Below, piece after piece: positions 1-58,503 of a stretch of 58,503 bases of DNA. The notes beneath the pieces are model-generated. The model ran no database searches. It saw nothing but the letters and a program-made list of their open reading frames with translations, and was not told the origin of the DNA. Made by a program: the position numbers and the translations under genes. Source of the stretch: an uncultured Eubacteriales bacterium. Its GTDB lineage: Bacteria > Bacillota > Clostridia > Peptostreptococcales > Anaerovoracaceae. Location of the stretch: NCBI GenBank assembly GCA_900318105.1, contig ONJG01000033.1, forward strand, positions 1-58,503, written 5' to 3'. Within the stretch, counting starts at the first letter, position 1, and each line of letters opens with the position of its first letter.

Positions 1-93
1 GGCCTCGGTGAACGCATATCTCTTGTCGGTGATCTGAGTGCCGTTGATGCGGGCACCACCGCCCTGGATGGTGCGGTAGGCTTCGCTTTTAAC
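1..93 (-). pseudogene. truncated 3' fragment resembling the tyrosyl-tRNA synthetase S4 domain
   Basis: Read on the minus strand, this stretch encodes KSEAYRTIQGGGARINGTQI followed by a TDKRYAF-type continuation. This is the pattern of the RNA-binding S4 domain at the C-terminus of tyrosyl-tRNA synthetase (SKSEA-R-IQGGG-NG). The reading frame is closed by a TAA at 94-96 immediately before the domain, and a NUDIX gene lies where the catalytic part should be. The fragment therefore has no 5' part here. Its 3' end runs off the left edge of the window. It may be a leftover of a rearrangement or of a partial gene copy. Family assignment is by motif only. Confidence 0.5.
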
Positions 94-184
94 TTACTGC
101 ACTTTCGTGTTATTCGTCATAATGTGCGAATCTGTTTCTGTAAAATATTAATTATTTCACCGAGGGACTTCGATGACTTTGACG

Positions 185-565
185 TCAATCTCCGCTCAGT
201 TGTCCTATGAGTTCAACATCCGACGGCAACCACTTTACGCTGCTGAGTTCATCCTTTGCAAGCCATTTTGCAGCATCATGCTCCAGCAGCACTGGTTCTC
301 CCTCTGTGATGTGACACAGGAAACAATCCATCTCGAGATGGAACTCCGGATAATCATACTCCACTGTAGTATAAAACCGGTCAATGGCTATCCCAATGTC
401 GAGTTCCTCGCGGATTTCCCTTACAAGAGCCTCTTCGGGAGTCTCTCCGGGTTCTATTTTTCCGCCCGGAAATTCCCACCAGCCCTTCCAGTCGCCATAA
501 CCTCTCTGGGTGGCGAATATCTTACCATCTTTTTCGATAATAGCAGCAACTACTCTCTTAGCCAT
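185..565 (-). CDS. mutT: NUDIX hydrolase, MutT-like (8-oxo-dGTP diphosphatase type)
   Basis: A 126-residue single-domain NUDIX protein. The Nudix box runs from Gly35 through E41 to the R49-E50-I-R-E53-E54 core that binds the catalytic metal. The last Gly of the consensus is Asp56. The N-terminus (MAKRVVAAIIEKDGKIFATQR) and the WWEFPGG loop before the box match the MutT/CTP-pyrophosphohydrolase group, which hydrolyses oxidised or other nucleoside triphosphates to monophosphate and PPi. Substrate preference within that group cannot be read from sequence. It follows the DUF5692 gene with a 7-base gap and no strong ribosome site of its own, so it is probably co-transcribed with it and translationally coupled. 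Confidence 0.85.
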   Translation of the reverse strand: MAKRVVAAIIEKDGKIFATQRGYGDWKGWWEFPGGKIEPGETPEEALVREIREELDIGIAIDRFYTTVEYDYPEFHLEMDCFLCHITEGEPVLLEHDAAKWLAKDELSSVKWLPSDVELIGQLSGD

Positions 566-572
566 CTGTCAA

Positions 573-1697
573 TTAAGCAACTTCGGCTCTTGCCATAGCT
601 TCTTCGTAGTCCTTCGTACCTGCGAATACATCGTTGGAGTATGGGTTCTTGCCCATTTCGATGGAACGTTTGATGATGACTGCGATGCAGATTACGTTGG
701 CAGCGATTGCGAGAATTGCGACCACGCCCTGTGCTCTCGGATCTGCAGTGATACCCATGCCTGAGATAATCTCACCTGCCTGTGCGGTCTTTCCTGCACC
801 TGTGTTGTAAAGTGTGATGGCTTTCTCATAGAGATCCATTGCAGTGATTCCGTTTGCCGTAGCTCCGCCGTAAACTGACGGGAGAGCAGCAGCGAATCTG
901 CTGGAGAGCTGGAAGCCCGGAACCACCTGAGCCCACATGCACCAGATGGCCAGTGTGTTGGCACGGTTCTGGATCCATGCACCCTTGTTCCAGAGTGCGT
1001 TTGCAAATGTCGGTGCGAGCAGGAGTGCGACTCCGCAGTACCATGTATGTGTCGGAAGATTGAGGTATGTGTACTCAAAGTTCCAGAGGTCGTATGCCAC
1101 GATGAACCAGATGGTCATATCCGGCCAGAGCATATCTGACTTGTTTTTATCATTTGATGTGAGAAGGTTGATGCAGCCTGTCATGCAGAAGATATTGATC
1201 ATTCCTGCGATGGCATTAACTACATTCCACCATCCGCCGTAGATGAATACTCCCTCGTTGGATGCCCACCATGCACCGGAGAGGTTTCCTGTGATGGAGT
1301 ATGCAGCAAGTGCGGATTCCATGTCCGATACGTTTGCAATCATGATGTTGGCTGCAACGATGAACCACGGGAACCATTTGAACCATTTTTCTTTGCCGAT
1401 TCCCCATTTGTACTTGATCATCATGAAGCCTACGCATCCGATGTCCGCAGCATAGAGCTTGAAGTAGTGGAACCAGCCGTCCATATATGCAACTGTCGGG
1501 TTGTTCTGTCCGCCGAACATTCCGAGGTGTGCAAGTATGAAATAAACTGTCAGGATGGTCGGGATGATCACGAATACGATCATGCCGCCCTGCTTGGTCC
1601 TGCGGCCGATTTCATTCATTGCGATAAGTCCGCAAAAAACGAGCACCCAGCCTATAATCTGCATTACGGCATGCTCGCTGTAAAGTTGAAATAACAT
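573..1697 (-). CDS. DUF5692 family multi-pass membrane protein
   Basis: A hydrophobic protein of 374 residues with about eight to ten predicted membrane segments (for example MQIIGWVLVFCGLIAM and MIVFVIIPTILTVYFILAH), and a polar C-terminal tail. I recognise it as a DUF5692-type protein of unknown function. An in-frame ATG exists at 1799, but the chosen start is 1697 (MLFQLYSEHA). It is preceded by AAGGAGG at the right spacing, and the strong promoter at 1802-1830 places the upstream ATG at or before the transcription start. The leader between promoter and start can fold into hairpins (see separate entry). The product may be a transporter or sensor; no substrate can be named. Confidence 0.75.
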   Translation of the reverse strand: MLFQLYSEHAVMQIIGWVLVFCGLIAMNEIGRRTKQGGMIVFVIIPTILTVYFILAHLGMFGGQNNPTVAYMDGWFHYFKLYAADIGCVGFMMIKYKWGIGKEKWFKWFPWFIVAANIMIANVSDMESALAAYSITGNLSGAWWASNEGVFIYGGWWNVVNAIAGMINIFCMTGCINLLTSNDKNKSDMLWPDMTIWFIVAYDLWNFEYTYLNLPTHTWYCGVALLLAPTFANALWNKGAWIQNRANTLAIWCMWAQVVPGFQLSSRFAAALPSVYGGATANGITAMDLYEKAITLYNTGAGKTAQAGEIISGMGITADPRAQGVVAILAIAANVICIAVIIKRSIEMGKNPYSNDVFAGTKDYEEAMARAEVA

Positions 1698-1708
1698 AAT
1701 ACTTATAC

Positions 1709-1807
1709 CTCCTTGGTAAATACCTTTCGGCACAAAAGAAAAAATGTGTGCCTCAGTAGTTAGGAAACCAAAACCAGTAATTCGGTTTCCGTGCTGCACA
1801 CATTATA
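1709..1807 (-). promoter_or_regulatory. structured 5' leader of the DUF5692 gene
   Basis: On the minus strand the leader contains an inner inverted repeat GGAAACC/GGTTTCC with a 14-base loop. It sits inside an outer perfect 9-base inverted repeat AATGTGTGC/GCACACATT (ends at 1745 and 1805), followed by a run of Ts. This looks like a terminator or attenuator hairpin just ahead of the ribosome site. The predicted transcription start (about 1796) would remove part of the outer arm, so only the inner hairpin is certain to be in RNA. The repeat may instead be an operator. I do not recognise a known riboswitch class. Confidence 0.45.
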
Positions 1808-1830
1808 TTCCTTCGTTATTATATTATCAA
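1802..1830 (-). promoter_or_regulatory. sigma-A type promoter of the DUF5692-mutT unit
   Basis: Minus-strand TTGATA (1825-1830) and TATAAT (1802-1807) are separated by exactly 17 bases. The -10 is perfect and the -35 matches 5 of 6. It directs transcription into the structured leader. Confidence 0.75.
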
Positions 1831-1862
1831 CGATTAATTGTATTATTTATAGTTGTAGTTTT

Positions 1863-2837
1863 TTATACCTCGATGTATAGCTCTTCTTTGTCTTTCTTTT
1901 CCGGGTAGCGTACCTCAGCGGGCACTACGCCTGTGAGCTCTGCGGTCTTTTCTTTGGTTGCCAGGAGCTCTCCGAGACGTCCGTTTTTCTTTGCCAGCAG
2001 CAGTATTATGATGCCGAGCAGACCGTCGATGAAGATGGCCGGCAGCGCCGCTTCAACTCCGAATTCGAAGTCGTAGAAAAGGTTGCTGACACCTGCTGCT
2101 CCGTCCAGGTGAAATACAGAGACCTCGGATACGAGTCCGCTGTTAGGTAGTCCGAAGAGGAAGTTCTGCGTGAAATTCCACATCGTGTGTATACCCATGC
2201 ATGTCCATATGCTGCCGGAATACCAGCGCAGCAGTGAATATGACAGGCCTGTGATGCATATGCCCACTATGGCCATGACGCTGACCCCCGGGTTGAAACT
2301 GTGAAGGAGGCCGAAAAGAACGCCGTTTACCACCACAGCCACCCAGAGCGGATAGTGCACATTTATGCGCTCATACATAAAGCCCCTGCACCAGATTTCC
2401 TCGGACGAACTCTGAAAGAATACCGAGAGCAGTGCAAACAGCATGAGCGGTATGCCGCTTGAGGAGAAATCGTAGGTCAGCTTGATGTCTCCGTGTATCA
2501 TGGCGCACAGGATGCAGAAGAAGTTCGTAAGAAATCCCAGCAGGAGTCCAGCTACGAGCAGGCTCCAGGAGTGCGTCTTTCTGTTTGGGAGCATCATCTT
2601 TCCTATGTCCCTGTTCTTTCTGAAGAGACAGAGCAGGGCAAATGCTATTATGGTCATTATTGTGCCTGTGTACATTTCAAGCACGAAAACCAGAGCATCT
2701 GACTGCGTATTTGCATCGATCACCAGTTTGTCAAAACGTGCGGTCAGGACCGAGCCCACTAATATATACCAAAATCCGAATACGAGAATTATCCAGATTA
2801 TCCTGTTTGTAAAGCTTGTCTTCTTCAGAATATCCAT
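1863..2837 (-). CDS. CPBP family intramembrane glutamic metalloprotease (CAAX/Abi type)
   Basis: A 324-residue polytopic membrane protein. The CPBP signature is complete: E146-E147-x3-R151 (EEIWCR), the FGLLH motif with His179, and a later IHTMWNF motif with His and Asn. These form the intramembrane active site of the Rce1-like CPBP superfamily. Members process prenylated or hydrophobic peptides, or give self-immunity to bacteriocins; its substrate here is unknown. A GGGAGAG ribosome site precedes the ATG. It lies 12 bases after the glycogen fusion gene, at the 3' end of that long gene train, so it may be transcribed with it. The C-terminal tail after the last membrane segment is charged and cytoplasmic. 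Confidence 0.85.
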   Translation of the reverse strand: MDILKKTSFTNRIIWIILVFGFWYILVGSVLTARFDKLVIDANTQSDALVFVLEMYTGTIMTIIAFALLCLFRKNRDIGKMMLPNRKTHSWSLLVAGLLLGFLTNFFCILCAMIHGDIKLTYDFSSSGIPLMLFALLSVFFQSSSEEIWCRGFMYERINVHYPLWVAVVVNGVLFGLLHSFNPGVSVMAIVGICITGLSYSLLRWYSGSIWTCMGIHTMWNFTQNFLFGLPNSGLVSEVSVFHLDGAAGVSNLFYDFEFGVEAALPAIFIDGLLGIIILLLAKKNGRLGELLATKEKTAELTGVVPAEVRYPEKKDKEELYIEV

Positions 2838-2849
2838 TTATCTCTCCCT

Positions 2850-5800
2850 TTATCTCCCTGTTTCGTCAGCCAGGCTTCTGAACCAGCCCGCTACCTCGTT
2901 TGTCTCAGAAAAATCCGGATTGACTGCCCCGCGAGGTAGCTTCCATGTCCAGTTACCTTCCGGAACTCCCGGCACATTCATCCTTGCATCGCTTCCGAGG
3001 AAGAATACATCCTGTATCTGAAGCATCGCAAGACACGCCGGGCTTTTGTATATCTCCTTGATTATGCGTATTGATTCCCTTACTGCATCCTCGTTGCTGC
3101 AATTCTCACCCAGATATGTTTTTACAAATCCCATGAGTGTGTCGTTGTCGTGGGTTCCTGTGTAAAAGGCACGTTTTGAGGCTTTGGCGGGATCCATATC
3201 CAGCATTTCAAATGCGGAGAACTGCCAGACATCCATCCCCGGGATGCCTGTGAGCTCTGTGAGATTAGTCACTGCATTATCCAGCATGCCAAGATCCTCC
3301 GCGAGGAGTCTCAGCGTCAGCTTTTCATCTCTGAGCATATTATCTATAGCTCTGAAAAGCTCAAGTCCGGGTCCCGGCTGCCAGACACCGTCCGTTACTT
3401 TGCCGTCATCCGGAATCGCATAGTACTCGGAAAGACCTCGGAAATGGTCTATCCTTAAGATGTCGTAGCGCTCTGCACACTGCCTGATGCGCCTCAGCCA
3501 CCAGTCATAATCAGTCTCTTTAAGATAATCCCAGTCGTAGAGGGGATTGCCCCAGTCCTGACCCTCTCCTGTGAACGCGTCAGGCGGAGCACCTGCGTGA
3601 ACGCTCTTACTGCCGTCCTCATTGAGTCTGAACACCTCACGGTTCGCCCAGACGTCCGCGCTTTCGGCTGCCATGAACATCGGGAGGTCACCCATTATGC
3701 TTATACCCTTGCTGTTGGCATACTCTTTCAGTTCGCGCCACTGAACGTCAAAGGCGTACTGCGCACGCATCAGATTATATGCCCTCTTTGAAAGTTCCGG
3801 ACTGAGATTGTGCAGTATCTCATGTGCATCTCCGAATTGTTCATCCTCAGGCCATTCCTGCCACGGTTTTCCTTCGTTTGTTTCTCTGAGCACCGTGTAT
3901 ACGGCGTATTCCGTAAGCCAGTCGGAATTAGTCCTGGCGAATTCCTTAAACCCTTCCTTGTCCGGCAGCTCATCCGGATTTATAAAATCCGGATTTCCGG
4001 CGAATGTGCTGCGACTGCTGTACGGTGAACCGCCAGTTCCGCATGGATTGAGCGGCAGTATCTGCCATATTTTGAATCCGGCATCTGCTATGAAATCCAC
4101 GAATTCTCTTGCAGGTGCGCCGAGCATGGGCTGCTCGAGCGAGCTGATGTGGCATATGACGCCTGCAGATCTTTCAAAATCCTGCCTTTTCGGAGCTTCA
4201 TCCCTGAGGCAAATAATCTTTACGGAAAGCCTGTCCATATTAATTCTGCCGACGCTTCCGTTTTCATCAGTGCTCATCTCTTCGCTCGTGAGAAGTTCAA
4301 GTGCGTATCCGCACTTGAGAGCTTCGATGCCGGACAGGTCTACTGCAGCGTCATCGTAGCTCCTGCTCGCCAGGACGAGCAGCTTCTCACCGTGACCCTC
4401 CCTGACAAAAGCAAATATGTCATCGGATATTCCGTCTCTGCCGGAGAGCATGGTGAATTCTCCGTCTTTGAGCGCAGGATGTTCCTTATACAAAATCCCG
4501 AGCATCCTGTAGTGGTAGGCGAGATCCTTGTTCTCACGTCCCCACGGAAATCCGCTCCTGTTGGCGGGGTCAGGTCCTCCCATGAGGCCTGCTTCATCCC
4601 CGTAGTAGAGACACGGCACTCCCGGAAGCGTATATTGCAGGGCCGAGAGCACTTTCACCTTTCTGACTGCAGAATTGTAGTCCTCATATCCTGCCATGGC
4701 AGTGAGTATCCTCTCCCTGTCGTGGCTGCCTATGAGGTTAAGTGCAGCATAGAAATGCTCCCTCGGATAATTCTCGGCGAGGCTAGTGAGCTGCTCTGCA
4801 GCGTAGCCTGAGCCGATAGTATAGTTAATGTAGTCGAGCAGTATGGTCCTAAGCGGATAATTCATGGTGCCGTGCAGCTCATCTCCGAGCAGGTATTCCC
4901 TTCTCTCGCCGTAGCTTATCTTGTTGCTGGCATCCTCCCAGACTTCCCCGATCAGGAGGCTGTCCTCTGCTGCTTTATCCACACACTTCCTGCATCCTTT
5001 GATGAATGAGTCCGGAAGCTCATCCGCAACATCGAGCCTCCAGCCCGATGCGCCCATTTTGAGCCAGCGAGCCATGACTCCGTCATCCGAGAGTATGAAA
5101 TTTCTGTAATCCTCGTTGTTTTCGTTTACCTCAGGGAGGTCTTCGACTCCCCACCAGGCCTTGTATCCGATTTTTTCATTCTCATCGAATTTGTACCAGC
5201 TCCTGTACGGAGAATCTTCGTTGTTCCAGGCGCCTTTTTCCTTTGTGCCTTTGGACGGATAGTTGCCGTATTTATCGAAGTATATGCTGTCCGATCCGGT
5301 GTGGCTGAATACTCCATCGAGTATGAGCCTTATGCCCTTGTCCTTTGCCGTCTCCGCCAGATGAACAAAATCCTCATCCGTTCCGAGGGCCGGATCTATG
5401 TGCATGTAGTCGGCTGTATCGTAGCGGTGGTTTGAGGTAGCTTCAAATATTGGATTAAGATATATGGCATCCGCGCCCAGTGATTTGATGTAGTCGAGCT
5501 TGCTTTCTATACCCTTGAGGCTTCCGCCGTAAATGGGCCACTCGGTTACCTTACCCTCTGCATCCCTGGTGTAGTATGCCTCCCGGTCCCAGTCCTCCTG
5601 GAGCACGCGCTTTATATCATCGCGCCTTGAATTGACGCTTTCGTTGGCGGCTATGCATCTCTCCTTCCAGGCATCATCTCTTGCAAACCTGTCGGGAAAT
5701 ATCTGATAAACTATGCCGTCCGTATACCACGACGGAACCTCCGAAGGCTTGTATACGGTAATCTGATAGCACTCCGGGCTGTACTCGTAGGTCTGCCCTG

Positions 5801-6119
5801 TGCCGCCCAGGCAGTCTTTATTATTGCCGTAATAGACTGTATAAGATTCTTCGCCCCGTGCTTTGATTTCAAATGCATACCAGAGCAGGCAGCCCTCATC
5901 CGGCACGGTGAATTTCGTGCCGTATCTGCCGCTGCCCGGCTCTGTCTCTGTCATCTCATAATATGCCGGGGAGACTTCCTCACCGCGCCATACCATGGCT
6001 CTTACGCTTGTGACCTCAGCGTCTGTGATATCAATCGAAAGAGAGACCTTCGTGCCGGTTCTGGCCGCACCAAAGGGCTCTCTGTACTCTTTTAGCCTTG
6101 AATTATGTAATATCTTCAT
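2850..6119 (-). CDS. bifunctional GH13 alpha-glucan hydrolase / 4-alpha-glucanotransferase (GlgX-MalQ type fusion)
   Basis: A 1089-residue two-enzyme fusion. Residues 1-125 look like a CBM34-type beta domain. Residues about 130-630 are a GH13 barrel with nucleophile D363 (RLDVAD), acid/base E392 (GEVWED) and D467 (GSHDRE), as in neopullulanase/debranching enzymes. Residues about 650-1089 are a GH77 amylomaltase with D891 (RIDHFRG), E941 (AEDLG) and D991 (GTHDND). The first half should open branched or short alpha-glucans and the second disproportionate maltooligosaccharides, feeding GlgP. It is 9 bases after glgA and in the same transcript. Such fusions occur in Clostridia. All catalytic residues of both halves are present; the exact linkage specificity of the GH13 half (alpha-1,4 or 1,6) is not certain. 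Confidence 0.88.
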   Translation of the reverse strand: MKILHNSRLKEYREPFGAARTGTKVSLSIDITDAEVTSVRAMVWRGEEVSPAYYEMTETEPGSGRYGTKFTVPDEGCLLWYAFEIKARGEESYTVYYGNNKDCLGGTGQTYEYSPECYQITVYKPSEVPSWYTDGIVYQIFPDRFARDDAWKERCIAANESVNSRRDDIKRVLQEDWDREAYYTRDAEGKVTEWPIYGGSLKGIESKLDYIKSLGADAIYLNPIFEATSNHRYDTADYMHIDPALGTDEDFVHLAETAKDKGIRLILDGVFSHTGSDSIYFDKYGNYPSKGTKEKGAWNNEDSPYRSWYKFDENEKIGYKAWWGVEDLPEVNENNEDYRNFILSDDGVMARWLKMGASGWRLDVADELPDSFIKGCRKCVDKAAEDSLLIGEVWEDASNKISYGERREYLLGDELHGTMNYPLRTILLDYINYTIGSGYAAEQLTSLAENYPREHFYAALNLIGSHDRERILTAMAGYEDYNSAVRKVKVLSALQYTLPGVPCLYYGDEAGLMGGPDPANRSGFPWGRENKDLAYHYRMLGILYKEHPALKDGEFTMLSGRDGISDDIFAFVREGHGEKLLVLASRSYDDAAVDLSGIEALKCGYALELLTSEEMSTDENGSVGRINMDRLSVKIICLRDEAPKRQDFERSAGVICHISSLEQPMLGAPAREFVDFIADAGFKIWQILPLNPCGTGGSPYSSRSTFAGNPDFINPDELPDKEGFKEFARTNSDWLTEYAVYTVLRETNEGKPWQEWPEDEQFGDAHEILHNLSPELSKRAYNLMRAQYAFDVQWRELKEYANSKGISIMGDLPMFMAAESADVWANREVFRLNEDGSKSVHAGAPPDAFTGEGQDWGNPLYDWDYLKETDYDWWLRRIRQCAERYDILRIDHFRGLSEYYAIPDDGKVTDGVWQPGPGLELFRAIDNMLRDEKLTLRLLAEDLGMLDNAVTNLTELTGIPGMDVWQFSAFEMLDMDPAKASKRAFYTGTHDNDTLMGFVKTYLGENCSNEDAVRESIRIIKEIYKSPACLAMLQIQDVFFLGSDARMNVPGVPEGNWTWKLPRGAVNPDFSETNEVAGWFRSLADETGR

Positions 6120-6128
6120 TATTTGTCC

Positions 6129-7583
6129 TTATTGCAGCAGGCTGTCATAGAGGCTGCGGTATTTTTCGGCCGATGCATCCCAGCCGTAGTCCATGCCCAT
6201 GGCGTTCAGCATGAGTTTCTTCCATACCTCCGGTTTATCGTTATAGATCTCAAGTGCGAGCTGAACCGCATTCCAGAGGCCCGTGCTGTCAAATGTCTTG
6301 AACGAGAAGCCGTTTGCATCTTCGCCCGCATCCCAGTAGCCGTTTACCGTATCCTTTAGTCCGCCCGTCTCTCTGACGAGTGGCAAAGTTCCGTATCTCA
6401 TGGAGATCATCTGGGCAAGTCCGCACGGTTCAAAGAGCGATGGCATCAGGAATACATCGGATCCTGCGTAAAACCTGCGTGAGAGGGGCTCGTTGAACGT
6501 GATGCAGGCAGCGAAATTGTCTCCGTTTCTGTATGCGAAATCGCCTATTGCGTATTCGTATGCGCCGTCGCCGGTTCCGAGCACGGCCACCTGCATATCC
6601 AGGTTTTTAAACGACGGCAGGAGGTCTGCGATGAGGTTTGCCCCCTTTTGTGTGGTCAGTCTCGACACCATCCCAAAGAGCGGGATGTCCGGGTCTTCCC
6701 TGAGGCCTATCTCCCTCTGGAGCGCGAGTTTGTTTTCTTTCTTTTTTTCGAAAACATTCTTTTCGTTGTAGTTGACGGCTATGGCCTTATCCGTTGCAGG
6801 GTTGTAGCTGTCTCTGTCTATGCCGTTTATGATGCCGCTGAGCTTGTAGCTCCTGGACCAGAAAAGCCCCTCGAGGCCTTCGCCGTATTCCATGGTGCAG
6901 ATTTCCTCTGCATAGCTCGGGCTGACCGTGGTTATGGCATCTGCGTATATGACTGCGCCCTGCAGATAGTTGGTGGCATCGTTGTGTATCATCTGCCCTT
7001 CTGCCGGGGTTCCTTTGAGTCCGAGCACATCGCCTGTCACGAACCTGCTGTACTGTCCCTGGAACTTCAGGTTGTGGATGGTAAACACCGTTTTGATCGG
7101 ATCGTAGATGCGGTCTCCGTTGTAGTGCTCTCTCAGGTAGACCGGGATAAGGGCGGTGTGCCAGTCATTGCAGTGGAGTATGTCAACTTTGTATGACTTT
7201 CTGATATGCCTTATGGTCTCGAGCACGGCTTTTGAGAAAAAGGCCACCCTCTCTCCGTCGTCGTACTCGCCGTATACCTGCGAGCGCTTGAAGTAGTACT
7301 CGTTGTCCAGGAAGTAGTAATAAACGCCGTTCATCCTGAGCGTAAACAGACCGCAGTACTGCGATCTCCAGCCGAGCCTTACCTCATAGTTCATGACGTA
7401 TTTCATATTGCTCCTGTACTCCTCCGGTATGGAGCTCAGAAGCGGGAGTATCACTCTCGCATCGTAGTCCGCGGACTTTACATGAGCAGGAAGAGACCCG
7501 GCTACATCACCGAGTCCCCCAGTTTTTATAAAAGGTGTTGCTTCAAATGCCGCAAACAGTACGTTTTTCTTTTTATTAGGCAT
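6129..7583 (-). CDS. glgA: glycogen synthase (ADP-glucose, GT5)
   Basis: 484 residues, the usual length for bacterial glycogen synthase. The ADP-glucose-binding K20-TGGLGD motif stands at the N-terminus. The C-terminal GT-B half has MPSLFEPCGLAQMISMRYGT and RETGGL, with the conserved Glu and second glycine-rich loop. The enzyme transfers glucose from ADP-glucose to the non-reducing ends of alpha-1,4-glucan. It lies between glgD and the glucanotransferase fusion with short gaps, in the glycogen gene train, and has a good AAAGGAGA ribosome site. No branching enzyme (glgB) is present in this window, so branching must be encoded elsewhere. Confidence 0.95.
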   Translation of the reverse strand: MPNKKKNVLFAAFEATPFIKTGGLGDVAGSLPAHVKSADYDARVILPLLSSIPEEYRSNMKYVMNYEVRLGWRSQYCGLFTLRMNGVYYYFLDNEYYFKRSQVYGEYDDGERVAFFSKAVLETIRHIRKSYKVDILHCNDWHTALIPVYLREHYNGDRIYDPIKTVFTIHNLKFQGQYSRFVTGDVLGLKGTPAEGQMIHNDATNYLQGAVIYADAITTVSPSYAEEICTMEYGEGLEGLFWSRSYKLSGIINGIDRDSYNPATDKAIAVNYNEKNVFEKKKENKLALQREIGLREDPDIPLFGMVSRLTTQKGANLIADLLPSFKNLDMQVAVLGTGDGAYEYAIGDFAYRNGDNFAACITFNEPLSRRFYAGSDVFLMPSLFEPCGLAQMISMRYGTLPLVRETGGLKDTVNGYWDAGEDANGFSFKTFDSTGLWNAVQLALEIYNDKPEVWKKLMLNAMGMDYGWDASAEKYRSLYDSLLQ

Positions 7584-7598
7584 AAAGTCTCCTTTTCG

Positions 7599-8702
7599 TC
7601 AGATCTTTTTATCCTTACCCAGCACCACAGGCGCATCCTTGGTTCCGTATATCTTTACTCCGTCCGTGATGGTCACGTATTTGTCGGTAATTACATTGTT
7701 CAGGACCGCGCCGTCTCCTATTTCGGCATGCATCATTATGACGCTGTTCTTGACAACCGCGTCCTTGCCGATGTTGACCGAACGGAATATGATGCTGTTT
7801 TCGACCCTTCCTTCGATCCTGCAGCCTGCGGAGATGACGGAATTCCTGACGTCTGCGTCCTTGTAGTGGAATACCGGCGCCTCGTCCTGGGCTTTGGTGT
7901 ATATCGGTCTTTCATCATTGCAGAACACCTCGTTACGTATGTCGTAGTCCGTCATGTCCTGATTGACCTTGATGAAGTCCACCGGGTTCTTGATCTTTCC
8001 GAGATAGCCCTTGAACTCGTAGCTGTCGATATCCATGGTGTCCATATTGTCTCTGATGATCTGGAGCATGTCCATGTACTCAAGAGTCTCATACCAGCTC
8101 ATGAAATCTATCATATACTCCCTGTCCACTATGAAGCAGTCCGCAAAGTAATCGGACCATGCATATCCCTCGATATTGATGTTTCTGACTTTTCCCTCTT
8201 CATCAAGATCCAGGAAAAATCCCTGGTAGTCCTCTCCCTTTGGTACTTTTTTGTACACCATTGTGATAGGACTCTGAGATTTTTCGTGCTGGCTGATAAG
8301 AGGCCTGAAGTCTATGTTCCATACGTCCGTGCTGTTGGTCATGATGACGTAGTCAGCATCGTCTCTTTCAAAGAATTTCCTGCACTTTATGATGTCTCTC
8401 AGGAGAAATCTGCTGCCCACCGACTGAAGTCCGTATGCAGAACCCGGCATTATGAAGAGTCCGCCGCTCTTTCTTCCGAGCGACCATGGGCTTCCTATGC
8501 CCACGTGGTCGACAAGGGATCCTGAGTTGTACGGAGCGATAATTCCGACAGTGGTGATTCCTGAGTTGCTCATATTGGACAGGGCGAAGTCGATCAGTCT
8601 GTATCTGCCTCCGTATGGAAGCGATGCGAGCGATCTGTTGTCCAGAAGTTCGCCGAATTCCGTGCTGGTGTAGTTAGCAGAAATAAGTCCTATTGTCTTC
8701 AT
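7599..8702 (-). CDS. glgD: glucose-1-phosphate adenylyltransferase, GlgD subunit
   Basis: A 367-residue nucleotidyltransferase with a C-terminal left-handed beta-helix (hexapeptide repeats from about residue 270). The N-terminal loop reads MKTIGLISANYTSTEFGELL and lacks the GGxGxRL catalytic loop of GlgC. It is therefore the GlgD paralogue that forms a mixed tetramer with GlgC in Gram-positive bacteria and raises its activity. It is adjacent to glgC, 17 bases downstream, with its own AAAGGGGG site. Divergence of the catalytic loop is a family feature, not damage. Confidence 0.93.
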   Translation of the reverse strand: MKTIGLISANYTSTEFGELLDNRSLASLPYGGRYRLIDFALSNMSNSGITTVGIIAPYNSGSLVDHVGIGSPWSLGRKSGGLFIMPGSAYGLQSVGSRFLLRDIIKCRKFFERDDADYVIMTNSTDVWNIDFRPLISQHEKSQSPITMVYKKVPKGEDYQGFFLDLDEEGKVRNINIEGYAWSDYFADCFIVDREYMIDFMSWYETLEYMDMLQIIRDNMDTMDIDSYEFKGYLGKIKNPVDFIKVNQDMTDYDIRNEVFCNDERPIYTKAQDEAPVFHYKDADVRNSVISAGCRIEGRVENSIIFRSVNIGKDAVVKNSVIMMHAEIGDGAVLNNVITDKYVTITDGVKIYGTKDAPVVLGKDKKI

Positions 8703-8719
8703 CTCTTCTGCCCCCTTTC

Positions 8720-9850
8720 CTATATTGAAAGCTTGGCTCTTCCGAACACGATTACGTCTCCGTCCGCCTCACCTATCTCGGCGTTGTCCTCTGTGACCAC
8801 GCCCTCGTTGATAATCGCATTTTTGATCTTGCAGTTCCTGCCTATCGTGGCATTCGGAAGGACTATTGAGTCCTCGATTACCGTTCCGTCTCCCACCACT
8901 GCGCCTGAGCCCAGTATGGAATGAGTGACCGTGCCGTATACGGTGCAGCCGTTACAGATAAGCGAGTCGCTTATATTGGCCTTGGGGCCTATGAACTGAG
9001 GCGGATAGAAGTTGGAATTTGAATATACCTTCTGATCCTTTGTGAACACGTTGATGTGCTCCATATCGTCCATGAGGTCCATCTGACTGTCGTAATAGCT
9101 CTTGACGGTACCGACGTCTCTCCAGTATCCGTTGAATCTGTACACGAAGAGTTTTTTCTTGTCGGCGAGCATCTTCGGAATTACGTCCTTGCCGAAATCG
9201 TGGCTGGACTTGGCATCCTCGTGATCGTCGAGCAGGGCTTTTCTCAGCACCTTCCACTTGAAGATGTAGATACCCATCGAAGCGAGGTTGCTGTCGGGTT
9301 TCTTTGGTTTTTCCGAGAACTTGACGATCCTGCCCTCGTCATCCGTTGACATGATGCCGAATCTGCTGGCCTCATCCCACGGAACCTCGATTACTGATAC
9401 CGTCAGGTCAGCATTTTTATCGATGTGCTCGGTAAGCATGAGATTGTAGTCCATCTTATAGATATGGTCTCCTGACAGTATGAGCACGTTCTCGGGCTCA
9501 TACATATCTATGAAGTCTATGTTGTGGTAGATCGCATCTGCCGTGCCCTCGTACCACTCACCGCCGGTTTCACCGGCGTACGGAGGCAGGATGTGAACGC
9601 CTCCGTCCTGAACAGCCATGTCCCAGGACTCGCCCGTTCCGACGTACCTGTTCAGGATGAGTGGTTTATACTGCACGAGTATACCCACCGTGTCGATGCC
9701 CGAACTCAGGCAGTTCGACAATCCGAAGTCAATGATACGGTATTTGCCGCCAAAGGAAACAGCCGGCTTGGCGATATTTGTCGTCAGCTTTCCAAGCCTG
9801 CTTCCCTGGCCTCCCGCAAGGAGCATTGCGATACATTGTTTTTTCTTCAT
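8720..9850 (-). CDS. glgC: glucose-1-phosphate adenylyltransferase, catalytic subunit
   Basis: A 376-residue ADP-glucose pyrophosphorylase. It has the intact nucleotide loop [14 protein letters not shown], the [10 protein letters not shown] motif, and the glucose-1-phosphate site around [11 protein letters not shown], followed by a C-terminal beta-helix with hexapeptide repeats. It makes ADP-glucose from ATP and glucose-1-phosphate, the committed step of glycogen synthesis. It is paired with glgD downstream and glgP upstream. An AAGGGGAGG ribosome site lies before the ATG. Confidence 0.95.
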
Positions 9851-9871
9851 GTTACCAGCCTCCCCTTTTAC

Positions 9872-12286
9872 TTATTTTGTATGCCAGATATCCTCCGCAT
9901 ACTCTTTGATTGTTCTGTCGCTGCTGAAAAATGCAGAGTTCGCTATATTGGCCAGCGACATCGCATTCCATCTGTACTTGTCGCTGTAAAGTTTATCCAT
10001 ATTTTCAAATGCCTTGACGTATGAATCAAAATCTCCGAGGACGAAATACTCGTCGTTGCTTCTGAGAAGCGCATCGTGTATGCCCCAGAAATTGTAGTTG
10101 CTCTTGCTGAACGTACCGTCCACGAGCTGCTCGATCATCCTGCCCAGGCGGGCGTCATTATCTATGCACTGCTGAGCGGAGTATCCTCCGTGTCTGCAGA
10201 AATTGTCCACCTCATCGGACGAATATCCGAATATGCAGATATTGTCCATGCCTGCAAGCTGGCTGATCTCAACATTTGCTCCGTCCATGGTTCCGAGCGT
10301 GACCGCACCGTTCATCATGAACTTCATATTTCCCGTTCCGCTGGCTTCCTTTCCGGCGGTTGAAATCTGCTCGCTTACGTCAGCCGCAGGATATATGAGC
10401 TGCGCGTTTGACACGCGGAAATTCTCCATGAATATGACCTTGATCCTCTTGCTGATCACAGGATCCGAGTTGATCATATCCGCCAGGCTGTTGATGAACT
10501 TGATGACTTCCTTGGCAAACGCATACCCCTGCGCGGCTTTGCCCGCAAAGATAAAGGTGTAGTTGTTGACATCAAGGTTCGGATTATCCTTGAGCCTGTT
10601 GTAGAGGTCGAGAATCTTGAATCCGTTGAGGAGCTGCCTCTTGTATGCGTGGATTCTCTTGACCTGCACATCGAAGATGGAGTCGGGATCGACGTCTATT
10701 TCCATATTATCCCTGATGTAAGCGGCAAGTCTGAGCTTGTTCTCCCTCTTGACTGCCGCAAGCTCATCGAGGAATCCGTGGTCGTCCTTGAACGCTCCGA
10801 TTTTCTCAATCTCTCCGAAATTGCTCTGCCAGTCCTTTCCTATCCTGCTGTCGATGAGTCTCGCAAGTCCTGGATTTGACTGTATCATAAAGCGCCTGTG
10901 ACTTATGCCGTTGGTCTTGTTGTTGAACTTGTCCGGCGAGAGTTCATAGAACTCCTTGAACACGGTCTTTGTGAGTATATCGCTGTGGAGGGCGGATACT
11001 CCGTTGACCGAGTGGCTTCCGATGACGGACAGATTGGCCATTTTGACCTCGTTGTCCCAGAGTGCCGAAGTATTCCTCGAAAGCTCCTGCCAGTTGTCTG
11101 CCGTTTCAGGCAGGCTTTTCTGCCAGCGAGTATTGATCTCGTCGATTATCATGTAGATGCGCGGCAGGAGCTGCTGGAAATGAGGTATGCTCCATTTTTC
11201 GAGAGCCTCGGGCAGCACTGTATGGTTTGTAAATGAAACCGTGCCCTTAACTATTTTCCAGGCATCATCCCATTTAAGTCCTATCTCGTCGATGAAAACT
11301 CTCATCATCTCAGGGATGCACATCGTAGGATGGGTGTCATTTATATGAATCTGGATGCGCTCCGGCATCTTATCCCATTCATCGTCTCCGTATTTCGATC
11401 TGTAGTTGTTGAAGATCATGCCGACTCCGGCTGCAACGAGGAAATATTCCTGGCGGAGCCTCAGCTGTTTTCCTATTCCGTTTGTGTCATCCGGATAGAG
11501 TATGCTCGTTATGGCCTCTATCTGGCTTCGCTCTGCCATGGCATCGCTGTACCTTCCGTCGTTAAACGCTCCCATGTCTATGGAGTCGTGTACGGGCTGC
11601 GCATCCCAGAGGTGGAGTGTGTTTATGGCCTTTCCGCCGGCACCGATAATCGGAACATCGTACGGCACGGCTCTTATGGTGTCATAGTCCTTGTGCTCAT
11701 ACTCCATAACACCGTCCTTGTAAGTCCTGTCGACGGTCCCGCCGAATCTTACAAACACAGCCTCCGATGGTTTTGCTGTCTCCCAGACATAGCCGTCATC
11801 GAGCCATGCATCCGGAAGCTCTATCTGGTAGCCGCTCTCTATTCTCTGTTTAAAGAGACCGAACTTGTATCTCAGGCCCATTCCGTCGCCCCAGATACCA
11901 AGTGCTGCCATTGAATCGAGGAAGCATGCAGCAAGCCTTCCGAGTCCGCCGTTTCCGAGGCCCGGATCCGGCTCGCAGGCGAATATATCCTCGATATCCG
12001 TTCCGAAGTCCTTCATGCCCTCTGCCACAAGGTCTCTGATTCCGAGATTTATGAGGTAGTTCTCCATCAGTTTTCCTATGAGGAACTCCATGGAGAAGTA
12101 ATACACTTTTTTCTGTCCTTCGCTTCTCTTTCCCTGTTCTTCCCTGAGCTTTTTGGCCTGCTCCGTAATCAGTGCGGCCATAACAGCTGCTTTATCGTAA
12201 TTGTCGAGCTGCCCGACTTCGCGCTCGAACATCTCTTCTGATAATCTGCTGTACTTTTCTTTGAAATCTTCTTTTGTTCTGATCAT
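9872..12286 (-). CDS. glgP: glycogen/maltodextrin phosphorylase
   Basis: 804 residues, typical for GT35 phosphorylases. The pyridoxal-phosphate site EASGTGNMKFMMNGA is intact near residue 650 with its Schiff-base Lys. The N-terminal VYYFSMEFLIG and GNGGLGRLAACFLDS motifs are canonical. It releases glucose-1-phosphate from glycogen chain ends. In this position degradation and synthesis genes share one transcript, so flux is probably controlled at the enzyme level rather than by separate transcription. Its ribosome site (GGAAGGG, 13 bases upstream) is distant and weak. Confidence 0.95.
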   Translation of the reverse strand: MIRTKEDFKEKYSRLSEEMFEREVGQLDNYDKAAVMAALITEQAKKLREEQGKRSEGQKKVYYFSMEFLIGKLMENYLINLGIRDLVAEGMKDFGTDIEDIFACEPDPGLGNGGLGRLAACFLDSMAALGIWGDGMGLRYKFGLFKQRIESGYQIELPDAWLDDGYVWETAKPSEAVFVRFGGTVDRTYKDGVMEYEHKDYDTIRAVPYDVPIIGAGGKAINTLHLWDAQPVHDSIDMGAFNDGRYSDAMAERSQIEAITSILYPDDTNGIGKQLRLRQEYFLVAAGVGMIFNNYRSKYGDDEWDKMPERIQIHINDTHPTMCIPEMMRVFIDEIGLKWDDAWKIVKGTVSFTNHTVLPEALEKWSIPHFQQLLPRIYMIIDEINTRWQKSLPETADNWQELSRNTSALWDNEVKMANLSVIGSHSVNGVSALHSDILTKTVFKEFYELSPDKFNNKTNGISHRRFMIQSNPGLARLIDSRIGKDWQSNFGEIEKIGAFKDDHGFLDELAAVKRENKLRLAAYIRDNMEIDVDPDSIFDVQVKRIHAYKRQLLNGFKILDLYNRLKDNPNLDVNNYTFIFAGKAAQGYAFAKEVIKFINSLADMINSDPVISKRIKVIFMENFRVSNAQLIYPAADVSEQISTAGKEASGTGNMKFMMNGAVTLGTMDGANVEISQLAGMDNICIFGYSSDEVDNFCRHGGYSAQQCIDNDARLGRMIEQLVDGTFSKSNYNFWGIHDALLRSNDEYFVLGDFDSYVKAFENMDKLYSDKYRWNAMSLANIANSAFFSSDRTIKEYAEDIWHTK

Positions 12287-12329
12287 TATCTCTGTATAAA
12301 CCCTTCCGTTTTATTTTGTATATATCGCT

Positions 12330-13064
12330 TCAATAGCGGTCTATATCTATATCTATGCTGCGTGCCTTGGGATAAAAACCTTCTCTGTAGTCTGCTGCGG
12401 ACATCTTGTTGATGGTCCTGATGACGACGAAGTACATTATCACAACCAGCACGAGCAAAGGCAGCGTTCCAGCTTCGCCCATAAATGCCATCGTGTCATA
12501 TACTCCGTGGAGCAGCATCGGCACCAGCAGTGCGAGAAGCGTAAACCGTGCAGGTGACTGTCCCAGAATGGCAGCTTTCTTCGAATATGCGTAGAACACT
12601 CCCATGAACACTCCGCAGGATGCGTGAAGAGGCACAGCCGTAAATGCCCTTACGATTCCGGTCTGAAAACCGTACTGCGCCACGTATGATACGTTTTCGA
12701 AAATCGCAAAGCCAACTGCTGCGGCAACACCATACACGATGCCGTCAAACCTGTAGTTAAAACCCTGGTACCTCCAGGTAAAGAGCCTCATGGCTAAGTA
12801 TTTTACTATTTCCTCGCAAAATGCCGCCACGGCAAACGACGTCAGCAGTGCATACTGTATTGTGCCCTGTGGATACTTCGGCAGGAACTGCATCTCTATG
12901 CCCTCTGCAAATCCTGCGACCAGGCATGATGCCGCACCTGCGATAATCGTCCTGATCACAAGTCCGATAGGCTCTTTTTCGACTTTGTCCTTTTTATATA
13001 CGTATGCAAAAATCAGTAATCCCGGTATGACTGCAATGGCAGTAAGGTCACTGTTTATATACAT
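12330..13064 (-). CDS. PrsW-type intramembrane metalloprotease
   Basis: A 244-residue protein with about seven membrane segments. The PrsW hallmarks are present: CEEIVKYLAMR (Glu-Glu), the HASCGVFMG segment with His, and LLHGVYD with a second His. PrsW-family proteases start site-1 cleavage of anti-sigma factors (known for RsiW in Bacillus subtilis); the target here is unknown and no anti-sigma gene is next to it. It is embedded between glgP and fbp in the same direction, 12 bases from fbp, with an AGGGGAGG ribosome site. That location in a carbon-storage gene train is unusual. Confidence 0.85.
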   Translation of the reverse strand: MYINSDLTAIAVIPGLLIFAYVYKKDKVEKEPIGLVIRTIIAGAASCLVAGFAEGIEMQFLPKYPQGTIQYALLTSFAVAAFCEEIVKYLAMRLFTWRYQGFNYRFDGIVYGVAAAVGFAIFENVSYVAQYGFQTGIVRAFTAVPLHASCGVFMGVFYAYSKKAAILGQSPARFTLLALLVPMLLHGVYDTMAFMGEAGTLPLLVLVVIMYFVVIRTINKMSAADYREGFYPKARSIDIDIDRY

Positions 13065-13076
13065 AAGTCCTCCCCT

Positions 13077-15026
13077 TTAATAAATCTCCTTGATATCTCC
13101 GTTTTTAAATGCATCGTACAGATCCTCGAGATTTGCAATCTGTTCGCGGAGCTCCTCTCCGTTATCCGTCTCCCTGATGAGCAACCTCTCGGGAACCGTG
13201 TCCACCAGGTGCATTGTAGGCCTGTGGAAGGTCTGAGTTCCGTCCTCCCTAAGCGGCTCATAATGCTGGTGCTCTGCCAGATACATGTGTTTTGATGTCA
13301 TTATGGCAGTGTATCCCGCGATGCCCGTGGTCTTCTGATAGGCCTTGGATATTCCGCCGTCTATGATGAACAGTTTTCCTCCCGCTTTGATGGGCGTCTG
13401 ACCGTCCTTGATCTTGACAGGCACATGGCCGTTCAGTATCTTTCCGATCTTTGGATTCAGGCCGAAGTCCTCGAGTATCTTATCTGCCGTCTCTTCCTTT
13501 TCGATGAGGCTGTAATACGGCACTTTGACTTCTTTATGTGTGGCCTTGTCCTCGATGAAGTACCTTTCAAATGTCGTCATCTTGTCCTTGCCGAAGAGCG
13601 GTGAGTTTTCGGACAGCCAGAGATACCACATTATGGATGCTGCCTCTGCCCGCTCCTTGTCGGTCTCGGGATTAAACCTCGCTTCTCTGATTCTCTCATC
13701 GAGCATACGGATATATGACGCCCCCTTGTATTTATGACCGCAGAACTCCACGGTCTTGAGCTCTCCGTCCTCGTCGAACGGAATGCATCCGTGATAGAAA
13801 AGGTTTCCGTTCAGGACCTTGTAGAGCGCGCCGTGCGAGTACAGGTAGTCCATGTGCCTCTGCAGCTTGCTGGCATTTACGATCGAGGATTCGAGAGCAA
13901 CCATGACCTCTTCCTCCTCCGGTGTCAGCCTGTATGGGTCCTTGGGATCCACGGTCGGCAGATTCATATCCCTCATCGGATACTCAACGCCCTCGATTCT
14001 GACCGTGCCTTTTTTGAAATCTATGGCCTCGAGGAGATTCCTTTTCTCCAGATGATATTCCGGATGCTCCTTTATGGCCTGGCCTTCCACCTTGAACTGT
14101 ATGACCGAGATCATCTTGTGCATCTTGGCAGCAAGTTCGGGCGGAATGGGATCGTATTTATTTACTTCGAGCACGTTCGGCTTGAAATACTCGCAGGGAT
14201 CGTCCGCATAGATATGCTCCGCGAGCGTGGCCAGAGGTCTCAGGTTGATACCATAGCCGACCTCGAGCATGTCGAAGTTGTTGTATCTTACGTTTATCCT
14301 GATGATGGTTGCGATGCACGGCCGGTTGCCGCATGCAGCACCCATCCAGAGCACATCGTGGTTGCCCCACTGTATGTCTATGCCCTGATTCTCCATCAGA
14401 TAGTCCATAATCTCCGGAGAACCCGCTCCTCTGTCGAAAATATCTCCTATGATGTGGAGCCTGTCGACGGTCAGGTTGCTTATGACCTCCGTCAGCTGGA
14501 GTATGAAGAGCCTTCCTGATTCGTATTCTATGATTGAGTCGATGATCTCATCGTAGTACTTGTGCCTGTCGGGGTTGTTATCGGCAAACAGGAGCTCATC
14601 CATTATATAAGCCGAGTCCTTTGGCAGGCGTTTCTTGACCTTCGACCTCGTATATTTGTTGGATACGAGCCGGCAAACCATCAAAAGCCTTCTGATCGCG
14701 ACCTTTGACCACGCATCGAAATCCGCCTCGCTCTTCTCTCTCCTGGCCATTTCGGCTTCCGGATTATAAATCAGAGAAGCGAGATCGTCCCTCTCGCTTT
14801 CAGTAAGAAGATCACCGAAGATCTCGTCTATTCTCATGCGAATCATCCCCGAGCCGCTTCTTACAAAATGGCGGAATGCCTCATACTCTCCGTGAATATC
14901 GCTCAGAAAGAATTCAGTCGCCTTTGGAAGAGCCAGTATGGCTCTGAGGTTTATGATTTCAGACCTGGCTGCTCTTCTGTTGGGATATTTCTCTGCTAGG
15001 AGATTAAGAAATTGGCTGTCAGACAT
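13077..15026 (-). CDS. fbp: fructose-1,6-bisphosphatase, class III
   Basis: 649 residues, as expected for the Firmicutes class III enzyme, which belongs to the calcineurin-like phosphoesterases. The metal ligands are visible in S42-DIHGE, IIGDIFDRGAGSPE and QWGNHDVLWMGAA. The enzyme hydrolyses fructose-1,6-bisphosphate in gluconeogenesis, which supplies glucose-6-phosphate for the glycogen genes downstream and for amino sugars. It is co-directional with murA upstream (19-base gap). Its ribosome site is GGAGG, 7 bases before the ATG. Confidence 0.95.
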   Translation of the reverse strand: MSDSQFLNLLAEKYPNRRAARSEIINLRAILALPKATEFFLSDIHGEYEAFRHFVRSGSGMIRMRIDEIFGDLLTESERDDLASLIYNPEAEMARREKSEADFDAWSKVAIRRLLMVCRLVSNKYTRSKVKKRLPKDSAYIMDELLFADNNPDRHKYYDEIIDSIIEYESGRLFILQLTEVISNLTVDRLHIIGDIFDRGAGSPEIMDYLMENQGIDIQWGNHDVLWMGAACGNRPCIATIIRINVRYNNFDMLEVGYGINLRPLATLAEHIYADDPCEYFKPNVLEVNKYDPIPPELAAKMHKMISVIQFKVEGQAIKEHPEYHLEKRNLLEAIDFKKGTVRIEGVEYPMRDMNLPTVDPKDPYRLTPEEEEVMVALESSIVNASKLQRHMDYLYSHGALYKVLNGNLFYHGCIPFDEDGELKTVEFCGHKYKGASYIRMLDERIREARFNPETDKERAEAASIMWYLWLSENSPLFGKDKMTTFERYFIEDKATHKEVKVPYYSLIEKEETADKILEDFGLNPKIGKILNGHVPVKIKDGQTPIKAGGKLFIIDGGISKAYQKTTGIAGYTAIMTSKHMYLAEHQHYEPLREDGTQTFHRPTMHLVDTVPERLLIRETDNGEELREQIANLEDLYDAFKNGDIKEIY

Positions 15027-15045
15027 ATCTGCCTCCGATCACTGA

Positions 15046-16320
15046 CTAATTGTCCCCGGTGCGCATTATATCCGCACCGAGAGACTTGAGTTTTCCGACG
15101 AAGTCCTCATATCCCCTTTCGATATGGAATATCTCACTTATCTCCGTGGTGCCGCTGGCCACAAGACCTGCTATTACCATGGCGGCTCCGGCCCTTAGGT
15201 CCGTTGCTCTTACCTTGGCCCCGTGCAGTTTCTTTCCTCCGGGCACCCTGGCTTCTCTGTTTTCCGTGATTATATCCGCACCCATGCGGTTCAGCTCGAC
15301 CACATGCATAAACCTGTTTTCAAATACCGTCTCCCTGACCACACTGCTGCCCTTTACGGTTGTAAGAAAGGCCATGAACGGTGACTGTATGTCCGTGGGA
15401 AGTCCCGGATACGGAAGTGTCTTGATGTCGGTGGCCACGAGATCTCTGTTTCTTGCATCGACATAAATGCCCTCCGGCCTTACGTCTATGTCGACATTGC
15501 ATTCCCTGAGTTTTGCAATTATAGGTCTTACGTGACCCGGAATCGCATTTTTAACGAGGATGTCGCCCCTGGTGATTGCAGCAGCGAGGAGGAATGTTCC
15601 TGCCTCGATTCTGTCGGGGATAGCCTCGTGAACGCAGCCTGACAGGCTCTCGACGCCTTCGATGCGGATCATGTCCGTACCAGCGCTCTTGATCTTTGCT
15701 CCCATTTTGTTCAGCTGGTTTGCAAGGTCGATAATCTCAGGTTCCTTTGCGGCATTTTCTATTATGGTCGTGCCCTTTGCAAGGGTCGCCGCCATCAGGA
15801 TATTCTCTGTGGCGCCCACGCTCGGGAAGTCAAGGTAGATGGCATCTCCCACCAGTCCCTCGGGTCCGAGTTCGACAGTTACCATTTCGTTTTCAATGTC
15901 CTCCGTCACCTTGGCTCCGAGTGCTCTGAACCCTTTTAGGTGAAGATCTATCGGTCTTTTGCCGATGGTGCAGCCGCCCGGAAGAGGCATGATAACCTTT
16001 CCGTGCCTTGCGAGCAGAGGTCCCATTGTAAATATGGATGCTCTCATCTCCTGAACGAGGTCCTTATCCCCCTCGCAGGATTTAATCTCCGGTGTCCGAA
16101 TCCTGATTACTCCGGATTCCTTGTCATCGATATCGGCACCGTACTTTTCGAGTATTCTTTTCATAACAGAAACATCTGCGAGATTGGGGACATCCTCAAT
16201 CACGCAGAGTTTATCGGTAAGAATCGTAGCAGCCAAAAGCGGAAGCACTGAATTCTTGGCTCCGCTTATCTTGACCTCTCCGTGGAGAGGGCCGCTGTTA
16301 TTGACAAGTATTTTTGCCAT
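15046..16320 (-). CDS. murA: UDP-N-acetylglucosamine 1-carboxyvinyltransferase
   Basis: 424 residues with the EPSP-synthase-like inside-out alpha/beta fold. The active-site Cys117 lies in GGCTIGKRPIDLHLKG, so the protein should be fosfomycin sensitive. Lys22-Asn23 (KNSVLP) for substrate binding is present. It catalyses the first committed step of peptidoglycan synthesis, moving enolpyruvate from PEP to UDP-GlcNAc. It lies first after two small membrane proteins and directly before fbp, linking wall synthesis with carbon storage in one transcript. A GGAGA ribosome site precedes it. Confidence 0.95.
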   Translation of the reverse strand: MAKILVNNSGPLHGEVKISGAKNSVLPLLAATILTDKLCVIEDVPNLADVSVMKRILEKYGADIDDKESGVIRIRTPEIKSCEGDKDLVQEMRASIFTMGPLLARHGKVIMPLPGGCTIGKRPIDLHLKGFRALGAKVTEDIENEMVTVELGPEGLVGDAIYLDFPSVGATENILMAATLAKGTTIIENAAKEPEIIDLANQLNKMGAKIKSAGTDMIRIEGVESLSGCVHEAIPDRIEAGTFLLAAAITRGDILVKNAIPGHVRPIIAKLRECNVDIDVRPEGIYVDARNRDLVATDIKTLPYPGLPTDIQSPFMAFLTTVKGSSVVRETVFENRFMHVVELNRMGADIITENREARVPGGKKLHGAKVRATDLRAGAAMVIAGLVASGTTEISEIFHIERGYEDFVGKLKSLGADIMRTGDN

Positions 16321-16345
16321 TTATAATCTCCTGTAACTTATATTT

Positions 16346-16996
16346 TTATGCCGTCCCGACCCTTTTCTGTGCCCTGCGAATCTTCTTTGCGAGCTTGCGC
16401 TCATATTTCAGGGCCCTAAGATCGCTCCTGGCAGCCTTCTTTGCAAGCTGCTTGTTCTGGCGGGCCGCCGCTGCCTGAGCGCGGCCTTCCATCCTGGCGC
16501 TGATCCTGGCTGCAGCAATCTCTGCCTCAGCCGCTTTTCTCTCAAGAGCCATGGATTCCTTCATGGCTTTTTTCTCTATCTTGGATTGCTTTCTCATCTG
16601 CTTGATGGCTTCCCTGGATTTCTTGATTTCTTTCTTTGCCATCCTGGTGCTTCTGCCGCCTGCTATCGCAGCGAGAATTCCGCTCTTGATTGCGAGGCCT
16701 TTGCCGACAGCTCCTATAGAGTTGATTGCAGTAAGTCCTGCCGCAACTGCTCCGAGCGCTTTAAGTGCGGGATGCGCGTCAGCTGCGATGCTGCTTATGG
16801 CGTTTGAAATTCCATCGCTTATTTCGTCTGCTCTTCCTTTTACGTCTTCGACTGCCTTGTTGCTGCTTTCAACGAGAGCCTTGCTCTTTTTGATAAGAGG
16901 TATAGCGTGCTTGACCAGTATGCCCATTTCAACTAAGAATGCAACAAGCACGGCTATAAGGCAGAATACGAGAATCTGGTTAATCGTTAATGTCAT
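16346..16996 (-). CDS. hypothetical membrane-anchored coiled-coil protein, basic C-terminus
   Basis: 216 residues. One N-terminal membrane helix (residues about 7-28, ILVFCLIAVLVAFLVEMGIL) is followed by a helical stretch like DUF948 proteins (KSKALVESSNKAVEDVKGRADEI). A small Gly/Ala-rich hydrophobic patch around residues 80-115 comes next, and then about 95 residues dominated by Lys, Arg, Ala and Glu that should form a long coiled coil. The C-terminus is strongly basic and could bind nucleic acid or ribosomes. I do not recognise a named family. It is paired with the 91-residue protein upstream and precedes murA, with a good AAGGAGAG site. A wall- or division-related role is only suggested by location. 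Confidence 0.7.
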   Translation of the reverse strand: MTLTINQILVFCLIAVLVAFLVEMGILVKHAIPLIKKSKALVESSNKAVEDVKGRADEISDGISNAISSIAADAHPALKALGAVAAGLTAINSIGAVGKGLAIKSGILAAIAGGRSTRMAKKEIKKSREAIKQMRKQSKIEKKAMKESMALERKAAEAEIAAARISARMEGRAQAAAARQNKQLAKKAARSDLRALKYERKLAKKIRRAQKRVGTA

Positions 16997-17018
16997 GATC
17001 TTCTCTCCTTATTCCATG

Positions 17019-17294
17019 CTATTTGACTATTTTATTTAACAGATTCTGGGCGACCTGAACGCCGAGCTCTGCTGTGCCGCTTACCTTGGCAGCACTTTCT
17101 CTTGCTGCAGCACCCACCTCATCGACTTTTGCCTTTGCACTGCTTGCAGCAGCCGTGCCGCCGTCGAGAATCGCATTTGCCTTCTTAATCGTGTCGGTCA
17201 CATTTGAAACCATCACAATCAGGAAAACCACCAGTACGATAAGCGCTATGAGGAGCACTCCTATAAGAACGCCTTTTATGCTTACTGTAATCAT
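17019..17294 (-). CDS. small single-pass membrane protein (DUF948/YtxH-like)
   Basis: 91 residues. A hydrophobic helix (residues about 7-30, GVLIGVLLIALIVLVVFLIVMV) is followed by an Ala/Lys/Glu amphipathic helix (DTIKKANAILDGGTAAASSAKAKVDEVG), as in general stress proteins of the DUF948/YtxH kind. It is the first gene after the promoter at 17357-17385 and has an AAGGAGAG ribosome site. The partner downstream has the same architecture (a membrane helix, then an Ala/Lys coiled coil), so the two may interact. Function is unknown. Confidence 0.7.
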   Translation of the reverse strand: MITVSIKGVLIGVLLIALIVLVVFLIVMVSNVTDTIKKANAILDGGTAAASSAKAKVDEVGAAARESAAKVSGTAELGVQVAQNLLNKIVK

Positions 17295-17321
17295 AAAAAT
17301 CTCTCCTTTTTGTTACTTTTT

Positions 17322-17341
17322 CCATGCCGCCGGGGGCATGG
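17322..17341 (-). promoter_or_regulatory. 5' UTR hairpin before the 91-residue membrane protein
   Basis: CCATGCC and GGCATGG flank a 6-base C/G loop, giving a stable 7-bp hairpin between the promoter and the ribosome site. It is not followed by a T-run, so it is more likely an mRNA stabiliser or protein-binding site than a terminator. Confidence 0.45.
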
Positions 17342-17356
17342 TTTGATGTTGCTTCA

Positions 17357-17385
17357 ATTATATAGGCAAGTGCCCTGCTGTTCAA
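17357..17385 (-). promoter_or_regulatory. promoter of the membrane protein-murA-fbp-prsW-glycogen gene train
   Basis: Minus-strand TTGAAC (17380-17385), 17-base spacer, TATAAT (17357-17362). It is the only strong promoter I can see upstream of the co-directional run that continues to about 1.8 kb; further internal promoters are likely for such a long unit. Confidence 0.75.
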
Positions 17386-17395
17386 GGAAAGAGGC

Positions 17396-18355
17396 TTAAA
17401 ACTCTTTCATCAGTTGCTCAAGTTCGCGGGCTTCATCTTCGGCGATATTGTCGGGTATGTCGTCGGTTTCTTCAGGCTCGTCAATGTCCTGCGGTTCCTC
17501 CACCTGACCGGGCTTGTCTTTTTTGCCCTTTCTTCTGATTTCATCCCTGGTATATGACTTAATCTCCTGAGCGAAGATTTCCTCTCCCGTCTCGGGATCG
17601 GTTTCGATTGCGCGGGTGTTAATCTTTCCCGCAAAGTAGTCCACCTTTATGACCTTGGCCACTCCGTCCGGTGTCTCAACACGCTCGTTATCCTTTGGCA
17701 TGCCCTTTCTGAGTTCCTTATATGTCTTATCCTCGAAGTTCAGGCAGCACATGAGCCTGCCGCAGCTTCCGGATATTTTAGCCGGATTGAGAGAGAGGTT
17801 CTGCTGCTTGGCCATCTTGATTGAAACGGGGTGGAAGTCGTTCAGCCACTTGCTGCAGCAAAGCGGTCTGCCGCATATTCCTATGCCTCCGAGCATCCTC
17901 GCCTCATCCCTGACTCCGATCTGCCTGAGCTCTATTCTGGTCTTGAAGTGGCCTGCCAGGTCCTTGGCCAGCTCTCTGAAATCCACTCTGCCGTCTGCCG
18001 AGAAGTAAAATACTATCTTTGCTCCGTCTATCATGAACTCAGCATCTATGAGCTTCATGTCGAGTCCGTGCTTTTCGATTTTCTCGGCGCAGACTTTCAT
18101 TGCATCGTCCCTCTTTTCGAGGTTCCTGTGATATCTTTCGAGATCCTGGTCTGTCGCCTTTCTTTCTATCGGCTTGAGCTCTGCCACCAGTTCCGACTCG
18201 TCTATGTCCTTGTTTGCGATGAGTATGTGACCGAGCTCCATTCCCCTTGCGGTTTCGACTATCACCATGTCTCCCAGTTCATACTGTTCGCCCTTGGGGT
18301 CGAAGTAATATGTCTTGCCGGCTTTCATAAAACCGACGCCTACGATTTCTACCAT
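17396..18355 (-). CDS. ricT: PSP1 domain protein, RicT (YaaT) homologue
   Basis: 319 residues. The PSP1 domain spans about residues 50-250, with the two cysteine clusters GICGRPLCCSKWL and GSCGRLMCCLNF. In the RicA/F/T complex of Bacillus such cysteines hold 4Fe-4S clusters. The complex stimulates mRNA processing by RNase Y and affects competence, biofilm formation and sporulation. The C-terminus is a long acidic Glu/Asp tail (residues 270-319). It follows holB, the conserved Firmicutes order tmk-holB-ricT. The ribosome site (AGGAG) is 13 bases from the ATG, rather far. Confidence 0.88.
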   Translation of the reverse strand: MVEIVGVGFMKAGKTYYFDPKGEQYELGDMVIVETARGMELGHILIANKDIDESELVAELKPIERKATDQDLERYHRNLEKRDDAMKVCAEKIEKHGLDMKLIDAEFMIDGAKIVFYFSADGRVDFRELAKDLAGHFKTRIELRQIGVRDEARMLGGIGICGRPLCCSKWLNDFHPVSIKMAKQQNLSLNPAKISGSCGRLMCCLNFEDKTYKELRKGMPKDNERVETPDGVAKVIKVDYFAGKINTRAIETDPETGEEIFAQEIKSYTRDEIRRKGKKDKPGQVEEPQDIDEPEETDDIPDNIAEDEARELEQLMKEF

Positions 18356-18379
18356 ATGTCTCTGTCTCCTGTCTGTATT

Positions 18380-19123
18380 TTAGGCTCTGTGCGTCCTGCT
18401 GTCGCAGAACTCGAGATACAATCTCTTGAGAGCTCTGTTTTTATCCATTCCCTTTATGATGTCCATGGCGGTTTTCTCCGCGGTCTCTATTCTGTCCGCG
18501 CACAGGTTTATCCCCTTTCCCTCCGTCATGGATTTCCTGAGCCTGTCCTCTGCCGAGGCTATAAACTCAAGCGCATCTTCGTTGGTCTTTATATTCTTAT
18601 CCAGAAATTCCCTGAATTCGTAAAAAGCATCCCTTCCGGTCAGCAGCATCATGACGCCTGCCATCAGATCTTCGGTCCGCTTTTCATCCTCTTCATCGCC
18701 GTAGCCCTCAAACTCCTGCACCCTCACGAGGCTGCACCTGGATTTGACCGTCCTGAGGAGTTCATCGCTTCTTGATGTAGCAAGCAGTATCAGCACTCCC
18801 TCCGAAGGCTCCTCAAGGGTCTTGAGGAGTTTATTCTGAACCACATCGCTCATAAGCTCCGCATCATTTATTATGCCCACGAGGTATTTGCCGTAAGGAC
18901 TCATGCCCAGCCTTTCCATGAAGGGCAGCGCATCATCTTTCAGATATCCTGTTTTGCCGCTTCTGTTCATGGATACAACATCTATTTCGCTGCATCCGAG
19001 TCCCTTGATCAGGTCTCTCACAAACATGTCCCGGCCCTCTGCCGCTCTTCCTTCTATTATGAATGCATGAGATCCGTCCCTGCCCTCTGTTATGTTATGC
19101 ACCAGGCTTTCAAGGCTCCTCAT
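18380..19123 (-). CDS. holB: DNA polymerase III delta-prime subunit
   Basis: About 247 residues. The region NDAELMSDVVQNKLLKTLEEPSEGVLILLATSR and the following TVKSRCSL are the sensor-1/SRC signatures of clamp-loader subunits. The N-terminal P-loop is degenerate (EGRAAEGRDMF instead of GxxGxGKT) and no zinc-binding cysteines are seen, so it is a non-ATPase, delta-prime-like member. I start it at ATG 19123 (MRSLESLVHN) because AAAGGGGC sits 7 bases upstream; an in-frame ATG at 19147 lies inside tmk. It is coupled to tmk with a 2-base gap. Confidence 0.82.
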   Translation of the reverse strand: MRSLESLVHNITEGRDGSHAFIIEGRAAEGRDMFVRDLIKGLGCSEIDVVSMNRSGKTGYLKDDALPFMERLGMSPYGKYLVGIINDAELMSDVVQNKLLKTLEEPSEGVLILLATSRSDELLRTVKSRCSLVRVQEFEGYGDEEDEKRTEDLMAGVMMLLTGRDAFYEFREFLDKNIKTNEDALEFIASAEDRLRKSMTEGKGINLCADRIETAEKTAMDIIKGMDKNRALKRLYLEFCDSRTHRA

Positions 19124-19125
19124 TT

Positions 19126-19755
19126 CTAAAGCCCCTTTCTGCTGCAAAGTTCAATAAGGTGCGTCTCTATATCTTCGGATATTTCCTCTACCGACTTTGA
19201 TGCATCTATCCTCTTTATCCTCCCGGGATACTTCTCGGAGAGGGCTTTGTATCCGCCGTAGACCTTGTAATGGAAATCCATCTGCTCCATCTCGAGCCTG
19301 TCGAAATCTCCCATTTTTGAGACCCTTTCTTTTCCTTCCTTGGGATCGATATCCATCCAGAATGTGATGTCCGGTGTAAGTCCGTCTGTGGCATACGAGT
19401 TGACGATGTCCACCATATCACCGAGGCCTCTTCCGTATGCCTGATATGCAATGGATGAATCAAGGAATCTGTCGCAGACTACTATATGGCCCTTTTCAAG
19501 TGCGGGTTTAACCAGCTCTCTTACGTGCTGGGCCCTTGATGCAGCATATATCAGCATCTCTGTCACGGCATGCATCTCGAGGTTTCCGCTGTCGAGCAGT
19601 ATGTCTCTCAGCTTTTCGCTGATGGGCGTGCCGCCCGGCTCTCTCGTATGAACAACAACGAGCCCCTTCTTATCGAAGAAGCTCTCTATATTTCTTATCT
19701 GCGTGGATTTGCCGGCACCGTCACCGCCTTCGAGCGTAATAAAAAGTCCCCTCAT
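19126..19755 (-). CDS. tmk: thymidylate kinase
   Basis: 209 residues, normal length. The P-loop EGGDGAGKST is at residues 9-18 and the DRFLDSSIAYQAYGRGLG motif supplies the TMP-binding and DRx residues. It phosphorylates dTMP to dTDP. The start codon overlaps the stop of the upstream 43-residue gene (ATGA), with GTGAGGAG as ribosome site inside that gene. Translational coupling is therefore likely. Confidence 0.95.
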   Translation of the reverse strand: MRGLFITLEGGDGAGKSTQIRNIESFFDKKGLVVVHTREPGGTPISEKLRDILLDSGNLEMHAVTEMLIYAASRAQHVRELVKPALEKGHIVVCDRFLDSSIAYQAYGRGLGDMVDIVNSYATDGLTPDITFWMDIDPKEGKERVSKMGDFDRLEMEQMDFHYKVYGGYKALSEKYPGRIKRIDASKSVEEISEDIETHLIELCSRKGL

Positions 19756-19883
19756 CTTCTCCTCACCTTATCTTCTTTGTTCCTGGCACTGACATATTTG
19801 ATGAGTTGTAAATAGAGGACCACTGCAATCGCTATGAAAGGTGCGGCCACCAAAATTATCAGTAAAATCTTAAACCAAATCAT
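19752..19883 (-). CDS. 43-residue membrane peptide upstream of tmk
   Basis: This short gene encodes MIWFKILLIILVAAPFIAIA and continues through LYLQLIKYVSARN to a basic KEDKVRRR end: one membrane helix with a positively charged cytoplasmic tail. Its stop overlaps the tmk start in an ATGA, and the tmk ribosome site lies within it, both signs of a real translated gene. The start is only 8 bases after an extended -10 (TG-T-TATACT at 19892-19897), so the mRNA may be leaderless or nearly so. Function unknown; no family recognised. Confidence 0.6.
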   Translation of the reverse strand: MIWFKILLIILVAAPFIAIAVVLYLQLIKYVSARNKEDKVRRR

Positions 19884-19891
19884 ACACAGTC

Positions 19892-19897
19892 AGTATA
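19892..19897 (-). promoter_or_regulatory. extended -10 promoter of the tmk-holB-ricT unit
   Basis: TATACT preceded by TGT (extended -10) on the minus strand. No clear -35 is seen at 17 bases because a terminator hairpin occupies that position. The ATG lies 8 bases downstream. Confidence 0.5.
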
Positions 19898-19901
19898 ACA
19901 T

Positions 19902-19926
19902 AAAAAGGCGATTTTATCGCCCTTTT
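19902..19926. terminator. bidirectional intrinsic terminator after yitT
   Basis: A GC stem AAAGGGCGAT/ATCGCCTTTTT closed by a short AT loop, with T-runs on both strands. It separates yitT from the tmk unit. Confidence 0.75.
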
Positions 19927-19958
19927 AGTCCGTAAACATCTCCGCAAAACCATAGTTT

Positions 19959-20837
19959 TTAATCCGTGAATTTTTTTACAAAATTGCCCACAACTCTGGT
20001 GTTGTCGCTGATTATCATAAATGCATTCGGGTCATGCTCGGCTATAAGTTCTCTTAAGTGGTGTTCCTCATACTTTGAAATCACCGTGACGAGCACATAT
20101 GTATCCTCTCCGGTATACACGCCCTCTCCATCCCAGGCTGTGACTCCTCTGCCGAGATCCTCAATTATATGCTTGGACAGTCCCGGCTTTTTTGTGAATA
20201 TCATGCATTGCTGCTTGATGTTCTGCGTGTGCACCTTGTCTATGCAGACTCCTGTAACGACCGAGAACACTATCGAATAAAGCACGGTCGGTATGTCATA
20301 GATAAACAGGCACACGCCGTAGATGAACAGGCTGATGATAATCCCGATGATGCCTACCTTGAAATTCGGATGTGTCTTGGCCATGCAGACACCGATGATG
20401 TCCTGTCCGCCCTGCGAAGTACCGGCTCTGAGCAGGAGTCCCGCTCCGACACCGGAGCCTATGCCTCCGACCACCGCTGCCAGTATGCGGTCCTCAACGA
20501 TCGGGACTTTCGGCACGGGCACTATGGCCAGGAATGCCGACGCCATGGCTATCGAGCCGAGCGTTGTAATGCAGAACTGCTTTCCCATTACCTTGTATGC
20601 CAGCAGGAAAAGCGGCAGATTGAGCAGGAAGTAGATTATACCCATGTAGTCGAGGTTTCCTATCTGCGGCACATGCAGTACTTCGAGCAGGAAAAGTCTG
20701 ACCAGCTGCGATATGCCCGTAAAGCCGCTGCTGTACAGGTGTATCGGGTTGATCATGAGATTGACGCCCATGGCATATATTAAGTTTCCGACGACGGTCA
20801 TGACGACGCGCTCAACTGTCCTTCTCTTTATTTTCAT
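19959..20837 (-). CDS. YitT family membrane protein (DUF161/DUF2179)
   Basis: About 292 residues. Five to six membrane segments in the first 200 residues include the YitT repeats (GVNLMINPIHLYSSGFTGISQ and GTSQGGQDIIG). They are followed by a soluble C-terminal DUF2179 domain of GlnB-like fold (MIFTKKPGLSKHIIEDLGRGVT...GEDTYVLVTVISKYE). The family is often annotated as a putative transporter without proven substrate. The start at 20837 (MKIKRRTVERVV) is preferred over longer in-frame starts: the TTGAAG-17-TAGAAT promoter lies 7 bases upstream, implying a leaderless message. Confidence 0.82.
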   Translation of the reverse strand: MKIKRRTVERVVMTVVGNLIYAMGVNLMINPIHLYSSGFTGISQLVRLFLLEVLHVPQIGNLDYMGIIYFLLNLPLFLLAYKVMGKQFCITTLGSIAMASAFLAIVPVPKVPIVEDRILAAVVGGIGSGVGAGLLLRAGTSQGGQDIIGVCMAKTHPNFKVGIIGIIISLFIYGVCLFIYDIPTVLYSIVFSVVTGVCIDKVHTQNIKQQCMIFTKKPGLSKHIIEDLGRGVTAWDGEGVYTGEDTYVLVTVISKYEEHHLRELIAEHDPNAFMIISDNTRVVGNFVKKFTD

Positions 20838-20844
20838 GCCTGAT

Positions 20845-20873
20845 ATTCTAATCCATATCCGGCTCATCTTCAA
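20845..20873 (-). promoter_or_regulatory. promoter immediately upstream of yitT
   Basis: Minus-strand TTGAAG (20868-20873), 17-base spacer, TAGAAT (20845-20850). The distance from the -10 to the ATG is 7 bases, leaving no room for a ribosome site. Confidence 0.55.
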
Positions 20874-20950
20874 TGAATTATTTTGCATTTGTGTTTTTTT
20901 GCGGGCGGGGTTAACATTAGCGATATCACGAACAAAGCAAAGGAAAACAC

Positions 20951-22741
20951 ATGAACCAGTCAGGCATATCAACGAAATATCTGTTAAAACGTTTCTACCC
21001 GTACTTCAAACCGTACAGGCGCATATTCATATTCGACCTCATCTGCGCGTCCCTCACAAGCGTATGTGAGCTGGTCCTTCCGCTGATGGTCAGGTTTATC
21101 ACCAATACTGTCATGACAGACCCGGGCAGCCTCACCGTCGAGGTAGTGGTCAGGATAACCCTCCTGTATGTCATCCTCAGGGTGGTAGACGTGGCCGGCA
21201 ACTATTACATGCAAAACAACGGTCACATCATGGGCGCCCGCATAGAAAAGGATATGAGGACGGACCTCTTTGAAAAATTCCAGGAGCTCTCGTACGGGTA
21301 CTACAGCCATAATAAAACAGGTCAGCTCGTTTCGAGAATCACGACTGACCTCTTTGACATAGCCGAATTCGCTCATCACTGCCCCGAGGAGTACTTCATA
21401 GCAGCAGTAAAGATCGTAGTGGCATTTGCCGTGCTGATAAGAGCCAATGTGCCGCTGACCCTCCTCCTCTTTGCAATGATACCGCTCATGCTCTTCTTTG
21501 CGCTTAAATTCAACGACAAGCTCCGCAGGGCATTCAAGTGGCAGAGATCCGAGCTCGGAGAAATAAACTCTCATGTGGAGGACAGCCTGCTGGGCATCAG
21601 GGTTTCCAAATCGTTTGCCAACGAGGACGTCGAGGAGGAGAAATTCGAAGAGGGAAATGAGCGCTTCCTCACAACCAAGAAGGTCGGCTACAGGAATCTC
21701 GCGGGATTCAGAAGTGTCACGAGGCTGTTCGACGGTCTCATGTATATAACAATTGTATTTTTCGGCTCGCTGTCCCTTATCTACGGACACATCACTGCCG
21801 GCGACTTCATAGCCTACCTGATGTACACGAGCGTGCTGCTTGAGTCGATCAGGCGCGTGGTTGAATTCACTGAGCAGTTCCAGAAAGGCATAACCGGCAT
21901 AGAGCGCTTCATAGAGATAATGGACACAAGCATCGAGATTGATGATGAGCCGGGTGCCGTCGATGTGCCTGATGATATCAGGGGTGAGATCGATTTTGAG
22001 AATGTATCGTTTGCATACACCGATCCGAGGAACCCAGGAAGCGCATCACCTGAAGGGGACCCCACTGACTGCGTCCTCAGTCATATTAATCTGAAGATAA
22101 AAAGCGGAGAAAATGTCGCTCTCGTCGGCCCGTCCGGCGCAGGAAAGACTACATTCTGCAATCTCATCCCCCGTTTTTACGATGTGACGGACGGCTGCAT
22201 CAGGGTTGACGGACGGGACATAAGAGAATACAAGGTCAGATCCCTTCGCACAAAAATAGGCATGATGCAGCAGGATGTATACCTCTTCTCGGACACGGTC
22301 GCAGGTAACATCGGCTACGGAAAACCGGGTGCAAGCATGGAGGAAATCGTCGCAGCCGCCAGGCTCGCGGGAGCAGACGAATTCATCCGCGAGCTCCCCG
22401 ACGGGTACGACACCTACGTCGGGGAGAGAGGCGCACGCCTCTCGGGCGGCCAGAAACAAAGAATCAGCATCGCCAGGGTCTTTCTCAAGAACCCTCCTAT
22501 TCTCATACTCGATGAGGCCACATCGGCCCTCGATAACGAAAGCGAGCACTACGTGCAGGAATCGCTTGCCGAACTCGCAAAGGGCCGCACGACTATTACA
22601 ATAGCCCACCGCCTTTCGACCGTGCGCAATGCAGACCGCATCATAGTACTTACCGAAAACGGCATCGAGGAGCAGGGCACGCACGACGAGCTCATTAAAA
22701 AAGGAGGCATTTACGCCTCCATGCACAACTTCACGATATAG
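20951..22741 (+). CDS. ABC transporter, fused permease and ATPase (MsbA/LmrA-type exporter)
   Basis: 596 residues. Six membrane helices (about residues 20-310) are fused to a nucleotide-binding domain. Walker A GPSGAGKTT is near residue 392, the signature LSGGQKQR near 496 and Walker B ILILDEATSALD near 517, with a switch His in AHRLS. It is a half-transporter that should act as a homodimer to export a hydrophobic compound, lipid or peptide; the substrate is not evident. It stands alone between yitT (divergent) and an acetyltransferase (convergent). An AAAGG ribosome site precedes ATG 20951. It lacks the N-terminal C39 peptidase domain of bacteriocin exporters. Confidence 0.92.
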   Translation: MNQSGISTKYLLKRFYPYFKPYRRIFIFDLICASLTSVCELVLPLMVRFITNTVMTDPGSLTVEVVVRITLLYVILRVVDVAGNYYMQNNGHIMGARIEKDMRTDLFEKFQELSYGYYSHNKTGQLVSRITTDLFDIAEFAHHCPEEYFIAAVKIVVAFAVLIRANVPLTLLLFAMIPLMLFFALKFNDKLRRAFKWQRSELGEINSHVEDSLLGIRVSKSFANEDVEEEKFEEGNERFLTTKKVGYRNLAGFRSVTRLFDGLMYITIVFFGSLSLIYGHITAGDFIAYLMYTSVLLESIRRVVEFTEQFQKGITGIERFIEIMDTSIEIDDEPGAVDVPDDIRGEIDFENVSFAYTDPRNPGSASPEGDPTDCVLSHINLKIKSGENVALVGPSGAGKTTFCNLIPRFYDVTDGCIRVDGRDIREYKVRSLRTKIGMMQQDVYLFSDTVAGNIGYGKPGASMEEIVAAARLAGADEFIRELPDGYDTYVGERGARLSGGQKQRISIARVFLKNPPILILDEATSALDNESEHYVQESLAELAKGRTTITIAHRLSTVRNADRIIVLTENGIEEQGTHDELIKKGGIYASMHNFTI

Positions 22742-22758
22742 CAGACCTTCGATGTCTG

Positions 22759-23892
22759 TCAGAGCTGCTTGATGAAGCAGCGTCTTCTCTTGTGCGGCTC
22801 TACGCCAAACATCTTCCACTGACCGTGCACCTTGTGGTTGGTCTCTAGCTGCGGGCCTGTCTCTGCCTGCGTTATTCCATGCTTGATGCAGCCCGTGTAG
22901 AGATGCTCCATTATTATCCCGTTTACGCCGGAGCCCTCAAGCTCAGGTCTTATGGCTATCAGAAAGAGGTCGAGCGTGTCGTTCTTTTTGAGATCCTTCA
23001 GCACAAACGGCCAGCCAAATGGGAAGAGATGCCCGCGGCACTTACGCATGGCATTTGCCATGGAAGGTGCGCCGACGCCGAATCCCATCAGCTCATCATT
23101 ATCGTCCACCACCAGGCAGCACAGATCCGTATCCACAAGCGGAAGGAATTTATTGGTGTACTTCTTTATCTGCTTTTCGTTCAGTTCAACCACGCCGTAC
23201 AGCGGCGCATATGCTATATTTACCAGCTCAAACGCCTTTCTGATATACGGCTTTAAGTCGGACTTTCTCTTTGCATTCACCTTGTGATACCCGGTCCTTC
23301 TCAGCATCGCATCGGAAATTCTCTTGAGCCTTTTATACGTCGCAGAGTTCCCATCACCCAGCGGCAGCATATGCTCTATCCAGTCGGTGTCCTTGATATA
23401 GCCGAGTTCGGTCAGATGGTCGATATAGTAAGGGTGGTTGTAGTATGTGATGAACATACTGCGCTTTTCAAAGCCCTCTACCAACATGCCCTCTCTGTCG
23501 AGATCGCAAAACCCGAGCGGTCCGTGAACTTCGTTCATGCCCTTTTCGCGGGCCCAGTCTTCCACCGTCTTAAACAATGCGGCAGATACTTCGCGGTCGT
23601 CTATGAAGTCCACCTGGGAAAATCTCATTCTTTTAGTGCCCCACTTTTCATTTGCAGCGTGGCTCAGTATGGCGCCTATGCGGCCAACGACCTCATCTCC
23701 TCTGTAAGCCAGGAATGCCCTGGCTTCGCAATATGAAAAAGCGGGATTGAGATTGGGATCCCAGTCCTGCATGTCATCGCCGAAAAACGCCGGCACAAAA
23801 TACGGATTGTCACGATAAAGGCGGTTTGGAAAATCGACAAAGACCTTCCTCTCCGCCTTACTCTTTACCTCTTTTATAACTATATTTTCCAT
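22759..23892 (-). CDS. GNAT-related N-acetyltransferase, about 375-residue family
   Basis: 377 residues. The opening ENIVIKEVKSKAERKVFVDF and the FFGDDMQDWDPNLNPAFSYC and EARAFLAYRGDEVVGRIGAI segments match a widespread uncharacterised family annotated as GNAT-like. The GRIGAI stretch is the acetyl-CoA-binding beta4 region, and HGPLGFCDLDREGMLVEGF is a family hallmark. The C-terminal half (EGSGVNGIIMEHLYTG) may be a second GNAT-like fold. Substrate unknown. It converges with the ABC exporter across a 17-base gap. Confidence 0.75.
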   Translation of the reverse strand: MENIVIKEVKSKAERKVFVDFPNRLYRDNPYFVPAFFGDDMQDWDPNLNPAFSYCEARAFLAYRGDEVVGRIGAILSHAANEKWGTKRMRFSQVDFIDDREVSAALFKTVEDWAREKGMNEVHGPLGFCDLDREGMLVEGFEKRSMFITYYNHPYYIDHLTELGYIKDTDWIEHMLPLGDGNSATYKRLKRISDAMLRRTGYHKVNAKRKSDLKPYIRKAFELVNIAYAPLYGVVELNEKQIKKYTNKFLPLVDTDLCCLVVDDNDELMGFGVGAPSMANAMRKCRGHLFPFGWPFVLKDLKKNDTLDLFLIAIRPELEGSGVNGIIMEHLYTGCIKHGITQAETGPQLETNHKVHGQWKMFGVEPHKRRRCFIKQL

Positions 23893-23917
23893 TAATACTA
23901 TTTGTCTTTCATTTTAT

Positions 23918-23990
23918 CGTCGGAGTCTGCCGACAGAGTTCAAGGTTTTTTTACCGTCGGAGCTTGCCGACAGAGGTCAAGGTTTTCTTC
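23918..23990. repeat. two tandem 37-base direct repeats, each with a hairpin
   Basis: Two copies (23918-23953 and 23955-23990) share CGTCGGAG, then TGCCGACAGAG and TCAAGGTTTT. Within each, GTCGG and CCGAC form a small hairpin, followed by a T-rich end. They lie between the acetyltransferase start and the PFK stop. They may be tandem terminators or a duplicated intergenic repeat. Confidence 0.6.
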
Positions 23991-24026
23991 ATTACGGCAA
24001 CGCCGTAGATATCTGAAGAAAACCTT
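23979..24026. terminator. inverted repeat at the 3' end of the phosphofructokinase gene
   Basis: AAGGTTTTCTTCA and TGAAGAAAACCTT form a perfect 13-bp stem. It encloses a second hairpin TACGGC/GCCGTA with loop AAC. The right arm overlaps the last codons of the PFK gene. It probably ends or protects the PFK mRNA, although the T-run is imperfect. Confidence 0.5.
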
Positions 24027-25266
24027 ACTTCTTCTTTTTGTTCATGGTAATGTGCACCGGAAGTCCTGCTGCCGTGTACGGCTGAATCGACCCGATGATA
24101 AACGGTCTTGCATACTTCAGATACTCATCGCTGACGTATGTGCCGTCATTGATTATCCAGTCCAGCGGAACCTTGCGCTCCACATTGGCAACCTCGTGAA
24201 TGTCGAACATGTCATATGTCTCAACATAAGGCTCCCTGCACTCAACCTTGATGGTTATCATCATGCCGGTCTTTCCCTGGAAGGCCGCATCGGCTGCGAG
24301 GTATCCGACGTTGTACGCCTCATCTGAGTCAACTCGCGAGGATACGTGAGCAGCACATCTCTGAAGTGATGAGAACTCGATGTATCTCGACTTGAGGCCG
24401 GTTTCGGCTGTGATGACGCCTGCCAGATATGCGGCAGTTCCGGCGAGCTGCTTGTGGCCGAATGCGTCTACGTGATCGTTGCTGCTTCCGAGCTCGCATA
24501 CGAACTTGTCGTCCTTGGTCTTGAGGCCTTCGGATACTGCAACAACTATTGATTTCTTGGTCTTGGCCAGCTCTTTGATTCTCTTGACGAAGTCCTTGAT
24601 ATCGAACGGAACTTCCGGCAGATAAATCAGATCCGGGCCCGAGCAGTCGATGTCCCTGGACATTGCAGCAGCGGCTGTGAGCCATCCTGCGTGGCGTCCC
24701 ATAATCTCAACTATGCAGACCGTCGGTTTGGATACTCCGTAGCTCTCGTTGTCCCTGATGATCTCCTTCATCGAGGTTGCGATATACTTGGCGGATGAAC
24801 CATATCCCGGGCAGTGATCCGTCATCGGCAGGTCGTTGTCGATCGTCTTTGGAATGCCCATGAATTTCTGTTTCTTGTTATATTTGGCTGCATAATCCGA
24901 CAGCTGCTTGATGGTATCCATGGAGTCATTTCCGCCGTTATACAGGAAGAACTCTATGTTCTTCTTGTCGAGTATGTCAAAGATCTTTTCATAGACCTTT
25001 TCGTTACCTTCGATCGGCGGCAGTTTGTAGCGGCAGGTGCCGAGGAATGAGGACGGCGTCCTCTTGAGAAGCGACAGGTCCTGAGCACTTGTGATGTAGT
25101 CCTCAATATCCACTATGTCCTCCTGCAGCAGACCTTCAATGCCGTAGTGCATTCCGTAAATTCTTCTGATGCCTTCTGTCCAGCAGGCCTTGATGACGCC
25201 TGCGAGGCTTGAGTTGATTACTGATGTCGGGCCGCCCGACTGTCCAATTATGAGATTGCCCTTCAT
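24025..25266 (-). CDS. 6-phosphofructokinase, pyrophosphate-dependent type
   Basis: 413 residues, longer than the 320-residue ATP enzyme and typical of the PPi-linked clade. The diagnostic GGNDS (YNGGNDSMDT) replaces the GGDGS of ATP enzymes, and PKTIDNDL carries the Lys typical of PPi users. EIMGRHAGWL is the fructose-6-phosphate site. It makes fructose-1,6-bisphosphate, reversibly if PPi-linked, and so can oppose or replace class III FBPase. It has its own promoter (25338-25366). The ribosome site (AAAGGG) lies 14 bases before the ATG. The last residues are a basic KKKK tail. Confidence 0.85.
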   Translation of the reverse strand: MKGNLIIGQSGGPTSVINSSLAGVIKACWTEGIRRIYGMHYGIEGLLQEDIVDIEDYITSAQDLSLLKRTPSSFLGTCRYKLPPIEGNEKVYEKIFDILDKKNIEFFLYNGGNDSMDTIKQLSDYAAKYNKKQKFMGIPKTIDNDLPMTDHCPGYGSSAKYIATSMKEIIRDNESYGVSKPTVCIVEIMGRHAGWLTAAAAMSRDIDCSGPDLIYLPEVPFDIKDFVKRIKELAKTKKSIVVAVSEGLKTKDDKFVCELGSSNDHVDAFGHKQLAGTAAYLAGVITAETGLKSRYIEFSSLQRCAAHVSSRVDSDEAYNVGYLAADAAFQGKTGMMITIKVECREPYVETYDMFDIHEVANVERKVPLDWIINDGTYVSDEYLKYARPFIIGSIQPYTAAGLPVHITMNKKKK

Positions 25267-25337
25267 AATATATGTACCCTTTCTTCTTTCCGATTTTCCC
25301 GGCTTTTAAGTTTAACGTCTTTATCGAAATCCTTACA

Positions 25338-25366
25338 ATTATATGCACTGCGGACACAAATTGCAA
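25338..25366 (-). promoter_or_regulatory. promoter of the phosphofructokinase gene
   Basis: Minus-strand TTGCAA (25361-25366), 17-base spacer, TATAAT (25338-25343). The -35 hexamer is a palindrome and is also the -35 of the oppositely directed gltX promoter. Confidence 0.75.
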
Positions 25367-25389
25367 ATTAACTTCGCTGCAAGTATAAT
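25361..25389 (+). promoter_or_regulatory. promoter of the gltX-nucleotidyltransferase unit
   Basis: Plus-strand TTGCAA (25361-25366), 17-base spacer, TATAAT (25384-25389). It shares its whole -35 with the divergent PFK promoter. The leader to the gltX ATG is about 75-80 bases. Confidence 0.75.
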
Positions 25390-25472
25390 TGGTAAAGTGT
25401 GTGCAGGGATAAAGCTCCCCGCTTCACCGTAATTGCAACAATAATACCAATTGAATAAGGATAAAAGCACTT

Positions 25473-27146
25473 ATGAACAATATTGAATTAAGCGAACTTA
25501 TCTACCCTTCTCTCCCGCACAACGCGGATGAGTTTGAAGCCATGTATCCCGAAAGGAATCTGCCCGAGGGCGCAAAGGTCACAAGGCTCGGTCCGAGCCC
25601 TACCGGCTTTATTCATCTGGGAAACCTCTACGGAGCTTTCGTCGACGAGAGGCTTGCTCACCAGAGCGGCGGCGTGTTCTTTCTGAGAATCGAAGACACC
25701 GATGACAAGCGATACGTGGAAAACGCAGTGGAGACCATCATAACGTCCCTCGCCTTTTTCGACATCAGATTTGATGAGGGGGCAACACTCACAGGAGACA
25801 TCGGCAGCTACGGCGACTACACCCAGAGCAACAGAGGAGATATCTACAGGGCGTTTGCCAAAAAACTGATTGCAAACGGTATGGCATATCCATGCTTCCT
25901 CACGGAGGATGAGATAACTTCCATAAGGGAGGAACAGGACAGCAAGAAACTCACGCCCGGCATCTACGCAGGCTGGTCGAAGTACAGAGAGTGGGACCGG
26001 GACGATGAACTGGCATCGGAAATTGAGAGCAGGATAAAGGCAGGCGATCCTTTCGTTGTTCGCCTGAAATCCAAAGGCACGCCCAACCTCTCAGCAGAGG
26101 ACACTCCAAGGCACAGCGTGGTTGATGCCATCAGAGGAGAGCTCTCGGTTCCGGACAACTTCCAGGACATAGTCATCATTAAGCAGACCGGCATACCGAC
26201 CTACCACTTTGCACATGTGGTGGACGACCATCTGATGCGCACCACTCATGTGGTCAGGGGCGAAGAGTGGCTGCCGTCACTTCCTATCCACGTGGAGCTG
26301 TTTGAGGACCTCGGATGGGAGCTTCCGGTGTACTGCCACACAGCCCAGCTGATGAAGATCGGAGAGGACGGTAACAAACGCAAACTTTCAAAGAGAAAGG
26401 ACCCCGAGCTCTCCCTCGACTTCTACCGCAGCGAAGGCTACCACCCCGCTGCCGTAAGAGAGTACCTGCTCACCATCCTCAACTCCAATTACGAGGAATG
26501 GCGCTTAGAGAATCCTGATGCAGATGCGGATGAATTCGAATTTACGACCGAGAAGATGTCGAGCAGCGGCGCGCTCTTCGATCTGGATAAATTAAACGAT
26601 GTCAGCAAAAACACCCTGCTGCACACAGATGCAGCCGAGCTCGCAGCATGGCTTAAATCCTGGTCTGATGAGTTCGCCCCGGAGTACGCATACGTATTCC
26701 GTGACATGGATCACCTCGCGGAGATAATCGATCTCGGACGTCACGATGCAAGGCCCAGGGCCGACCTTGTATATGCAAGGCAGATAATGGATTTCATCAG
26801 CTACTTCTTTGATGAATCATTCAAAAAAGAGGATGAGTATCCGGAAGAAGCTGCAGCTGATGCAGTTGAGATACTGAAGGCCTATCTTGCAGGCTACGAT
26901 CACTCGGACGACAACGAGCAGTGGTTTAATAAGATAAGAGATATAGCAACAAATCTCGGTTATGCAGCAAAACCAAAGGATTACAAAAAGAATCCGGATG
27001 ATTACAAGGGGCATGTGGGACATGTAAGCACGGTAATCAGAATAGCCATAATGGGTCGCGCGCAGTCACCTGATGTGTGGGCTATTCAGCAAATACTCGG
27101 AGAAAGCAAAGTCCGCGAGCGCCTTGAGGCTGCCATCGGACAGTAA
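25473..27146 (+). CDS. gltX: glutamyl-tRNA synthetase (class I, atypical length)
   Basis: 557 residues. The class I HIGH motif appears as GFIHLGNL (in LGPSPTGFIHLGNLYGAF) and KMSKS as KRKLSKRKDPE. LRIEDTDDKRYV is the conserved RIEDTD glutamate-site motif. It charges tRNA-Glu, and in bacteria without GlnRS also tRNA-Gln, for the GatCAB route; which applies here cannot be seen. It is about 70 residues longer than the common 480-residue enzyme, with an extended N-terminus and an insert before the anticodon-binding region. An AAGGAT ribosome site precedes ATG 25473. It is followed by a nucleotidyltransferase 9 bases later. Confidence 0.9.
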   Translation: MNNIELSELIYPSLPHNADEFEAMYPERNLPEGAKVTRLGPSPTGFIHLGNLYGAFVDERLAHQSGGVFFLRIEDTDDKRYVENAVETIITSLAFFDIRFDEGATLTGDIGSYGDYTQSNRGDIYRAFAKKLIANGMAYPCFLTEDEITSIREEQDSKKLTPGIYAGWSKYREWDRDDELASEIESRIKAGDPFVVRLKSKGTPNLSAEDTPRHSVVDAIRGELSVPDNFQDIVIIKQTGIPTYHFAHVVDDHLMRTTHVVRGEEWLPSLPIHVELFEDLGWELPVYCHTAQLMKIGEDGNKRKLSKRKDPELSLDFYRSEGYHPAAVREYLLTILNSNYEEWRLENPDADADEFEFTTEKMSSSGALFDLDKLNDVSKNTLLHTDAAELAAWLKSWSDEFAPEYAYVFRDMDHLAEIIDLGRHDARPRADLVYARQIMDFISYFFDESFKKEDEYPEEAAADAVEILKAYLAGYDHSDDNEQWFNKIRDIATNLGYAAKPKDYKKNPDDYKGHVGHVSTVIRIAIMGRAQSPDVWAIQQILGESKVRERLEAAIGQ

Positions 27147-27155
27147 GGAGGAAAA

Positions 27156-28064
27156 ATGGAACCTATTTTAGTAATTATGGCTGCCGGCATGGGCAGCAGA
27201 TACGGCGGAAACAAACAGCTCGATTCCATCACGGCTGAAGGCGACATCATCATGGACTTCAGCCTCTATGACGCATATGAGGCAGGGTTCAGAAGAGTAT
27301 GCTTTATCATCAAGCATGACTTTGAGGATGTATTCAAGGCACATATTGAAAGCGGCGCCGGAAAGAAATACGAGGTGCACTACGCATTTCAGGAGCTTTC
27401 CGACCTGCCTGAGGGATTCAGCGTACCGGAGGGCCGCACCAAGCCGTTCGGCACAGGCCAGGCAGTCCTGGCTGCAAGGGACATCATCGATGCGCCCTTT
27501 GCCGTCATAAACGCGGACGACTACTACGGTAAGGAAGGCTTCAAAAAGATTTACGATTTTCTGACCACAAAGGCAGATGCAACGCACAACTGTATGGTGG
27601 GGTTCGAGGTTGAAAACACTCTCTCGGAGAACGGTACTGTATCAAGAGGAATCTGCAAGGCGAAAGACGGATACCTGACGGACATAGTGGAACATCTGAA
27701 AATTGTAAGAGAAACAGACGGGACTGTCACGGATACCCTGCCTGACGGAAGCAAAGAGCTTATCCCCGCCGACTCCCCTGTTTCGATGAATCTCTGGGGC
27801 TTTGGTGCGGAATATATGAAAGTCCTCGAAGACGGATTCAAAGAAGCTCTTCCTGTGATTATGGATAGCAATCCTCTCAAGGGTGAGTATTACATCCAGA
27901 CGCCTATCAACAAACAGATAGCAGACGGCAGCGCCACTTACGAGATTCTGACTTCATCCGACAAATGGTTCGGAGTGACATATAAAGAAGATAAGCCGGA
28001 CGTAGTTGCCAAATTCGCAGAGCTCAAGGCAAACGGCGCCTACCCCAAAGCCCTCTGGGACTAA
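27156..28064 (+). CDS. sugar-phosphate nucleotidyltransferase (GT-A fold)
   Basis: 302 residues. The nucleotide-binding loop MAAGMGSRYGGNKQLD is a variant of GxGxRxxPxxK, and VINADDYYGKEGF provides the metal-binding Asp pair. It matches a family of NTP transferases that make NDP-sugars or NDP-polyols, but the specific sugar is unknown. It has a strong AAGGAGG site and lies 9 bases after gltX. An array of three hairpins follows its stop codon. Confidence 0.85.
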   Translation: MEPILVIMAAGMGSRYGGNKQLDSITAEGDIIMDFSLYDAYEAGFRRVCFIIKHDFEDVFKAHIESGAGKKYEVHYAFQELSDLPEGFSVPEGRTKPFGTGQAVLAARDIIDAPFAVINADDYYGKEGFKKIYDFLTTKADATHNCMVGFEVENTLSENGTVSRGICKAKDGYLTDIVEHLKIVRETDGTVTDTLPDGSKELIPADSPVSMNLWGFGAEYMKVLEDGFKEALPVIMDSNPLKGEYYIQTPINKQIADGSATYEILTSSDKWFGVTYKEDKPDVVAKFAELKANGAYPKALWD

Positions 28065-28087
28065 TATCACACAATGCCTTTAATATG

Positions 28088-28272
28088 AAAGTCACGTGTT
28101 TTGTGCATTAGGTATGCAAAATGCGTGACTTTTTGATTATAGTCATTGTTAAGGAGTCACGTATTTATGCGTTGAATAAGCATAATGCGTGACTTTTTGA
28201 TTATATTCATTATAAAAGACGCAAAAAAGTCACGTAATGTGCCGCGGGTTGAGGCGGTAAACGTGACTTTAA
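28088..28272. repeat. three tandem AGTCACG/CGTGACT hairpins (terminator-like array)
   Basis: Hairpins at 28088-28134, 28155-28199 and about 28224-28272 all use AGTCACG as left arm and CGTGACT as right arm. The first two are followed by TTTTTGATTATA and share flanking CATT. They fill the intergenic space between two convergent genes. Each resembles an intrinsic terminator on the plus strand, and the A-runs on the left arms give T-runs on the minus strand. The copies differ in their loops, so they are not simple recent duplications. Confidence 0.7.
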
Positions 28273-28296
28273 TTTCTGTGGACAGTACTGCGAAGA

Positions 28297-29496
28297 CTAC
28301 TTTCCTGTAGTGTAGTTGTCGAAGTAGCCCTGGATGTAGACGACAGGGGTGCCCTTGTCACCTGAGCCCGATGTGAGGTCGCATAGCGATCCGATCAGGT
28401 CTGTGAGGCGTCTTGGGGTCGTTCCCTCGGATGCCATGTTTCCTACCAGGCTCTCCTGAGGCTTGTCCTCGATGGCCTTTGAAACGGCAGCTCTCAGTTC
28501 CTCTCCCGTCAGGTTGGAGAAATCGTTGTCTGCGAGATACTTGAGCTTGAGCTCGTTAGGCGTGCCCTCAAGTCCTGCTGTATATCCCGGGCTTACGACA
28601 GGGTCTGCAAGCTCCCAGATCTTTCCTACGGGATCCTTGAACGCTCCGTCTCCGTATACCATGACTTCAACATTCTTTCCTGTTCTTTCCTTCATCATGG
28701 CCTGAATCTCATCCACGAGGGGCTGGCAGTTTCTCGGGAAGAGCTTTACCGTATCCTCGGTGGATTTGTTGGTTCCGAGAAGTCCGTACTGCTCGTTGTA
28801 TCCGCTGCCGTTCACAGGTGCGTTCAGGATTTCATCCATTCCGTATACGTTGGCGCCTCTGGACTTCAGTATCCTCTTGGTGCGTACACGCGTGTGGATA
28901 TCACAGGCGATTACGTTCTTTGTATAATTCAGAATCTCTTCTGCGTGATTTGCAAATATTATCTCCGCCTCGGCTCCGGCTTCCTTGATGATATCTCCGT
29001 AATAGGAAACGTAATCAACGCCGGTGAACTGATGCTTGTTCTCTCCGAAGAGTTCTCTGTATTTTTCGAGTGTAAGCACATCGCTGTATGGATTAACTCC
29101 GGCCTCGTCCACCTGGTCCATAGTCAGGAGTGCGTTTCCGACCTCGTCTGACGGATAGCTCAGCATAAGGACGACTTTCTTTGCTCCTTTGGCCATTCCT
29201 CTGAGGCAGATGGCAAACCTGTTTCTGGAGAGAATCGGCCATATGATTCCGATGGTCTCTCCGCCGAGCTTGGCCTTTACATCCTCCGCAATATCATCCA
29301 CGCTTGCGTAGTTGCCCTGGCATCTCGCCACGACAGACTCCGTGATGCAGAGAACGTCTCTGTCTCTTACCTCAAATCCATCCGACTCAGATGCTGCAAG
29401 TACGCTGTCCACAACCTGCTCTGCGAGATTGTCTCCCTCACGGAAGATCGGGCATCTGATGCCGCGCGATACTGTTCCTACTCTTCTCTCACTCAT
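28297..29496 (-). CDS. coenzyme F420-0:L-glutamate ligase-like protein (CofE superfamily)
   Basis: About 399 residues. [20 protein letters not shown] at the N-terminus and the [12 protein letters not shown] / [12 protein letters not shown] region match the CofE/FbiB-like fold that binds GTP and gamma-glutamyl substrates in F420 synthesis. Clostridia usually lack F420, so the Firmicutes members probably ligate glutamate or another amino acid to a different acceptor. I start at 29496 ([12 protein letters not shown]), 10 bases after GGAGAC; the longer in-frame start at 29565 lies in the preceding terminator-like hairpin. No other F420 genes are nearby. Confidence 0.7.
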
Positions 29497-29528
29497 TTTT
29501 GTCTCCAATCCGTCTTTAAACAAATGTT

Positions 29529-29555
29529 GGTCTCGCCTGCCTGGCAAGCGAGACC
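29529..29555 (-). terminator. hairpin after the beta-helix protein gene
   Basis: GGTCTCGC and GCGAGACC form a perfect 8-bp stem with an 11-base loop. On the minus strand the tail (AACATTTGTTT) is only moderately T-rich, so termination may be partial, allowing some read-through into the CofE-like gene. Confidence 0.5.
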
Positions 29556-29564
29556 ATTTTACCA

Positions 29565-30227
29565 TTATTGATGTTTCTCGACAACTTCTCCGCTGTCCTT
29601 GAATATGCTGTTTTCGGGTACAACTCCTCTGACGCAGGACGTCGGATAAACGCTTGAATTCCTTCCTATCACTGAGCCCGGGTTGCAGACTGCATTGCAG
29701 CCGACTTCCACGTGATCGCCCAGCATGGCTCCGAATTTCTTGATGCCGGTCTCGATCTTCTCGGTTCCGTCCTTTACCACCACGAGCGCCTTGTCTGATT
29801 TCACGTTTGATGTGATCGAGCCCGCTCCCATGTGGCTGTAGTATCCGAGTATGGAGTCGCCCACATAGTTGTAGTGCGGGGTCTGAACGTGGTCGAACAG
29901 GATCACGTTCTTGAGCTCCACCGAGTTCCCTACCACGCAGTCAGCTCCGACGAGCGCCGAGCCTCTTACGAAAGCGCAGTGCCGGACCTCTGTGTTCGGT
30001 CCGATGATGCACGGAGCTCCGAGATATGCCGAAGGAAAAACCTTGGCAGTCTTATGAACCCAAACGTTTTCGGATACCTCTTCATACTCATTCTTGTCAA
30101 GCGTCGGGCCGAGCTCAAGTATGAAATCCTTGATGCCCTTAAGAGCCTCCCACGGGTATGTGAACTGCGAGAGATAGTCCTTTGCCAGGGTGTGATCCAG
30201 ATCATATAAGTCTTTTATAGTATACAT
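29565..30227 (-). CDS. left-handed beta-helix acyl/nucleotidyltransferase-like protein (GlmU C-domain-like)
   Basis: About 220 residues. An N-terminal helical part (MYTIKDLYDLDHTLAKDYLS) is followed by hexapeptide repeats (PSAYLGAPCIIGPNTEVRHC, GADCVVGNSVELKNVILFDH), as in the acetyltransferase half of GlmU. A uridylyltransferase domain is absent. It follows glmM (13-base gap) with a GGAGAAA site, so it probably acts with GlmM on glucosamine-1-phosphate or UDP-GlcNAc formation. The start at 30227 is chosen over an in-frame ATG at 30287 inside glmM. Acetyltransferase activity is an inference. Confidence 0.75.
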   Translation of the reverse strand: MYTIKDLYDLDHTLAKDYLSQFTYPWEALKGIKDFILELGPTLDKNEYEEVSENVWVHKTAKVFPSAYLGAPCIIGPNTEVRHCAFVRGSALVGADCVVGNSVELKNVILFDHVQTPHYNYVGDSILGYYSHMGAGSITSNVKSDKALVVVKDGTEKIETGIKKFGAMLGDHVEVGCNAVCNPGSVIGRNSSVYPTSCVRGVVPENSIFKDSGEVVEKHQ

Positions 30228-30240
30228 GTCGTTTCTCCAG

Positions 30241-31590
30241 TTATTCTGCCAGATGTCCTTTTTTGCGGATGACATCGATGATTGCATCCACGTGCTTTTC
30301 GCATTCCTCCTCGGTCGGAGCCTCTGCCATTACGCGCACGACAGGCTCTGTGCCGGACTCTCTTAAGAGCGTGCGGCCTGTATCTCCGAGTGCTTTCTTG
30401 GCTGCCTCGTCGGCTGCGAGCACATCGGGATCGCTCATGCAGTCTGCCTTGCTCTTTACTCTTACGTTCTTGAGCACCTGAGGATAGAAAACTACCGGTG
30501 CAGCGAGCTCACTCATAGGTTTCTTCCTTGCGAGCATGGCCTCCATCAGTTTAAGTGAAGTGAGGATGCCATCACCTGTGGTCGCATATTTTGTGAATAT
30601 GATGTGTCCGCTCTGCTCTCCGCCTATGCGGTGGCCGTTCTGGACCATGTTCTCATATACGTATTTGTCACCGACCTTTGTCTGCTCGTATTCGATGCCG
30701 GCAGCATCGAGAGCCTTGTAAAGTCCGAAGTTGGACATTACGGTCGTAACCACCTTGTTGTTCAGGAGTTTATCCCTGTCCTTCATATATGTGCCGTAGA
30801 TGTACAGGATGTGGTCTCCTGTAACGACGTTGCCCTTTTCATCCACAGCCAGGCATCTGTCCGCATCTCCGTCATAGGCAAATCCGACATCGAGGCCGTT
30901 GTCCACGACGAATTTCTGGAGGTGCTCGATATGCGTCGAGCCGCAGCCTGTGTTGATGTTAAAACCATCCGGATGATCGTTCATGACATAAGTTTTGGCG
31001 CCGAGTGCATCAAACACGCCCTTGGCGATCGACCATGCGGCTCCGTTGGCCACATCGAGTCCGACCTTGACGTCCTTGAAGCTGTACTTCGACATTGAGA
31101 TGAGATAACCGATGTAGCGGTTACGGCCGCTTGCGTAGTCTACGGTGCAGCCGATCTCCTCCCTCTCTGCCATCGGGATGTCGAGCTCTCCGTCGAGGAA
31201 GGCCTCGATTCTGAGCAGGGTCTCCTCGTCCATCTTTTCTCCGTTGTTATTTACGATTTTGATACCGTTGTCGTAATACGGATTGTGTGATGCCGAGATC
31301 ATGATGCCGCAGTCGAAGTCATCGACTCTTGCGATATATGATACGGACGGCGTCGTCGTGACGTGCATGATGTATGCGTCTGCTCCGCTTGCCATAAGGC
31401 CCGTGCAGAGTGCGTACTCGAACATGTAGCTCGATCTTCTCGTGTCTTTACCGATTACGATCTTGGCTTTCTTATCCAGCCTCTTCCCGTAATACCAGCC
31501 GAGGAATCTTCCGATTTTTACGGCGTGGTCGAATGTTAGGGTTTTATTGGCCTCGCCTCTGAATCCGTCTGTTCCGAAATATTTACCCAT
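30241..31590 (-). CDS. glmM: phosphoglucosamine mutase
   Basis: 449 residues. The phosphoserine loop ISASHNPYYDNGIK has catalytic Ser101, the magnesium site is DGDADRC, and the phosphate-binding loop RESGTEPVVRVM lies near the end. It converts glucosamine-6-phosphate to glucosamine-1-phosphate for UDP-GlcNAc and peptidoglycan. I start at 31590 (MGKYFGTDGFRGEAN) after AAGGAGAGG. The ATG shares one base with the nagB stop (TAATG), so the two are translationally coupled. Confidence 0.95.
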   Translation of the reverse strand: MGKYFGTDGFRGEANKTLTFDHAVKIGRFLGWYYGKRLDKKAKIVIGKDTRRSSYMFEYALCTGLMASGADAYIMHVTTTPSVSYIARVDDFDCGIMISASHNPYYDNGIKIVNNNGEKMDEETLLRIEAFLDGELDIPMAEREEIGCTVDYASGRNRYIGYLISMSKYSFKDVKVGLDVANGAAWSIAKGVFDALGAKTYVMNDHPDGFNINTGCGSTHIEHLQKFVVDNGLDVGFAYDGDADRCLAVDEKGNVVTGDHILYIYGTYMKDRDKLLNNKVVTTVMSNFGLYKALDAAGIEYEQTKVGDKYVYENMVQNGHRIGGEQSGHIIFTKYATTGDGILTSLKLMEAMLARKKPMSELAAPVVFYPQVLKNVRVKSKADCMSDPDVLAADEAAKKALGDTGRTLLRESGTEPVVRVMAEAPTEEECEKHVDAIIDVIRKKGHLAE

Positions 31591-32381
31591 TAGAGCCTCT
31601 CCTTCTTTTCGATATCCAGGAAATACTTGTATGTATCGACTGTCAGCTCTCCGCATGCTTCCTCGTCGCAGGCGATGATGGCGCCGTTGTGCATCTGAAG
31701 TGCAGAGCATGTCCATTTCTGGCTGACTCCGCCCTCAACCACTGCAGCCATGGCTCTGGCCTTGTTGTGGCCGCTGATGAGTACGAGTACTTCCTTGCTG
31801 TCCGTAACTGTCCCGATACCTACCGAGAGAGCCTGTGCGGGAACTGCCTCAGGGTCATTGCCGAAGAATCTCGAGTTCACGATACGTGTATCTGTCGTCA
31901 GGTCGCGCACTCCGGTGCGGGATGTGAGCGATGTGTATGGCTCGTTGAATGCGAGATGTCCGTCAACTCCGATTCCGCCCATAAAGAGATCGATGCCGCC
32001 GTATGATGCGATTTTCTCTTCGTAGCGAGCGCACTCGCCCTCAGGGTCGTCTGTCATTCCGTTTAATATATTGATGTTCTCGGGCTTCATATCCACGAGG
32101 TGATCGAAGAAATTGTCGTGCATGAAATACCAGTAGCTCTGGTCATGCTCATGCGGGAGTCCGAGATATTCGTCCATGTTGAATGTAACTACGTTGGCAA
32201 ATGATACTTCGCCGGCTTTGTTCTTTTTGATGAGCTCTTTATAAACTCCGATTGGCGAAGATCCGGTCGGCAGGCCGAGTATGAAAGGTCTGTCCTCTTT
32301 GTGAGCATTGATCTTATCGGCGATATAATCAGCTGCCCATTTGCACATTTTGTCATAATCGTTCTGAATAACTACTCTCAT
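31590..32381 (-). CDS. nagB: glucosamine-6-phosphate deaminase
   Basis: 263 residues. LGLPTGSSPIGVYKEL, TFNMDEYLGLP and GIGVDGHLAFNEP are the active-site motifs. It converts glucosamine-6-phosphate to fructose-6-phosphate and ammonia. Being coupled to glmM, it sits at the branch between amino-sugar use for the wall and catabolism to glycolysis. It has a strong AAAGGAGAG site and a promoter at 32447-32475. Confidence 0.95.
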   Translation of the reverse strand: MRVVIQNDYDKMCKWAADYIADKINAHKEDRPFILGLPTGSSPIGVYKELIKKNKAGEVSFANVVTFNMDEYLGLPHEHDQSYWYFMHDNFFDHLVDMKPENINILNGMTDDPEGECARYEEKIASYGGIDLFMGGIGVDGHLAFNEPYTSLTSRTGVRDLTTDTRIVNSRFFGNDPEAVPAQALSVGIGTVTDSKEVLVLISGHNKARAMAAVVEGGVSQKWTCSALQMHNGAIIACDEEACGELTVDTYKYFLDIEKKERL

Positions 32382-32446
32382 TTTCTCTCTCCTTTATTAC
32401 TCTTTTCATATGACACGCTCGTGTGAGATGTCCTTAAACCGAGAGG

Positions 32447-32475
32447 ATTATACAATCGCCGCAAGCTGTGGTAAA
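32447..32475 (-). promoter_or_regulatory. promoter of nagB-glmM
   Basis: Minus-strand TTTACC (32470-32475), 17-base spacer, TATAAT (32447-32452) preceded by TTG. A perfect palindrome ACACGCTCGTGT in the leader (32413-32424) could be an operator or hairpin. Confidence 0.6.
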
Positions 32476-32494
32476 GGCAGAATTCCAAATTTCT

Positions 32495-32523
32495 TTGATT
32501 TTATACTCCTTTGGGAGTATAGT
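32495..32523 (+). promoter_or_regulatory. promoter with palindrome of the DUF3990-XRE pair
   Basis: Plus-strand TTGATT (32495-32500), 17-base spacer, TATAGT (32518-32523). A palindrome ATACTCC/GGAGTAT with a 4-base centre (32503-32520) fills the spacer. That is the place a repressor such as the encoded XRE protein would bind. The -10 is 6 bases from the ATG, so the message would be leaderless. Confidence 0.6.
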
Positions 32524-32529
32524 TTAAGC

Positions 32530-33189
32530 ATGAGGATATATCACGGTGCAAAACAGATAGTAAGAGAGCCGAGATTCGGAATCGGAAGGAGCTATAACGA
32601 TTTCGGTCTGGGCTTTTATTGTACGGAAAATGAAGAGCGGGCAGATGAATGGGCAGTCACAGCATCGGACAATGGCTTTGTCAGCGTATATGCTTTCAAC
32701 GATACGGGGCTTCGCATCATCGACCTTGCAAGCTCTCAGTACACCATACTCCACTGGCTGAGCCTGCTGATGAACTACCGCGAGTTCGATTCATCATCCT
32801 CTTCTCTCCATCAGGCCAGGGAGTATATAGCGAGAAACTTCCCGGTTGATTATCAGTCCTGTGACTGCATCTCGGGCTACAGGGCGGATGATGTGAGTTT
32901 TACCCTGGCTCAGATGTTCCTGAACAACGAGCTTTCTTTTCAGGAACTACAGAGAAATCTCAGAAGCGGAGATCTCGGACTGCAGTTTGTCCTTAAAAGC
33001 AACAGAGCCTTTGAACGCATATCCTACGTCGGATATACCGCAGCATCATCCCGCGACATATATCCTGCGAAATCATCCCGTGAGATGTCTGTACTTATGA
33101 ATGCATATAAAACGGCCGGTGCGCCGGGCCTCTACATAAACGATCTTATAAGGGAGGAGGTCAAAGCATATGATGCACGCTTACAATAA
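32530..33189 (+). CDS. DUF3990 domain protein (putative ADP-ribosyltransferase-like toxin)
   Basis: 219 residues. The N-terminus MRIYHGAKQIVREPRFGIGR followed by YNDFGLGFYCTENEERADEWA is the DUF3990 signature (Y-H-G, D-x-G-x-G-F-Y-C/T, A-x-x-W-A). Its layout is like ADP-ribosyltransferase folds, where the His and Tyr contact NAD. I start at 32530 because the promoter lies 6 bases upstream; a longer in-frame start at 32410 would be before the promoter. It overlaps the downstream XRE gene by 20 bases. Toxin activity is inferred from fold and pairing, not seen. Confidence 0.7.
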   Translation: MRIYHGAKQIVREPRFGIGRSYNDFGLGFYCTENEERADEWAVTASDNGFVSVYAFNDTGLRIIDLASSQYTILHWLSLLMNYREFDSSSSSLHQAREYIARNFPVDYQSCDCISGYRADDVSFTLAQMFLNNELSFQELQRNLRSGDLGLQFVLKSNRAFERISYVGYTAASSRDIYPAKSSREMSVLMNAYKTAGAPGLYINDLIREEVKAYDARLQ

Positions 33190-33895
33190 AGTCCTCCTTG
33201 ATAAAGCTGCCGATTCGATGGGGCGGCTGCTGGACTTTTCGGTCCACAGCCTCCGCATCGGCCCGGATGCGATTCTAAATCTGTTTATCGCATCCGGCGT
33301 CTCCTCCCTCTTTGAACGAGGAGACATAGGCATCATCTGCGGAATGTCCGGAATTGAGCTGGCGTACGAAATCCTTGAGCGTAGCGGCATGGCATACGCA
33401 AGGACGAACCCCAGGCTGACAGCCGCTCTCAGCCCTGAGTACTGGTGCGGATTTGCCATGGCCAATCTTCAGTGGGAGCATGCCGGGTCATTTGATGAGC
33501 TTATCTCTCTCATGCCTCCGGACGATTTAATTGAGGAATATAAGAAAATCAGAGCAGATGCTCTGAACAAACTCCCCTGGGATGCGGATGAACAGGCCAG
33601 GCAGGCGGCGCTAAGGGAGGCTTCTTCTGATTTCATGCTCGCTGCATCCGCACTGTATGAAGTCCGGAGCGACGCTTCCAGAAGAGCCGCGGTTTCAGGG
33701 GAGACAAATCTTAAGAAAATGCGCATTAAAAACGGCCTCAGCCAGAGTGATCTGGCTAAGACCAGTGGCGTGCCACTTCGGACAATTCAGCAGTACGAAC
33801 AACGCCAGAAGGACATCAATCACGCGCGCGCCGAGTATATTGTCATGCTTTCATCGGCTCTTAACTGCGACCCCCGTCACATTCTGGAGAACTGA
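33170..33895 (+). CDS. XRE-type regulator/antitoxin partner of the DUF3990 protein
   Basis: 241 residues. The C-terminal 60 residues form a clear HTH of the Cro/C1 type (KNGLSQSDLAKTSGVPLRTI, then QQYEQRQKDINHA). The first 150 residues are not recognised (HSLRIGPDAILNLFIASGVS...MSGIELAYEILERSG); they may be the part that recognises the partner. A GGGAGGAGG site lies inside the end of the upstream gene, so the two are coupled. Toxin-first order with a DNA-binding partner and a palindromic promoter is the usual design of a type II module. Confidence 0.65.
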   Translation: MMHAYNKVLLDKAADSMGRLLDFSVHSLRIGPDAILNLFIASGVSSLFERGDIGIICGMSGIELAYEILERSGMAYARTNPRLTAALSPEYWCGFAMANLQWEHAGSFDELISLMPPDDLIEEYKKIRADALNKLPWDADEQARQAALREASSDFMLAASALYEVRSDASRRAAVSGETNLKKMRIKNGLSQSDLAKTSGVPLRTIQQYEQRQKDINHARAEYIVMLSSALNCDPRHILEN

Positions 33896-33909
33896 CTGCC
33901 TGAGAGTTA

Positions 33910-34881
33910 TCATTCATCGGTGCTTTCCGTGTCAGCGTCATCAGTGTTCTTTTCCTCTGTCTTTTGTACGCTTACCTTCAGCACCGCGTCACGTGATTCA
34001 TTTGCCGGATAGACACCTTCAGGCAAGTCGTACTCAATCGGGACTTCCCCGTTTTCATACATATATCTTATATCTATCTCGCTGGCATTCACGGATGTGA
34101 TTTTTGCCAGGGCTTCTTCACTGCCTTTGATTGTCACGGTCTCAGGTGCCGTATACTTCCTGTCATAATTGTCGTTGTTTTTGCTGTTTACCGGGACAGT
34201 CAGTTTCACCGTCTTGGTGACCCCTGCCGACGCATCAAGCGATATCTCTTCCGGATAAATAACGGCATGTGGAACTATATTTCCATCCTTATCAAGGGCC
34301 ACGAGATCTGCTGTATAACTCTTGGTTTCTTCCCCCACTTCATCGTAGTTCAGCACTGCCGCTATACTCCTGACCGTGCCCAGCTTGCTGGCTGCGCACA
34401 CTACTTCAGCCTGAACCTGACTCAGATCGTACGCAATGGGCTCAGCATCTTCGGGAGCGCCGCTCTCATACACTACATCTATATCCATATATGCGCTGTC
34501 TGTTCTTTCAACATTTACGCTTATGGTGGTCGGGCCTGATTTAATCACGCTGGTTTCCGGCGGACTTGTAACGCTTATTCTCACGCTGTTGTCACCCGCC
34601 ACGCATTCGCTCACATCCGCCATCGCAGTTATATCGTCTGATGAATACGTATTCACATCCACCCTCTTTTGGTTGAGAGTGGCGCTTATCCCGTCGCTTT
34701 TAACCGACGATACGGCAAGCCCTCTGTCCGCCAGCGCTCTTTCACCGCTGAAAGATACCGCCACGTCATTATAATTTACATCCGTCATCGGATAATAATT
34801 ATAGACGACGAACACCCATCCGCCTATCGCTACCAGCAGCGCCAGTATTATGTCGAACAATCTGCGCGGTCGTTTATTCAT
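33910..34881 (-). CDS. YbbR-domain protein (CdaR-like regulator of CdaA)
   Basis: 323 residues. One N-terminal membrane helix (LFDIILALLVAIGGWVFVVYNYY) is followed by extracytoplasmic YbbR repeats (for example VNTYSSDDITAMADVS..., TVKLTVPVNSKNND, ITSVNASEIDIRYM) and an acidic tail. In Firmicutes YbbR/CdaR binds and modulates the membrane-bound diadenylate cyclase encoded next to it. The start overlaps the cdaA stop by 8 bases. It converges with the XRE gene 14 bases away. Confidence 0.85.
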   Translation of the reverse strand: MNKRPRRLFDIILALLVAIGGWVFVVYNYYPMTDVNYNDVAVSFSGERALADRGLAVSSVKSDGISATLNQKRVDVNTYSSDDITAMADVSECVAGDNSVRISVTSPPETSVIKSGPTTISVNVERTDSAYMDIDVVYESGAPEDAEPIAYDLSQVQAEVVCAASKLGTVRSIAAVLNYDEVGEETKSYTADLVALDKDGNIVPHAVIYPEEISLDASAGVTKTVKLTVPVNSKNNDNYDRKYTAPETVTIKGSEEALAKITSVNASEIDIRYMYENGEVPIEYDLPEGVYPANESRDAVLKVSVQKTEEKNTDDADTESTDE

Positions 34882-35707
34882 GGCGCTTTCCTCCTTTCAG
34901 AATCCTGGAAAGAAGATCATTGCTGTCTCCGGATGGAATATAGATATCAAGGAGCATTTTTTCGAGGGTCTTGAGGTCGAGGAACCTTCTCAGAACTCCG
35001 TCCTTGGCAACCGAGATTGCTCCGGTTTCTTCAGATACGATTATGACCAGGGCATCGCAGACCTCGCTGAGACCTACCCCGGCTCTGTGCCTGGTGCCGA
35101 GATTTTTTCCTATGCTGGTCCTGCTCGTCAGCGGAAGCACGCAGCTTGCGGCATGAATCCTGTCGCCTCTTATGATGACCGCTCCGTCGTGGAGAGGAGA
35201 GCCTTCGTAGAAGAGGTTTCCGAGGAGCCTTACTGAGATCTCGGAGTCGATAATCACGCCGGTCTCGATGATATCCGTCAGCATGGTATCTCCTTCGATT
35301 GCTATCAGAGCTCCGGTCCTTGTAGATGAAAAATCATCCACTGCATCCACCAGCATATGCACCGTGGCATATGCCGTTTCTTTATTCATATCCCTGAACT
35401 GGTTTCGGACCATACCCCTTCTGCCCAGCTGTTCGAGTGCCCTTCGTATCTCGGGCTGGAAAAGTATAACGACCGCGATGAGTCCTACCGTAATCAGCCT
35501 TGTAAGCAGCCAGTTGAGCAGACTCAGGTCGAGCATTTCAGACAGGATAAATACAGCAACAATCAAAAGGACACCCCAGAACATCTGCTGTGCCCTTGTC
35601 TCCCTGATAAAACCGAGCATCTTGTATATAAGAAATGCAACGACAAGAATATCGATTACGTCCGTTATCTTGATGCTCAGTAATAATCCCATTAAGCTGT
35701 TTAACAT
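34874..35707 (-). CDS. cdaA: diadenylate cyclase (c-di-AMP synthase)
   Basis: 277 residues. Three N-terminal membrane helices (about 15-80) precede the DAC domain, with D174-GA and R206-HR, the ATP/metal-binding motifs of the family. It makes c-di-AMP, which controls potassium and osmolyte transport and wall homeostasis. In many Firmicutes it is followed by ybbR and then glmM. Here glmM is separated by about 2.3 kb containing the DUF3990/XRE pair and nagB, so the usual cdaA-ybbR-glmM order appears interrupted. Confidence 0.95.
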   Translation of the reverse strand: MLNSLMGLLLSIKITDVIDILVVAFLIYKMLGFIRETRAQQMFWGVLLIVAVFILSEMLDLSLLNWLLTRLITVGLIAVVILFQPEIRRALEQLGRRGMVRNQFRDMNKETAYATVHMLVDAVDDFSSTRTGALIAIEGDTMLTDIIETGVIIDSEISVRLLGNLFYEGSPLHDGAVIIRGDRIHAASCVLPLTSRTSIGKNLGTRHRAGVGLSEVCDALVIIVSEETGAISVAKDGVLRRFLDLKTLEKMLLDIYIPSGDSNDLLSRILKGGKRHE

Positions 35708-35728
35708 TATCCGGTCTTTCCTTCTGTA

Positions 35729-37213
35729 TTATTCTTCTGTTTCTTCCGTATCTTCCTCTTTGTTCAGCACCTGAACCACTCCTTCTTCGTCCTTGGTCAG
35801 TGGCTCTCCTGCCAGAACGGCCTGTATGAGCTCCTGTGCGTGCGCGATGCTCTTCTCATCCTGCGACATTACATAAGCATACTCACCACCCGTGCCGTAG
35901 AGCGGCTGCATATCGTCCCCTCCGACAAGGGTGTTTTTATAAATACTCCATTTCAGATTCTTGGAAATCTGCATTTTTACGAGCGAACGTATCTCTCTTG
36001 AACTGAAACTCATCTCAACGTAGTCCTTCAGTTCGGACAGTACATTGTTGTAGTTAAGGAGCATGGTCTTGCTGCTGGTCGCCTTTTTGAACAGAGCCTC
36101 AAAGACGGCCTGCTGGTTCTTAATCCTCTGGTTGTCTCCGGAATCAAAAGCCTTCCTCTCCCTTGCAAAGGCGAGCGCCTGCTCACCATTCATGTGGTTG
36201 ACGCCTTCCTTGACAGTCCATTCCTTGAGCTTGACCGGCGTAAACTCATACTCCGAATATACGTCCACGCCTCCCACTGCATCAATGAACTTCTCTACAG
36301 TTGTGAAGTTGACCTTTATATAGTAGTTGGCCGTAATGCCCAGCAGTTCTTCCTCCGCAGCTGTTGTGGACTGCACCCCGTAGAATCCGGTATGGGTCAG
36401 TTTATCCATGGCGCCATCCTTATCCGCCAGGAATATCTGATAATCTCTCGGTATCGATGTCATCAGGAGCTGAGCAGTCTTTGGATTGACCGTAAGCACC
36501 ATATTTACATCGGACCTGCCCTCTTCATCTATCGTCCCGTCCACGTCCATTCCCGTAATCACTACGTTGAACGGGTCCCTTGTGATCCTGCCGACCGCCT
36601 TGTCGTTGTCCACTGAGGTTTGGCTCAGGAACGAAAGCGTTCCAAGGGCATATGCAGTTCCGACCACATATACAAATATGAGCACGAGACTCGCGAGCGT
36701 GGCCAGGGCCCTGGTGCCTCTTTTCTTTCCGCCGTGTCTCACCCTCGGGAGCACGACAGCGCTTATGAGCACCAGAACCACAAAGAGAGCAATCAGCCAG
36801 ACCAGAGGCAGCACGTCCATCACTGCCATGGAGCCTCCGAATACAAGAAGCGCTATCAGATACAGCCTTGTAAGCCATACCGAAGGTCTGGCGGCTTTTT
36901 TCCTGCCGTACTTTCTCTTATAGTTCTTATCGTAATTGCTTAAGTATCTGTCCTGAGCATCCTGCTGCGCGCGTCTGATCGCTTCCTTATCCGCGGCACT
37001 CATATTTGCTCTTTTTTTGGATTTTCTTTTTACTTTCCTGGCACCGCCGTAGCTGCCGCTGCCTGCATCAGGAAGCTTCGCTTGTTGTTGGCTCCGGCTG
37101 GCGAGATACTCGTTATACTCGTCGTTATATTCTTTTTTGTTTTGTTTTTGCGAACCCTTTTTTCCGTAGTCAAAATCCAGAAAATCATCCGGGTTCCAGT
37201 CATCATAAGCCAT
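35729..37213 (-). CDS. LytR-CpsA-Psr family cell-wall ligase with long cytoplasmic N-terminus
   Basis: 494 residues. About 110 cytoplasmic residues, charged and rich in Lys and Asp, come before three membrane helices (about 115-205). The extracellular LCP domain follows (SDVNMVLTVNPKTAQLLMTS, SIPRDYQI, LAFARERKAFDSGDNQRIKNQQ), with the Arg and Asp residues used for polyprenyl-pyrophosphate binding. LCP proteins attach teichoic acids or glycopolymers to peptidoglycan. The cytoplasmic extension (residues 1-110) is longer than in most members. It lies 22 bases after hpf. Confidence 0.88.
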   Translation of the reverse strand: MAYDDWNPDDFLDFDYGKKGSQKQNKKEYNDEYNEYLASRSQQQAKLPDAGSGSYGGARKVKRKSKKRANMSAADKEAIRRAQQDAQDRYLSNYDKNYKRKYGRKKAARPSVWLTRLYLIALLVFGGSMAVMDVLPLVWLIALFVVLVLISAVVLPRVRHGGKKRGTRALATLASLVLIFVYVVGTAYALGTLSFLSQTSVDNDKAVGRITRDPFNVVITGMDVDGTIDEEGRSDVNMVLTVNPKTAQLLMTSIPRDYQIFLADKDGAMDKLTHTGFYGVQSTTAAEEELLGITANYYIKVNFTTVEKFIDAVGGVDVYSEYEFTPVKLKEWTVKEGVNHMNGEQALAFARERKAFDSGDNQRIKNQQAVFEALFKKATSSKTMLLNYNNVLSELKDYVEMSFSSREIRSLVKMQISKNLKWSIYKNTLVGGDDMQPLYGTGGEYAYVMSQDEKSIAHAQELIQAVLAGEPLTKDEEGVVQVLNKEEDTEETEE

Positions 37214-37235
37214 AGTGGCTACCCCTTTTCACGCA

Positions 37236-37769
37236 CTACCTGCTTGTTTCTATCAGGCCGTAGTCATTTCCTTTCCTTCTGTACACAACACTTACTGCGT
37301 TGGTATCCATATCCAGGAATACGAAGAAATCGTGTCCGAGCATCTCCATCTGGAGGATTGCTTCCTCAGCTACCATAGGTGTCAGCTCTACCTGCTTTCT
37401 CCTTACGATAGCCATCTCCTCTTCATATTCGTCATCATCAGGCTCCGGTACAAACTCGAGCTTAAGAGCTTTGTTTTCCTTATACCTGGCCTCAAGCTTT
37501 CCTTTGAGTTTGCTCATCTGATTTGAGAGTTTATCTGTAGCCATATCCACTGCATCGTAGATGCTGTCGTTAGCCATCTCAGCTCTGAACACTGCCTGTT
37601 TTGCATTGATTGTAGCCTCAAACTTCGGTGTTTCTCTGAGCTTGGATACAACGACATTGGCTGTAACGTCTTCATTGAAATATTTGTCGAGCTTGCTCAG
37701 TTTGTTTTCAATATAGTCGCTGAGCTTGTCACTCATAGGGTAATTTTTAGATGCAATTTGTACCTTCAT
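37236..37769 (-). CDS. hpf: ribosome hibernation promoting factor, long form
   Basis: 177 residues. The N-terminal RaiA/YfiA domain (MKVQIASKNYPMSDKLSDYI ... VVSKLRETPKFEATI) is joined by an acidic linker to the C-terminal dimerisation domain (MLGHDFFVFLDMDTNAVSVVYRRKGNDYGLIE). The long form makes 100S ribosome dimers in slow growth. A GAAGGAGG site precedes the ATG. A -10-like TATACT at 37805-37810 could give its own promoter, but upstream lies the raiA-type RNA. Confidence 0.95.
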   Translation of the reverse strand: MKVQIASKNYPMSDKLSDYIENKLSKLDKYFNEDVTANVVVSKLRETPKFEATINAKQAVFRAEMANDSIYDAVDMATDKLSNQMSKLKGKLEARYKENKALKLEFVPEPDDDEYEEEMAIVRRKQVELTPMVAEEAILQMEMLGHDFFVFLDMDTNAVSVVYRRKGNDYGLIETSR

Positions 37770-37820
37770 ATTACGCCTCCTTCTTTACATAATTATTCAA
37801 ATTAAGTATAGCATATAAAA

Positions 37821-37858
37821 ACAAAAAATTGTGTGCTCCATGTCAAGAAGCACACAAT
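37821..37858 (-). terminator. terminator between the raiA-type RNA and hpf
   Basis: Minus-strand TTGTGTGCT/AGCACACAA 9-bp stem followed by a T-run. It closes the RNA upstream of hpf, making that RNA a separate transcript. Confidence 0.85.
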
Positions 37859-38062
37859 ATCTTGTCTACTTTTCAGAACAAACAGTATTCGCGGTCACTC
37901 GACCTGGTCTTTGCCCCCACACTTGCCTTTACCCGGTTTCCGGAGGACTTACATCTAAGATACGCCATGATCACAGCGGCATGCTGCGCGCTGCTTACGT
38001 GGGTCCCTTCGCCCGTATCTGGCATGGACTTTCAACCACGAACATGACCGCGATCTGCACCG
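37829..38062 (-). ncRNA. raiA-motif structured RNA
   Basis: A GC-rich, gene-free stretch of about 230 bases directly upstream of hpf (raiA), on the same strand. It is bounded by a TAGAAT -10 box (38066-38071) and an intrinsic terminator (37821-37858). It contains many short complementary arms, for example CCGGAAACCGG. The raiA motif is a known large structured RNA of Firmicutes and Actinobacteria found in this position. I assign it by location, size and structure, not by covariance search. The part GTGGTTGAAAGTCCATGCC resembles RNase P RNA locally, but the rest does not fit. Confidence 0.7.
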
Positions 38063-38223
38063 GCTATTCTACCACAGTTCGAGCCGGCTTTTCCACTTAT
38101 CGACGTCCTGATCGAATACTTTCTTTTCCTTGCAATCGTTGAAAAGAAGGTGCAGAATGTAATGCTCAATACAGCGGAGCGTTGTATAATGCATAAAAAA
38201 GCAATTGGATGGAGGTATCGAAA

Positions 38224-38648
38224 ATGGCATATTACATTCTTGCATAGGGATTCGAACTGTGCGGATGGAAAGGGCTTCCTTTCGCCCTGAGATATCCTAA
38301 TCCTTACCTGTCGGATTTCTTCGATAAAGAAGAATACCGCGTGGTCTATGCGCTTGATGGCAAACATGATATAGACGAAAAAGAGCTCACGGAAAAGCAA
38401 AAGAAACTTCTCGACCGGCTTAATGTATCGAGCATAACGAGAAGTGCAGGGATTGTGAATATAAACTTGCCTGCGGCGCAGGCTGCAGAGCCGCTGCATG
38501 CGGAGAGACGAGCACGGACTACATGGGCATCGACGAAGAACCATGCCACTTCTTCAAAAACGGCTGGTATGAAAAAGCCCAGGAAGCAATCGAAAAATAC
38601 AAAGACAGCTTCCCTGAGCCGGAGGGCAAAGCAGCAGACGCTGAATAA
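38224..38648 (+). pseudogene. decayed radical SAM/SPASM peptide maturase
   Basis: An intact ribosome site (GGAGGT) and ATG 38224 begin MAYYILA, then an in-frame TAG (38245-38247). The same frame continues GFELCGWKGLPFALRYPNP to about 38421, ending ELTEKQKKLLDRL. From 38424 a different frame encodes the C-terminal iron-sulfur domain: EKCRDCEYKLACGAGCRAAAC, then PCHFFKNGWYEKAQE, ending at TAA 38648. The N-terminal part resembles the start of radical SAM maturases of RiPPs and the C-terminal part a SPASM domain. The central SAM barrel with CxxxCxxC is missing. It carries a stop, a large deletion and a frame change, so it is not functional. Confidence 0.7.
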
Positions 38649-38660
38649 AGCAAATAATTA

Positions 38661-38686
38661 AGCCCCTTGCACTGCAAGGGGCTTTT
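38661..38686. terminator. terminator between the maturase remnant and the RiPP-like gene
   Basis: AGCCCCTTGC/GCAAGGGGCT with T-run TTTT on the plus strand; usable in part on the minus strand for the convergent precursor gene. Confidence 0.8.
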
Positions 38687-38708
38687 AACATCAATATTCA
38701 GACCGCGA

Positions 38709-38948
38709 TCAGGCGCCGTACTTCGCCTGCATCTCACTTTTGAATTGTTTTAATTCAGCATAGACGGTAGCGAGTTTCGCAGCATAATAATCCGGGCTTT
38801 GGGGTATTTTGCGGTAATACAAAGAATAATCCCACTCCAGTTCTTCAAGACGTTTGCGCTCTTCCGGAGTAAGTTGGTCCCTCGACCATCCACCGGAGAC
38901 TTCTTCCAGTTCTTCAAGATTCATATCTTTCATTTCCATATCTGTCAT
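38709..38948 (-). CDS. double-glycine leader peptide, RiPP/bacteriocin precursor-like
   Basis: 79 residues. The leader MTDMEMKDMNLEELEEVSGG ends in Gly19-Gly20, like the peptidase-cleaved leaders of bacteriocins and RiPPs. The 59-residue remainder begins WSRDQLTPEERKRLEELEWD and is rich in Glu, Lys and Tyr with no Cys, so it is not a lanthipeptide core. A strong AAGGAGG site and a TATAAT at 38988-38993 precede it. No dedicated exporter or peptidase is nearby. It could also be a small regulatory protein whose leader match is accidental. Confidence 0.6.
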   Translation of the reverse strand: MTDMEMKDMNLEELEEVSGGWSRDQLTPEERKRLEELEWDYSLYYRKIPQSPDYYAAKLATVYAELKQFKSEMQAKYGA

Positions 38949-38987
38949 AGTGATACAACCTCCTTCTTTGCTGTATGATTTGTTATC

Positions 38988-38993
38988 ATTATA
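38988..38993 (-). promoter_or_regulatory. -10 box of the 79-residue precursor-like gene
   Basis: Minus-strand TATAAT; the -35 region (ATTAAG at 17 bases) is poor, so an activator may be needed. Confidence 0.4.
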
Positions 38994-39111
38994 CGTGTCC
39001 GTTGGTTACACTTAATTCTCTTTTTTAAGAGCAGAACATTATCACACTTTTCAATTGTAATTGCAAGAGTTTTATAATTTGAACTGTCTCCTGCTTGTAT
39101 CACTAAAAAAC

Positions 39112-39139
39112 TTGATGCATAATTCAATTAAAGGATAAT
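39112..39139 (+). promoter_or_regulatory. promoter of the 73-residue precursor-like gene
   Basis: TTGATG (39112-39117), 16-base spacer, GATAAT (39134-39139), 29 bases before the ATG with AAGGAGGT in between. Confidence 0.5.
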
Positions 39140-39168
39140 AATAATAAGATGCAAAGGAGGTAATACCT

Positions 39169-39390
39169 ATGGCACTTAACTGGAAAGAAGATATTAAAGG
39201 CATGAGCAGAGAAGAGAGAAAGCAATACTTCCTCGACAATAAAAATGAACTTCTCAGCGCATCTGAGCTCGATGCAGTAAACGGCGGAGTCGCCTCAAAC
39301 GGAGAAAACACAGATTCCGAAATAGTTCCTTATTACGGTCGCTGGTATTCCTCATACGGCTTCATCTGCCATGGCCAGGAATGGTGCTAA
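39169..39390 (+). CDS. double-glycine leader peptide with Cys/Trp/Tyr-rich core (RiPP precursor-like)
   Basis: 73 residues. The leader (NWKEDIKGMSREERKQYFLD...ASELDAVNGG) ends at Gly39-Gly40. The 33-residue core contains PYYGRWYSSYGFICHGQEWC with two Cys (67 and 73), a His and many aromatic residues. The leader style is that seen with radical SAM/SPASM maturases, and a decayed maturase lies 0.5 kb upstream. It has a perfect AAGGAGGT site, so the gene is probably still expressed. The stop overlaps the convergent comF stop by four bases. No modification enzyme remains here to act on it. Confidence 0.65.
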   Translation: MALNWKEDIKGMSREERKQYFLDNKNELLSASELDAVNGGVASNGENTDSEIVPYYGRWYSSYGFICHGQEWC

Positions 39391-40157
39391 TTAATTATAT
39401 CAGCGCCTGCGGCGAATACCGCAAAGTCGACGCTTGCAGCGCCGCCTGATTTCAATACAGATGCAGCCTCATCTATGGTTGCGCCTGTGGTGTAAATATC
39501 GTCTATCAGCAGGAGCTTCTTGCCATTTATCGGCTGCAGCTTCTGCTCTTTTATTTTAAAAGCCCCCTTGATATTGGCTCTCCTCTCGGATGGGCCGAGT
39601 CCTTTCATGGCCTTAGTCTCTCTCACTCTTATGAGGATATCCGTCCTGCATTCAAGACCCGCATATTCCGAAAATGATGACGCGATAATTTCGGCCTGAT
39701 TGAAGCCCCTCCGGTCTCTCCTTTCTTTGAATGCCGGGACAGGTATCACGGTATCATATGCACCTGCAAGCACTTCCTCTCCAAGCTCAGCTGCCATGCG
39801 GTCATATACTATTTCCCCTATGGCTTTACCTATGTCTCCGCGCGACGCATACTTCAGTTCGTAGAGCATGGCCTTTTCGTGAGCGCCGTACTCAGCGCAG
39901 GCGTAGCCTTTGTCGAAGATATGCTCGTGATTTCTGCAATAAAAACAGACCTCTCCCGGGTCTGTTTCCGACATAGCTTTTCCGCATTTAACGCAGCTTC
40001 TGCCATTGATCCATGCTATATCCCTCATGCAGTCATTGCAGAGTCCGTATGTCCTGGTATTATCTGTTATCTTGCCGCAGCAGTTGCAATATAAACCCGG
40101 CGGATACAGTGTGTCCAGCAGCTTATTGCTTATCATCCTGATGATGGACTCAGCCAT
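39387..40157 (-). CDS. comF: ComF family phosphoribosyltransferase-like protein
   Basis: 256 residues. An N-terminal zinc ribbon (CNCCGK, CNDC, CVKCGKAM, CFYC) is joined to a phosphoribosyltransferase fold with the PRPP loop LLLIDDIYTTGATIDEA. ComF proteins are needed late in DNA uptake for transformation and associate with ComFA helicase, which is not seen here. It is the last gene of the yhaM-recD2-pfkB-comF run; a GGAG site precedes it and it starts 9 bases after the PfkB gene. Confidence 0.9.
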   Translation of the reverse strand: MAESIIRMISNKLLDTLYPPGLYCNCCGKITDNTRTYGLCNDCMRDIAWINGRSCVKCGKAMSETDPGEVCFYCRNHEHIFDKGYACAEYGAHEKAMLYELKYASRGDIGKAIGEIVYDRMAAELGEEVLAGAYDTVIPVPAFKERRDRRGFNQAEIIASSFSEYAGLECRTDILIRVRETKAMKGLGPSERRANIKGAFKIKEQKLQPINGKKLLLIDDIYTTGATIDEAASVLKSGGAASVDFAVFAAGADIIN

Positions 40158-40166
40158 GGCGTGCTC

Positions 40167-41123
40167 CTAATCCTTATCGACTTCCAGCCCGAACTCAGCA
40201 GGCAGGAATCGAGGGCAAACATTTTCATCCGTCACAATTACGGATGCTGCGAGCCTCGCACCTATGTCGCAGGCCTCAGAGAGGCTCTTTCCGTAGGTAA
40301 GACCTATGGCAACCCCGGCGAAGAAAGCATCCCCGCAGCCGGTAGTGTCCATGGCTTCGACCTTGGGTGCCGGGCAGTGGCCGTGCGCGCCTCCGTTCTC
40401 CGCGTACGCCGCGCCGTCCTCGCCCATGGTAACAACCATGGACGGGATATTGGCCTGCTCTATCTTCCTGGCTACAAGAGCAGCCATATCGCCCGGCACC
40501 ACATCATCATAATCCTCGGAGAACAGCAGTGCTGCTTCCTCCCGGTTGCACACCAGGCAGTCGACATTTTTGAGCAGATCGCGCCTTTCCATAGCTATGG
40601 ACATATTCGAGACCACCGCAAATACCTTCTTTTTATGCTTTTTCGCAAGCTCGATGGATTTCTTCAGTATCGGAACTTCGATGTCGAATTCGATTGCTAT
40701 GCTGTCGGCGTTCGAAAAAATCTCATCTCCCTTGTCCTCGAGTATATCAAGCACGCGTGAAAGATCCGGTCTCTTGGAGATGGATCCCACAACATCACCG
40801 CTGTTATCGAATACGGCGAGCCATGTGCCGAGGCCATCCTCCGTCCTCTTTATATAGCTCACATTGCAGCGGTGCCTTTTGAGTTTATCCAAGACATCCG
40901 TGCTCATGCTCCTTTTATCCAGCACGGTAACGAAAGTCGGTCTGAGCTCCACATTGGCTATGTCCTCCACTATATTGCGCCCGACTCCGCCATGTGTCTC
41001 CACGACGAATCCGGCATTCCGGCCGGTCGGATTGTACTGCGAATAGGGATAGCCTTTTATATCCACAAAAGCGGCTCCGATTACCACTATACCTGTGTCG
41101 ATCTTTCTGGATTTTTCACTCAT
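40167..41123 (-). CDS. PfkB family carbohydrate kinase, possibly pseudouridine kinase
   Basis: 318 residues. The N-terminal IGAAFVDIKGYPYS, HGGVGRNIVEDIANV (ribokinase G-G motif) and C-terminal MDTTGCGDAFFAGVAIGL (anion hole and catalytic Asp) are the PfkB signatures. The VDIKG start and GGVGRN pattern resemble pseudouridine kinases more than ribokinases, but no pseudouridine glycosidase gene is next to it. It overlaps the recD2 stop by four bases, so it is coupled to it. The substrate is therefore open. Confidence 0.85.
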   Translation of the reverse strand: MSEKSRKIDTGIVVIGAAFVDIKGYPYSQYNPTGRNAGFVVETHGGVGRNIVEDIANVELRPTFVTVLDKRSMSTDVLDKLKRHRCNVSYIKRTEDGLGTWLAVFDNSGDVVGSISKRPDLSRVLDILEDKGDEIFSNADSIAIEFDIEVPILKKSIELAKKHKKKVFAVVSNMSIAMERRDLLKNVDCLVCNREEAALLFSEDYDDVVPGDMAALVARKIEQANIPSMVVTMGEDGAAYAENGGAHGHCPAPKVEAMDTTGCGDAFFAGVAIGLTYGKSLSEACDIGARLAASVIVTDENVCPRFLPAEFGLEVDKD

Positions 41124-43342
41124 AATAAGCCTCCGTCAATTTCTCTCAGTCTGCTGGCAAGTCCTGTATATCTCTCGTCTCCCCTGTTGTTTGCTATCAT
41201 CTGCGCCACCCTCCTGGCATCACCGACTATGATGACAAGGCGTTTTCCTCTCGTAACCGCCGTGTACAGGAGGTTTCTGGTCATGAGCATGGGCGGAAAA
41301 CTCCAGGCTGGAATTATCACTGCCGGAAATTCCGATCCCTGGCTCTTGTGCACCGTGATTGCATATGCGAGATCTATTTCTTCAAACATCTCCCCTTCGT
41401 ATGTCACGAGTTTGTCATCCATCCTGACGACCATACTCCTGTCTCCGGTATCAATGCTCTCCACAACGCCCATATCCCCGTTGAATATGCCTTCGCCTTC
41501 GGTTTTGAAATAATCTGTACGCCACTCCGCACTGTAATTGTTGCGAAGCTGCATCACCTTGTCTCCGCAGCGGAATGTCTTGGACCCGATTCTGAGCTCC
41601 TCCTCTCCGTCTTCTGCGGGATTCACAATATTCTGAAGCACGCTGTTCAGATTTGGTGCCCCCAATGCCCCTCTTTTGGTCGGCGTCAACACCTGTATCT
41701 CGGAGGACGTATCGATAAAGCCAAAAGCGCTCTCAAGCCTTCCTCCCATATAGTCTTTGATTGCGGCGAGTATCTCATCCTCTCCGTTCTTTCCTATGAT
41801 ATAAAAGCCGTTGCCGCTGACCTGCTCTGGGTATTCGCCCTCGTTGATGCTGTGGGAACCCGTGATTATCCCGCTGTCCTCATCCTGCCTGTGAATCTCT
41901 CTCAGGCGTATAACCGGAATATACTCAGAGGCTATCATATCCCTCAGTACATTTCCCGCTCCGACCGACGGCAGCTGATCTGCGTCTCCCGTAAATACAA
42001 GCCTTGTTCCGTCCTTAATCGCATCAAGCAGCCCGTCCATGAGCATGAGGTCTATCATCGACGCCTCATCGATTATTATCACATCCTGTTCCAGCGGGTT
42101 TTCATTATCCCGTCCGAATATCAGGGTCTCTTCGTCATCAGACCACACAAATTCGAGGAGGCGGTGTATGGTCATGGCAGGGACTCCGGAAGCTTCCTCC
42201 ATGCGCTTTGCGGCGCGCCCGGTCGGTGCAGCCAGTGCAAAATTAAGATCGAGAAATCTGAATATCCTTACCAGGGTATTTATAATGGTGGTCTTTCCAG
42301 TTCCCGGTCCGCCTGTTATTATGCTGATGTTGTTATCAAGACATGACTTCACCGCAAGGATCTGCTCTTCAGACAGGCTTACGCCTTCATCCTTCCTGCG
42401 AATATCCTCCTCGGCCCCCTCGATTAAGTGATCGAATTCGGCACGTATCGGGAGCACATCAGCCTCCTTTATACGTCTCAGCGCATGAGCAACCCTCTGC
42501 TCCGCATGGTAGTACCCGTAAAGATATATAACGGGCAGATCATCCACCCTGTCCTCTTCGAGTTCTCCTGCGAATATCATATCCCTGAGAGACTCCCTTA
42601 CCCTGTCTATTGACACATCGAGGGTCTCTGCAACCTCCTCAACCAGCCTCACCTCAGGCATGAGCGTGCTGCCGGAGCCAGCCCAGTCCCTGAGACGGAA
42701 CCTGATACCGCTCTCTATTCTCATGCTGCTTTCTGCTTCTATTCCGAGCATTGCAGCTATCTTATCCGCCTTATCAAAATTAATACCCCTTATATCCTCC
42801 GCGAGTATATAAGGATTATCTTTTACGACAGATACCGTATCACTGCCGTATATCTTGTATATCCTGACCGCATCGCTCATCTCTATGCCGAGCTCCCTCA
42901 GCTCCAGCGATGCCGCGGCAAACTCTCTGGACTCCCCGTATGACTCGCTGATCTTTGCGAGCGACTTCGGTCCTATGCCGCTTATGGTGAGGAGCTTTTC
43001 GGGGGTCTCGCCGATCACGTTGAGCGTCTCCTCGCCAAAAGCCTCCACGAGCAATTTCGCAGTCTTGGGACCTATACCTCTGATATTTCCTGCCTCGAGG
43101 AACTCAAGTATCGCATCCTCACCCTCGGGCAGTATCTCCTCATAGGATGTAAAGCTGAACTGTTCTCCGTACTTTCTGTGAATCGTAAATTCGCCCTGCA
43201 GTCTGTATGCAGCTCCCGTTTTGGGCTCAGCAAAAGAACCGGCTATACGAAACGAGCCCTCCTGTGTGTCCAGAATCGCCACTGTATAGCCGTTCTCCGA
43301 GTTATTAAAGATTATCTTTCCGAGCTTACCTTCCTGCTGCAT
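41120..43342 (-). CDS. recD2: RecD2-type ATP-dependent DNA helicase
   Basis: 740 residues. N-terminal OB-like and helix-hairpin-helix repeats (GNIRGIGPKTAKLLVEAFGE and TISGIGPKSLAKISESYGE) precede the SF1B helicase motor: Walker A GGPGTGKTT at 344-352, motif II IIDEAS, and motifs V-VI AITVHKSQGSEF and LLYTAVTRGK. RecD2 unwinds 5'-3' and acts in mismatch and recombination repair without RecBC. No clear ribosome site is seen, because a REP-like repeat lies right before the ATG; it may rely on coupling to yhaM. It is 33 bases after yhaM. Confidence 0.92.
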   Translation of the reverse strand: MQQEGKLGKIIFNNSENGYTVAILDTQEGSFRIAGSFAEPKTGAAYRLQGEFTIHRKYGEQFSFTSYEEILPEGEDAILEFLEAGNIRGIGPKTAKLLVEAFGEETLNVIGETPEKLLTISGIGPKSLAKISESYGESREFAAASLELRELGIEMSDAVRIYKIYGSDTVSVVKDNPYILAEDIRGINFDKADKIAAMLGIEAESSMRIESGIRFRLRDWAGSGSTLMPEVRLVEEVAETLDVSIDRVRESLRDMIFAGELEEDRVDDLPVIYLYGYYHAEQRVAHALRRIKEADVLPIRAEFDHLIEGAEEDIRRKDEGVSLSEEQILAVKSCLDNNISIITGGPGTGKTTIINTLVRIFRFLDLNFALAAPTGRAAKRMEEASGVPAMTIHRLLEFVWSDDEETLIFGRDNENPLEQDVIIIDEASMIDLMLMDGLLDAIKDGTRLVFTGDADQLPSVGAGNVLRDMIASEYIPVIRLREIHRQDEDSGIITGSHSINEGEYPEQVSGNGFYIIGKNGEDEILAAIKDYMGGRLESAFGFIDTSSEIQVLTPTKRGALGAPNLNSVLQNIVNPAEDGEEELRIGSKTFRCGDKVMQLRNNYSAEWRTDYFKTEGEGIFNGDMGVVESIDTGDRSMVVRMDDKLVTYEGEMFEEIDLAYAITVHKSQGSEFPAVIIPAWSFPPMLMTRNLLYTAVTRGKRLVIIVGDARRVAQMIANNRGDERYTGLASRLREIDGGLL

Positions 43343-43349
43343 ATTATTT

Positions 43350-43376
43350 TGTCATTCTGAGCGAAGCGAAGAATCT
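43350..43376. repeat. REP-like interspersed repeat between yhaM and recD2
   Basis: TTTGTCATTCTGAGCGAAGC with CGAAGAATCTT following. The inner ATTCT/AGAAT arms can pair around GAGCGAAGCGA. I know this short motif as a common intergenic repeat in many bacterial genomes. It is found once in this window. It separates the yhaM stop from the recD2 start and removes the usual ribosome site. Confidence 0.5.
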
Positions 43377-44341
43377 TAAAAAGTCCTCTTGTACAGTTTT
43401 CTGTTATCCAGCGTGTAGACCTTGTCGCTGAACTCACCCGGCTCGACATTTTCAAGCGCCTGCTCGCAGTCGAACATCTTGGCGTCTGTCATATCCAGGT
43501 AGTGGAGCATTTCGGCCTCCGGGAACAGCGGCTTTTTGGGGCTGCCGAACTCAGGCTCGTAGTGATGGCTGAGCGCCATATGCTGCATCATGATGCATTT
43601 CTCGTCATCTATTCCGAGCTCCCTGCACCTGTCTCCGATGATGGCAACTCCCATCACGAGGTGTCCTAGCATCTTGCCCTCGAGAGTGTAGTCCTCCACC
43701 ACTCCGTTTTTATCCGAATTAAGCTCGTTGAGCTTTTCTATGTCGTGAAGCGCAACGCCGGCGAGCAACAGATCCTTATTCAGATTTGTGTAAACCTCGC
43801 ATGCACGCTCTCCCATCATCATCATTCTCTTGACGTGATATAAAAGCCCGCCATACTCCGCATGATGATTGCTCATAGCAGCCGGATAATACAGAAGTCT
43901 CTCTTTATTCTCTTCATAAAAACTGAGGCAGAGTTTTTTCAGATCCTCATCCTTGAACTCCTCTATCCTGGATATGATGTAGTCGTACATATCCGGAGTC
44001 TTTTCAGGTGCGGCCTTGAAAATATCCGACTTTTCATACGTATCCTCTCTGGCCTGGCCTCTGATGACATCGAGCACGAGCTGTTTCTTACCCATATACT
44101 CGTTGCACCTGCCGCCCACGGTTATTACCATGCCGGTTTTAATCTTGCTGAAAGCAGTTATCTCATCCGGAGCAAGAGACCATTTCACGGCCTGAATCTC
44201 TCCGGTTGCATCCGCAAGTGTCATATACAGGTGTTTTTTGTTGTTATTTCCGTCCCTGATGTCCGCATTTCTGACCAGGAACCTGTCCTCCAGATGATGG
44301 CTGTCATCTGCTTTTAAATCTTTTACGTAATACTGCTTCAT
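43376..44341 (-). CDS. yhaM: 3'-5' exoribonuclease YhaM family (OB-fold + HD domain)
   Basis: 321 residues. An N-terminal OB-fold domain (KKHLYMTLADATGEIQAVKW) is followed by an HD phosphohydrolase/nuclease domain (HHAEYGGLLYHVKRM, VALHDIEKL, LSHHYEPEFGSPKKP). YhaM degrades RNA and DNA 3'-5' with divalent metal and takes part in mRNA turnover. The ribosome site is GGGAG. It is the first gene of a four-gene unit and its promoter is divergent from that of nadE. Confidence 0.9.
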   Translation of the reverse strand: MKQYYVKDLKADDSHHLEDRFLVRNADIRDGNNNKKHLYMTLADATGEIQAVKWSLAPDEITAFSKIKTGMVITVGGRCNEYMGKKQLVLDVIRGQAREDTYEKSDIFKAAPEKTPDMYDYIISRIEEFKDEDLKKLCLSFYEENKERLLYYPAAMSNHHAEYGGLLYHVKRMMMMGERACEVYTNLNKDLLLAGVALHDIEKLNELNSDKNGVVEDYTLEGKMLGHLVMGVAIIGDRCRELGIDDEKCIMMQHMALSHHYEPEFGSPKKPLFPEAEMLHYLDMTDAKMFDCEQALENVEPGEFSDKVYTLDNRKLYKRTF

Positions 44342-44372
44342 TTCAATACTCCCTGAAATTTTGTTCCGTGTT

Positions 44373-44403
44373 ATTCTATCACATAACTTCCATGTGGTAT
44401 ACT
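44373..44403. promoter_or_regulatory. back-to-back extended -10 promoters of yhaM and nadE with palindrome
   Basis: Minus-strand TGATAGAAT (-10 at 44373-44378) and plus-strand TGGTATACT (-10 at 44398-44403) are extended -10 boxes without clear -35s. Between them lies CACAT-aacttcc-ATGTG. Polymerase cannot occupy both, so the promoters should exclude each other, and the palindrome may bind a regulator. Confidence 0.55.
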
Positions 44404-44458
44404 GATTGCATCAAGCAAAAAACGCACTTTTTCGCACTTTTTTCGGGAGGAATTGGCA

Positions 44459-45217
44459 ATGGAATTTGATGCAAAAAGAGCCACAGAGGCCACGGTTAAA
44501 TGGATAAGGGACTGGTTTGAAACAAACGGACCGGGCTGCAACGCAATACTTGGAATAAGCGGTGGAAAAGACAGTTCCATAGCAGCGGCTCTCTGCGTCG
44601 AAGCCCTCGGCGCCGACAGAGTAATCGGTGTCATGATGCCAAATGGCGACCAAAGCGATATTAACATGGCAGAGCTCCTGGTTAATCACCTCGGAATCGA
44701 GCACCATGTCATCAACATCAAAGAGGCTTTTGATTCCATAATCAGTGAAATCGAAAAGACAGGCATCGAGGTCAGCAGCGACACGATTATCAATCTCCCA
44801 CCAAGGCTCAGAATGTCCACTCTTTATGCAGTGAGCCAGAGCCGTAAGGGCAGAGTCGTAAACACCTGCAACCTATCGGAGGACTGGGTCGGCTACTCCA
44901 CCAGATACGGTGATTCGGTCGGAGATTTCTCGCCTATGTCCTGCTTTACAACGGCAGAGATAAGAGCCATGGGCAGACATCTTGGAATTCCGTCCGTGCT
45001 CATAGAAAAGGTCCCAAGCGACGGCCTTTCGGGTATGAGCGACGAGGATAAGCTCGGCTTCACCTACGAGGTCCTCGACAGATACATCCGCACCGGGGAA
45101 ATAGACGATCCTGCTACAAAGGAGCGCATCGATTTCCTGCATAAAAAGAACCTCTTTAAACTGAGGTTCATGGACTGCTTCAAATACGACGGCGTCGAAG
45201 TCAAAGCAGGCGAGTAA
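44459..45217 (+). CDS. nadE: NAD synthetase (ammonia-type)
   Basis: 252 residues, without a glutaminase domain, so probably the ammonia-dependent form. The P-loop SGGKDSSIAAALC and the NLSEDWVGYSTRYGDSVGDFSP region are canonical. It converts nicotinic acid adenine dinucleotide to NAD. The start is taken at ATG 44459 (MEFDAKRAT), 8 bases after GGGAGG; a TTG two codons upstream would be too close to the ribosome site. It is followed by a good terminator. Confidence 0.92.
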   Translation: MEFDAKRATEATVKWIRDWFETNGPGCNAILGISGGKDSSIAAALCVEALGADRVIGVMMPNGDQSDINMAELLVNHLGIEHHVINIKEAFDSIISEIEKTGIEVSSDTIINLPPRLRMSTLYAVSQSRKGRVVNTCNLSEDWVGYSTRYGDSVGDFSPMSCFTTAEIRAMGRHLGIPSVLIEKVPSDGLSGMSDEDKLGFTYEVLDRYIRTGEIDDPATKERIDFLHKKNLFKLRFMDCFKYDGVEVKAGE

Positions 45218-45244
45218 GAGTATTCACAAGAAAACAGTTTACAT

Positions 45245-45272
45245 GAGCACCGGGAGTCCGGTGCTCTTTTGT
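45245..45272. terminator. intrinsic terminator after nadE
   Basis: GAGCACCGG/CCGGTGCTC with CTTTTGTT tail on the plus strand, two bases before the stop of the convergent regulator. Confidence 0.85.
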
Positions 45273-45274
45273 TA

Positions 45275-45559
45275 TCATTTCAGGCGCTCCAGCACCGCCT
45301 CATAGCCTCCCTCTCCGTAGTTCAGGCATTTATTTACTCGGCTTATGGTGGCGGAGCTCGCACCTGTCTCCTTGCTTATCTCACTGAAGACCGCACCGTC
45401 TCTCAGCATCCGTGCCACTTCAAGCCTGGACGACAGATCGAGCAGTTCCTTGATAGTCGCCACATCGTCAAAGAATTTGCGGGCTTCTTCTTCATCCTTA
45501 AGAGCAAGCACCGCTTTGTACAGTTGCTGCATGTTTTTCTTTTCTTTATCTGTAATCAT
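45275..45559 (-). CDS. YerC/YecD-type TrpR-fold transcriptional regulator
   Basis: 94 residues. The pattern TIKELLDLSSRLEVARMLRD then GAVFSEISKETGASSATISR is the TrpR-like helix-turn-helix of the YerC/YecD family. The start is ATG 45559 with AGGTG just upstream; a TTG at 45577 is possible. It is transcribed alone, from an extended -10 (TG-T-TATACT, 45598-45603). Target genes are unknown; the tryptophan link is only by fold. Confidence 0.85.
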   Translation of the reverse strand: MITDKEKKNMQQLYKAVLALKDEEEARKFFDDVATIKELLDLSSRLEVARMLRDGAVFSEISKETGASSATISRVNKCLNYGEGGYEAVLERLK

Positions 45560-45645
45560 CCGGGCACCTGCTTTCAATCAGTTTCGGGAATTACTGAGAG
45601 TATAACATAATTGTTTTGCACTTTAAAGCATTAAAGCGGATTGTT

Positions 45646-45674
45646 TTGCAATATCCTTCATATGAGTTTATTAT
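45646..45674 (+). promoter_or_regulatory. promoter of the DUF1461-YwaF pair
   Basis: TTGCAA (45646-45651), 17-base spacer, TATTAT (45669-45674), then six bases to the ATG. A leaderless transcript is likely. Confidence 0.6.
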
Positions 45675-45680
45675 TGGATT

Positions 45681-46433
45681 ATGTTTTTAGATAAAGTTCC
45701 GAGTGTAAAGAATACTAATCTCAGCAGCCGGGTCGCAGCTTTTGCTGCCTCGCTGCTCATACTGTTTATCCTCCTCCTGACTGCCACGGAGGCCCTTTGC
45801 TTTTGGGTTCCGAACTGGTGGAGAAATGAATATGCAAAGTACGATACACCGTCAAATGTCAGGGGCGAGATGTCGCTTGACGATGCGGTGCACGTGACCG
45901 AGGATATGCTGGATTACTGCGTCGGCAGACTCGATACCCTCGATGATACCGAGGCTGTAATAGACGGAGTCAGTGCACCCTTCTTTACGGACAGGGAAAA
46001 GCAGCATCTCTCAGACTGCCGCAATCTCTTTATGGCGGGCATGAGAGCGAGGTCTGTCTCCTTGCTGCTGGCTGCCGGCCTGATCTTATATATTTATGTA
46101 CACAATAAAAGCGGGACGCCCGCAGTTCTCGCGCGGGGATATCTCAAGACTCTGGCAGCCGTTCTGGTTGCCGCTGCTGCAATAGCGATTATCGCCGCCA
46201 TAGACTTTACATTCGTATTCACGGTCTTCCATAAAATATTCTTTAACAACGACCTCTGGATACTCTATCCGGATAAAGATAATCTGATCAACATAATGCA
46301 GGAGGATGTGTTCGCCGATGCCGCGATCTGGATAGCAGGTATGTGGGCTGCCGCGTGCGCCCTGCTCGGCATTGTGTCCCTGGCCGTAATACGTAGCTTG
46401 GGCCGTGCAGATAAGGGTGGAGCAAAGATATGA
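45681..46433 (+). CDS. DUF1461 (TIGR01906-type) membrane protein
   Basis: 250 residues. Four to five membrane helices surround an extracytoplasmic loop (about 45-110: VPNWWRNEYAKYDTPSNVRG...). The signature LYPDKDNLINIMQEDVFADA before the last helix is the hallmark of DUF1461. The family is uncharacterised in most bacteria. It overlaps the next gene (ATGA). No ribosome site precedes it; the promoter ends 6 bases before the ATG. Confidence 0.8.
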   Translation: MFLDKVPSVKNTNLSSRVAAFAASLLILFILLLTATEALCFWVPNWWRNEYAKYDTPSNVRGEMSLDDAVHVTEDMLDYCVGRLDTLDDTEAVIDGVSAPFFTDREKQHLSDCRNLFMAGMRARSVSLLLAAGLILYIYVHNKSGTPAVLARGYLKTLAAVLVAAAAIAIIAAIDFTFVFTVFHKIFFNNDLWILYPDKDNLINIMQEDVFADAAIWIAGMWAAACALLGIVSLAVIRSLGRADKGGAKI

Positions 46434-47215
46434 TGAGCCATTTTGCATGGACTATTGATGTCCCGCCTATGTATGGCGAGCTCCATATCTTCCTCGCCAT
46501 ACTCTACATATGCGCTGCTGTTATCCTCACTAGATTTGCCCTGAGGCTTGGTTATGACGAAAGGATACGGCTGTTTTCTTTCGCCGGCTGGATCCTCCTC
46601 GCATCCGAAGTCTTCAAGCAGCTGTTCGTTTATCAGGTGGTAAACGGTGGTGTATATAATTTCTGGTATCTTCCTTTTCAGCTCTGCTCCGTCCCGATGT
46701 ATCTTTGCATACTTCTTCCGCACCTGAGCAGGAAAAATCAAAAGACCGTGCTGACATTTATGCTCGGCTACACTTTTGTAAGCGCTGTAGCCACGTTCAT
46801 ATTCCCCGAGGACATATTGAGGCCTTATATCATACTGACAATTCATGGCTTTGACTGGCACGCCGTGCTTCTCTTTATATCCCTGACGATAGGCCTCAGC
46901 GGCATGGCAGATACTTCGTTCAAAGGCTTTCTGAGAGCCACGTATCTGTTCCTTGCGCTGGCAGCTGTAGCCGTGCTCATAAATATCATAACGGAGCTAT
47001 ATTCATCAACAGCCGGCTGCAAGATAAGAGGCTATGCCAATATGTTCTACCTGTCACCCTTCCATTCATCCAATCAGCCGATAGTAAGCAGCGTAGAAGC
47101 TTCACTCGGCAGAATCCCCGCAATGATTCTGTACACCATCAGCATTATTTCAGCTTCCGGGCTGGTAAATTATTTCTTCCACCGCAAAAACCATAACGGC
47201 GTTGCCGTAATGTAG
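46430..47215 (+). CDS. YwaF/TMEM164-like membrane protein (TIGR02206 type)
   Basis: 261 residues with seven membrane helices. The FWYLPFQLCSVPMYLCILLP, LGYTFVSAVATFIFPEDILR and MFYLSPFHSSNQP regions match the YwaF/TMEM164 family, of which the eukaryotic member is a phospholipid acyltransferase. Function in bacteria is unknown. It overlaps the DUF1461 stop by four bases and uses a GTGGAG site, so the two are co-translated. They may act together on the envelope. Confidence 0.8.
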   Translation: MMSHFAWTIDVPPMYGELHIFLAILYICAAVILTRFALRLGYDERIRLFSFAGWILLASEVFKQLFVYQVVNGGVYNFWYLPFQLCSVPMYLCILLPHLSRKNQKTVLTFMLGYTFVSAVATFIFPEDILRPYIILTIHGFDWHAVLLFISLTIGLSGMADTSFKGFLRATYLFLALAAVAVLINIITELYSSTAGCKIRGYANMFYLSPFHSSNQPIVSSVEASLGRIPAMILYTISIISASGLVNYFFHRKNHNGVAVM

Positions 47216-47269
47216 AGACCATTGACCTCCGGAGGCAGGCTCCTCCGGTAAAAGAGGATACTATCAGTG

Positions 47270-47374
47270 CATAATACTTTCATCCCTCTATAATTAAAAG
47301 AACAAAAGAGACGCATTGCTGCGTCTCTTTCGTTCTTGTCTTGTAGATATTGTAAGAGGGATGAAAGTATTATG
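47270..47374. repeat. 105-bp element with perfect 20-bp terminal inverted repeats and inner hairpin
   Basis: CATAATACTTTCATCCCTCT (47270-47289) is repeated inverted at 47355-47374. Inside, AAAGAGACGC/GCGTCTCTTT (47305-47330) makes a terminator-like hairpin with a T-run. The arrangement resembles a small MITE or a long terminator; no clear target-site duplication was found. The rest of 47216-47543 contains one further hairpin (CCGGAGG/CCTCCGG, 47229-47248) after the YwaF stop, and no gene. Confidence 0.6.
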
Positions 47375-47488
47375 GTGTAGTTAGTTATTTCTAACTTCTT
47401 ACAATGAGATGATAGCATGGGTATTTCCTATTGTCAAGGTAGGAAATAAAATATTTTAAAAAATTTTCGTATAATTTCAAATCATCCG

Positions 47489-47524
47489 AAAAAAACGCCC
47501 CTGCCGCTTTGGCAGAGGCGCTCT
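47489..47524 (-). terminator. terminator of the 2-hydroxyacyl-CoA dehydratase unit
   Basis: Minus-strand GCGCCTCTGCC/GGCAGGGGCG stem followed by seven Ts, 20 bases after the stop of the 56-residue gene. Confidence 0.85.
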
Positions 47525-47543
47525 TTTAAAGTCTGCTTATCCT

Positions 47544-47714
47544 TTACAGATGCTGATCCCTCGGAATCCTGTCATACCATTTGAGCAGCAGAGGTTCAAT
47601 CATCGAAGTCATCTTCATGTCAATATTGAAGAAATAGACTGTAAATGTTACCACGAAGAACGCGAGTCCTCCTGTCAGAACATATAGCAGAATCTTAAGT
47701 AATGTCTTTTTCAT
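47544..47714 (-). CDS. 56-residue single-pass membrane protein
   Basis: A short gene with a proper GGAGG site before ATG 47714 (MKKTLLKILLYVLTGGLAFF) and one membrane helix. A charged ending (KMTSMIEPLLLKWYDRIPRD) follows. It lies 20 bases after the 532-residue dehydratase subunit and before the terminator, so it belongs to that transcript. A longer frame start at 47765 would overlap the upstream gene. No family recognised. Confidence 0.65.
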   Translation of the reverse strand: MKKTLLKILLYVLTGGLAFFVVTFTVYFFNIDMKMTSMIEPLLLKWYDRIPRDQHL

Positions 47715-47733
47715 CTTTAGCCTCCTGTTGTCT

Positions 47734-49332
47734 CTACCATGAATTGTCATCATCGAGAATCTCAAGAGTAGGATCGAGAGGTTCTTCCTGCATAACTGTT
47801 CTCATGTACTGGTTGACCTGGTCCCTTACGCCCTGTCTGTTGATGACACGCGGATCGAAGAGCTGGTGATCTACCCAGATCAGAGGAACGCCGAGTTCTC
47901 TTGCTCTGTCCTCGAAGAGTCCGTGCATGCCATCCAGAGCCTTACATGTGATGTGCTCCCAGAGAATGATCATGTCCGCATTGTACTGCTCTACGAACTC
48001 GAATAGGTCGTCGAGGAGCACTTTGTATCCGCCGTGTGTACGGTTACGCATGATCATCTCCTCAGTCAGCATGGCCATGTCATAGTATGCCTGCTCTCTG
48101 TTTTCAGGAGTATCCGTCTCTGCAATCATCTCTGTGTTGATGCAGGAGAGCATGTCCGTCAGAGGCACTATGCCCCAGCAGTTCAGAAGCCATACGAGGA
48201 AGTCCATGTAGAAATGCGACTGAACGCCCCATACGATGGCTCTGTGTCTGTACTCCGGTGCTGCCATTTTCTGTTTCTTGTATGCCTTTTCGGCGAGCTT
48301 CATGAGCCTTCTGTCTGCTCTTTCGAACTCAGGCACCTTTCCGCAGATGGCCATGTAGTTGGTCTCTGTGTAGAGTGCGAGGTTGCCGCCGAAAATCTGC
48401 GGGTAATCCGTCTTGTTCATATCGAGCCACTCGTTGCGGCACTTTGTGGCGTAATTTACTCTCTTCGCACATTCGAAGTAGTAATCCCAGTCCCACTTGT
48501 GGCCTGTGTGCTCTTCGATGAACTTGATGGCACGTCTGATCTCCTCTGCAGCATAGTCCTGAACGTCGTCCTCTTTGTGGCGAAGCGGTGCAGGAAGCTG
48601 GAATACAGGAATGCCATCCTCTTTTTCAAGTCTCTTGGATATTACTCCGTTTCCGAGAAGCGAACCGTCGCAGGTTGTGTTGCACTGGATAGCGCATGCA
48701 CCGAAGATAGGCGCGTCATCGTCGATGGAAACGCCGGCCTCTGCCTCAGGCATCGGGCAAACGTCTCCCGGAAGTCCGTACTCCTGAGCCACATCGATAT
48801 AGTGCTCCATGGCATGCTGGTTGAGCAGCACGGATACATATGTGGACGGAGTCTCACGCGATGTGCACTTCAGATTCGGGAAACCCATCATGACTGCAGT
48901 CATCTCGTTCTCATCAACAAGCACGTTGATCTTTGAGAATTCCTCGTCATTGCCCACTCTTCTGTCGGCACGTGCCATGGTTTTGAGAAGTTTTGCAACG
49001 TCTATGATGATGAGGTCCTGCTGCTCATGGGTCATTCTGAGGTACTCACCTCTGAGACCCTGAGTGAAGCGGTCCACCATCATCGGTACTGCCAGATAGT
49101 TGGCCATCCAGCGGTATCTGAAGAAGAATTTTATGTTTCTCGGAACGACCATGAACTTGCCTAGAGTCAAGAGAATTCCGAGCCATCTTGAATAATCGTA
49201 AAGTGTGTCGCCAAGGCCGCGCCACTCACGGCGTTTTCTGACCTTGCCGCCCGGTTTATACAAATCACCATATTTCTTGTCACCCTTTATCTTTTCAGGG
49301 TTCACCATGGTCTCAAATTTTCTGACAGCCAT
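47734..49332 (-). CDS. 2-hydroxyacyl-CoA dehydratase family subunit, long form
   Basis: 532 residues. The region FGACAIQCNTTCDGSLLGNG and the later NADMIILWEHITCKALDGMHG resemble the alpha/beta subunits of 2-hydroxyacyl-CoA dehydratases. These bind a [4Fe-4S] cluster and remove water through ketyl radicals. An N-terminal extension of about 110 basic residues is longer than in typical members. It pairs with the subunit upstream (2-base gap). The activator ATPase and CoA-transferase that usually accompany these enzymes are not in the window, so the substrate (for example 2-hydroxyglutaryl- or aromatic lactyl-CoA) cannot be named. Confidence 0.78.
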   Translation of the reverse strand: MAVRKFETMVNPEKIKGDKKYGDLYKPGGKVRKRREWRGLGDTLYDYSRWLGILLTLGKFMVVPRNIKFFFRYRWMANYLAVPMMVDRFTQGLRGEYLRMTHEQQDLIIIDVAKLLKTMARADRRVGNDEEFSKINVLVDENEMTAVMMGFPNLKCTSRETPSTYVSVLLNQHAMEHYIDVAQEYGLPGDVCPMPEAEAGVSIDDDAPIFGACAIQCNTTCDGSLLGNGVISKRLEKEDGIPVFQLPAPLRHKEDDVQDYAAEEIRRAIKFIEEHTGHKWDWDYYFECAKRVNYATKCRNEWLDMNKTDYPQIFGGNLALYTETNYMAICGKVPEFERADRRLMKLAEKAYKKQKMAAPEYRHRAIVWGVQSHFYMDFLVWLLNCWGIVPLTDMLSCINTEMIAETDTPENREQAYYDMAMLTEEMIMRNRTHGGYKVLLDDLFEFVEQYNADMIILWEHITCKALDGMHGLFEDRARELGVPLIWVDHQLFDPRVINRQGVRDQVNQYMRTVMQEEPLDPTLEILDDDNSW

Positions 49333-49334
49333 CG

Positions 49335-50528
49335 CTACGCCTCCTTCTGAATCTTCTTGATGTCCATGCTCTCAATAAATGCCTGCACACGGGTGCGCAT
49401 CTGGCCGGATGTTCCGATTGAATACGGTCTGTCTACTGCAAGCACAGGCCATCCGTAGTCATCTCTGAGGATGGTGGATCCCATCATCTTTTCGTATGCC
49501 CACGGATCGCAGAACTTCATCTGCTGATAAATGATGCCGTCTGCTTTGTATTCTCTGGCCATTTCATCAACGTATGAGCGGCGTCCGTCCATGGTCGGCG
49601 TGTCCATCATACGCGGACACTCAGCTCTGTACATATATGCTCTGCAGATCTGAGTAAGAGCGTCCTCGTCATCGGTGAGGTATATAGGATCTCTGCCCGG
49701 AAGCGAGCCATAGCAATATCTGTCAGCACACACAAACGCGCCGCTGTCTTCGACGATCTTGATGAAGTCCGTATCATCAACTTCCGAGCCGACTACGAGA
49801 ACTCTGGCCTTGAACCATGGTTTCGGATCGGGTTTTCTCTTTTTGAGTTCCTCGAGCGTCTCTTCGAGTTTGTCGATGAGGAGGTGTTTGGGTGCTGCGT
49901 AAGTTGCCAGCGTGATTACGTTGTACTCGTAACCTGTAATGGTCGGCTGATCGAGCTTGCGGAAGTCTCCGATTGCTCTGATGAGCTCGCAGACTTTGTT
50001 GTAGTCCTCGACAGCCTTTCTGATTGCTGCATCAGATGTATCGATTCCATAGTTCTCGGCCAGCGGCTTGAGGATATGGTTTTTGCACTGCAGCACGTAA
50101 AGATCGAGACCGTTGTAGTCGGCCTTCATCGGAATCTCCATGTAGTCAAAGAAGAATCCCGGTTTGTCTTTGCCCATGGCTTTGAGCAAATCCATATTCT
50201 CTACGCAGCGATTGAGCATCGTGCAGCCGTCGGGTGTGATGCAAGCATCAAGATAGTTGTAGCCTCCCTCGAGGGCTCTTTCGAGAATTGCCCTTGAATA
50301 TTCGCAAAGGAAGCTGGTCAGATAATAAGTACCCACATCAATCGAACCCGTGCGGGGCGCACGCAGTCTGGACGAGAAGCATCCCGGAAGATTGATGAGA
50401 GGTTCGGGCACGTTTTCGCACATATAGCCTATGCACTTCATGCCCTCTTCCTGAGCCTGTCTGATGAGGTCGTTGTTGGCCTCCTGAAGCAGGTCCTCAA
50501 AGTAGATAAGGTGCTTAAGGTCTTTCAT
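49335..50528 (-). CDS. 2-hydroxyacyl-CoA dehydratase family subunit
   Basis: About 397 residues. GMKCIGYMCENVPEPLINLP with GCFSSRLRAPRTGS and the GGYNYLDACITPDGCTMLNR segment contain the cysteines and fold of HgdB/FldB-like subunits. I prefer ATG 50528 (MKDLKHLIYFEDLL), which follows GAGGGAG; an in-frame ATG at 50555 has a poorer site. It is the first gene of a three-gene unit. Oxygen-sensitive enzymes of this class support a strictly anaerobic host. Confidence 0.78.
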   Translation of the reverse strand: MKDLKHLIYFEDLLQEANNDLIRQAQEEGMKCIGYMCENVPEPLINLPGCFSSRLRAPRTGSIDVGTYYLTSFLCEYSRAILERALEGGYNYLDACITPDGCTMLNRCVENMDLLKAMGKDKPGFFFDYMEIPMKADYNGLDLYVLQCKNHILKPLAENYGIDTSDAAIRKAVEDYNKVCELIRAIGDFRKLDQPTITGYEYNVITLATYAAPKHLLIDKLEETLEELKKRKPDPKPWFKARVLVVGSEVDDTDFIKIVEDSGAFVCADRYCYGSLPGRDPIYLTDDEDALTQICRAYMYRAECPRMMDTPTMDGRRSYVDEMAREYKADGIIYQQMKFCDPWAYEKMMGSTILRDDYGWPVLAVDRPYSIGTSGQMRTRVQAFIESMDIKKIQKEA

Positions 50529-50705
50529 TATTTGTTTCTCCCTCTTGTCACTCATGCAGCCTGCAGACAGACTGCAAAACTATCGGTTCTGATAGCGTTA
50601 ACATGTTGGGATAATTCTATCACGGAGCCGCAATCCTACACAATAAAAATAAGAAACTAAACACAAAAAAACAGTTTCCATAAGTTTGATAAACTGCTCA
50701 TTAAT

Positions 50706-50738
50706 AACGGTGAAGCCTGATGAGGCTCCACCGTTTTT
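50706..50738. terminator. terminator between brnA and the dehydratase unit
   Basis: AACGGTG-AGCC / GGCT-CACCGTT stem with TTTTTCTT on the plus strand; the minus side has a weaker T-rich tail. Confidence 0.75.
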
Positions 50739-50747
50739 CTTATACGC

Positions 50748-51065
50748 TCAGAGATACTTTTCTATCTGATTATTATCCTCCAGGATATCTTCAAGTATGC
50801 GGCTTAGGACGCTCGTGTATCCTTTTCCCAGAGATCTCGCTTTTTCAAGAGCTTTTGGGGACAACCTTAAAGATACTGTTTCCTTTCTGCGTTTTTTTCT
50901 GTTCAACTCTGAGACACTTTTGAATTTGCTCAGCTGTTCAGGTGTAAGGGGCGGATTATCCTCATCGAATGCAACTGCGCTACTCTCGAGTTCCCTAAGT
51001 ACGTTTATTTGAGCCTCTGTGAGCCGAGGCAGATTATTAATATCTATTTCTATTTTGTTTTTCAT
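50748..51065 (-). CDS. brnA: BrnA-type antitoxin (orphan)
   Basis: 105 residues. The C-terminal part KKRRKETVSLRLSPKALEKA and the following RSLGKGYTSVLSRILEDILE is the ribbon-helix-helix domain of BrnA antitoxins. BrnA normally neutralises the RNase BrnT and represses its own promoter. A GAGGTG site precedes ATG 51065. An upstream in-frame extension to 51119 is a fragment of the toxin gene. Without a toxin the gene is probably an orphan repressor. Confidence 0.75.
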   Translation of the reverse strand: MKNKIEIDINNLPRLTEAQINVLRELESSAVAFDEDNPPLTPEQLSKFKSVSELNRKKRRKETVSLRLSPKALEKARSLGKGYTSVLSRILEDILEDNNQIEKYL

Positions 51066-51119
51066 AGTAAACACCTCGCTCCTCTTTTGTTCTTTTTCAA
51101 CGTCCCATTCAAAGCGCAT
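51066..51119 (-). pseudogene. remnant of the brnT toxin start
   Basis: Eighteen codons, reading MRFEWDVEKEQKRSEVF, keep the N-terminal signature of BrnT toxins (x-F-E-W-D-x-x-K). The reading then passes directly into brnA; the remaining about 75 residues of the toxin are deleted. The AAAGGAACC ribosome site and the promoter upstream are intact. Confidence 0.6.
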
Positions 51120-51136
51120 GGATGGTTCCTTTCTAT

Positions 51137-51165
51137 ATTTTAAAATAGTGCAATACTTTTTGCAA
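51137..51165 (-). promoter_or_regulatory. promoter and operator-like repeats of brnA
   Basis: TTGCAA (51160-51165), 17-base spacer, TAAAAT (51137-51142). Two copies of TGCAATAC, 4 bases apart, cover the -35 region and could be the BrnA binding sites. Confidence 0.6.
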
Positions 51166-51182
51166 TACGCATTTTCCGAATA

Positions 51183-51220
51183 AAAAACAGGGCGGAGAGC
51201 CTTTCCGTCCTGTTGTCTTT
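51183..51220 (-). terminator. terminator after the copper ATPase gene
   Basis: AACAGGACGGA/TCCGCCCTGTT stem with TTTTTTA tail on the minus strand. Confidence 0.8.
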
Positions 51221-51301
51221 TTCGATGGCTCGATTATATCCGAGTTTCCGTCTTTTTCAATCAGTATTCTGTGAAGTTTGTTTCACCTGGCGTTCACAAA
51301 G

Positions 51302-53420
51302 CTAACTGAGTTTGACAAGGTTGAGTCTCAGGGCGTTCATGCATACGCAGAAGCTCGAGAGGCTCATGGCTGCGGCCGCTATCATCGGGCTCAGTGTCCA
51401 TCCGTGGAAAATCGCTGTATACGCACCCGCGGCCAGTGGTATAAGCAGTATATTGTAGAAGAATGCCCAGAACAGATTCTCATGGATGTTCCTGAGAGTG
51501 GCACGGCCGAGCTTGATTGCTTTTACGGCGTCGGAGATGCTGCTGCCCGTAAGGACGACATCGGCAGCATCAAGTGCGACATCTGTGCCCGCTCCTATGG
51601 CTATTCCTACATCGGCACGGGTGAGCGCCGGTGCATCATTGATGCCATCTCCAACCATCGCGGTCCTTCCCTGCTCCATCAACTTTCTTACAGCCTCTTC
51701 CTTTCCATCCGGCAGCACTTCCGCCACGACTTCATCCATTCCGACCTCAGCCGCTATGGCTTCTGCGGTCTTTTGTTTGTCTCCCGTTATCATCACGGTC
51801 CTGATGCCCAGGCTCTTAAGGTCTGCTATGGCAGCTTTGCTGTCTTCCCTTACTGAGTCGGCAAGTGCTATCACGCCGAGTAGTTTTCTTCCCTTGCAGA
51901 AATATACAGGAGTCTTTCCCGCGTGGCTGAACTCCTCAGTTTCCTTCTGGATATGTTCCATATCCTCCTCGCTTACTTTGTTTTTAATCATGAAAGTTGC
52001 ATTGCCGCCTGCTATTCTGACTGCATCACTGCCCACCCAGGTAAAAGCGGCAACTCCGCCTCCCGGGGCTTCTTCGAAATCACTTATGCGCATCGTGGTG
52101 CTTCCGAAGTGCTCACATATGGCTCTGGCCAGAGGATGCTCGGATCTCGACTCGATGGCAGCAGCCACCTCTTCGAGTTCTTTTTTATCTACGCCCTTGC
52201 AGGTAAAGACATCCGTCACCTTTGGGTCGCCTCCGGTAATGGTACCGGTCTTATCCAGCGCCATTATCTCTATGCGGCCTGTATGTTCAAGCGACGCTGC
52301 AGTCTTAAAAAGAATGCCGTTTCTCGCTCCTACGCCGGATCCCACCATTATGGCTACAGGCGTGGCAAGTCCAAGTGCGCACGGACAGCTTATGACAAGC
52401 ACGGCAATCGCTCTTTCAAGCGCTGCAGCAGTGCCTGCGCCCAGCAGCATCCATATGACGAATACCGCAACTGCGATAGCAATCACTGCCGGTACGAATA
52501 TGCCGGATATCTTATCCGCTGTCCTGGCTATAGGTGCCTTGGTGGCTGCAGCATCGGATACAAGGTCTATTATCTTGGCCAGAGTGGTATCCTCACCTAC
52601 ACGCGTGGCCCTGGCACGAATGAATCCGGATTTATTAATAGTTGCGGCAGAGACTGTGTCTCCTACGCTCTTGTCCACAGGCATGCTCTCTCCGGTGAGC
52701 GCGGACTCATCGACGGCAGTGCTGCCCTCGATGATCTCGGCATCGACCGGAATTCTCTCTCCCGGCCTTATGACCACGACCTCCCCCTCACGCACATAGT
52801 CGATGCCGACGATGAGTTCCTCACCATCGCGCTCAACCTGCGCCGTCTCGGGCACCATCTTAATGAGCGCCTTCAGAGCGTCTGTCGTCCGCCCCTTCGA
52901 CATGGCTTCCAGCATTTTGCCCACGGTGATAAGTGTGACTATCATGGCGGCTGACTCAAAATAGAGCCTGTGCATCGATGCCATCTGGGCATCGTCATGC
53001 AGCGAAACAGAAACCGAGCCGTTCATTCCGCCGATTATTTCAAAAAAGAGTACATAAGCGCTCCAGAGAAACGATACTCCCGAACCCATAGCTACCAGTG
53101 TGTCCATATTGGGCCCGCCGTGCATCAGACCTCTGAATCCGTTAATAAAGAAATTGCGGTTTATGTACATGATGACTGCAGCGAGAACCATCTCTATGAT
53201 TGCAATCGCCGGCGCAGTTAATCCTCCGCTTGCCGATCCGGCCTCTCCGATTCCGGGCGGCCAGTTCCACATCACAACGCCCATGGAGAAATACATGAGC
53301 ACTAAAAGAAGCAGCACCGAGAGCATCAGCCTCTTTTTCAGTTTAGGCGTTTCTTTGTCCTCGAGAGCTTCTTCTTGTTTCTTTACCTTTTCAAGATAGT
53401 TCCTTTGTTCAAAAGGGGGA
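51302..53420 (-). CDS. copA: P1B-type copper-exporting ATPase, catalytic part (reached by +1 frameshift)
   Basis: About 690 residues after the join. CPC motif in VISCPCALGLATP, phosphorylation site DKTGT, SEHPLA His-Pro, GDGINDAPAL hinge, and Cu(I)-type residues YN (AFFYNILL) and SS (MSLSSFCVCMNAL) in the last helices. It expels Cu(I). This frame has no start codon near its real beginning: between the metal-binding domain stop (53409) and the first helix it reads RPPFEQRNYLEKVKK with no ATG/GTG/TTG. The domain upstream would join it by a +1 shift at TTT-TGA (53409-53414). A long in-frame start at 53503 would encode an unrelated peptide. Confidence 0.85.
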
Positions 53421-53621
53421 CGCTTCCTCCTCGCATGCAGCGCCATAGCCCGCATCCTCCACAGCCTTGATGACTGCCTCGGGGCTTGCTGTACCCTCAA
53501 CATTCATTGAGTTGGTCAGAAGGCTTACCGCAACTTCCGTTACTCCCTCAACCTCGGATACGGCCTTTTCGACTCTCGCCTGGCATGCTGCGCATCCCAT
53601 TCCGCTTACTGAATACTTCAT
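53409..53621 (-). CDS. heavy-metal-binding domain (CopZ-like, N-terminal domain of copA)
   Basis: 70 residues. GMGCAAC with Cys10 and Cys13 is the Cu(I) site of the HMA fold, and the length equals a free copper chaperone CopZ. It ends EEEASPF-stop at TGA 53409-53411, inside the run CCCCCTTTTGA. The ATPase frame continues from the same point one base later. It can be either the product of normal termination (a chaperone) or the N-terminus of full CopA made by frameshifting. The gene has a GAAAGGAAAC site and the promoter at 53674-53702. Confidence 0.8.
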   Translation of the reverse strand: MKYSVSGMGCAACQARVEKAVSEVEGVTEVAVSLLTNSMNVEGTASPEAVIKAVEDAGYGAACEEEASPF

Positions 53622-53673
53622 TATCTCTGTTTCCTTTCAAAAACTATTTGCAAACTTAATCAATTGCGAGTAA

Positions 53674-53702
53674 ATCCTACTACTGCGGTAGGATTTTGTC
53701 AA
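53674..53702 (-). promoter_or_regulatory. copper-inducible promoter candidate with AAATCCTAC/GTAGGATTT operator
   Basis: TTGACA (53697-53702), 17-base spacer, TAGGAT (53674-53679). The spacer and -10 are covered by a perfect palindrome AAATCCTAC-N7-GTAGGATTT (53672-53696). This is the geometry of a CsoR or CopY-type repressor site at copper export operons. The regulator itself is not in the window. Confidence 0.6.
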
Positions 53703-53756
53703 CATATCACTATTCCATACTATTACGGGACTTTTACATTTTGCTTTACTAATTAA

Positions 53757-54890
53757 TTATAGTTTATCTTTCAAATCATCAGCGCAGGTACATGCGGTGG
53801 ACCAGCACATCTGTAGGTTATATCCGCCTGTTATGCCGTCGGCATCAAGAGCCTCGCCTATCACATATAAATTATCGAAGTTTTTGCACTCCAGTGTATG
53901 CATATCCAGCTCGTCAAGCATTACGCCGCCCCTTGTGACCATGCCTCGGTCTGACACTTTGGATATAACGAAATCGTCGTGTTCCAGAAGTGACGTCAGC
54001 GTTTTGGTGCGGACATCCCCGGACTCCCCTCTCGCACGGTTTTCAAGGACTTTCTGCAGGCTCCTCGGCAATTCTTTAAGTTCTTTGTTGTAGCCGATGC
54101 TCAGTATGTCTCCTTCCTTCGCATATCCCGAGACATTAAGCACCGCCGGGCCTGAAAAGCCCTCATGCGTGAACAGCAAATCTCCTCTCATGCGGGGTGA
54201 CGTGATTTTCTGCGCTCCGTCATAAATCGCTACGCTTACATCCGGGACTGAAACGCCGGAGAGTTCTTTGTACGGATAATCAACAACATATATCGGAGCA
54301 AGCGCGGGTCTCGGATCTTTAATGGCCAGGCCTAAGGCTTTCAGTATTTTGAACATTGAACCGTCAGAGCCGGTTTCCGGGTAGGTAATGCCTCCGCTGG
54401 CTATTACGACATTGCGGGTGCTTATCATACCTCTGTCAGCGAGCTCAATTTCCCAGCATCCGTCTGCGCCCTTTTGTATCCCGCACACCTTTGCATCTGT
54501 CTCAATCTGCCACATATTGCTTGCGACTTCTCCGATAAAGGCATCAAGCACATCCTTCGCCTTCATCGAAGCCGGAAAAACCCTTCCGTCTTCGCCGGCG
54601 GTTTCGACGCCCAGGTTTTCAAGACATGCTGCAAGTTCTGTGTTGTTGTGCTTATACAGACACTTCCGAAGCAGAGGTCCGGATTCACCATATGCGCTCA
54701 CGAAGTCCTTAATTGATCCTCCGTGCGTGATGTTGCAGCGTCCGCCTCCGCTCATCAGGAGTTTGCTTCCAATAGAAGAAGAGCCCTCCAGAATCACACC
54801 AGAGCGGCACCCCAGATCCAGGTTTGCGGCCAGCATCAGACCCGATGCCCCCGCACCTATTATTACAATATCAAATGATTTATCACTCAT
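53757..54890 (-). CDS. HI0933/YhiN-type NAD(P)/FAD-dependent oxidoreductase
   Basis: 377 residues. The dinucleotide-binding GAGASGLMLAAN and the family motifs GSKLLMSGGGRCNITH and GEALDADGITGGYNLQ are diagnostic of the HI0933 (BaiN/aminoacetone oxidase-like) family. Function in most members is unknown; some act on bile acids or aminoacetone. ATG 54890 (MSDKSFDIVIIGAG) lies 6 bases after an extended -10 TGC-TATAAT (54897-54902), so it would be leaderless. Longer in-frame starts at 54896 and 54950 exist. Confidence 0.82.
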   Translation of the reverse strand: MSDKSFDIVIIGAGASGLMLAANLDLGCRSGVILEGSSSIGSKLLMSGGGRCNITHGGSIKDFVSAYGESGPLLRKCLYKHNNTELAACLENLGVETAGEDGRVFPASMKAKDVLDAFIGEVASNMWQIETDAKVCGIQKGADGCWEIELADRGMISTRNVVIASGGITYPETGSDGSMFKILKALGLAIKDPRPALAPIYVVDYPYKELSGVSVPDVSVAIYDGAQKITSPRMRGDLLFTHEGFSGPAVLNVSGYAKEGDILSIGYNKELKELPRSLQKVLENRARGESGDVRTKTLTSLLEHDDFVISKVSDRGMVTRGGVMLDELDMHTLECKNFDNLYVIGEALDADGITGGYNLQMCWSTACTCADDLKDKL

Positions 54891-54933
54891 AATCATATTA
54901 TAGCAGAGACTGGAGGCTCTCACGCTTGGATGC

Positions 54934-55392
54934 TTACAAAAGCCATCCATGAATCATGGCATCGATGAGCTTTTCATTTATGCCTCCGTCTCTCTGATTG
55001 TAAGTAATGATAAGGTTTTCCCATGGCACAATGCCGACGCTCTCGTATTCTGTCAGCTTTTTTCTGTTCCCCTCCATATATCTGTCATCATTTACCATAC
55101 CGAAGTGTTCCCAGAAAATAAGCCTCCCATCACGTGGTCTTTTAATTGTAAAATCCGGCATGTATGGCAGATCCGGATGAGCCAAAACCTCATATCTATA
55201 TGAGATATTGTAGTGATCAAGTTTTGCTCCTATCAGTAGTTCTCCGACGGATCTTCGACGACTTCCATCTGAGGCCGTTGATTTTAGATTCTCAGAATGA
55301 TATGTTGAATTCTCTGCTCCTGCCCACTGACAAATGTCGTCCTTTTTTCGGCGGAATAAACTGCTTTGCTTAACTCCGGATACTTTTCCTTG
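54934..55392 (-). pseudogene. 3' part of a nuclease-like gene split by the TnpB element
   Basis: Reading from the element edge: FIKEKYPELSKAVYSAEKRT and FVSGQEQ, then a two-base duplication (AGAG at 55311-55315) shifts the frame. From there it continues NSTYHSENLKSTASDGSRRR SVGELLIGAKLDHYNISYRYE and PDFTIKRPRDGRLIFWEHFG, ending at 54934. The G-E-L-L ... PDFTI ... x-WEHFG pattern is the PD-(D/E)xK nuclease-like domain of a Firmicutes protein family of unknown role. It is inactive because of both the insertion and the frameshift. The 5' part is at 57023-57357. Confidence 0.7.
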
Positions 55393-55560
55393 AACGCTCC
55401 CGCCACCTACACTGATGCTTAGAGGTGGGGGATTCCTGCTTCGCAGAGAACCGCGCCCTATCCGAAGATTCGGCGTCTTACACTCTCTCCACAGGCTTTA
55501 GATCCCGTGCGACCCACGGTACTGAGTATTGTTTTCGAAAGTGGCCTATGATGCAAGCAT
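55393..55560 (-). ncRNA. likely omega RNA (reRNA) at the 3' end of tnpB
   Basis: TnpB guide RNAs come from the end of the gene and the right end of the element, with the guide read from the flank. The stretch from the last tnpB codons to the right end folds into several hairpins, including the terminal CCCCCACCT one. The guide would be the adjacent host sequence starting CAAGGAAAAG. Assigned by analogy with known IS605 elements. Confidence 0.5.
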
Positions 55561-56649
55561 CTTAAGGCCCTTTTCCAATATATTCTTTGCAGCATTGACA
55601 TCTCTGTCATGATTAGCTCCACATGATGGACATGTCCACCTTCGGATGCCGAGATCCTTTATCATCGGATCCTTTCTGCCGCAGCAAGAGCAAATCTGAC
55701 TTGAAGCATAGGTCCTAGGAACCTTTATGAGTATGCCTCCGTGGTCTTTAACTTTGTACTCAAGCTTGCGGCATAGCTCGGACCATGATGCATCGGATAT
55801 GGACTTAGCGAGACGGTGGTCTTTCATCATACCTCTCACATTAAGATTCTCTACGCAGACGACTTGGTTCTCGCTCGCCAGCTTATGAGTAATCTTATGC
55901 TGTATGTCATTTCTTATGTCAGATATCTTCTCGTGCTCTCTTGCAAGTCTAAGCCTTGCTTTCTCGCTGTTCTTAGAACCTTTCTGTTTTCTTGAAAGGC
56001 TTCTCTGAAGCCTCCTTATCCTCTTCTCATGGAGAGCCAGTGTCTTTGGATTTGGATATATATCTGAATCGCAAGTCGTATACAAAGCCTTTAGCCCTGC
56101 ATCAAGGCCAATCTTACCACCTGCATTAGGAAGGATCTCATAATTCTCTTCTACCTGAAGGGATATGTAGTATCTGCCACTTGCTGCCCTTGATACTGTT
56201 GCACTTATTATCCTTCCGTTAAACTCTCTTGTATTTACTATCTTCACTCTGCCTGCTTTAGGTAGAGTTATGCTACTTTCATCTATAGATACACTGCCAT
56301 TTATGTTCATCGTCCGGTAACTTTGCTTGTATCTCTTTGACCTGAACTTCGGATATCCGGTGTGCTTTTTGAAGAACTTATCGTATGCTCTGTCCAGGTG
56401 CCTCAGGCTCTGCTGGAGTGCTATGCTGTCTGCATCCTTCAGCCAGACATATTCTCTTTTGAGCACAGACGAGAGATCTTTTGACATATCGTTATAGCTC
56501 AGCGTGTCATGCCATTCTCTCCACAGTCTTTGTCTTTTCTCCATGTAGTAGTTGTACACGAAGCGACAGCAGCCAAAGGTCTGTTCAAAGAACTCTTTCT
56601 GTTTCCTGTTTGGATATGCACGATATTTATATCCTCTGATGCGCTGCAT
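55546..56649 (-). CDS. tnpB: TnpB RNA-guided nuclease (IS605 family)
   Basis: 367 residues. RuvC catalytic residues D183 (GKIGLDAGLKAL), E267 (VCVENLNVRGM) and D350 (HDRDVNAAKNI) are all present, with a zinc finger C320-SCC323 / C340-PSC343 between. The N-terminal wedge domain MQRIRGYKYRAYPNRKQKEF is typical. It should cut DNA next to a TAM using an omega RNA, promoting element retention. A GGAGTG site precedes the ATG. Its promoter carries a LexA-like box (separate entry). All key residues intact: it may be active although the host gene is dead. Confidence 0.92.
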   Translation of the reverse strand: MQRIRGYKYRAYPNRKQKEFFEQTFGCCRFVYNYYMEKRQRLWREWHDTLSYNDMSKDLSSVLKREYVWLKDADSIALQQSLRHLDRAYDKFFKKHTGYPKFRSKRYKQSYRTMNINGSVSIDESSITLPKAGRVKIVNTREFNGRIISATVSRAASGRYYISLQVEENYEILPNAGGKIGLDAGLKALYTTCDSDIYPNPKTLALHEKRIRRLQRSLSRKQKGSKNSEKARLRLAREHEKISDIRNDIQHKITHKLASENQVVCVENLNVRGMMKDHRLAKSISDASWSELCRKLEYKVKDHGGILIKVPRTYASSQICSCCGRKDPMIKDLGIRRWTCPSCGANHDRDVNAAKNILEKGLKMLAS

Positions 56650-56669
56650 GGTACACTCCTTTATGAAAA

Positions 56670-56705
56670 AACATCAGGATACGTGCCTTAATCACGCTTA
56701 TCCTG
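56670..56705 (-). terminator. terminator-like hairpin in the tnpB leader
   Basis: CATCAGGATA/TATCCTGATG 10-bp stem followed by TTTTTT, between the promoter and the tnpB ATG. It could attenuate tnpB, or block transcription entering from the host. Confidence 0.7.
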
Positions 56706-56765
56706 ATGCACTCCTGCCTGCAACCGGCCCAGTCGGAAAAGACCTTACATATTGATTTCATTTGA

Positions 56766-56801
56766 AGTATAGCACAGCTTTCGCATTGAGAACAAGTGTT
56801 C
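56766..56801 (-). promoter_or_regulatory. tnpB promoter with LexA (SOS) box-like operator
   Basis: TATACT (56766-56771) with a weak -35 TTGTTC (56790-56795) 18 bases upstream. The -35 overlaps GAACAAGTGTTC (56790-56801), which matches the Gram-positive LexA/DinR core GAACRNRYGTTY in all 12 positions. Confidence 0.55.
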
Positions 56802-57022
56802 TGATTGTTCTTTTATGTTTTTTTCTTTTGTTTGAAGCATTAAGGTTTCATGCAGTTAGTTTTCTGAAAACGTTCTATGATCATACTGTCCGGTCGTCAT
56901 TATGGGCGGGTTCAAGGATGGGTGGGGTTGAAACGAGCGGACATTGATGTATTATTTAAGATAGGTGTGCGATTCATCCCGCTACCTACTGCGTTGAGGT
57001 AGGGGTATTCTCGCACGGTTTG

Positions 57023-57357
57023 ATAAAATCCATCATCACACTGTTTTCATCAGCAGGAGAAAAATGATTAATAAGCTCCTCGAGAAGTTCTGCATTTTTA
57101 TTTAGAAGAACAAGTGCTGATGTTATATATTTTTTTCGCACTAAAGCATTTAAGGTGTCAGGATCCTTTTTTATACCGATGCGCCTTTCCTTTTTTCTAT
57201 TGCCCACTTTAGGAAGCCTTTTATAAAAGCGTGGCACCGGGCCGCTTGCGAGGATATATAGTTCACCATCCGGGAGTGACTCTGCTTCCACTTGCAAATC
57301 AACAATCCTGTCTTTTACTTGATTACTGATTCTAATTATTACATTTTTGTAAATCAT
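57023..57357 (-). pseudogene. 5' part of the nuclease-like gene split by the TnpB element
   Basis: 112 codons starting MIYKNVIIRISNQVKDRIVD. The segment LPDGELYILASGPVPRFYKR and the Lys-rich RLPKVGNRKKERRIGIKK are the N-terminal part of the same protein family as the 3' half; a coiled helix KKYITSALVLLNKNAELLEELINHF follows. The frame enters the element (IKPCENTPTSTQ-stop). In the restored order the protein reads ENSVMMDFIKEKYPELSKAV. Confidence 0.7.
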
Positions 57358-57704
57358 ATCTACCAGTATCTACCCATTATTTTCAAAAGGAGTTTCAAAA
57401 TAAAAGATGCATAGATATCTTATTTTTAACTTCATATGCATCTTATTTCTTATGATTCTATATATTGTGCCCCTGTAGACATATATTATCCTGTCTAAGT
57501 GATGAGAAAATGTGGATAGTGTAAATAAATGATTCATAATTAGCTAGATTGAGCTCCTATATGCATCATTTTTTCAAAAAGTCATTTTGATACATCCTGT
57601 CTCGGCAACAGCAGACCTGTTTCTAACTGATAATTCACTTGATGATTCCACATTGACTTTAAGATCTTATATTGCGTGTATAAGCAAGAAGTTCTGGTAT
57701 TGGC

Positions 57705-57894
57705 CATGGATTACGTGGATAAGTGTAGAGCCATGGATAAGTCCATGGACAGGCAGAAATAAAGCAGCGCCGTGGCTCGAACAGAAAATGTAGTCAACAA
57801 CCTTGAGCCTATTTGTCTTTGTTCCCGCCTGCCTGCCCACAGGCTTATCCACAGCTCTGAATAAATGGGTCACACTTAACCACATAATCCACCG
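57705..57894. repeat. long imperfect inverted repeat 1 with DnaA-box-like motifs
   Basis: Left arm 57705-57756 and right arm 57829-57894 pair over about 50 bases with mostly transition differences and one 14-base bulge. The arms carry GTGGATAAG-type motifs: CGTGGATAA (57714-57722), TTATCCACA (57845-57853, perfect DnaA box) and TTAACCACA (57876-57884). The loop is 72 bases. It lies in a gene-free region. Confidence 0.7.
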
Positions 57895-57964
57895 CCACTA
57901 CTACGATGAATGATTCTAATAACATCAATCATTTGAATTATTATTCTTTCTTTGCTAGCAGTAG

Positions 57965-58106
57965 CAGCTGTGGAGGCTGTGGACAATCACCAAATGATGA
58001 TGACTGTTAAAGGCCTGTGGATAAGCATGTGGGCATCGACCAACTATTGTTGATGTCCATGTGCTTATCCATGGGCCTGAGGTGATTGTCCATAACTCCA
58101 CGGCTG
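57965..58106. repeat. long imperfect inverted repeat 2 with DnaA-box-like motifs
   Basis: Left arm 57965-58037 and right arm 58052-58106 pair over about 52 bases, with an 18-base bulge. It carries TGTGGACAA (57978-57986), TGTGGATAA (58017-58025, perfect DnaA box) and TTATCCATG. Both arms resemble those of repeat 1, so the two hairpins may be related copies. Confidence 0.7.
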
Positions 58107-58140
58107 AACACCACACCAAAAGAACAGGCTTACGCCTCAA

Positions 58141-58159
58141 TGTCATTAAGTTAATGACA
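58141..58159. repeat. perfect 19-base palindrome
   Basis: TGTCATTAA-G-TTAATGACA, directly after the DnaA-box hairpins. Possible operator. Confidence 0.6.
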
Positions 58160-58169
58160 AAACAGAATC

Positions 58170-58207
58170 AACTGGGAACTGCAATTTGAGCGGATCCCAG
58201 TTTTTCT
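58170..58207 (+). terminator. plus-strand intrinsic terminator beyond the hairpin region
   Basis: AACTGGGA/TCCCAGTT stem followed by TTTTTCTTT. It implies that something upstream on the plus strand, where no gene is seen, is transcribed; the hairpin region could be an RNA. Confidence 0.7.
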
Positions 58208-58277
58208 TTGCGCGAATATCGATTTTGAAACCAAGGTAGTAAGGAAAAGTCTATGCAATAGAACTTACAAGTTGTTT

Positions 58278-58327
58278 CGGCGCACTTCAAGCCCACCCAT
58301 CCTGGACCCGCCCCAGGATGTGCGCCG
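58278..58327. repeat. nested hairpin downstream of the transposase
   Basis: Outer CGGCGCAC/GTGCGCCG and inner CATCCTGG/CCAGGATG. It is about 30 bases beyond the transposase stop and may be the end of that insertion element or its terminator. Confidence 0.5.
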
Positions 58328-58358
58328 TGACAGTTTTCACTATGGCAATAACTCAAAA

Positions 58359-58503
58359 CTATGCTATCCTATAGGTGAAGTTGATTGCAGCGCCTTTACT
58401 GTGTTTAGATAAGTGACGCTCATATTTCCGGTTTGGGCGAATCGGAACAATATATTTTGCAATCAATGATTCAACATCCGGCGGATGCATTTTTTCAGCA
58501 AGA
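58359..58503 (-). CDS. C-terminal end of a DDE transposase (IS4-like), running off the window
   Basis: 47 visible residues with stop TAG at 58359-58361: LAEKMHPPDVESLIAKYIVP, then IRPNRKYERHLSKHSKGAAI and NFTYRIA. The P-I-R-P-x-R-x-x-R and FxYRxA pattern is the ending of IS4-family DDE transposases. The N-terminus lies beyond the right edge. Family is by ending only. Confidence 0.55.
   Translation of the reverse strand, partial: LAEKMHPPDVESLIAKYIVPIRPNRKYERHLSKHSKGAAINFTYRIA

Follow-up and report, generated by a model that had tools for sequence, protein, structure and literature searches.

The window, a 58,503-nucleotide stretch of DNA from an uncultured bacterium of the Eubacteriales, carries on its minus strand a copA gene whose N-terminal metal-binding (HMA) domain and copper ATPase lie in different reading frames, and this raises the question of how the two parts are expressed. 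A sequence-only reading of the same DNA had proposed that programmed +1 ribosomal frameshifting yields both a copper chaperone and a copper pump. Comparison with orthologs strongly supports this proposal, and the probability that copA is expressed in this way is put at about 0.9.

The copA locus of the window

The zero-frame ORF (53409..53621, minus strand) encodes 70 residues with a GMGCAAC metal-binding motif and matches Pfam HMA with an E-value of 7.5e-19. It ends in the junction context GCG UCC CCC UUU UGA, where UCC occupies positions 53420-53418 and the shift site CCC_UUU_UGA occupies 53409..53417 on the minus strand (CCC 53417-53415, UUU 53414-53412, UGA 53411-53409). The ORF and profile matches identify a P1B-type copper ATPase (CopA) of 702 codons plus stop in the +1 frame (51302..53410, minus strand), open from GAA at 53410-53408 to the stop at 51304-51302. 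The match to the copper ATPase model TIGR01511 scores 560.5 bits against a cut-off of 397, and the translation contains the CPC motif (CPCALG), which places it among the CopA pumps. CopZ-type NCBIfam models also match the 70-residue ORF, with scores under their cut-offs, and its relatives in the PDB include CopZ and the HMA domains of CopA. From these similarities, the 70-residue product is predicted to be a CopZ-like copper chaperone that would also form the N-terminal domain of the pump. Upstream of the shift site, an AGGAGG (53426..53431, minus strand) is part of the coding sequence for a Glu-Glu pair, 8 bases from CCC and 11 bases from UUU. The positions given in the sequence-only reading for the ORF ending at UUU-UGA, for the ATPase one base further on and for the AGGAGG were all confirmed on the minus strand.

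A +1 offset conserved among orthologs

A DNA search for copA in the 47 genomes of the genus gave a match in 43. The +1 offset was found at the same place in 14 distinct copA copies from 13 genomes, mostly of uncultured bacteria, and the 13 copies other than that of the window share 55-80% identity with it across the first 250 ATPase residues. The sequence-only reading had suggested comparing this position in relatives, where a continuous frame would have spoken against it. In the eight nearest orthologs (71-76% DNA identity) the ATPase is +1 relative to the HMA ORF in 8/8 and no continuous frame occurs. The more distant +1 copies are found in genomes G004, G005 and G001, with two in G024. One-frame copies occur in 31 genomes of the genus, G001 having both kinds; the rest of the set consists of G046, where a fragment lacks the part matching the ATPase query, and of G008, G022 and G045, from which no copy was retrieved.

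The sequence at the junction varies among the copies. The window and loci L008 and L010 have UCC CCC UUU UGA, L005, L009, L011 and L012 have UCU CCC AGU ARA UAG, and L145, L154 and L155 have UCG or UUG CCC AGU AAA UAG. The remaining junctions are UGU CCC AGU AGC AAA UAA (L147), UCG CCC AGA GGA UAG (L006 and L007) and UCU CCC UGA (L024). CCC is therefore followed by AGU_A in 8/14 copies, by UUU_UGA in three, the window among them, by AGA_G in two and by UGA in one.

Wider sampling yielded no further frameshift copies. Among the best 80 of 579 confirmed matches in named genomes, HMA and ATPase share one frame in 79, and the contig of the remaining locus (L105) begins within the ATPase. A family set of 296 genomes (261 with a match) and an order set of 393 (232 with a match) overlap, and the base-by-base reading covers the retrieved loci only, so that rare +1 cases beyond the genus are possible. 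In all, 227 locus records were read, many of which repeat one gene. The 27 records with a +1 offset all come from the same 14 copies, and 190 have one frame, six have no HMA, one has no ATPase, two have one frame with a stop between HMA and ATPase (L120 and L284) and one appears as a -1 case (L220). The last was rejected, as it stands in a single assembly (G279) with a truncated HMA, the ATPase in another frame and the coding sequence between them absent; it is likely a damaged or misassembled copA copy. The copA at L120 (G248) has an in-frame TAG at about 1309-1311, immediately past the CxxC motif in the N-terminal HMA, and is otherwise in one frame; it too comes from a single assembly and was set aside for that reason.

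Age of the offset and constraint on both frames

A tree was built from 64 ATPase sequences. In it a branch with support 97/90, recovered in 98% of 200 bootstrap trees, separates the 14 frameshift copies from the rest. Three sub-clades are present within the frameshift clade, separated by long branches. By our reading of the tree, the bases after CCC have been replaced at least three times while the offset survived strong protein divergence. CCC_AGU_A occurs in all three sub-clades and would be the simplest ancestral site.

Both frames bear the mark of protein coding up to and from the junction. Among nine close copies, the pairwise differences at zero-frame codon positions 1/2/3 are 0.084/0.090/0.504 in the 120 nt before CCC and 0.504/0.181/0.167 in the 90 nt beginning 28 bases past the first base of CCC. 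The fast third position thus moves by +1 at the copA junction. Conservation of the HMA frame runs through the residues SP, and that of the +1 frame sets in some two codons later (RNYLEKVKKQE). In 14/14 copies, at least 494 codons past the shift can be read in the ATPase frame with no stop, as far as the loci extend. An offset kept through diverged orthologs, with constraint on both frames, is what a programmed +1 frameshift predicts. Its presence in 14/14 copies of the clade exceeds chance.

CCC as the candidate slip codon

The sole element common to 14/14 copies is a zero-frame CCC at the junction, and the +1 codon overlapping it is CCA in 10 copies and CCU in four, the arrangement of a CCC-type +1 site. 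Elsewhere in these copA genes CCC makes up 25 of 268 Pro codons, versus 14/14 at the junction; the counting script picked the last in-frame CCC, and the CCC column is invariant in a nine-sequence alignment. In 39 other long ORFs of the window, picked mechanically, CCC accounts for 91 of 525 Pro codons. Passages of published work describe properties that fit such a site: tRNA-Pro(UGG) of E. coli pairs weakly with CCC and is prone to +1 and +2 shifts (PMC4519876), CCC and UUU come next after CUU in slipperiness before a stop (PMC10885494), and a shift of 15% is given for the CCC_UGA of E. coli pheL (PMC5009743). Across the clade, the comparison of junctions indicates that the slip is likely to take place on CCC rather than on UUU.

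The codon following CCC gives a less uniform picture. AGU is the rarest Ser codon, both in the window ORFs (55/907) and in the 14 copA genes (52/576). In the window ORFs AGA is the commonest Arg codon (324/840) and UUU is not rare, so that a slow A-site codon fails to explain the five copies that have one of these. A zero-frame stop adjoins the candidate slip codon as UUU_UGA in three copies and as CCC_UGA in one, and two or three sense codons separate CCC from the stop in the other 10.

A pattern scan of 10 genomes found tRNA-Pro(UGG) together with tRNA-Pro(CGG) in eight and CGG alone in two. A search with two DNA queries found tRNA-Pro(GGG) in 2/47 genomes: the window genome G000 (contig C92, 2609-2685, L184) and G026 (contig C42, L331). 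Most genomes are incomplete, and a gene may have escaped the search where it falls into a gap of the assembly or has diverged further. The other typed matches, full-length or partial, are tRNA-Pro CGG or UGG and tRNA-Ala GGC, and fragment L360 yielded no tRNA. In most of the genus it is tRNA-Pro(UGG) that must read CCC. Absence of tRNA-Pro(GGG) is nevertheless insufficient as the whole explanation of the shift, since the window genome itself carries that gene. Its contig C92 is not obviously contamination, and the genes flanking the tRNA gene there match the genus at 73-77%.

Stimulatory elements

In the 30 bases before CCC, AGGAGG is present in 3/14 copies, exactly the three with UUU_UGA, a weaker GAGG in six further copies and neither motif in five, and a conserved Shine-Dalgarno-like stimulator was accordingly rejected. 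In prfB such an element stands 3-4 bases upstream of the slip codon, and in prfB genes of the same genus CUU_UGA is preceded at 4 bases by GGGAGG in 9/10 tested genomes (L294-L303), the site not being found in the tenth (L297, G015). The AGGAGG of copA lies 8 or 11 bases away, depending on whether CCC or UUU is counted as the slip codon. The sequence-only reading had drawn attention to this AGGAGG, which is not supported as part of a conserved mechanism.

No conserved downstream RNA structure was found when 14 sequences were folded across two downstream spans, without pseudoknots. The z-scores were mostly about 0, the lowest being -2.6 (L011, 50 nt) and -2.1 (L155, 80 nt), and a consensus fold of nine sequences gave -0.3 kcal/mol.

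Alternative explanations of the offset

The sequence-only reading had itself named a sequencing error or a plain indel as its alternative. The assembly that contains the window is 77% complete in 92 contigs, and CCCCCUUUU forms a run at the site, so that a mistake of sequencing or assembly might be suspected, or an indel that has recently disabled the gene at a C/T homopolymer. An event of this kind would have to be repeated in 13 genomes, at junctions that include non-homopolymer ones such as UCUCCCAGUA, and to have left the long ATPase frame open in each of the 14 copies; the orthologs refute it, and its probability is practically nil. Transcriptional slippage at a homopolymer would give mixed mRNAs, for which the C5U4 run of the window-type site could be suited, but the other 11 copies have just three Cs and no long run, which makes such slippage extremely improbable. 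There could also be two starts, with a separate HMA chaperone gene and an ATPase translated from the overlapping +1 frame by internal initiation or by termination-reinitiation. Some ATG, GTG or TTG is present upstream of CCC in the +1 frame of the window and of nine other copies, and the same genome has a Zn/Cd-type cluster with separate HMA and ATPase frames and an ATG for each. In the window, two ATGs stand in the +1 frame at -38 and -29 relative to CCC, and the one at -29 (53446-53444) is preceded at nine bases by GGAGG. The earlier statement that the ATPase frame has no usable start thus needs qualifying for the window, though these ATGs are not common to all orthologs. L011, L145, L154 and L155 have no +1-frame ATG, GTG or TTG from the last stop (-44 or -26) to at least +85, where by eye the first membrane helix begins or ends, in a scan for these three start codons. 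Start positions also differ among the copies, and the conserved +1-frame sequence RNYLEK begins immediately past the shift site. Internal initiation is possible for the window taken alone; on the sequences compared it cannot serve the whole clade, and the two-start arrangement is judged improbable.

A further alternative concerns the slip codon within the frameshift reading. In the window and the two like copies, tRNA-Phe may, as the sequence-only reading proposed, slip at UUU_UGA in the manner of prfB, with AGGAGG as the stimulator. UUU before a stop is listed among the more slippery codons in a passage of PMC10885494, and the confinement of AGGAGG to the three UUU_UGA copies would suit this mechanism. 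Yet 11/14 copies keep the offset with no UUU there, and AGGAGG stands 11 bases from UUU as compared with 4 bases from the slip codon in the prfB sites of the genus. This variant is rather doubtful, and as a conserved mechanism UUU_UGA, with its 3/14 copies, has to yield to CCC. For the window-type site, a slip on CCC_UUU and one on UUU_UGA are equally conceivable, and both lead to the same protein.

A model for copA expression

In the preferred reading, programmed +1 frameshifting at CCC, ribosomes that stay in frame would terminate at the UGA, which is UAG or UAA in relatives, to give an HMA protein of 68-73 residues that would act as a CopZ-like chaperone. A fraction of ribosomes would slip by +1 with peptidyl-tRNA-Pro in the P site on CCC, the tRNA re-pairing with CCU in four copies, including that of the window, or with CCA in the other 10, and would go on to make the HMA-ATPase fusion that is CopA. 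In 9/14 copies CCC is followed by AGU, a rare Ser codon, or by a stop, and this may give time for the slip; the codon at this place in the remaining five copies is AGA or UUU, neither of them rare. We infer the slip itself, the slip codon, its efficiency and the chaperone function. More tentatively, copA frameshifting may here have had a second, independent origin with inverted logic. Standard decoding would supply the chaperone, and the amount of pump would be rationed through a +1 slip in which tRNA-Pro(UGG) leaves CCC, where its pairing is weak, for CCA, with which it pairs fully. The pump:chaperone ratio might then follow the supply of tRNA-Pro or the modification of its anticodon loop, possibly in response to copper.

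Relation to known frameshift systems

A -1 frameshift in E. coli copA was reportedly described by Meydan 2017 and Drees 2017. According to passages of later papers, the zero frame of that gene encodes an 834-residue pump and the -1 frameshift gives a 70-residue chaperone (PMC5009743), so that CopA and CopA(Z) are both produced (PMC5009743, PMC9548414, PMC6747150, PMC10187127). The likeness is that an HMA chaperone of about 70 residues and a P-type pump come from one gene, with the frameshift after the N-terminal HMA. In E. coli, however, the pump is the default product and the chaperone is made by -1 shifting, whereas here the chaperone would be the default and the pump made by +1. The site is also another one, and a conserved downstream structure was not found in the clade. 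The window copA does not have the pump in the zero frame with a chaperone made by -1, in agreement with the sequence-only reading, which had set its site apart from that of E. coli. Judged by its sequences, the copA clade resembles the E. coli system in outcome and is a non-member by direction, site and default product.

The prfB (RF2) site CUU_UGA would share with the window-type copies a +1 slip before UGA. It differs in that copA is without a Shine-Dalgarno sequence at 4 bases, in that the stop does not adjoin CCC in 13/14 copies and in having no evident link of copA to RF2. To our knowledge, few bacterial cellular genes except prfB need a +1 frameshift. The +1 shift of yeast Ty3 proceeds without re-pairing. 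Its site, given as GCG_AGU_U in a passage of PMC5009743, has AGU in the A site as do 8/14 copA copies, and differs in the P-site codon and the organism. The same source describes the +1 sites AAA CCC_UGA and ACA CCC_UCC of the Listeria phage genes tsh and cps, one phage also using CCC_UCC (PMC5009743). There too the +1 slip takes place with CCC in the P site, whether the A site holds a stop or a sense codon; unlike copA, which is a cellular gene with CCC_AGU_A as the commonest site of the clade, these are phage structural genes.

Literature searches, which did not extend to the original E. coli copA papers, listed no +1 frameshift in copA, and the GeneTack paper (PMC3711429) gave no passage on copper, copA or ATPase. 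If the frameshift is real, copA would have been recoded independently in a phylum far removed from that of E. coli, with the shift running the other way and the default and shifted products exchanged, and evolution would have arrived more than once at coupling chaperone and pump through frameshifting. On a single gene, the clade also provides a natural set of sites (CCC_AGU_A, CCC_AGA_G, CCC_UGA and CCC_UUU_UGA), suited to the study of how the A-site codon and tRNA supply affect +1 efficiency.

Copper context and promoter region

Upstream of the window copA, a promoter-like TTGACA-N17-TAGGAT (53672..53702, minus strand) overlaps the inverted repeat AAATCCTAC/GTAGGATTT, which is perhaps a candidate operator of a copper (metal) repressor. 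Inspection by eye found a TTGAC(A/T) promoter-like element with a TCCTAC/GTAGGA inverted repeat in 6/14 copies, namely those of the window, L005, L006, L007, L008 and L010. A CsoR match above the cut-off was obtained in 10/13 frameshift genomes (not in G031, G021 or G005), and in G015 copA is immediately preceded by a CsoR gene. This occurrence of CsoR is consistent with copper control of copA, though not proof of it.

In G031, a genome that is 96% complete, no HMA match apart from the frameshift ORF was obtained, and the same holds for G016 and G029, which are less complete. Each of the remaining 10 frameshift genomes has between one and three HMA matches in addition to its frameshift ORF or ORFs. 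Across all 13, none of the HMA matches lies in a frame of ATPase length. Two HMA domains within one frame of 862-880 codons were found in G009, G010, G019, G034 and G043. At L003 in the window genome (contig C66), an ArsR-like gene, an HMA in a 90-codon frame and an ATPase in a 662-codon frame are found together. Both the HMA and the ATPase there have an ATG of their own at which translation could start, in contrast to the frameshifted copA of this genome.
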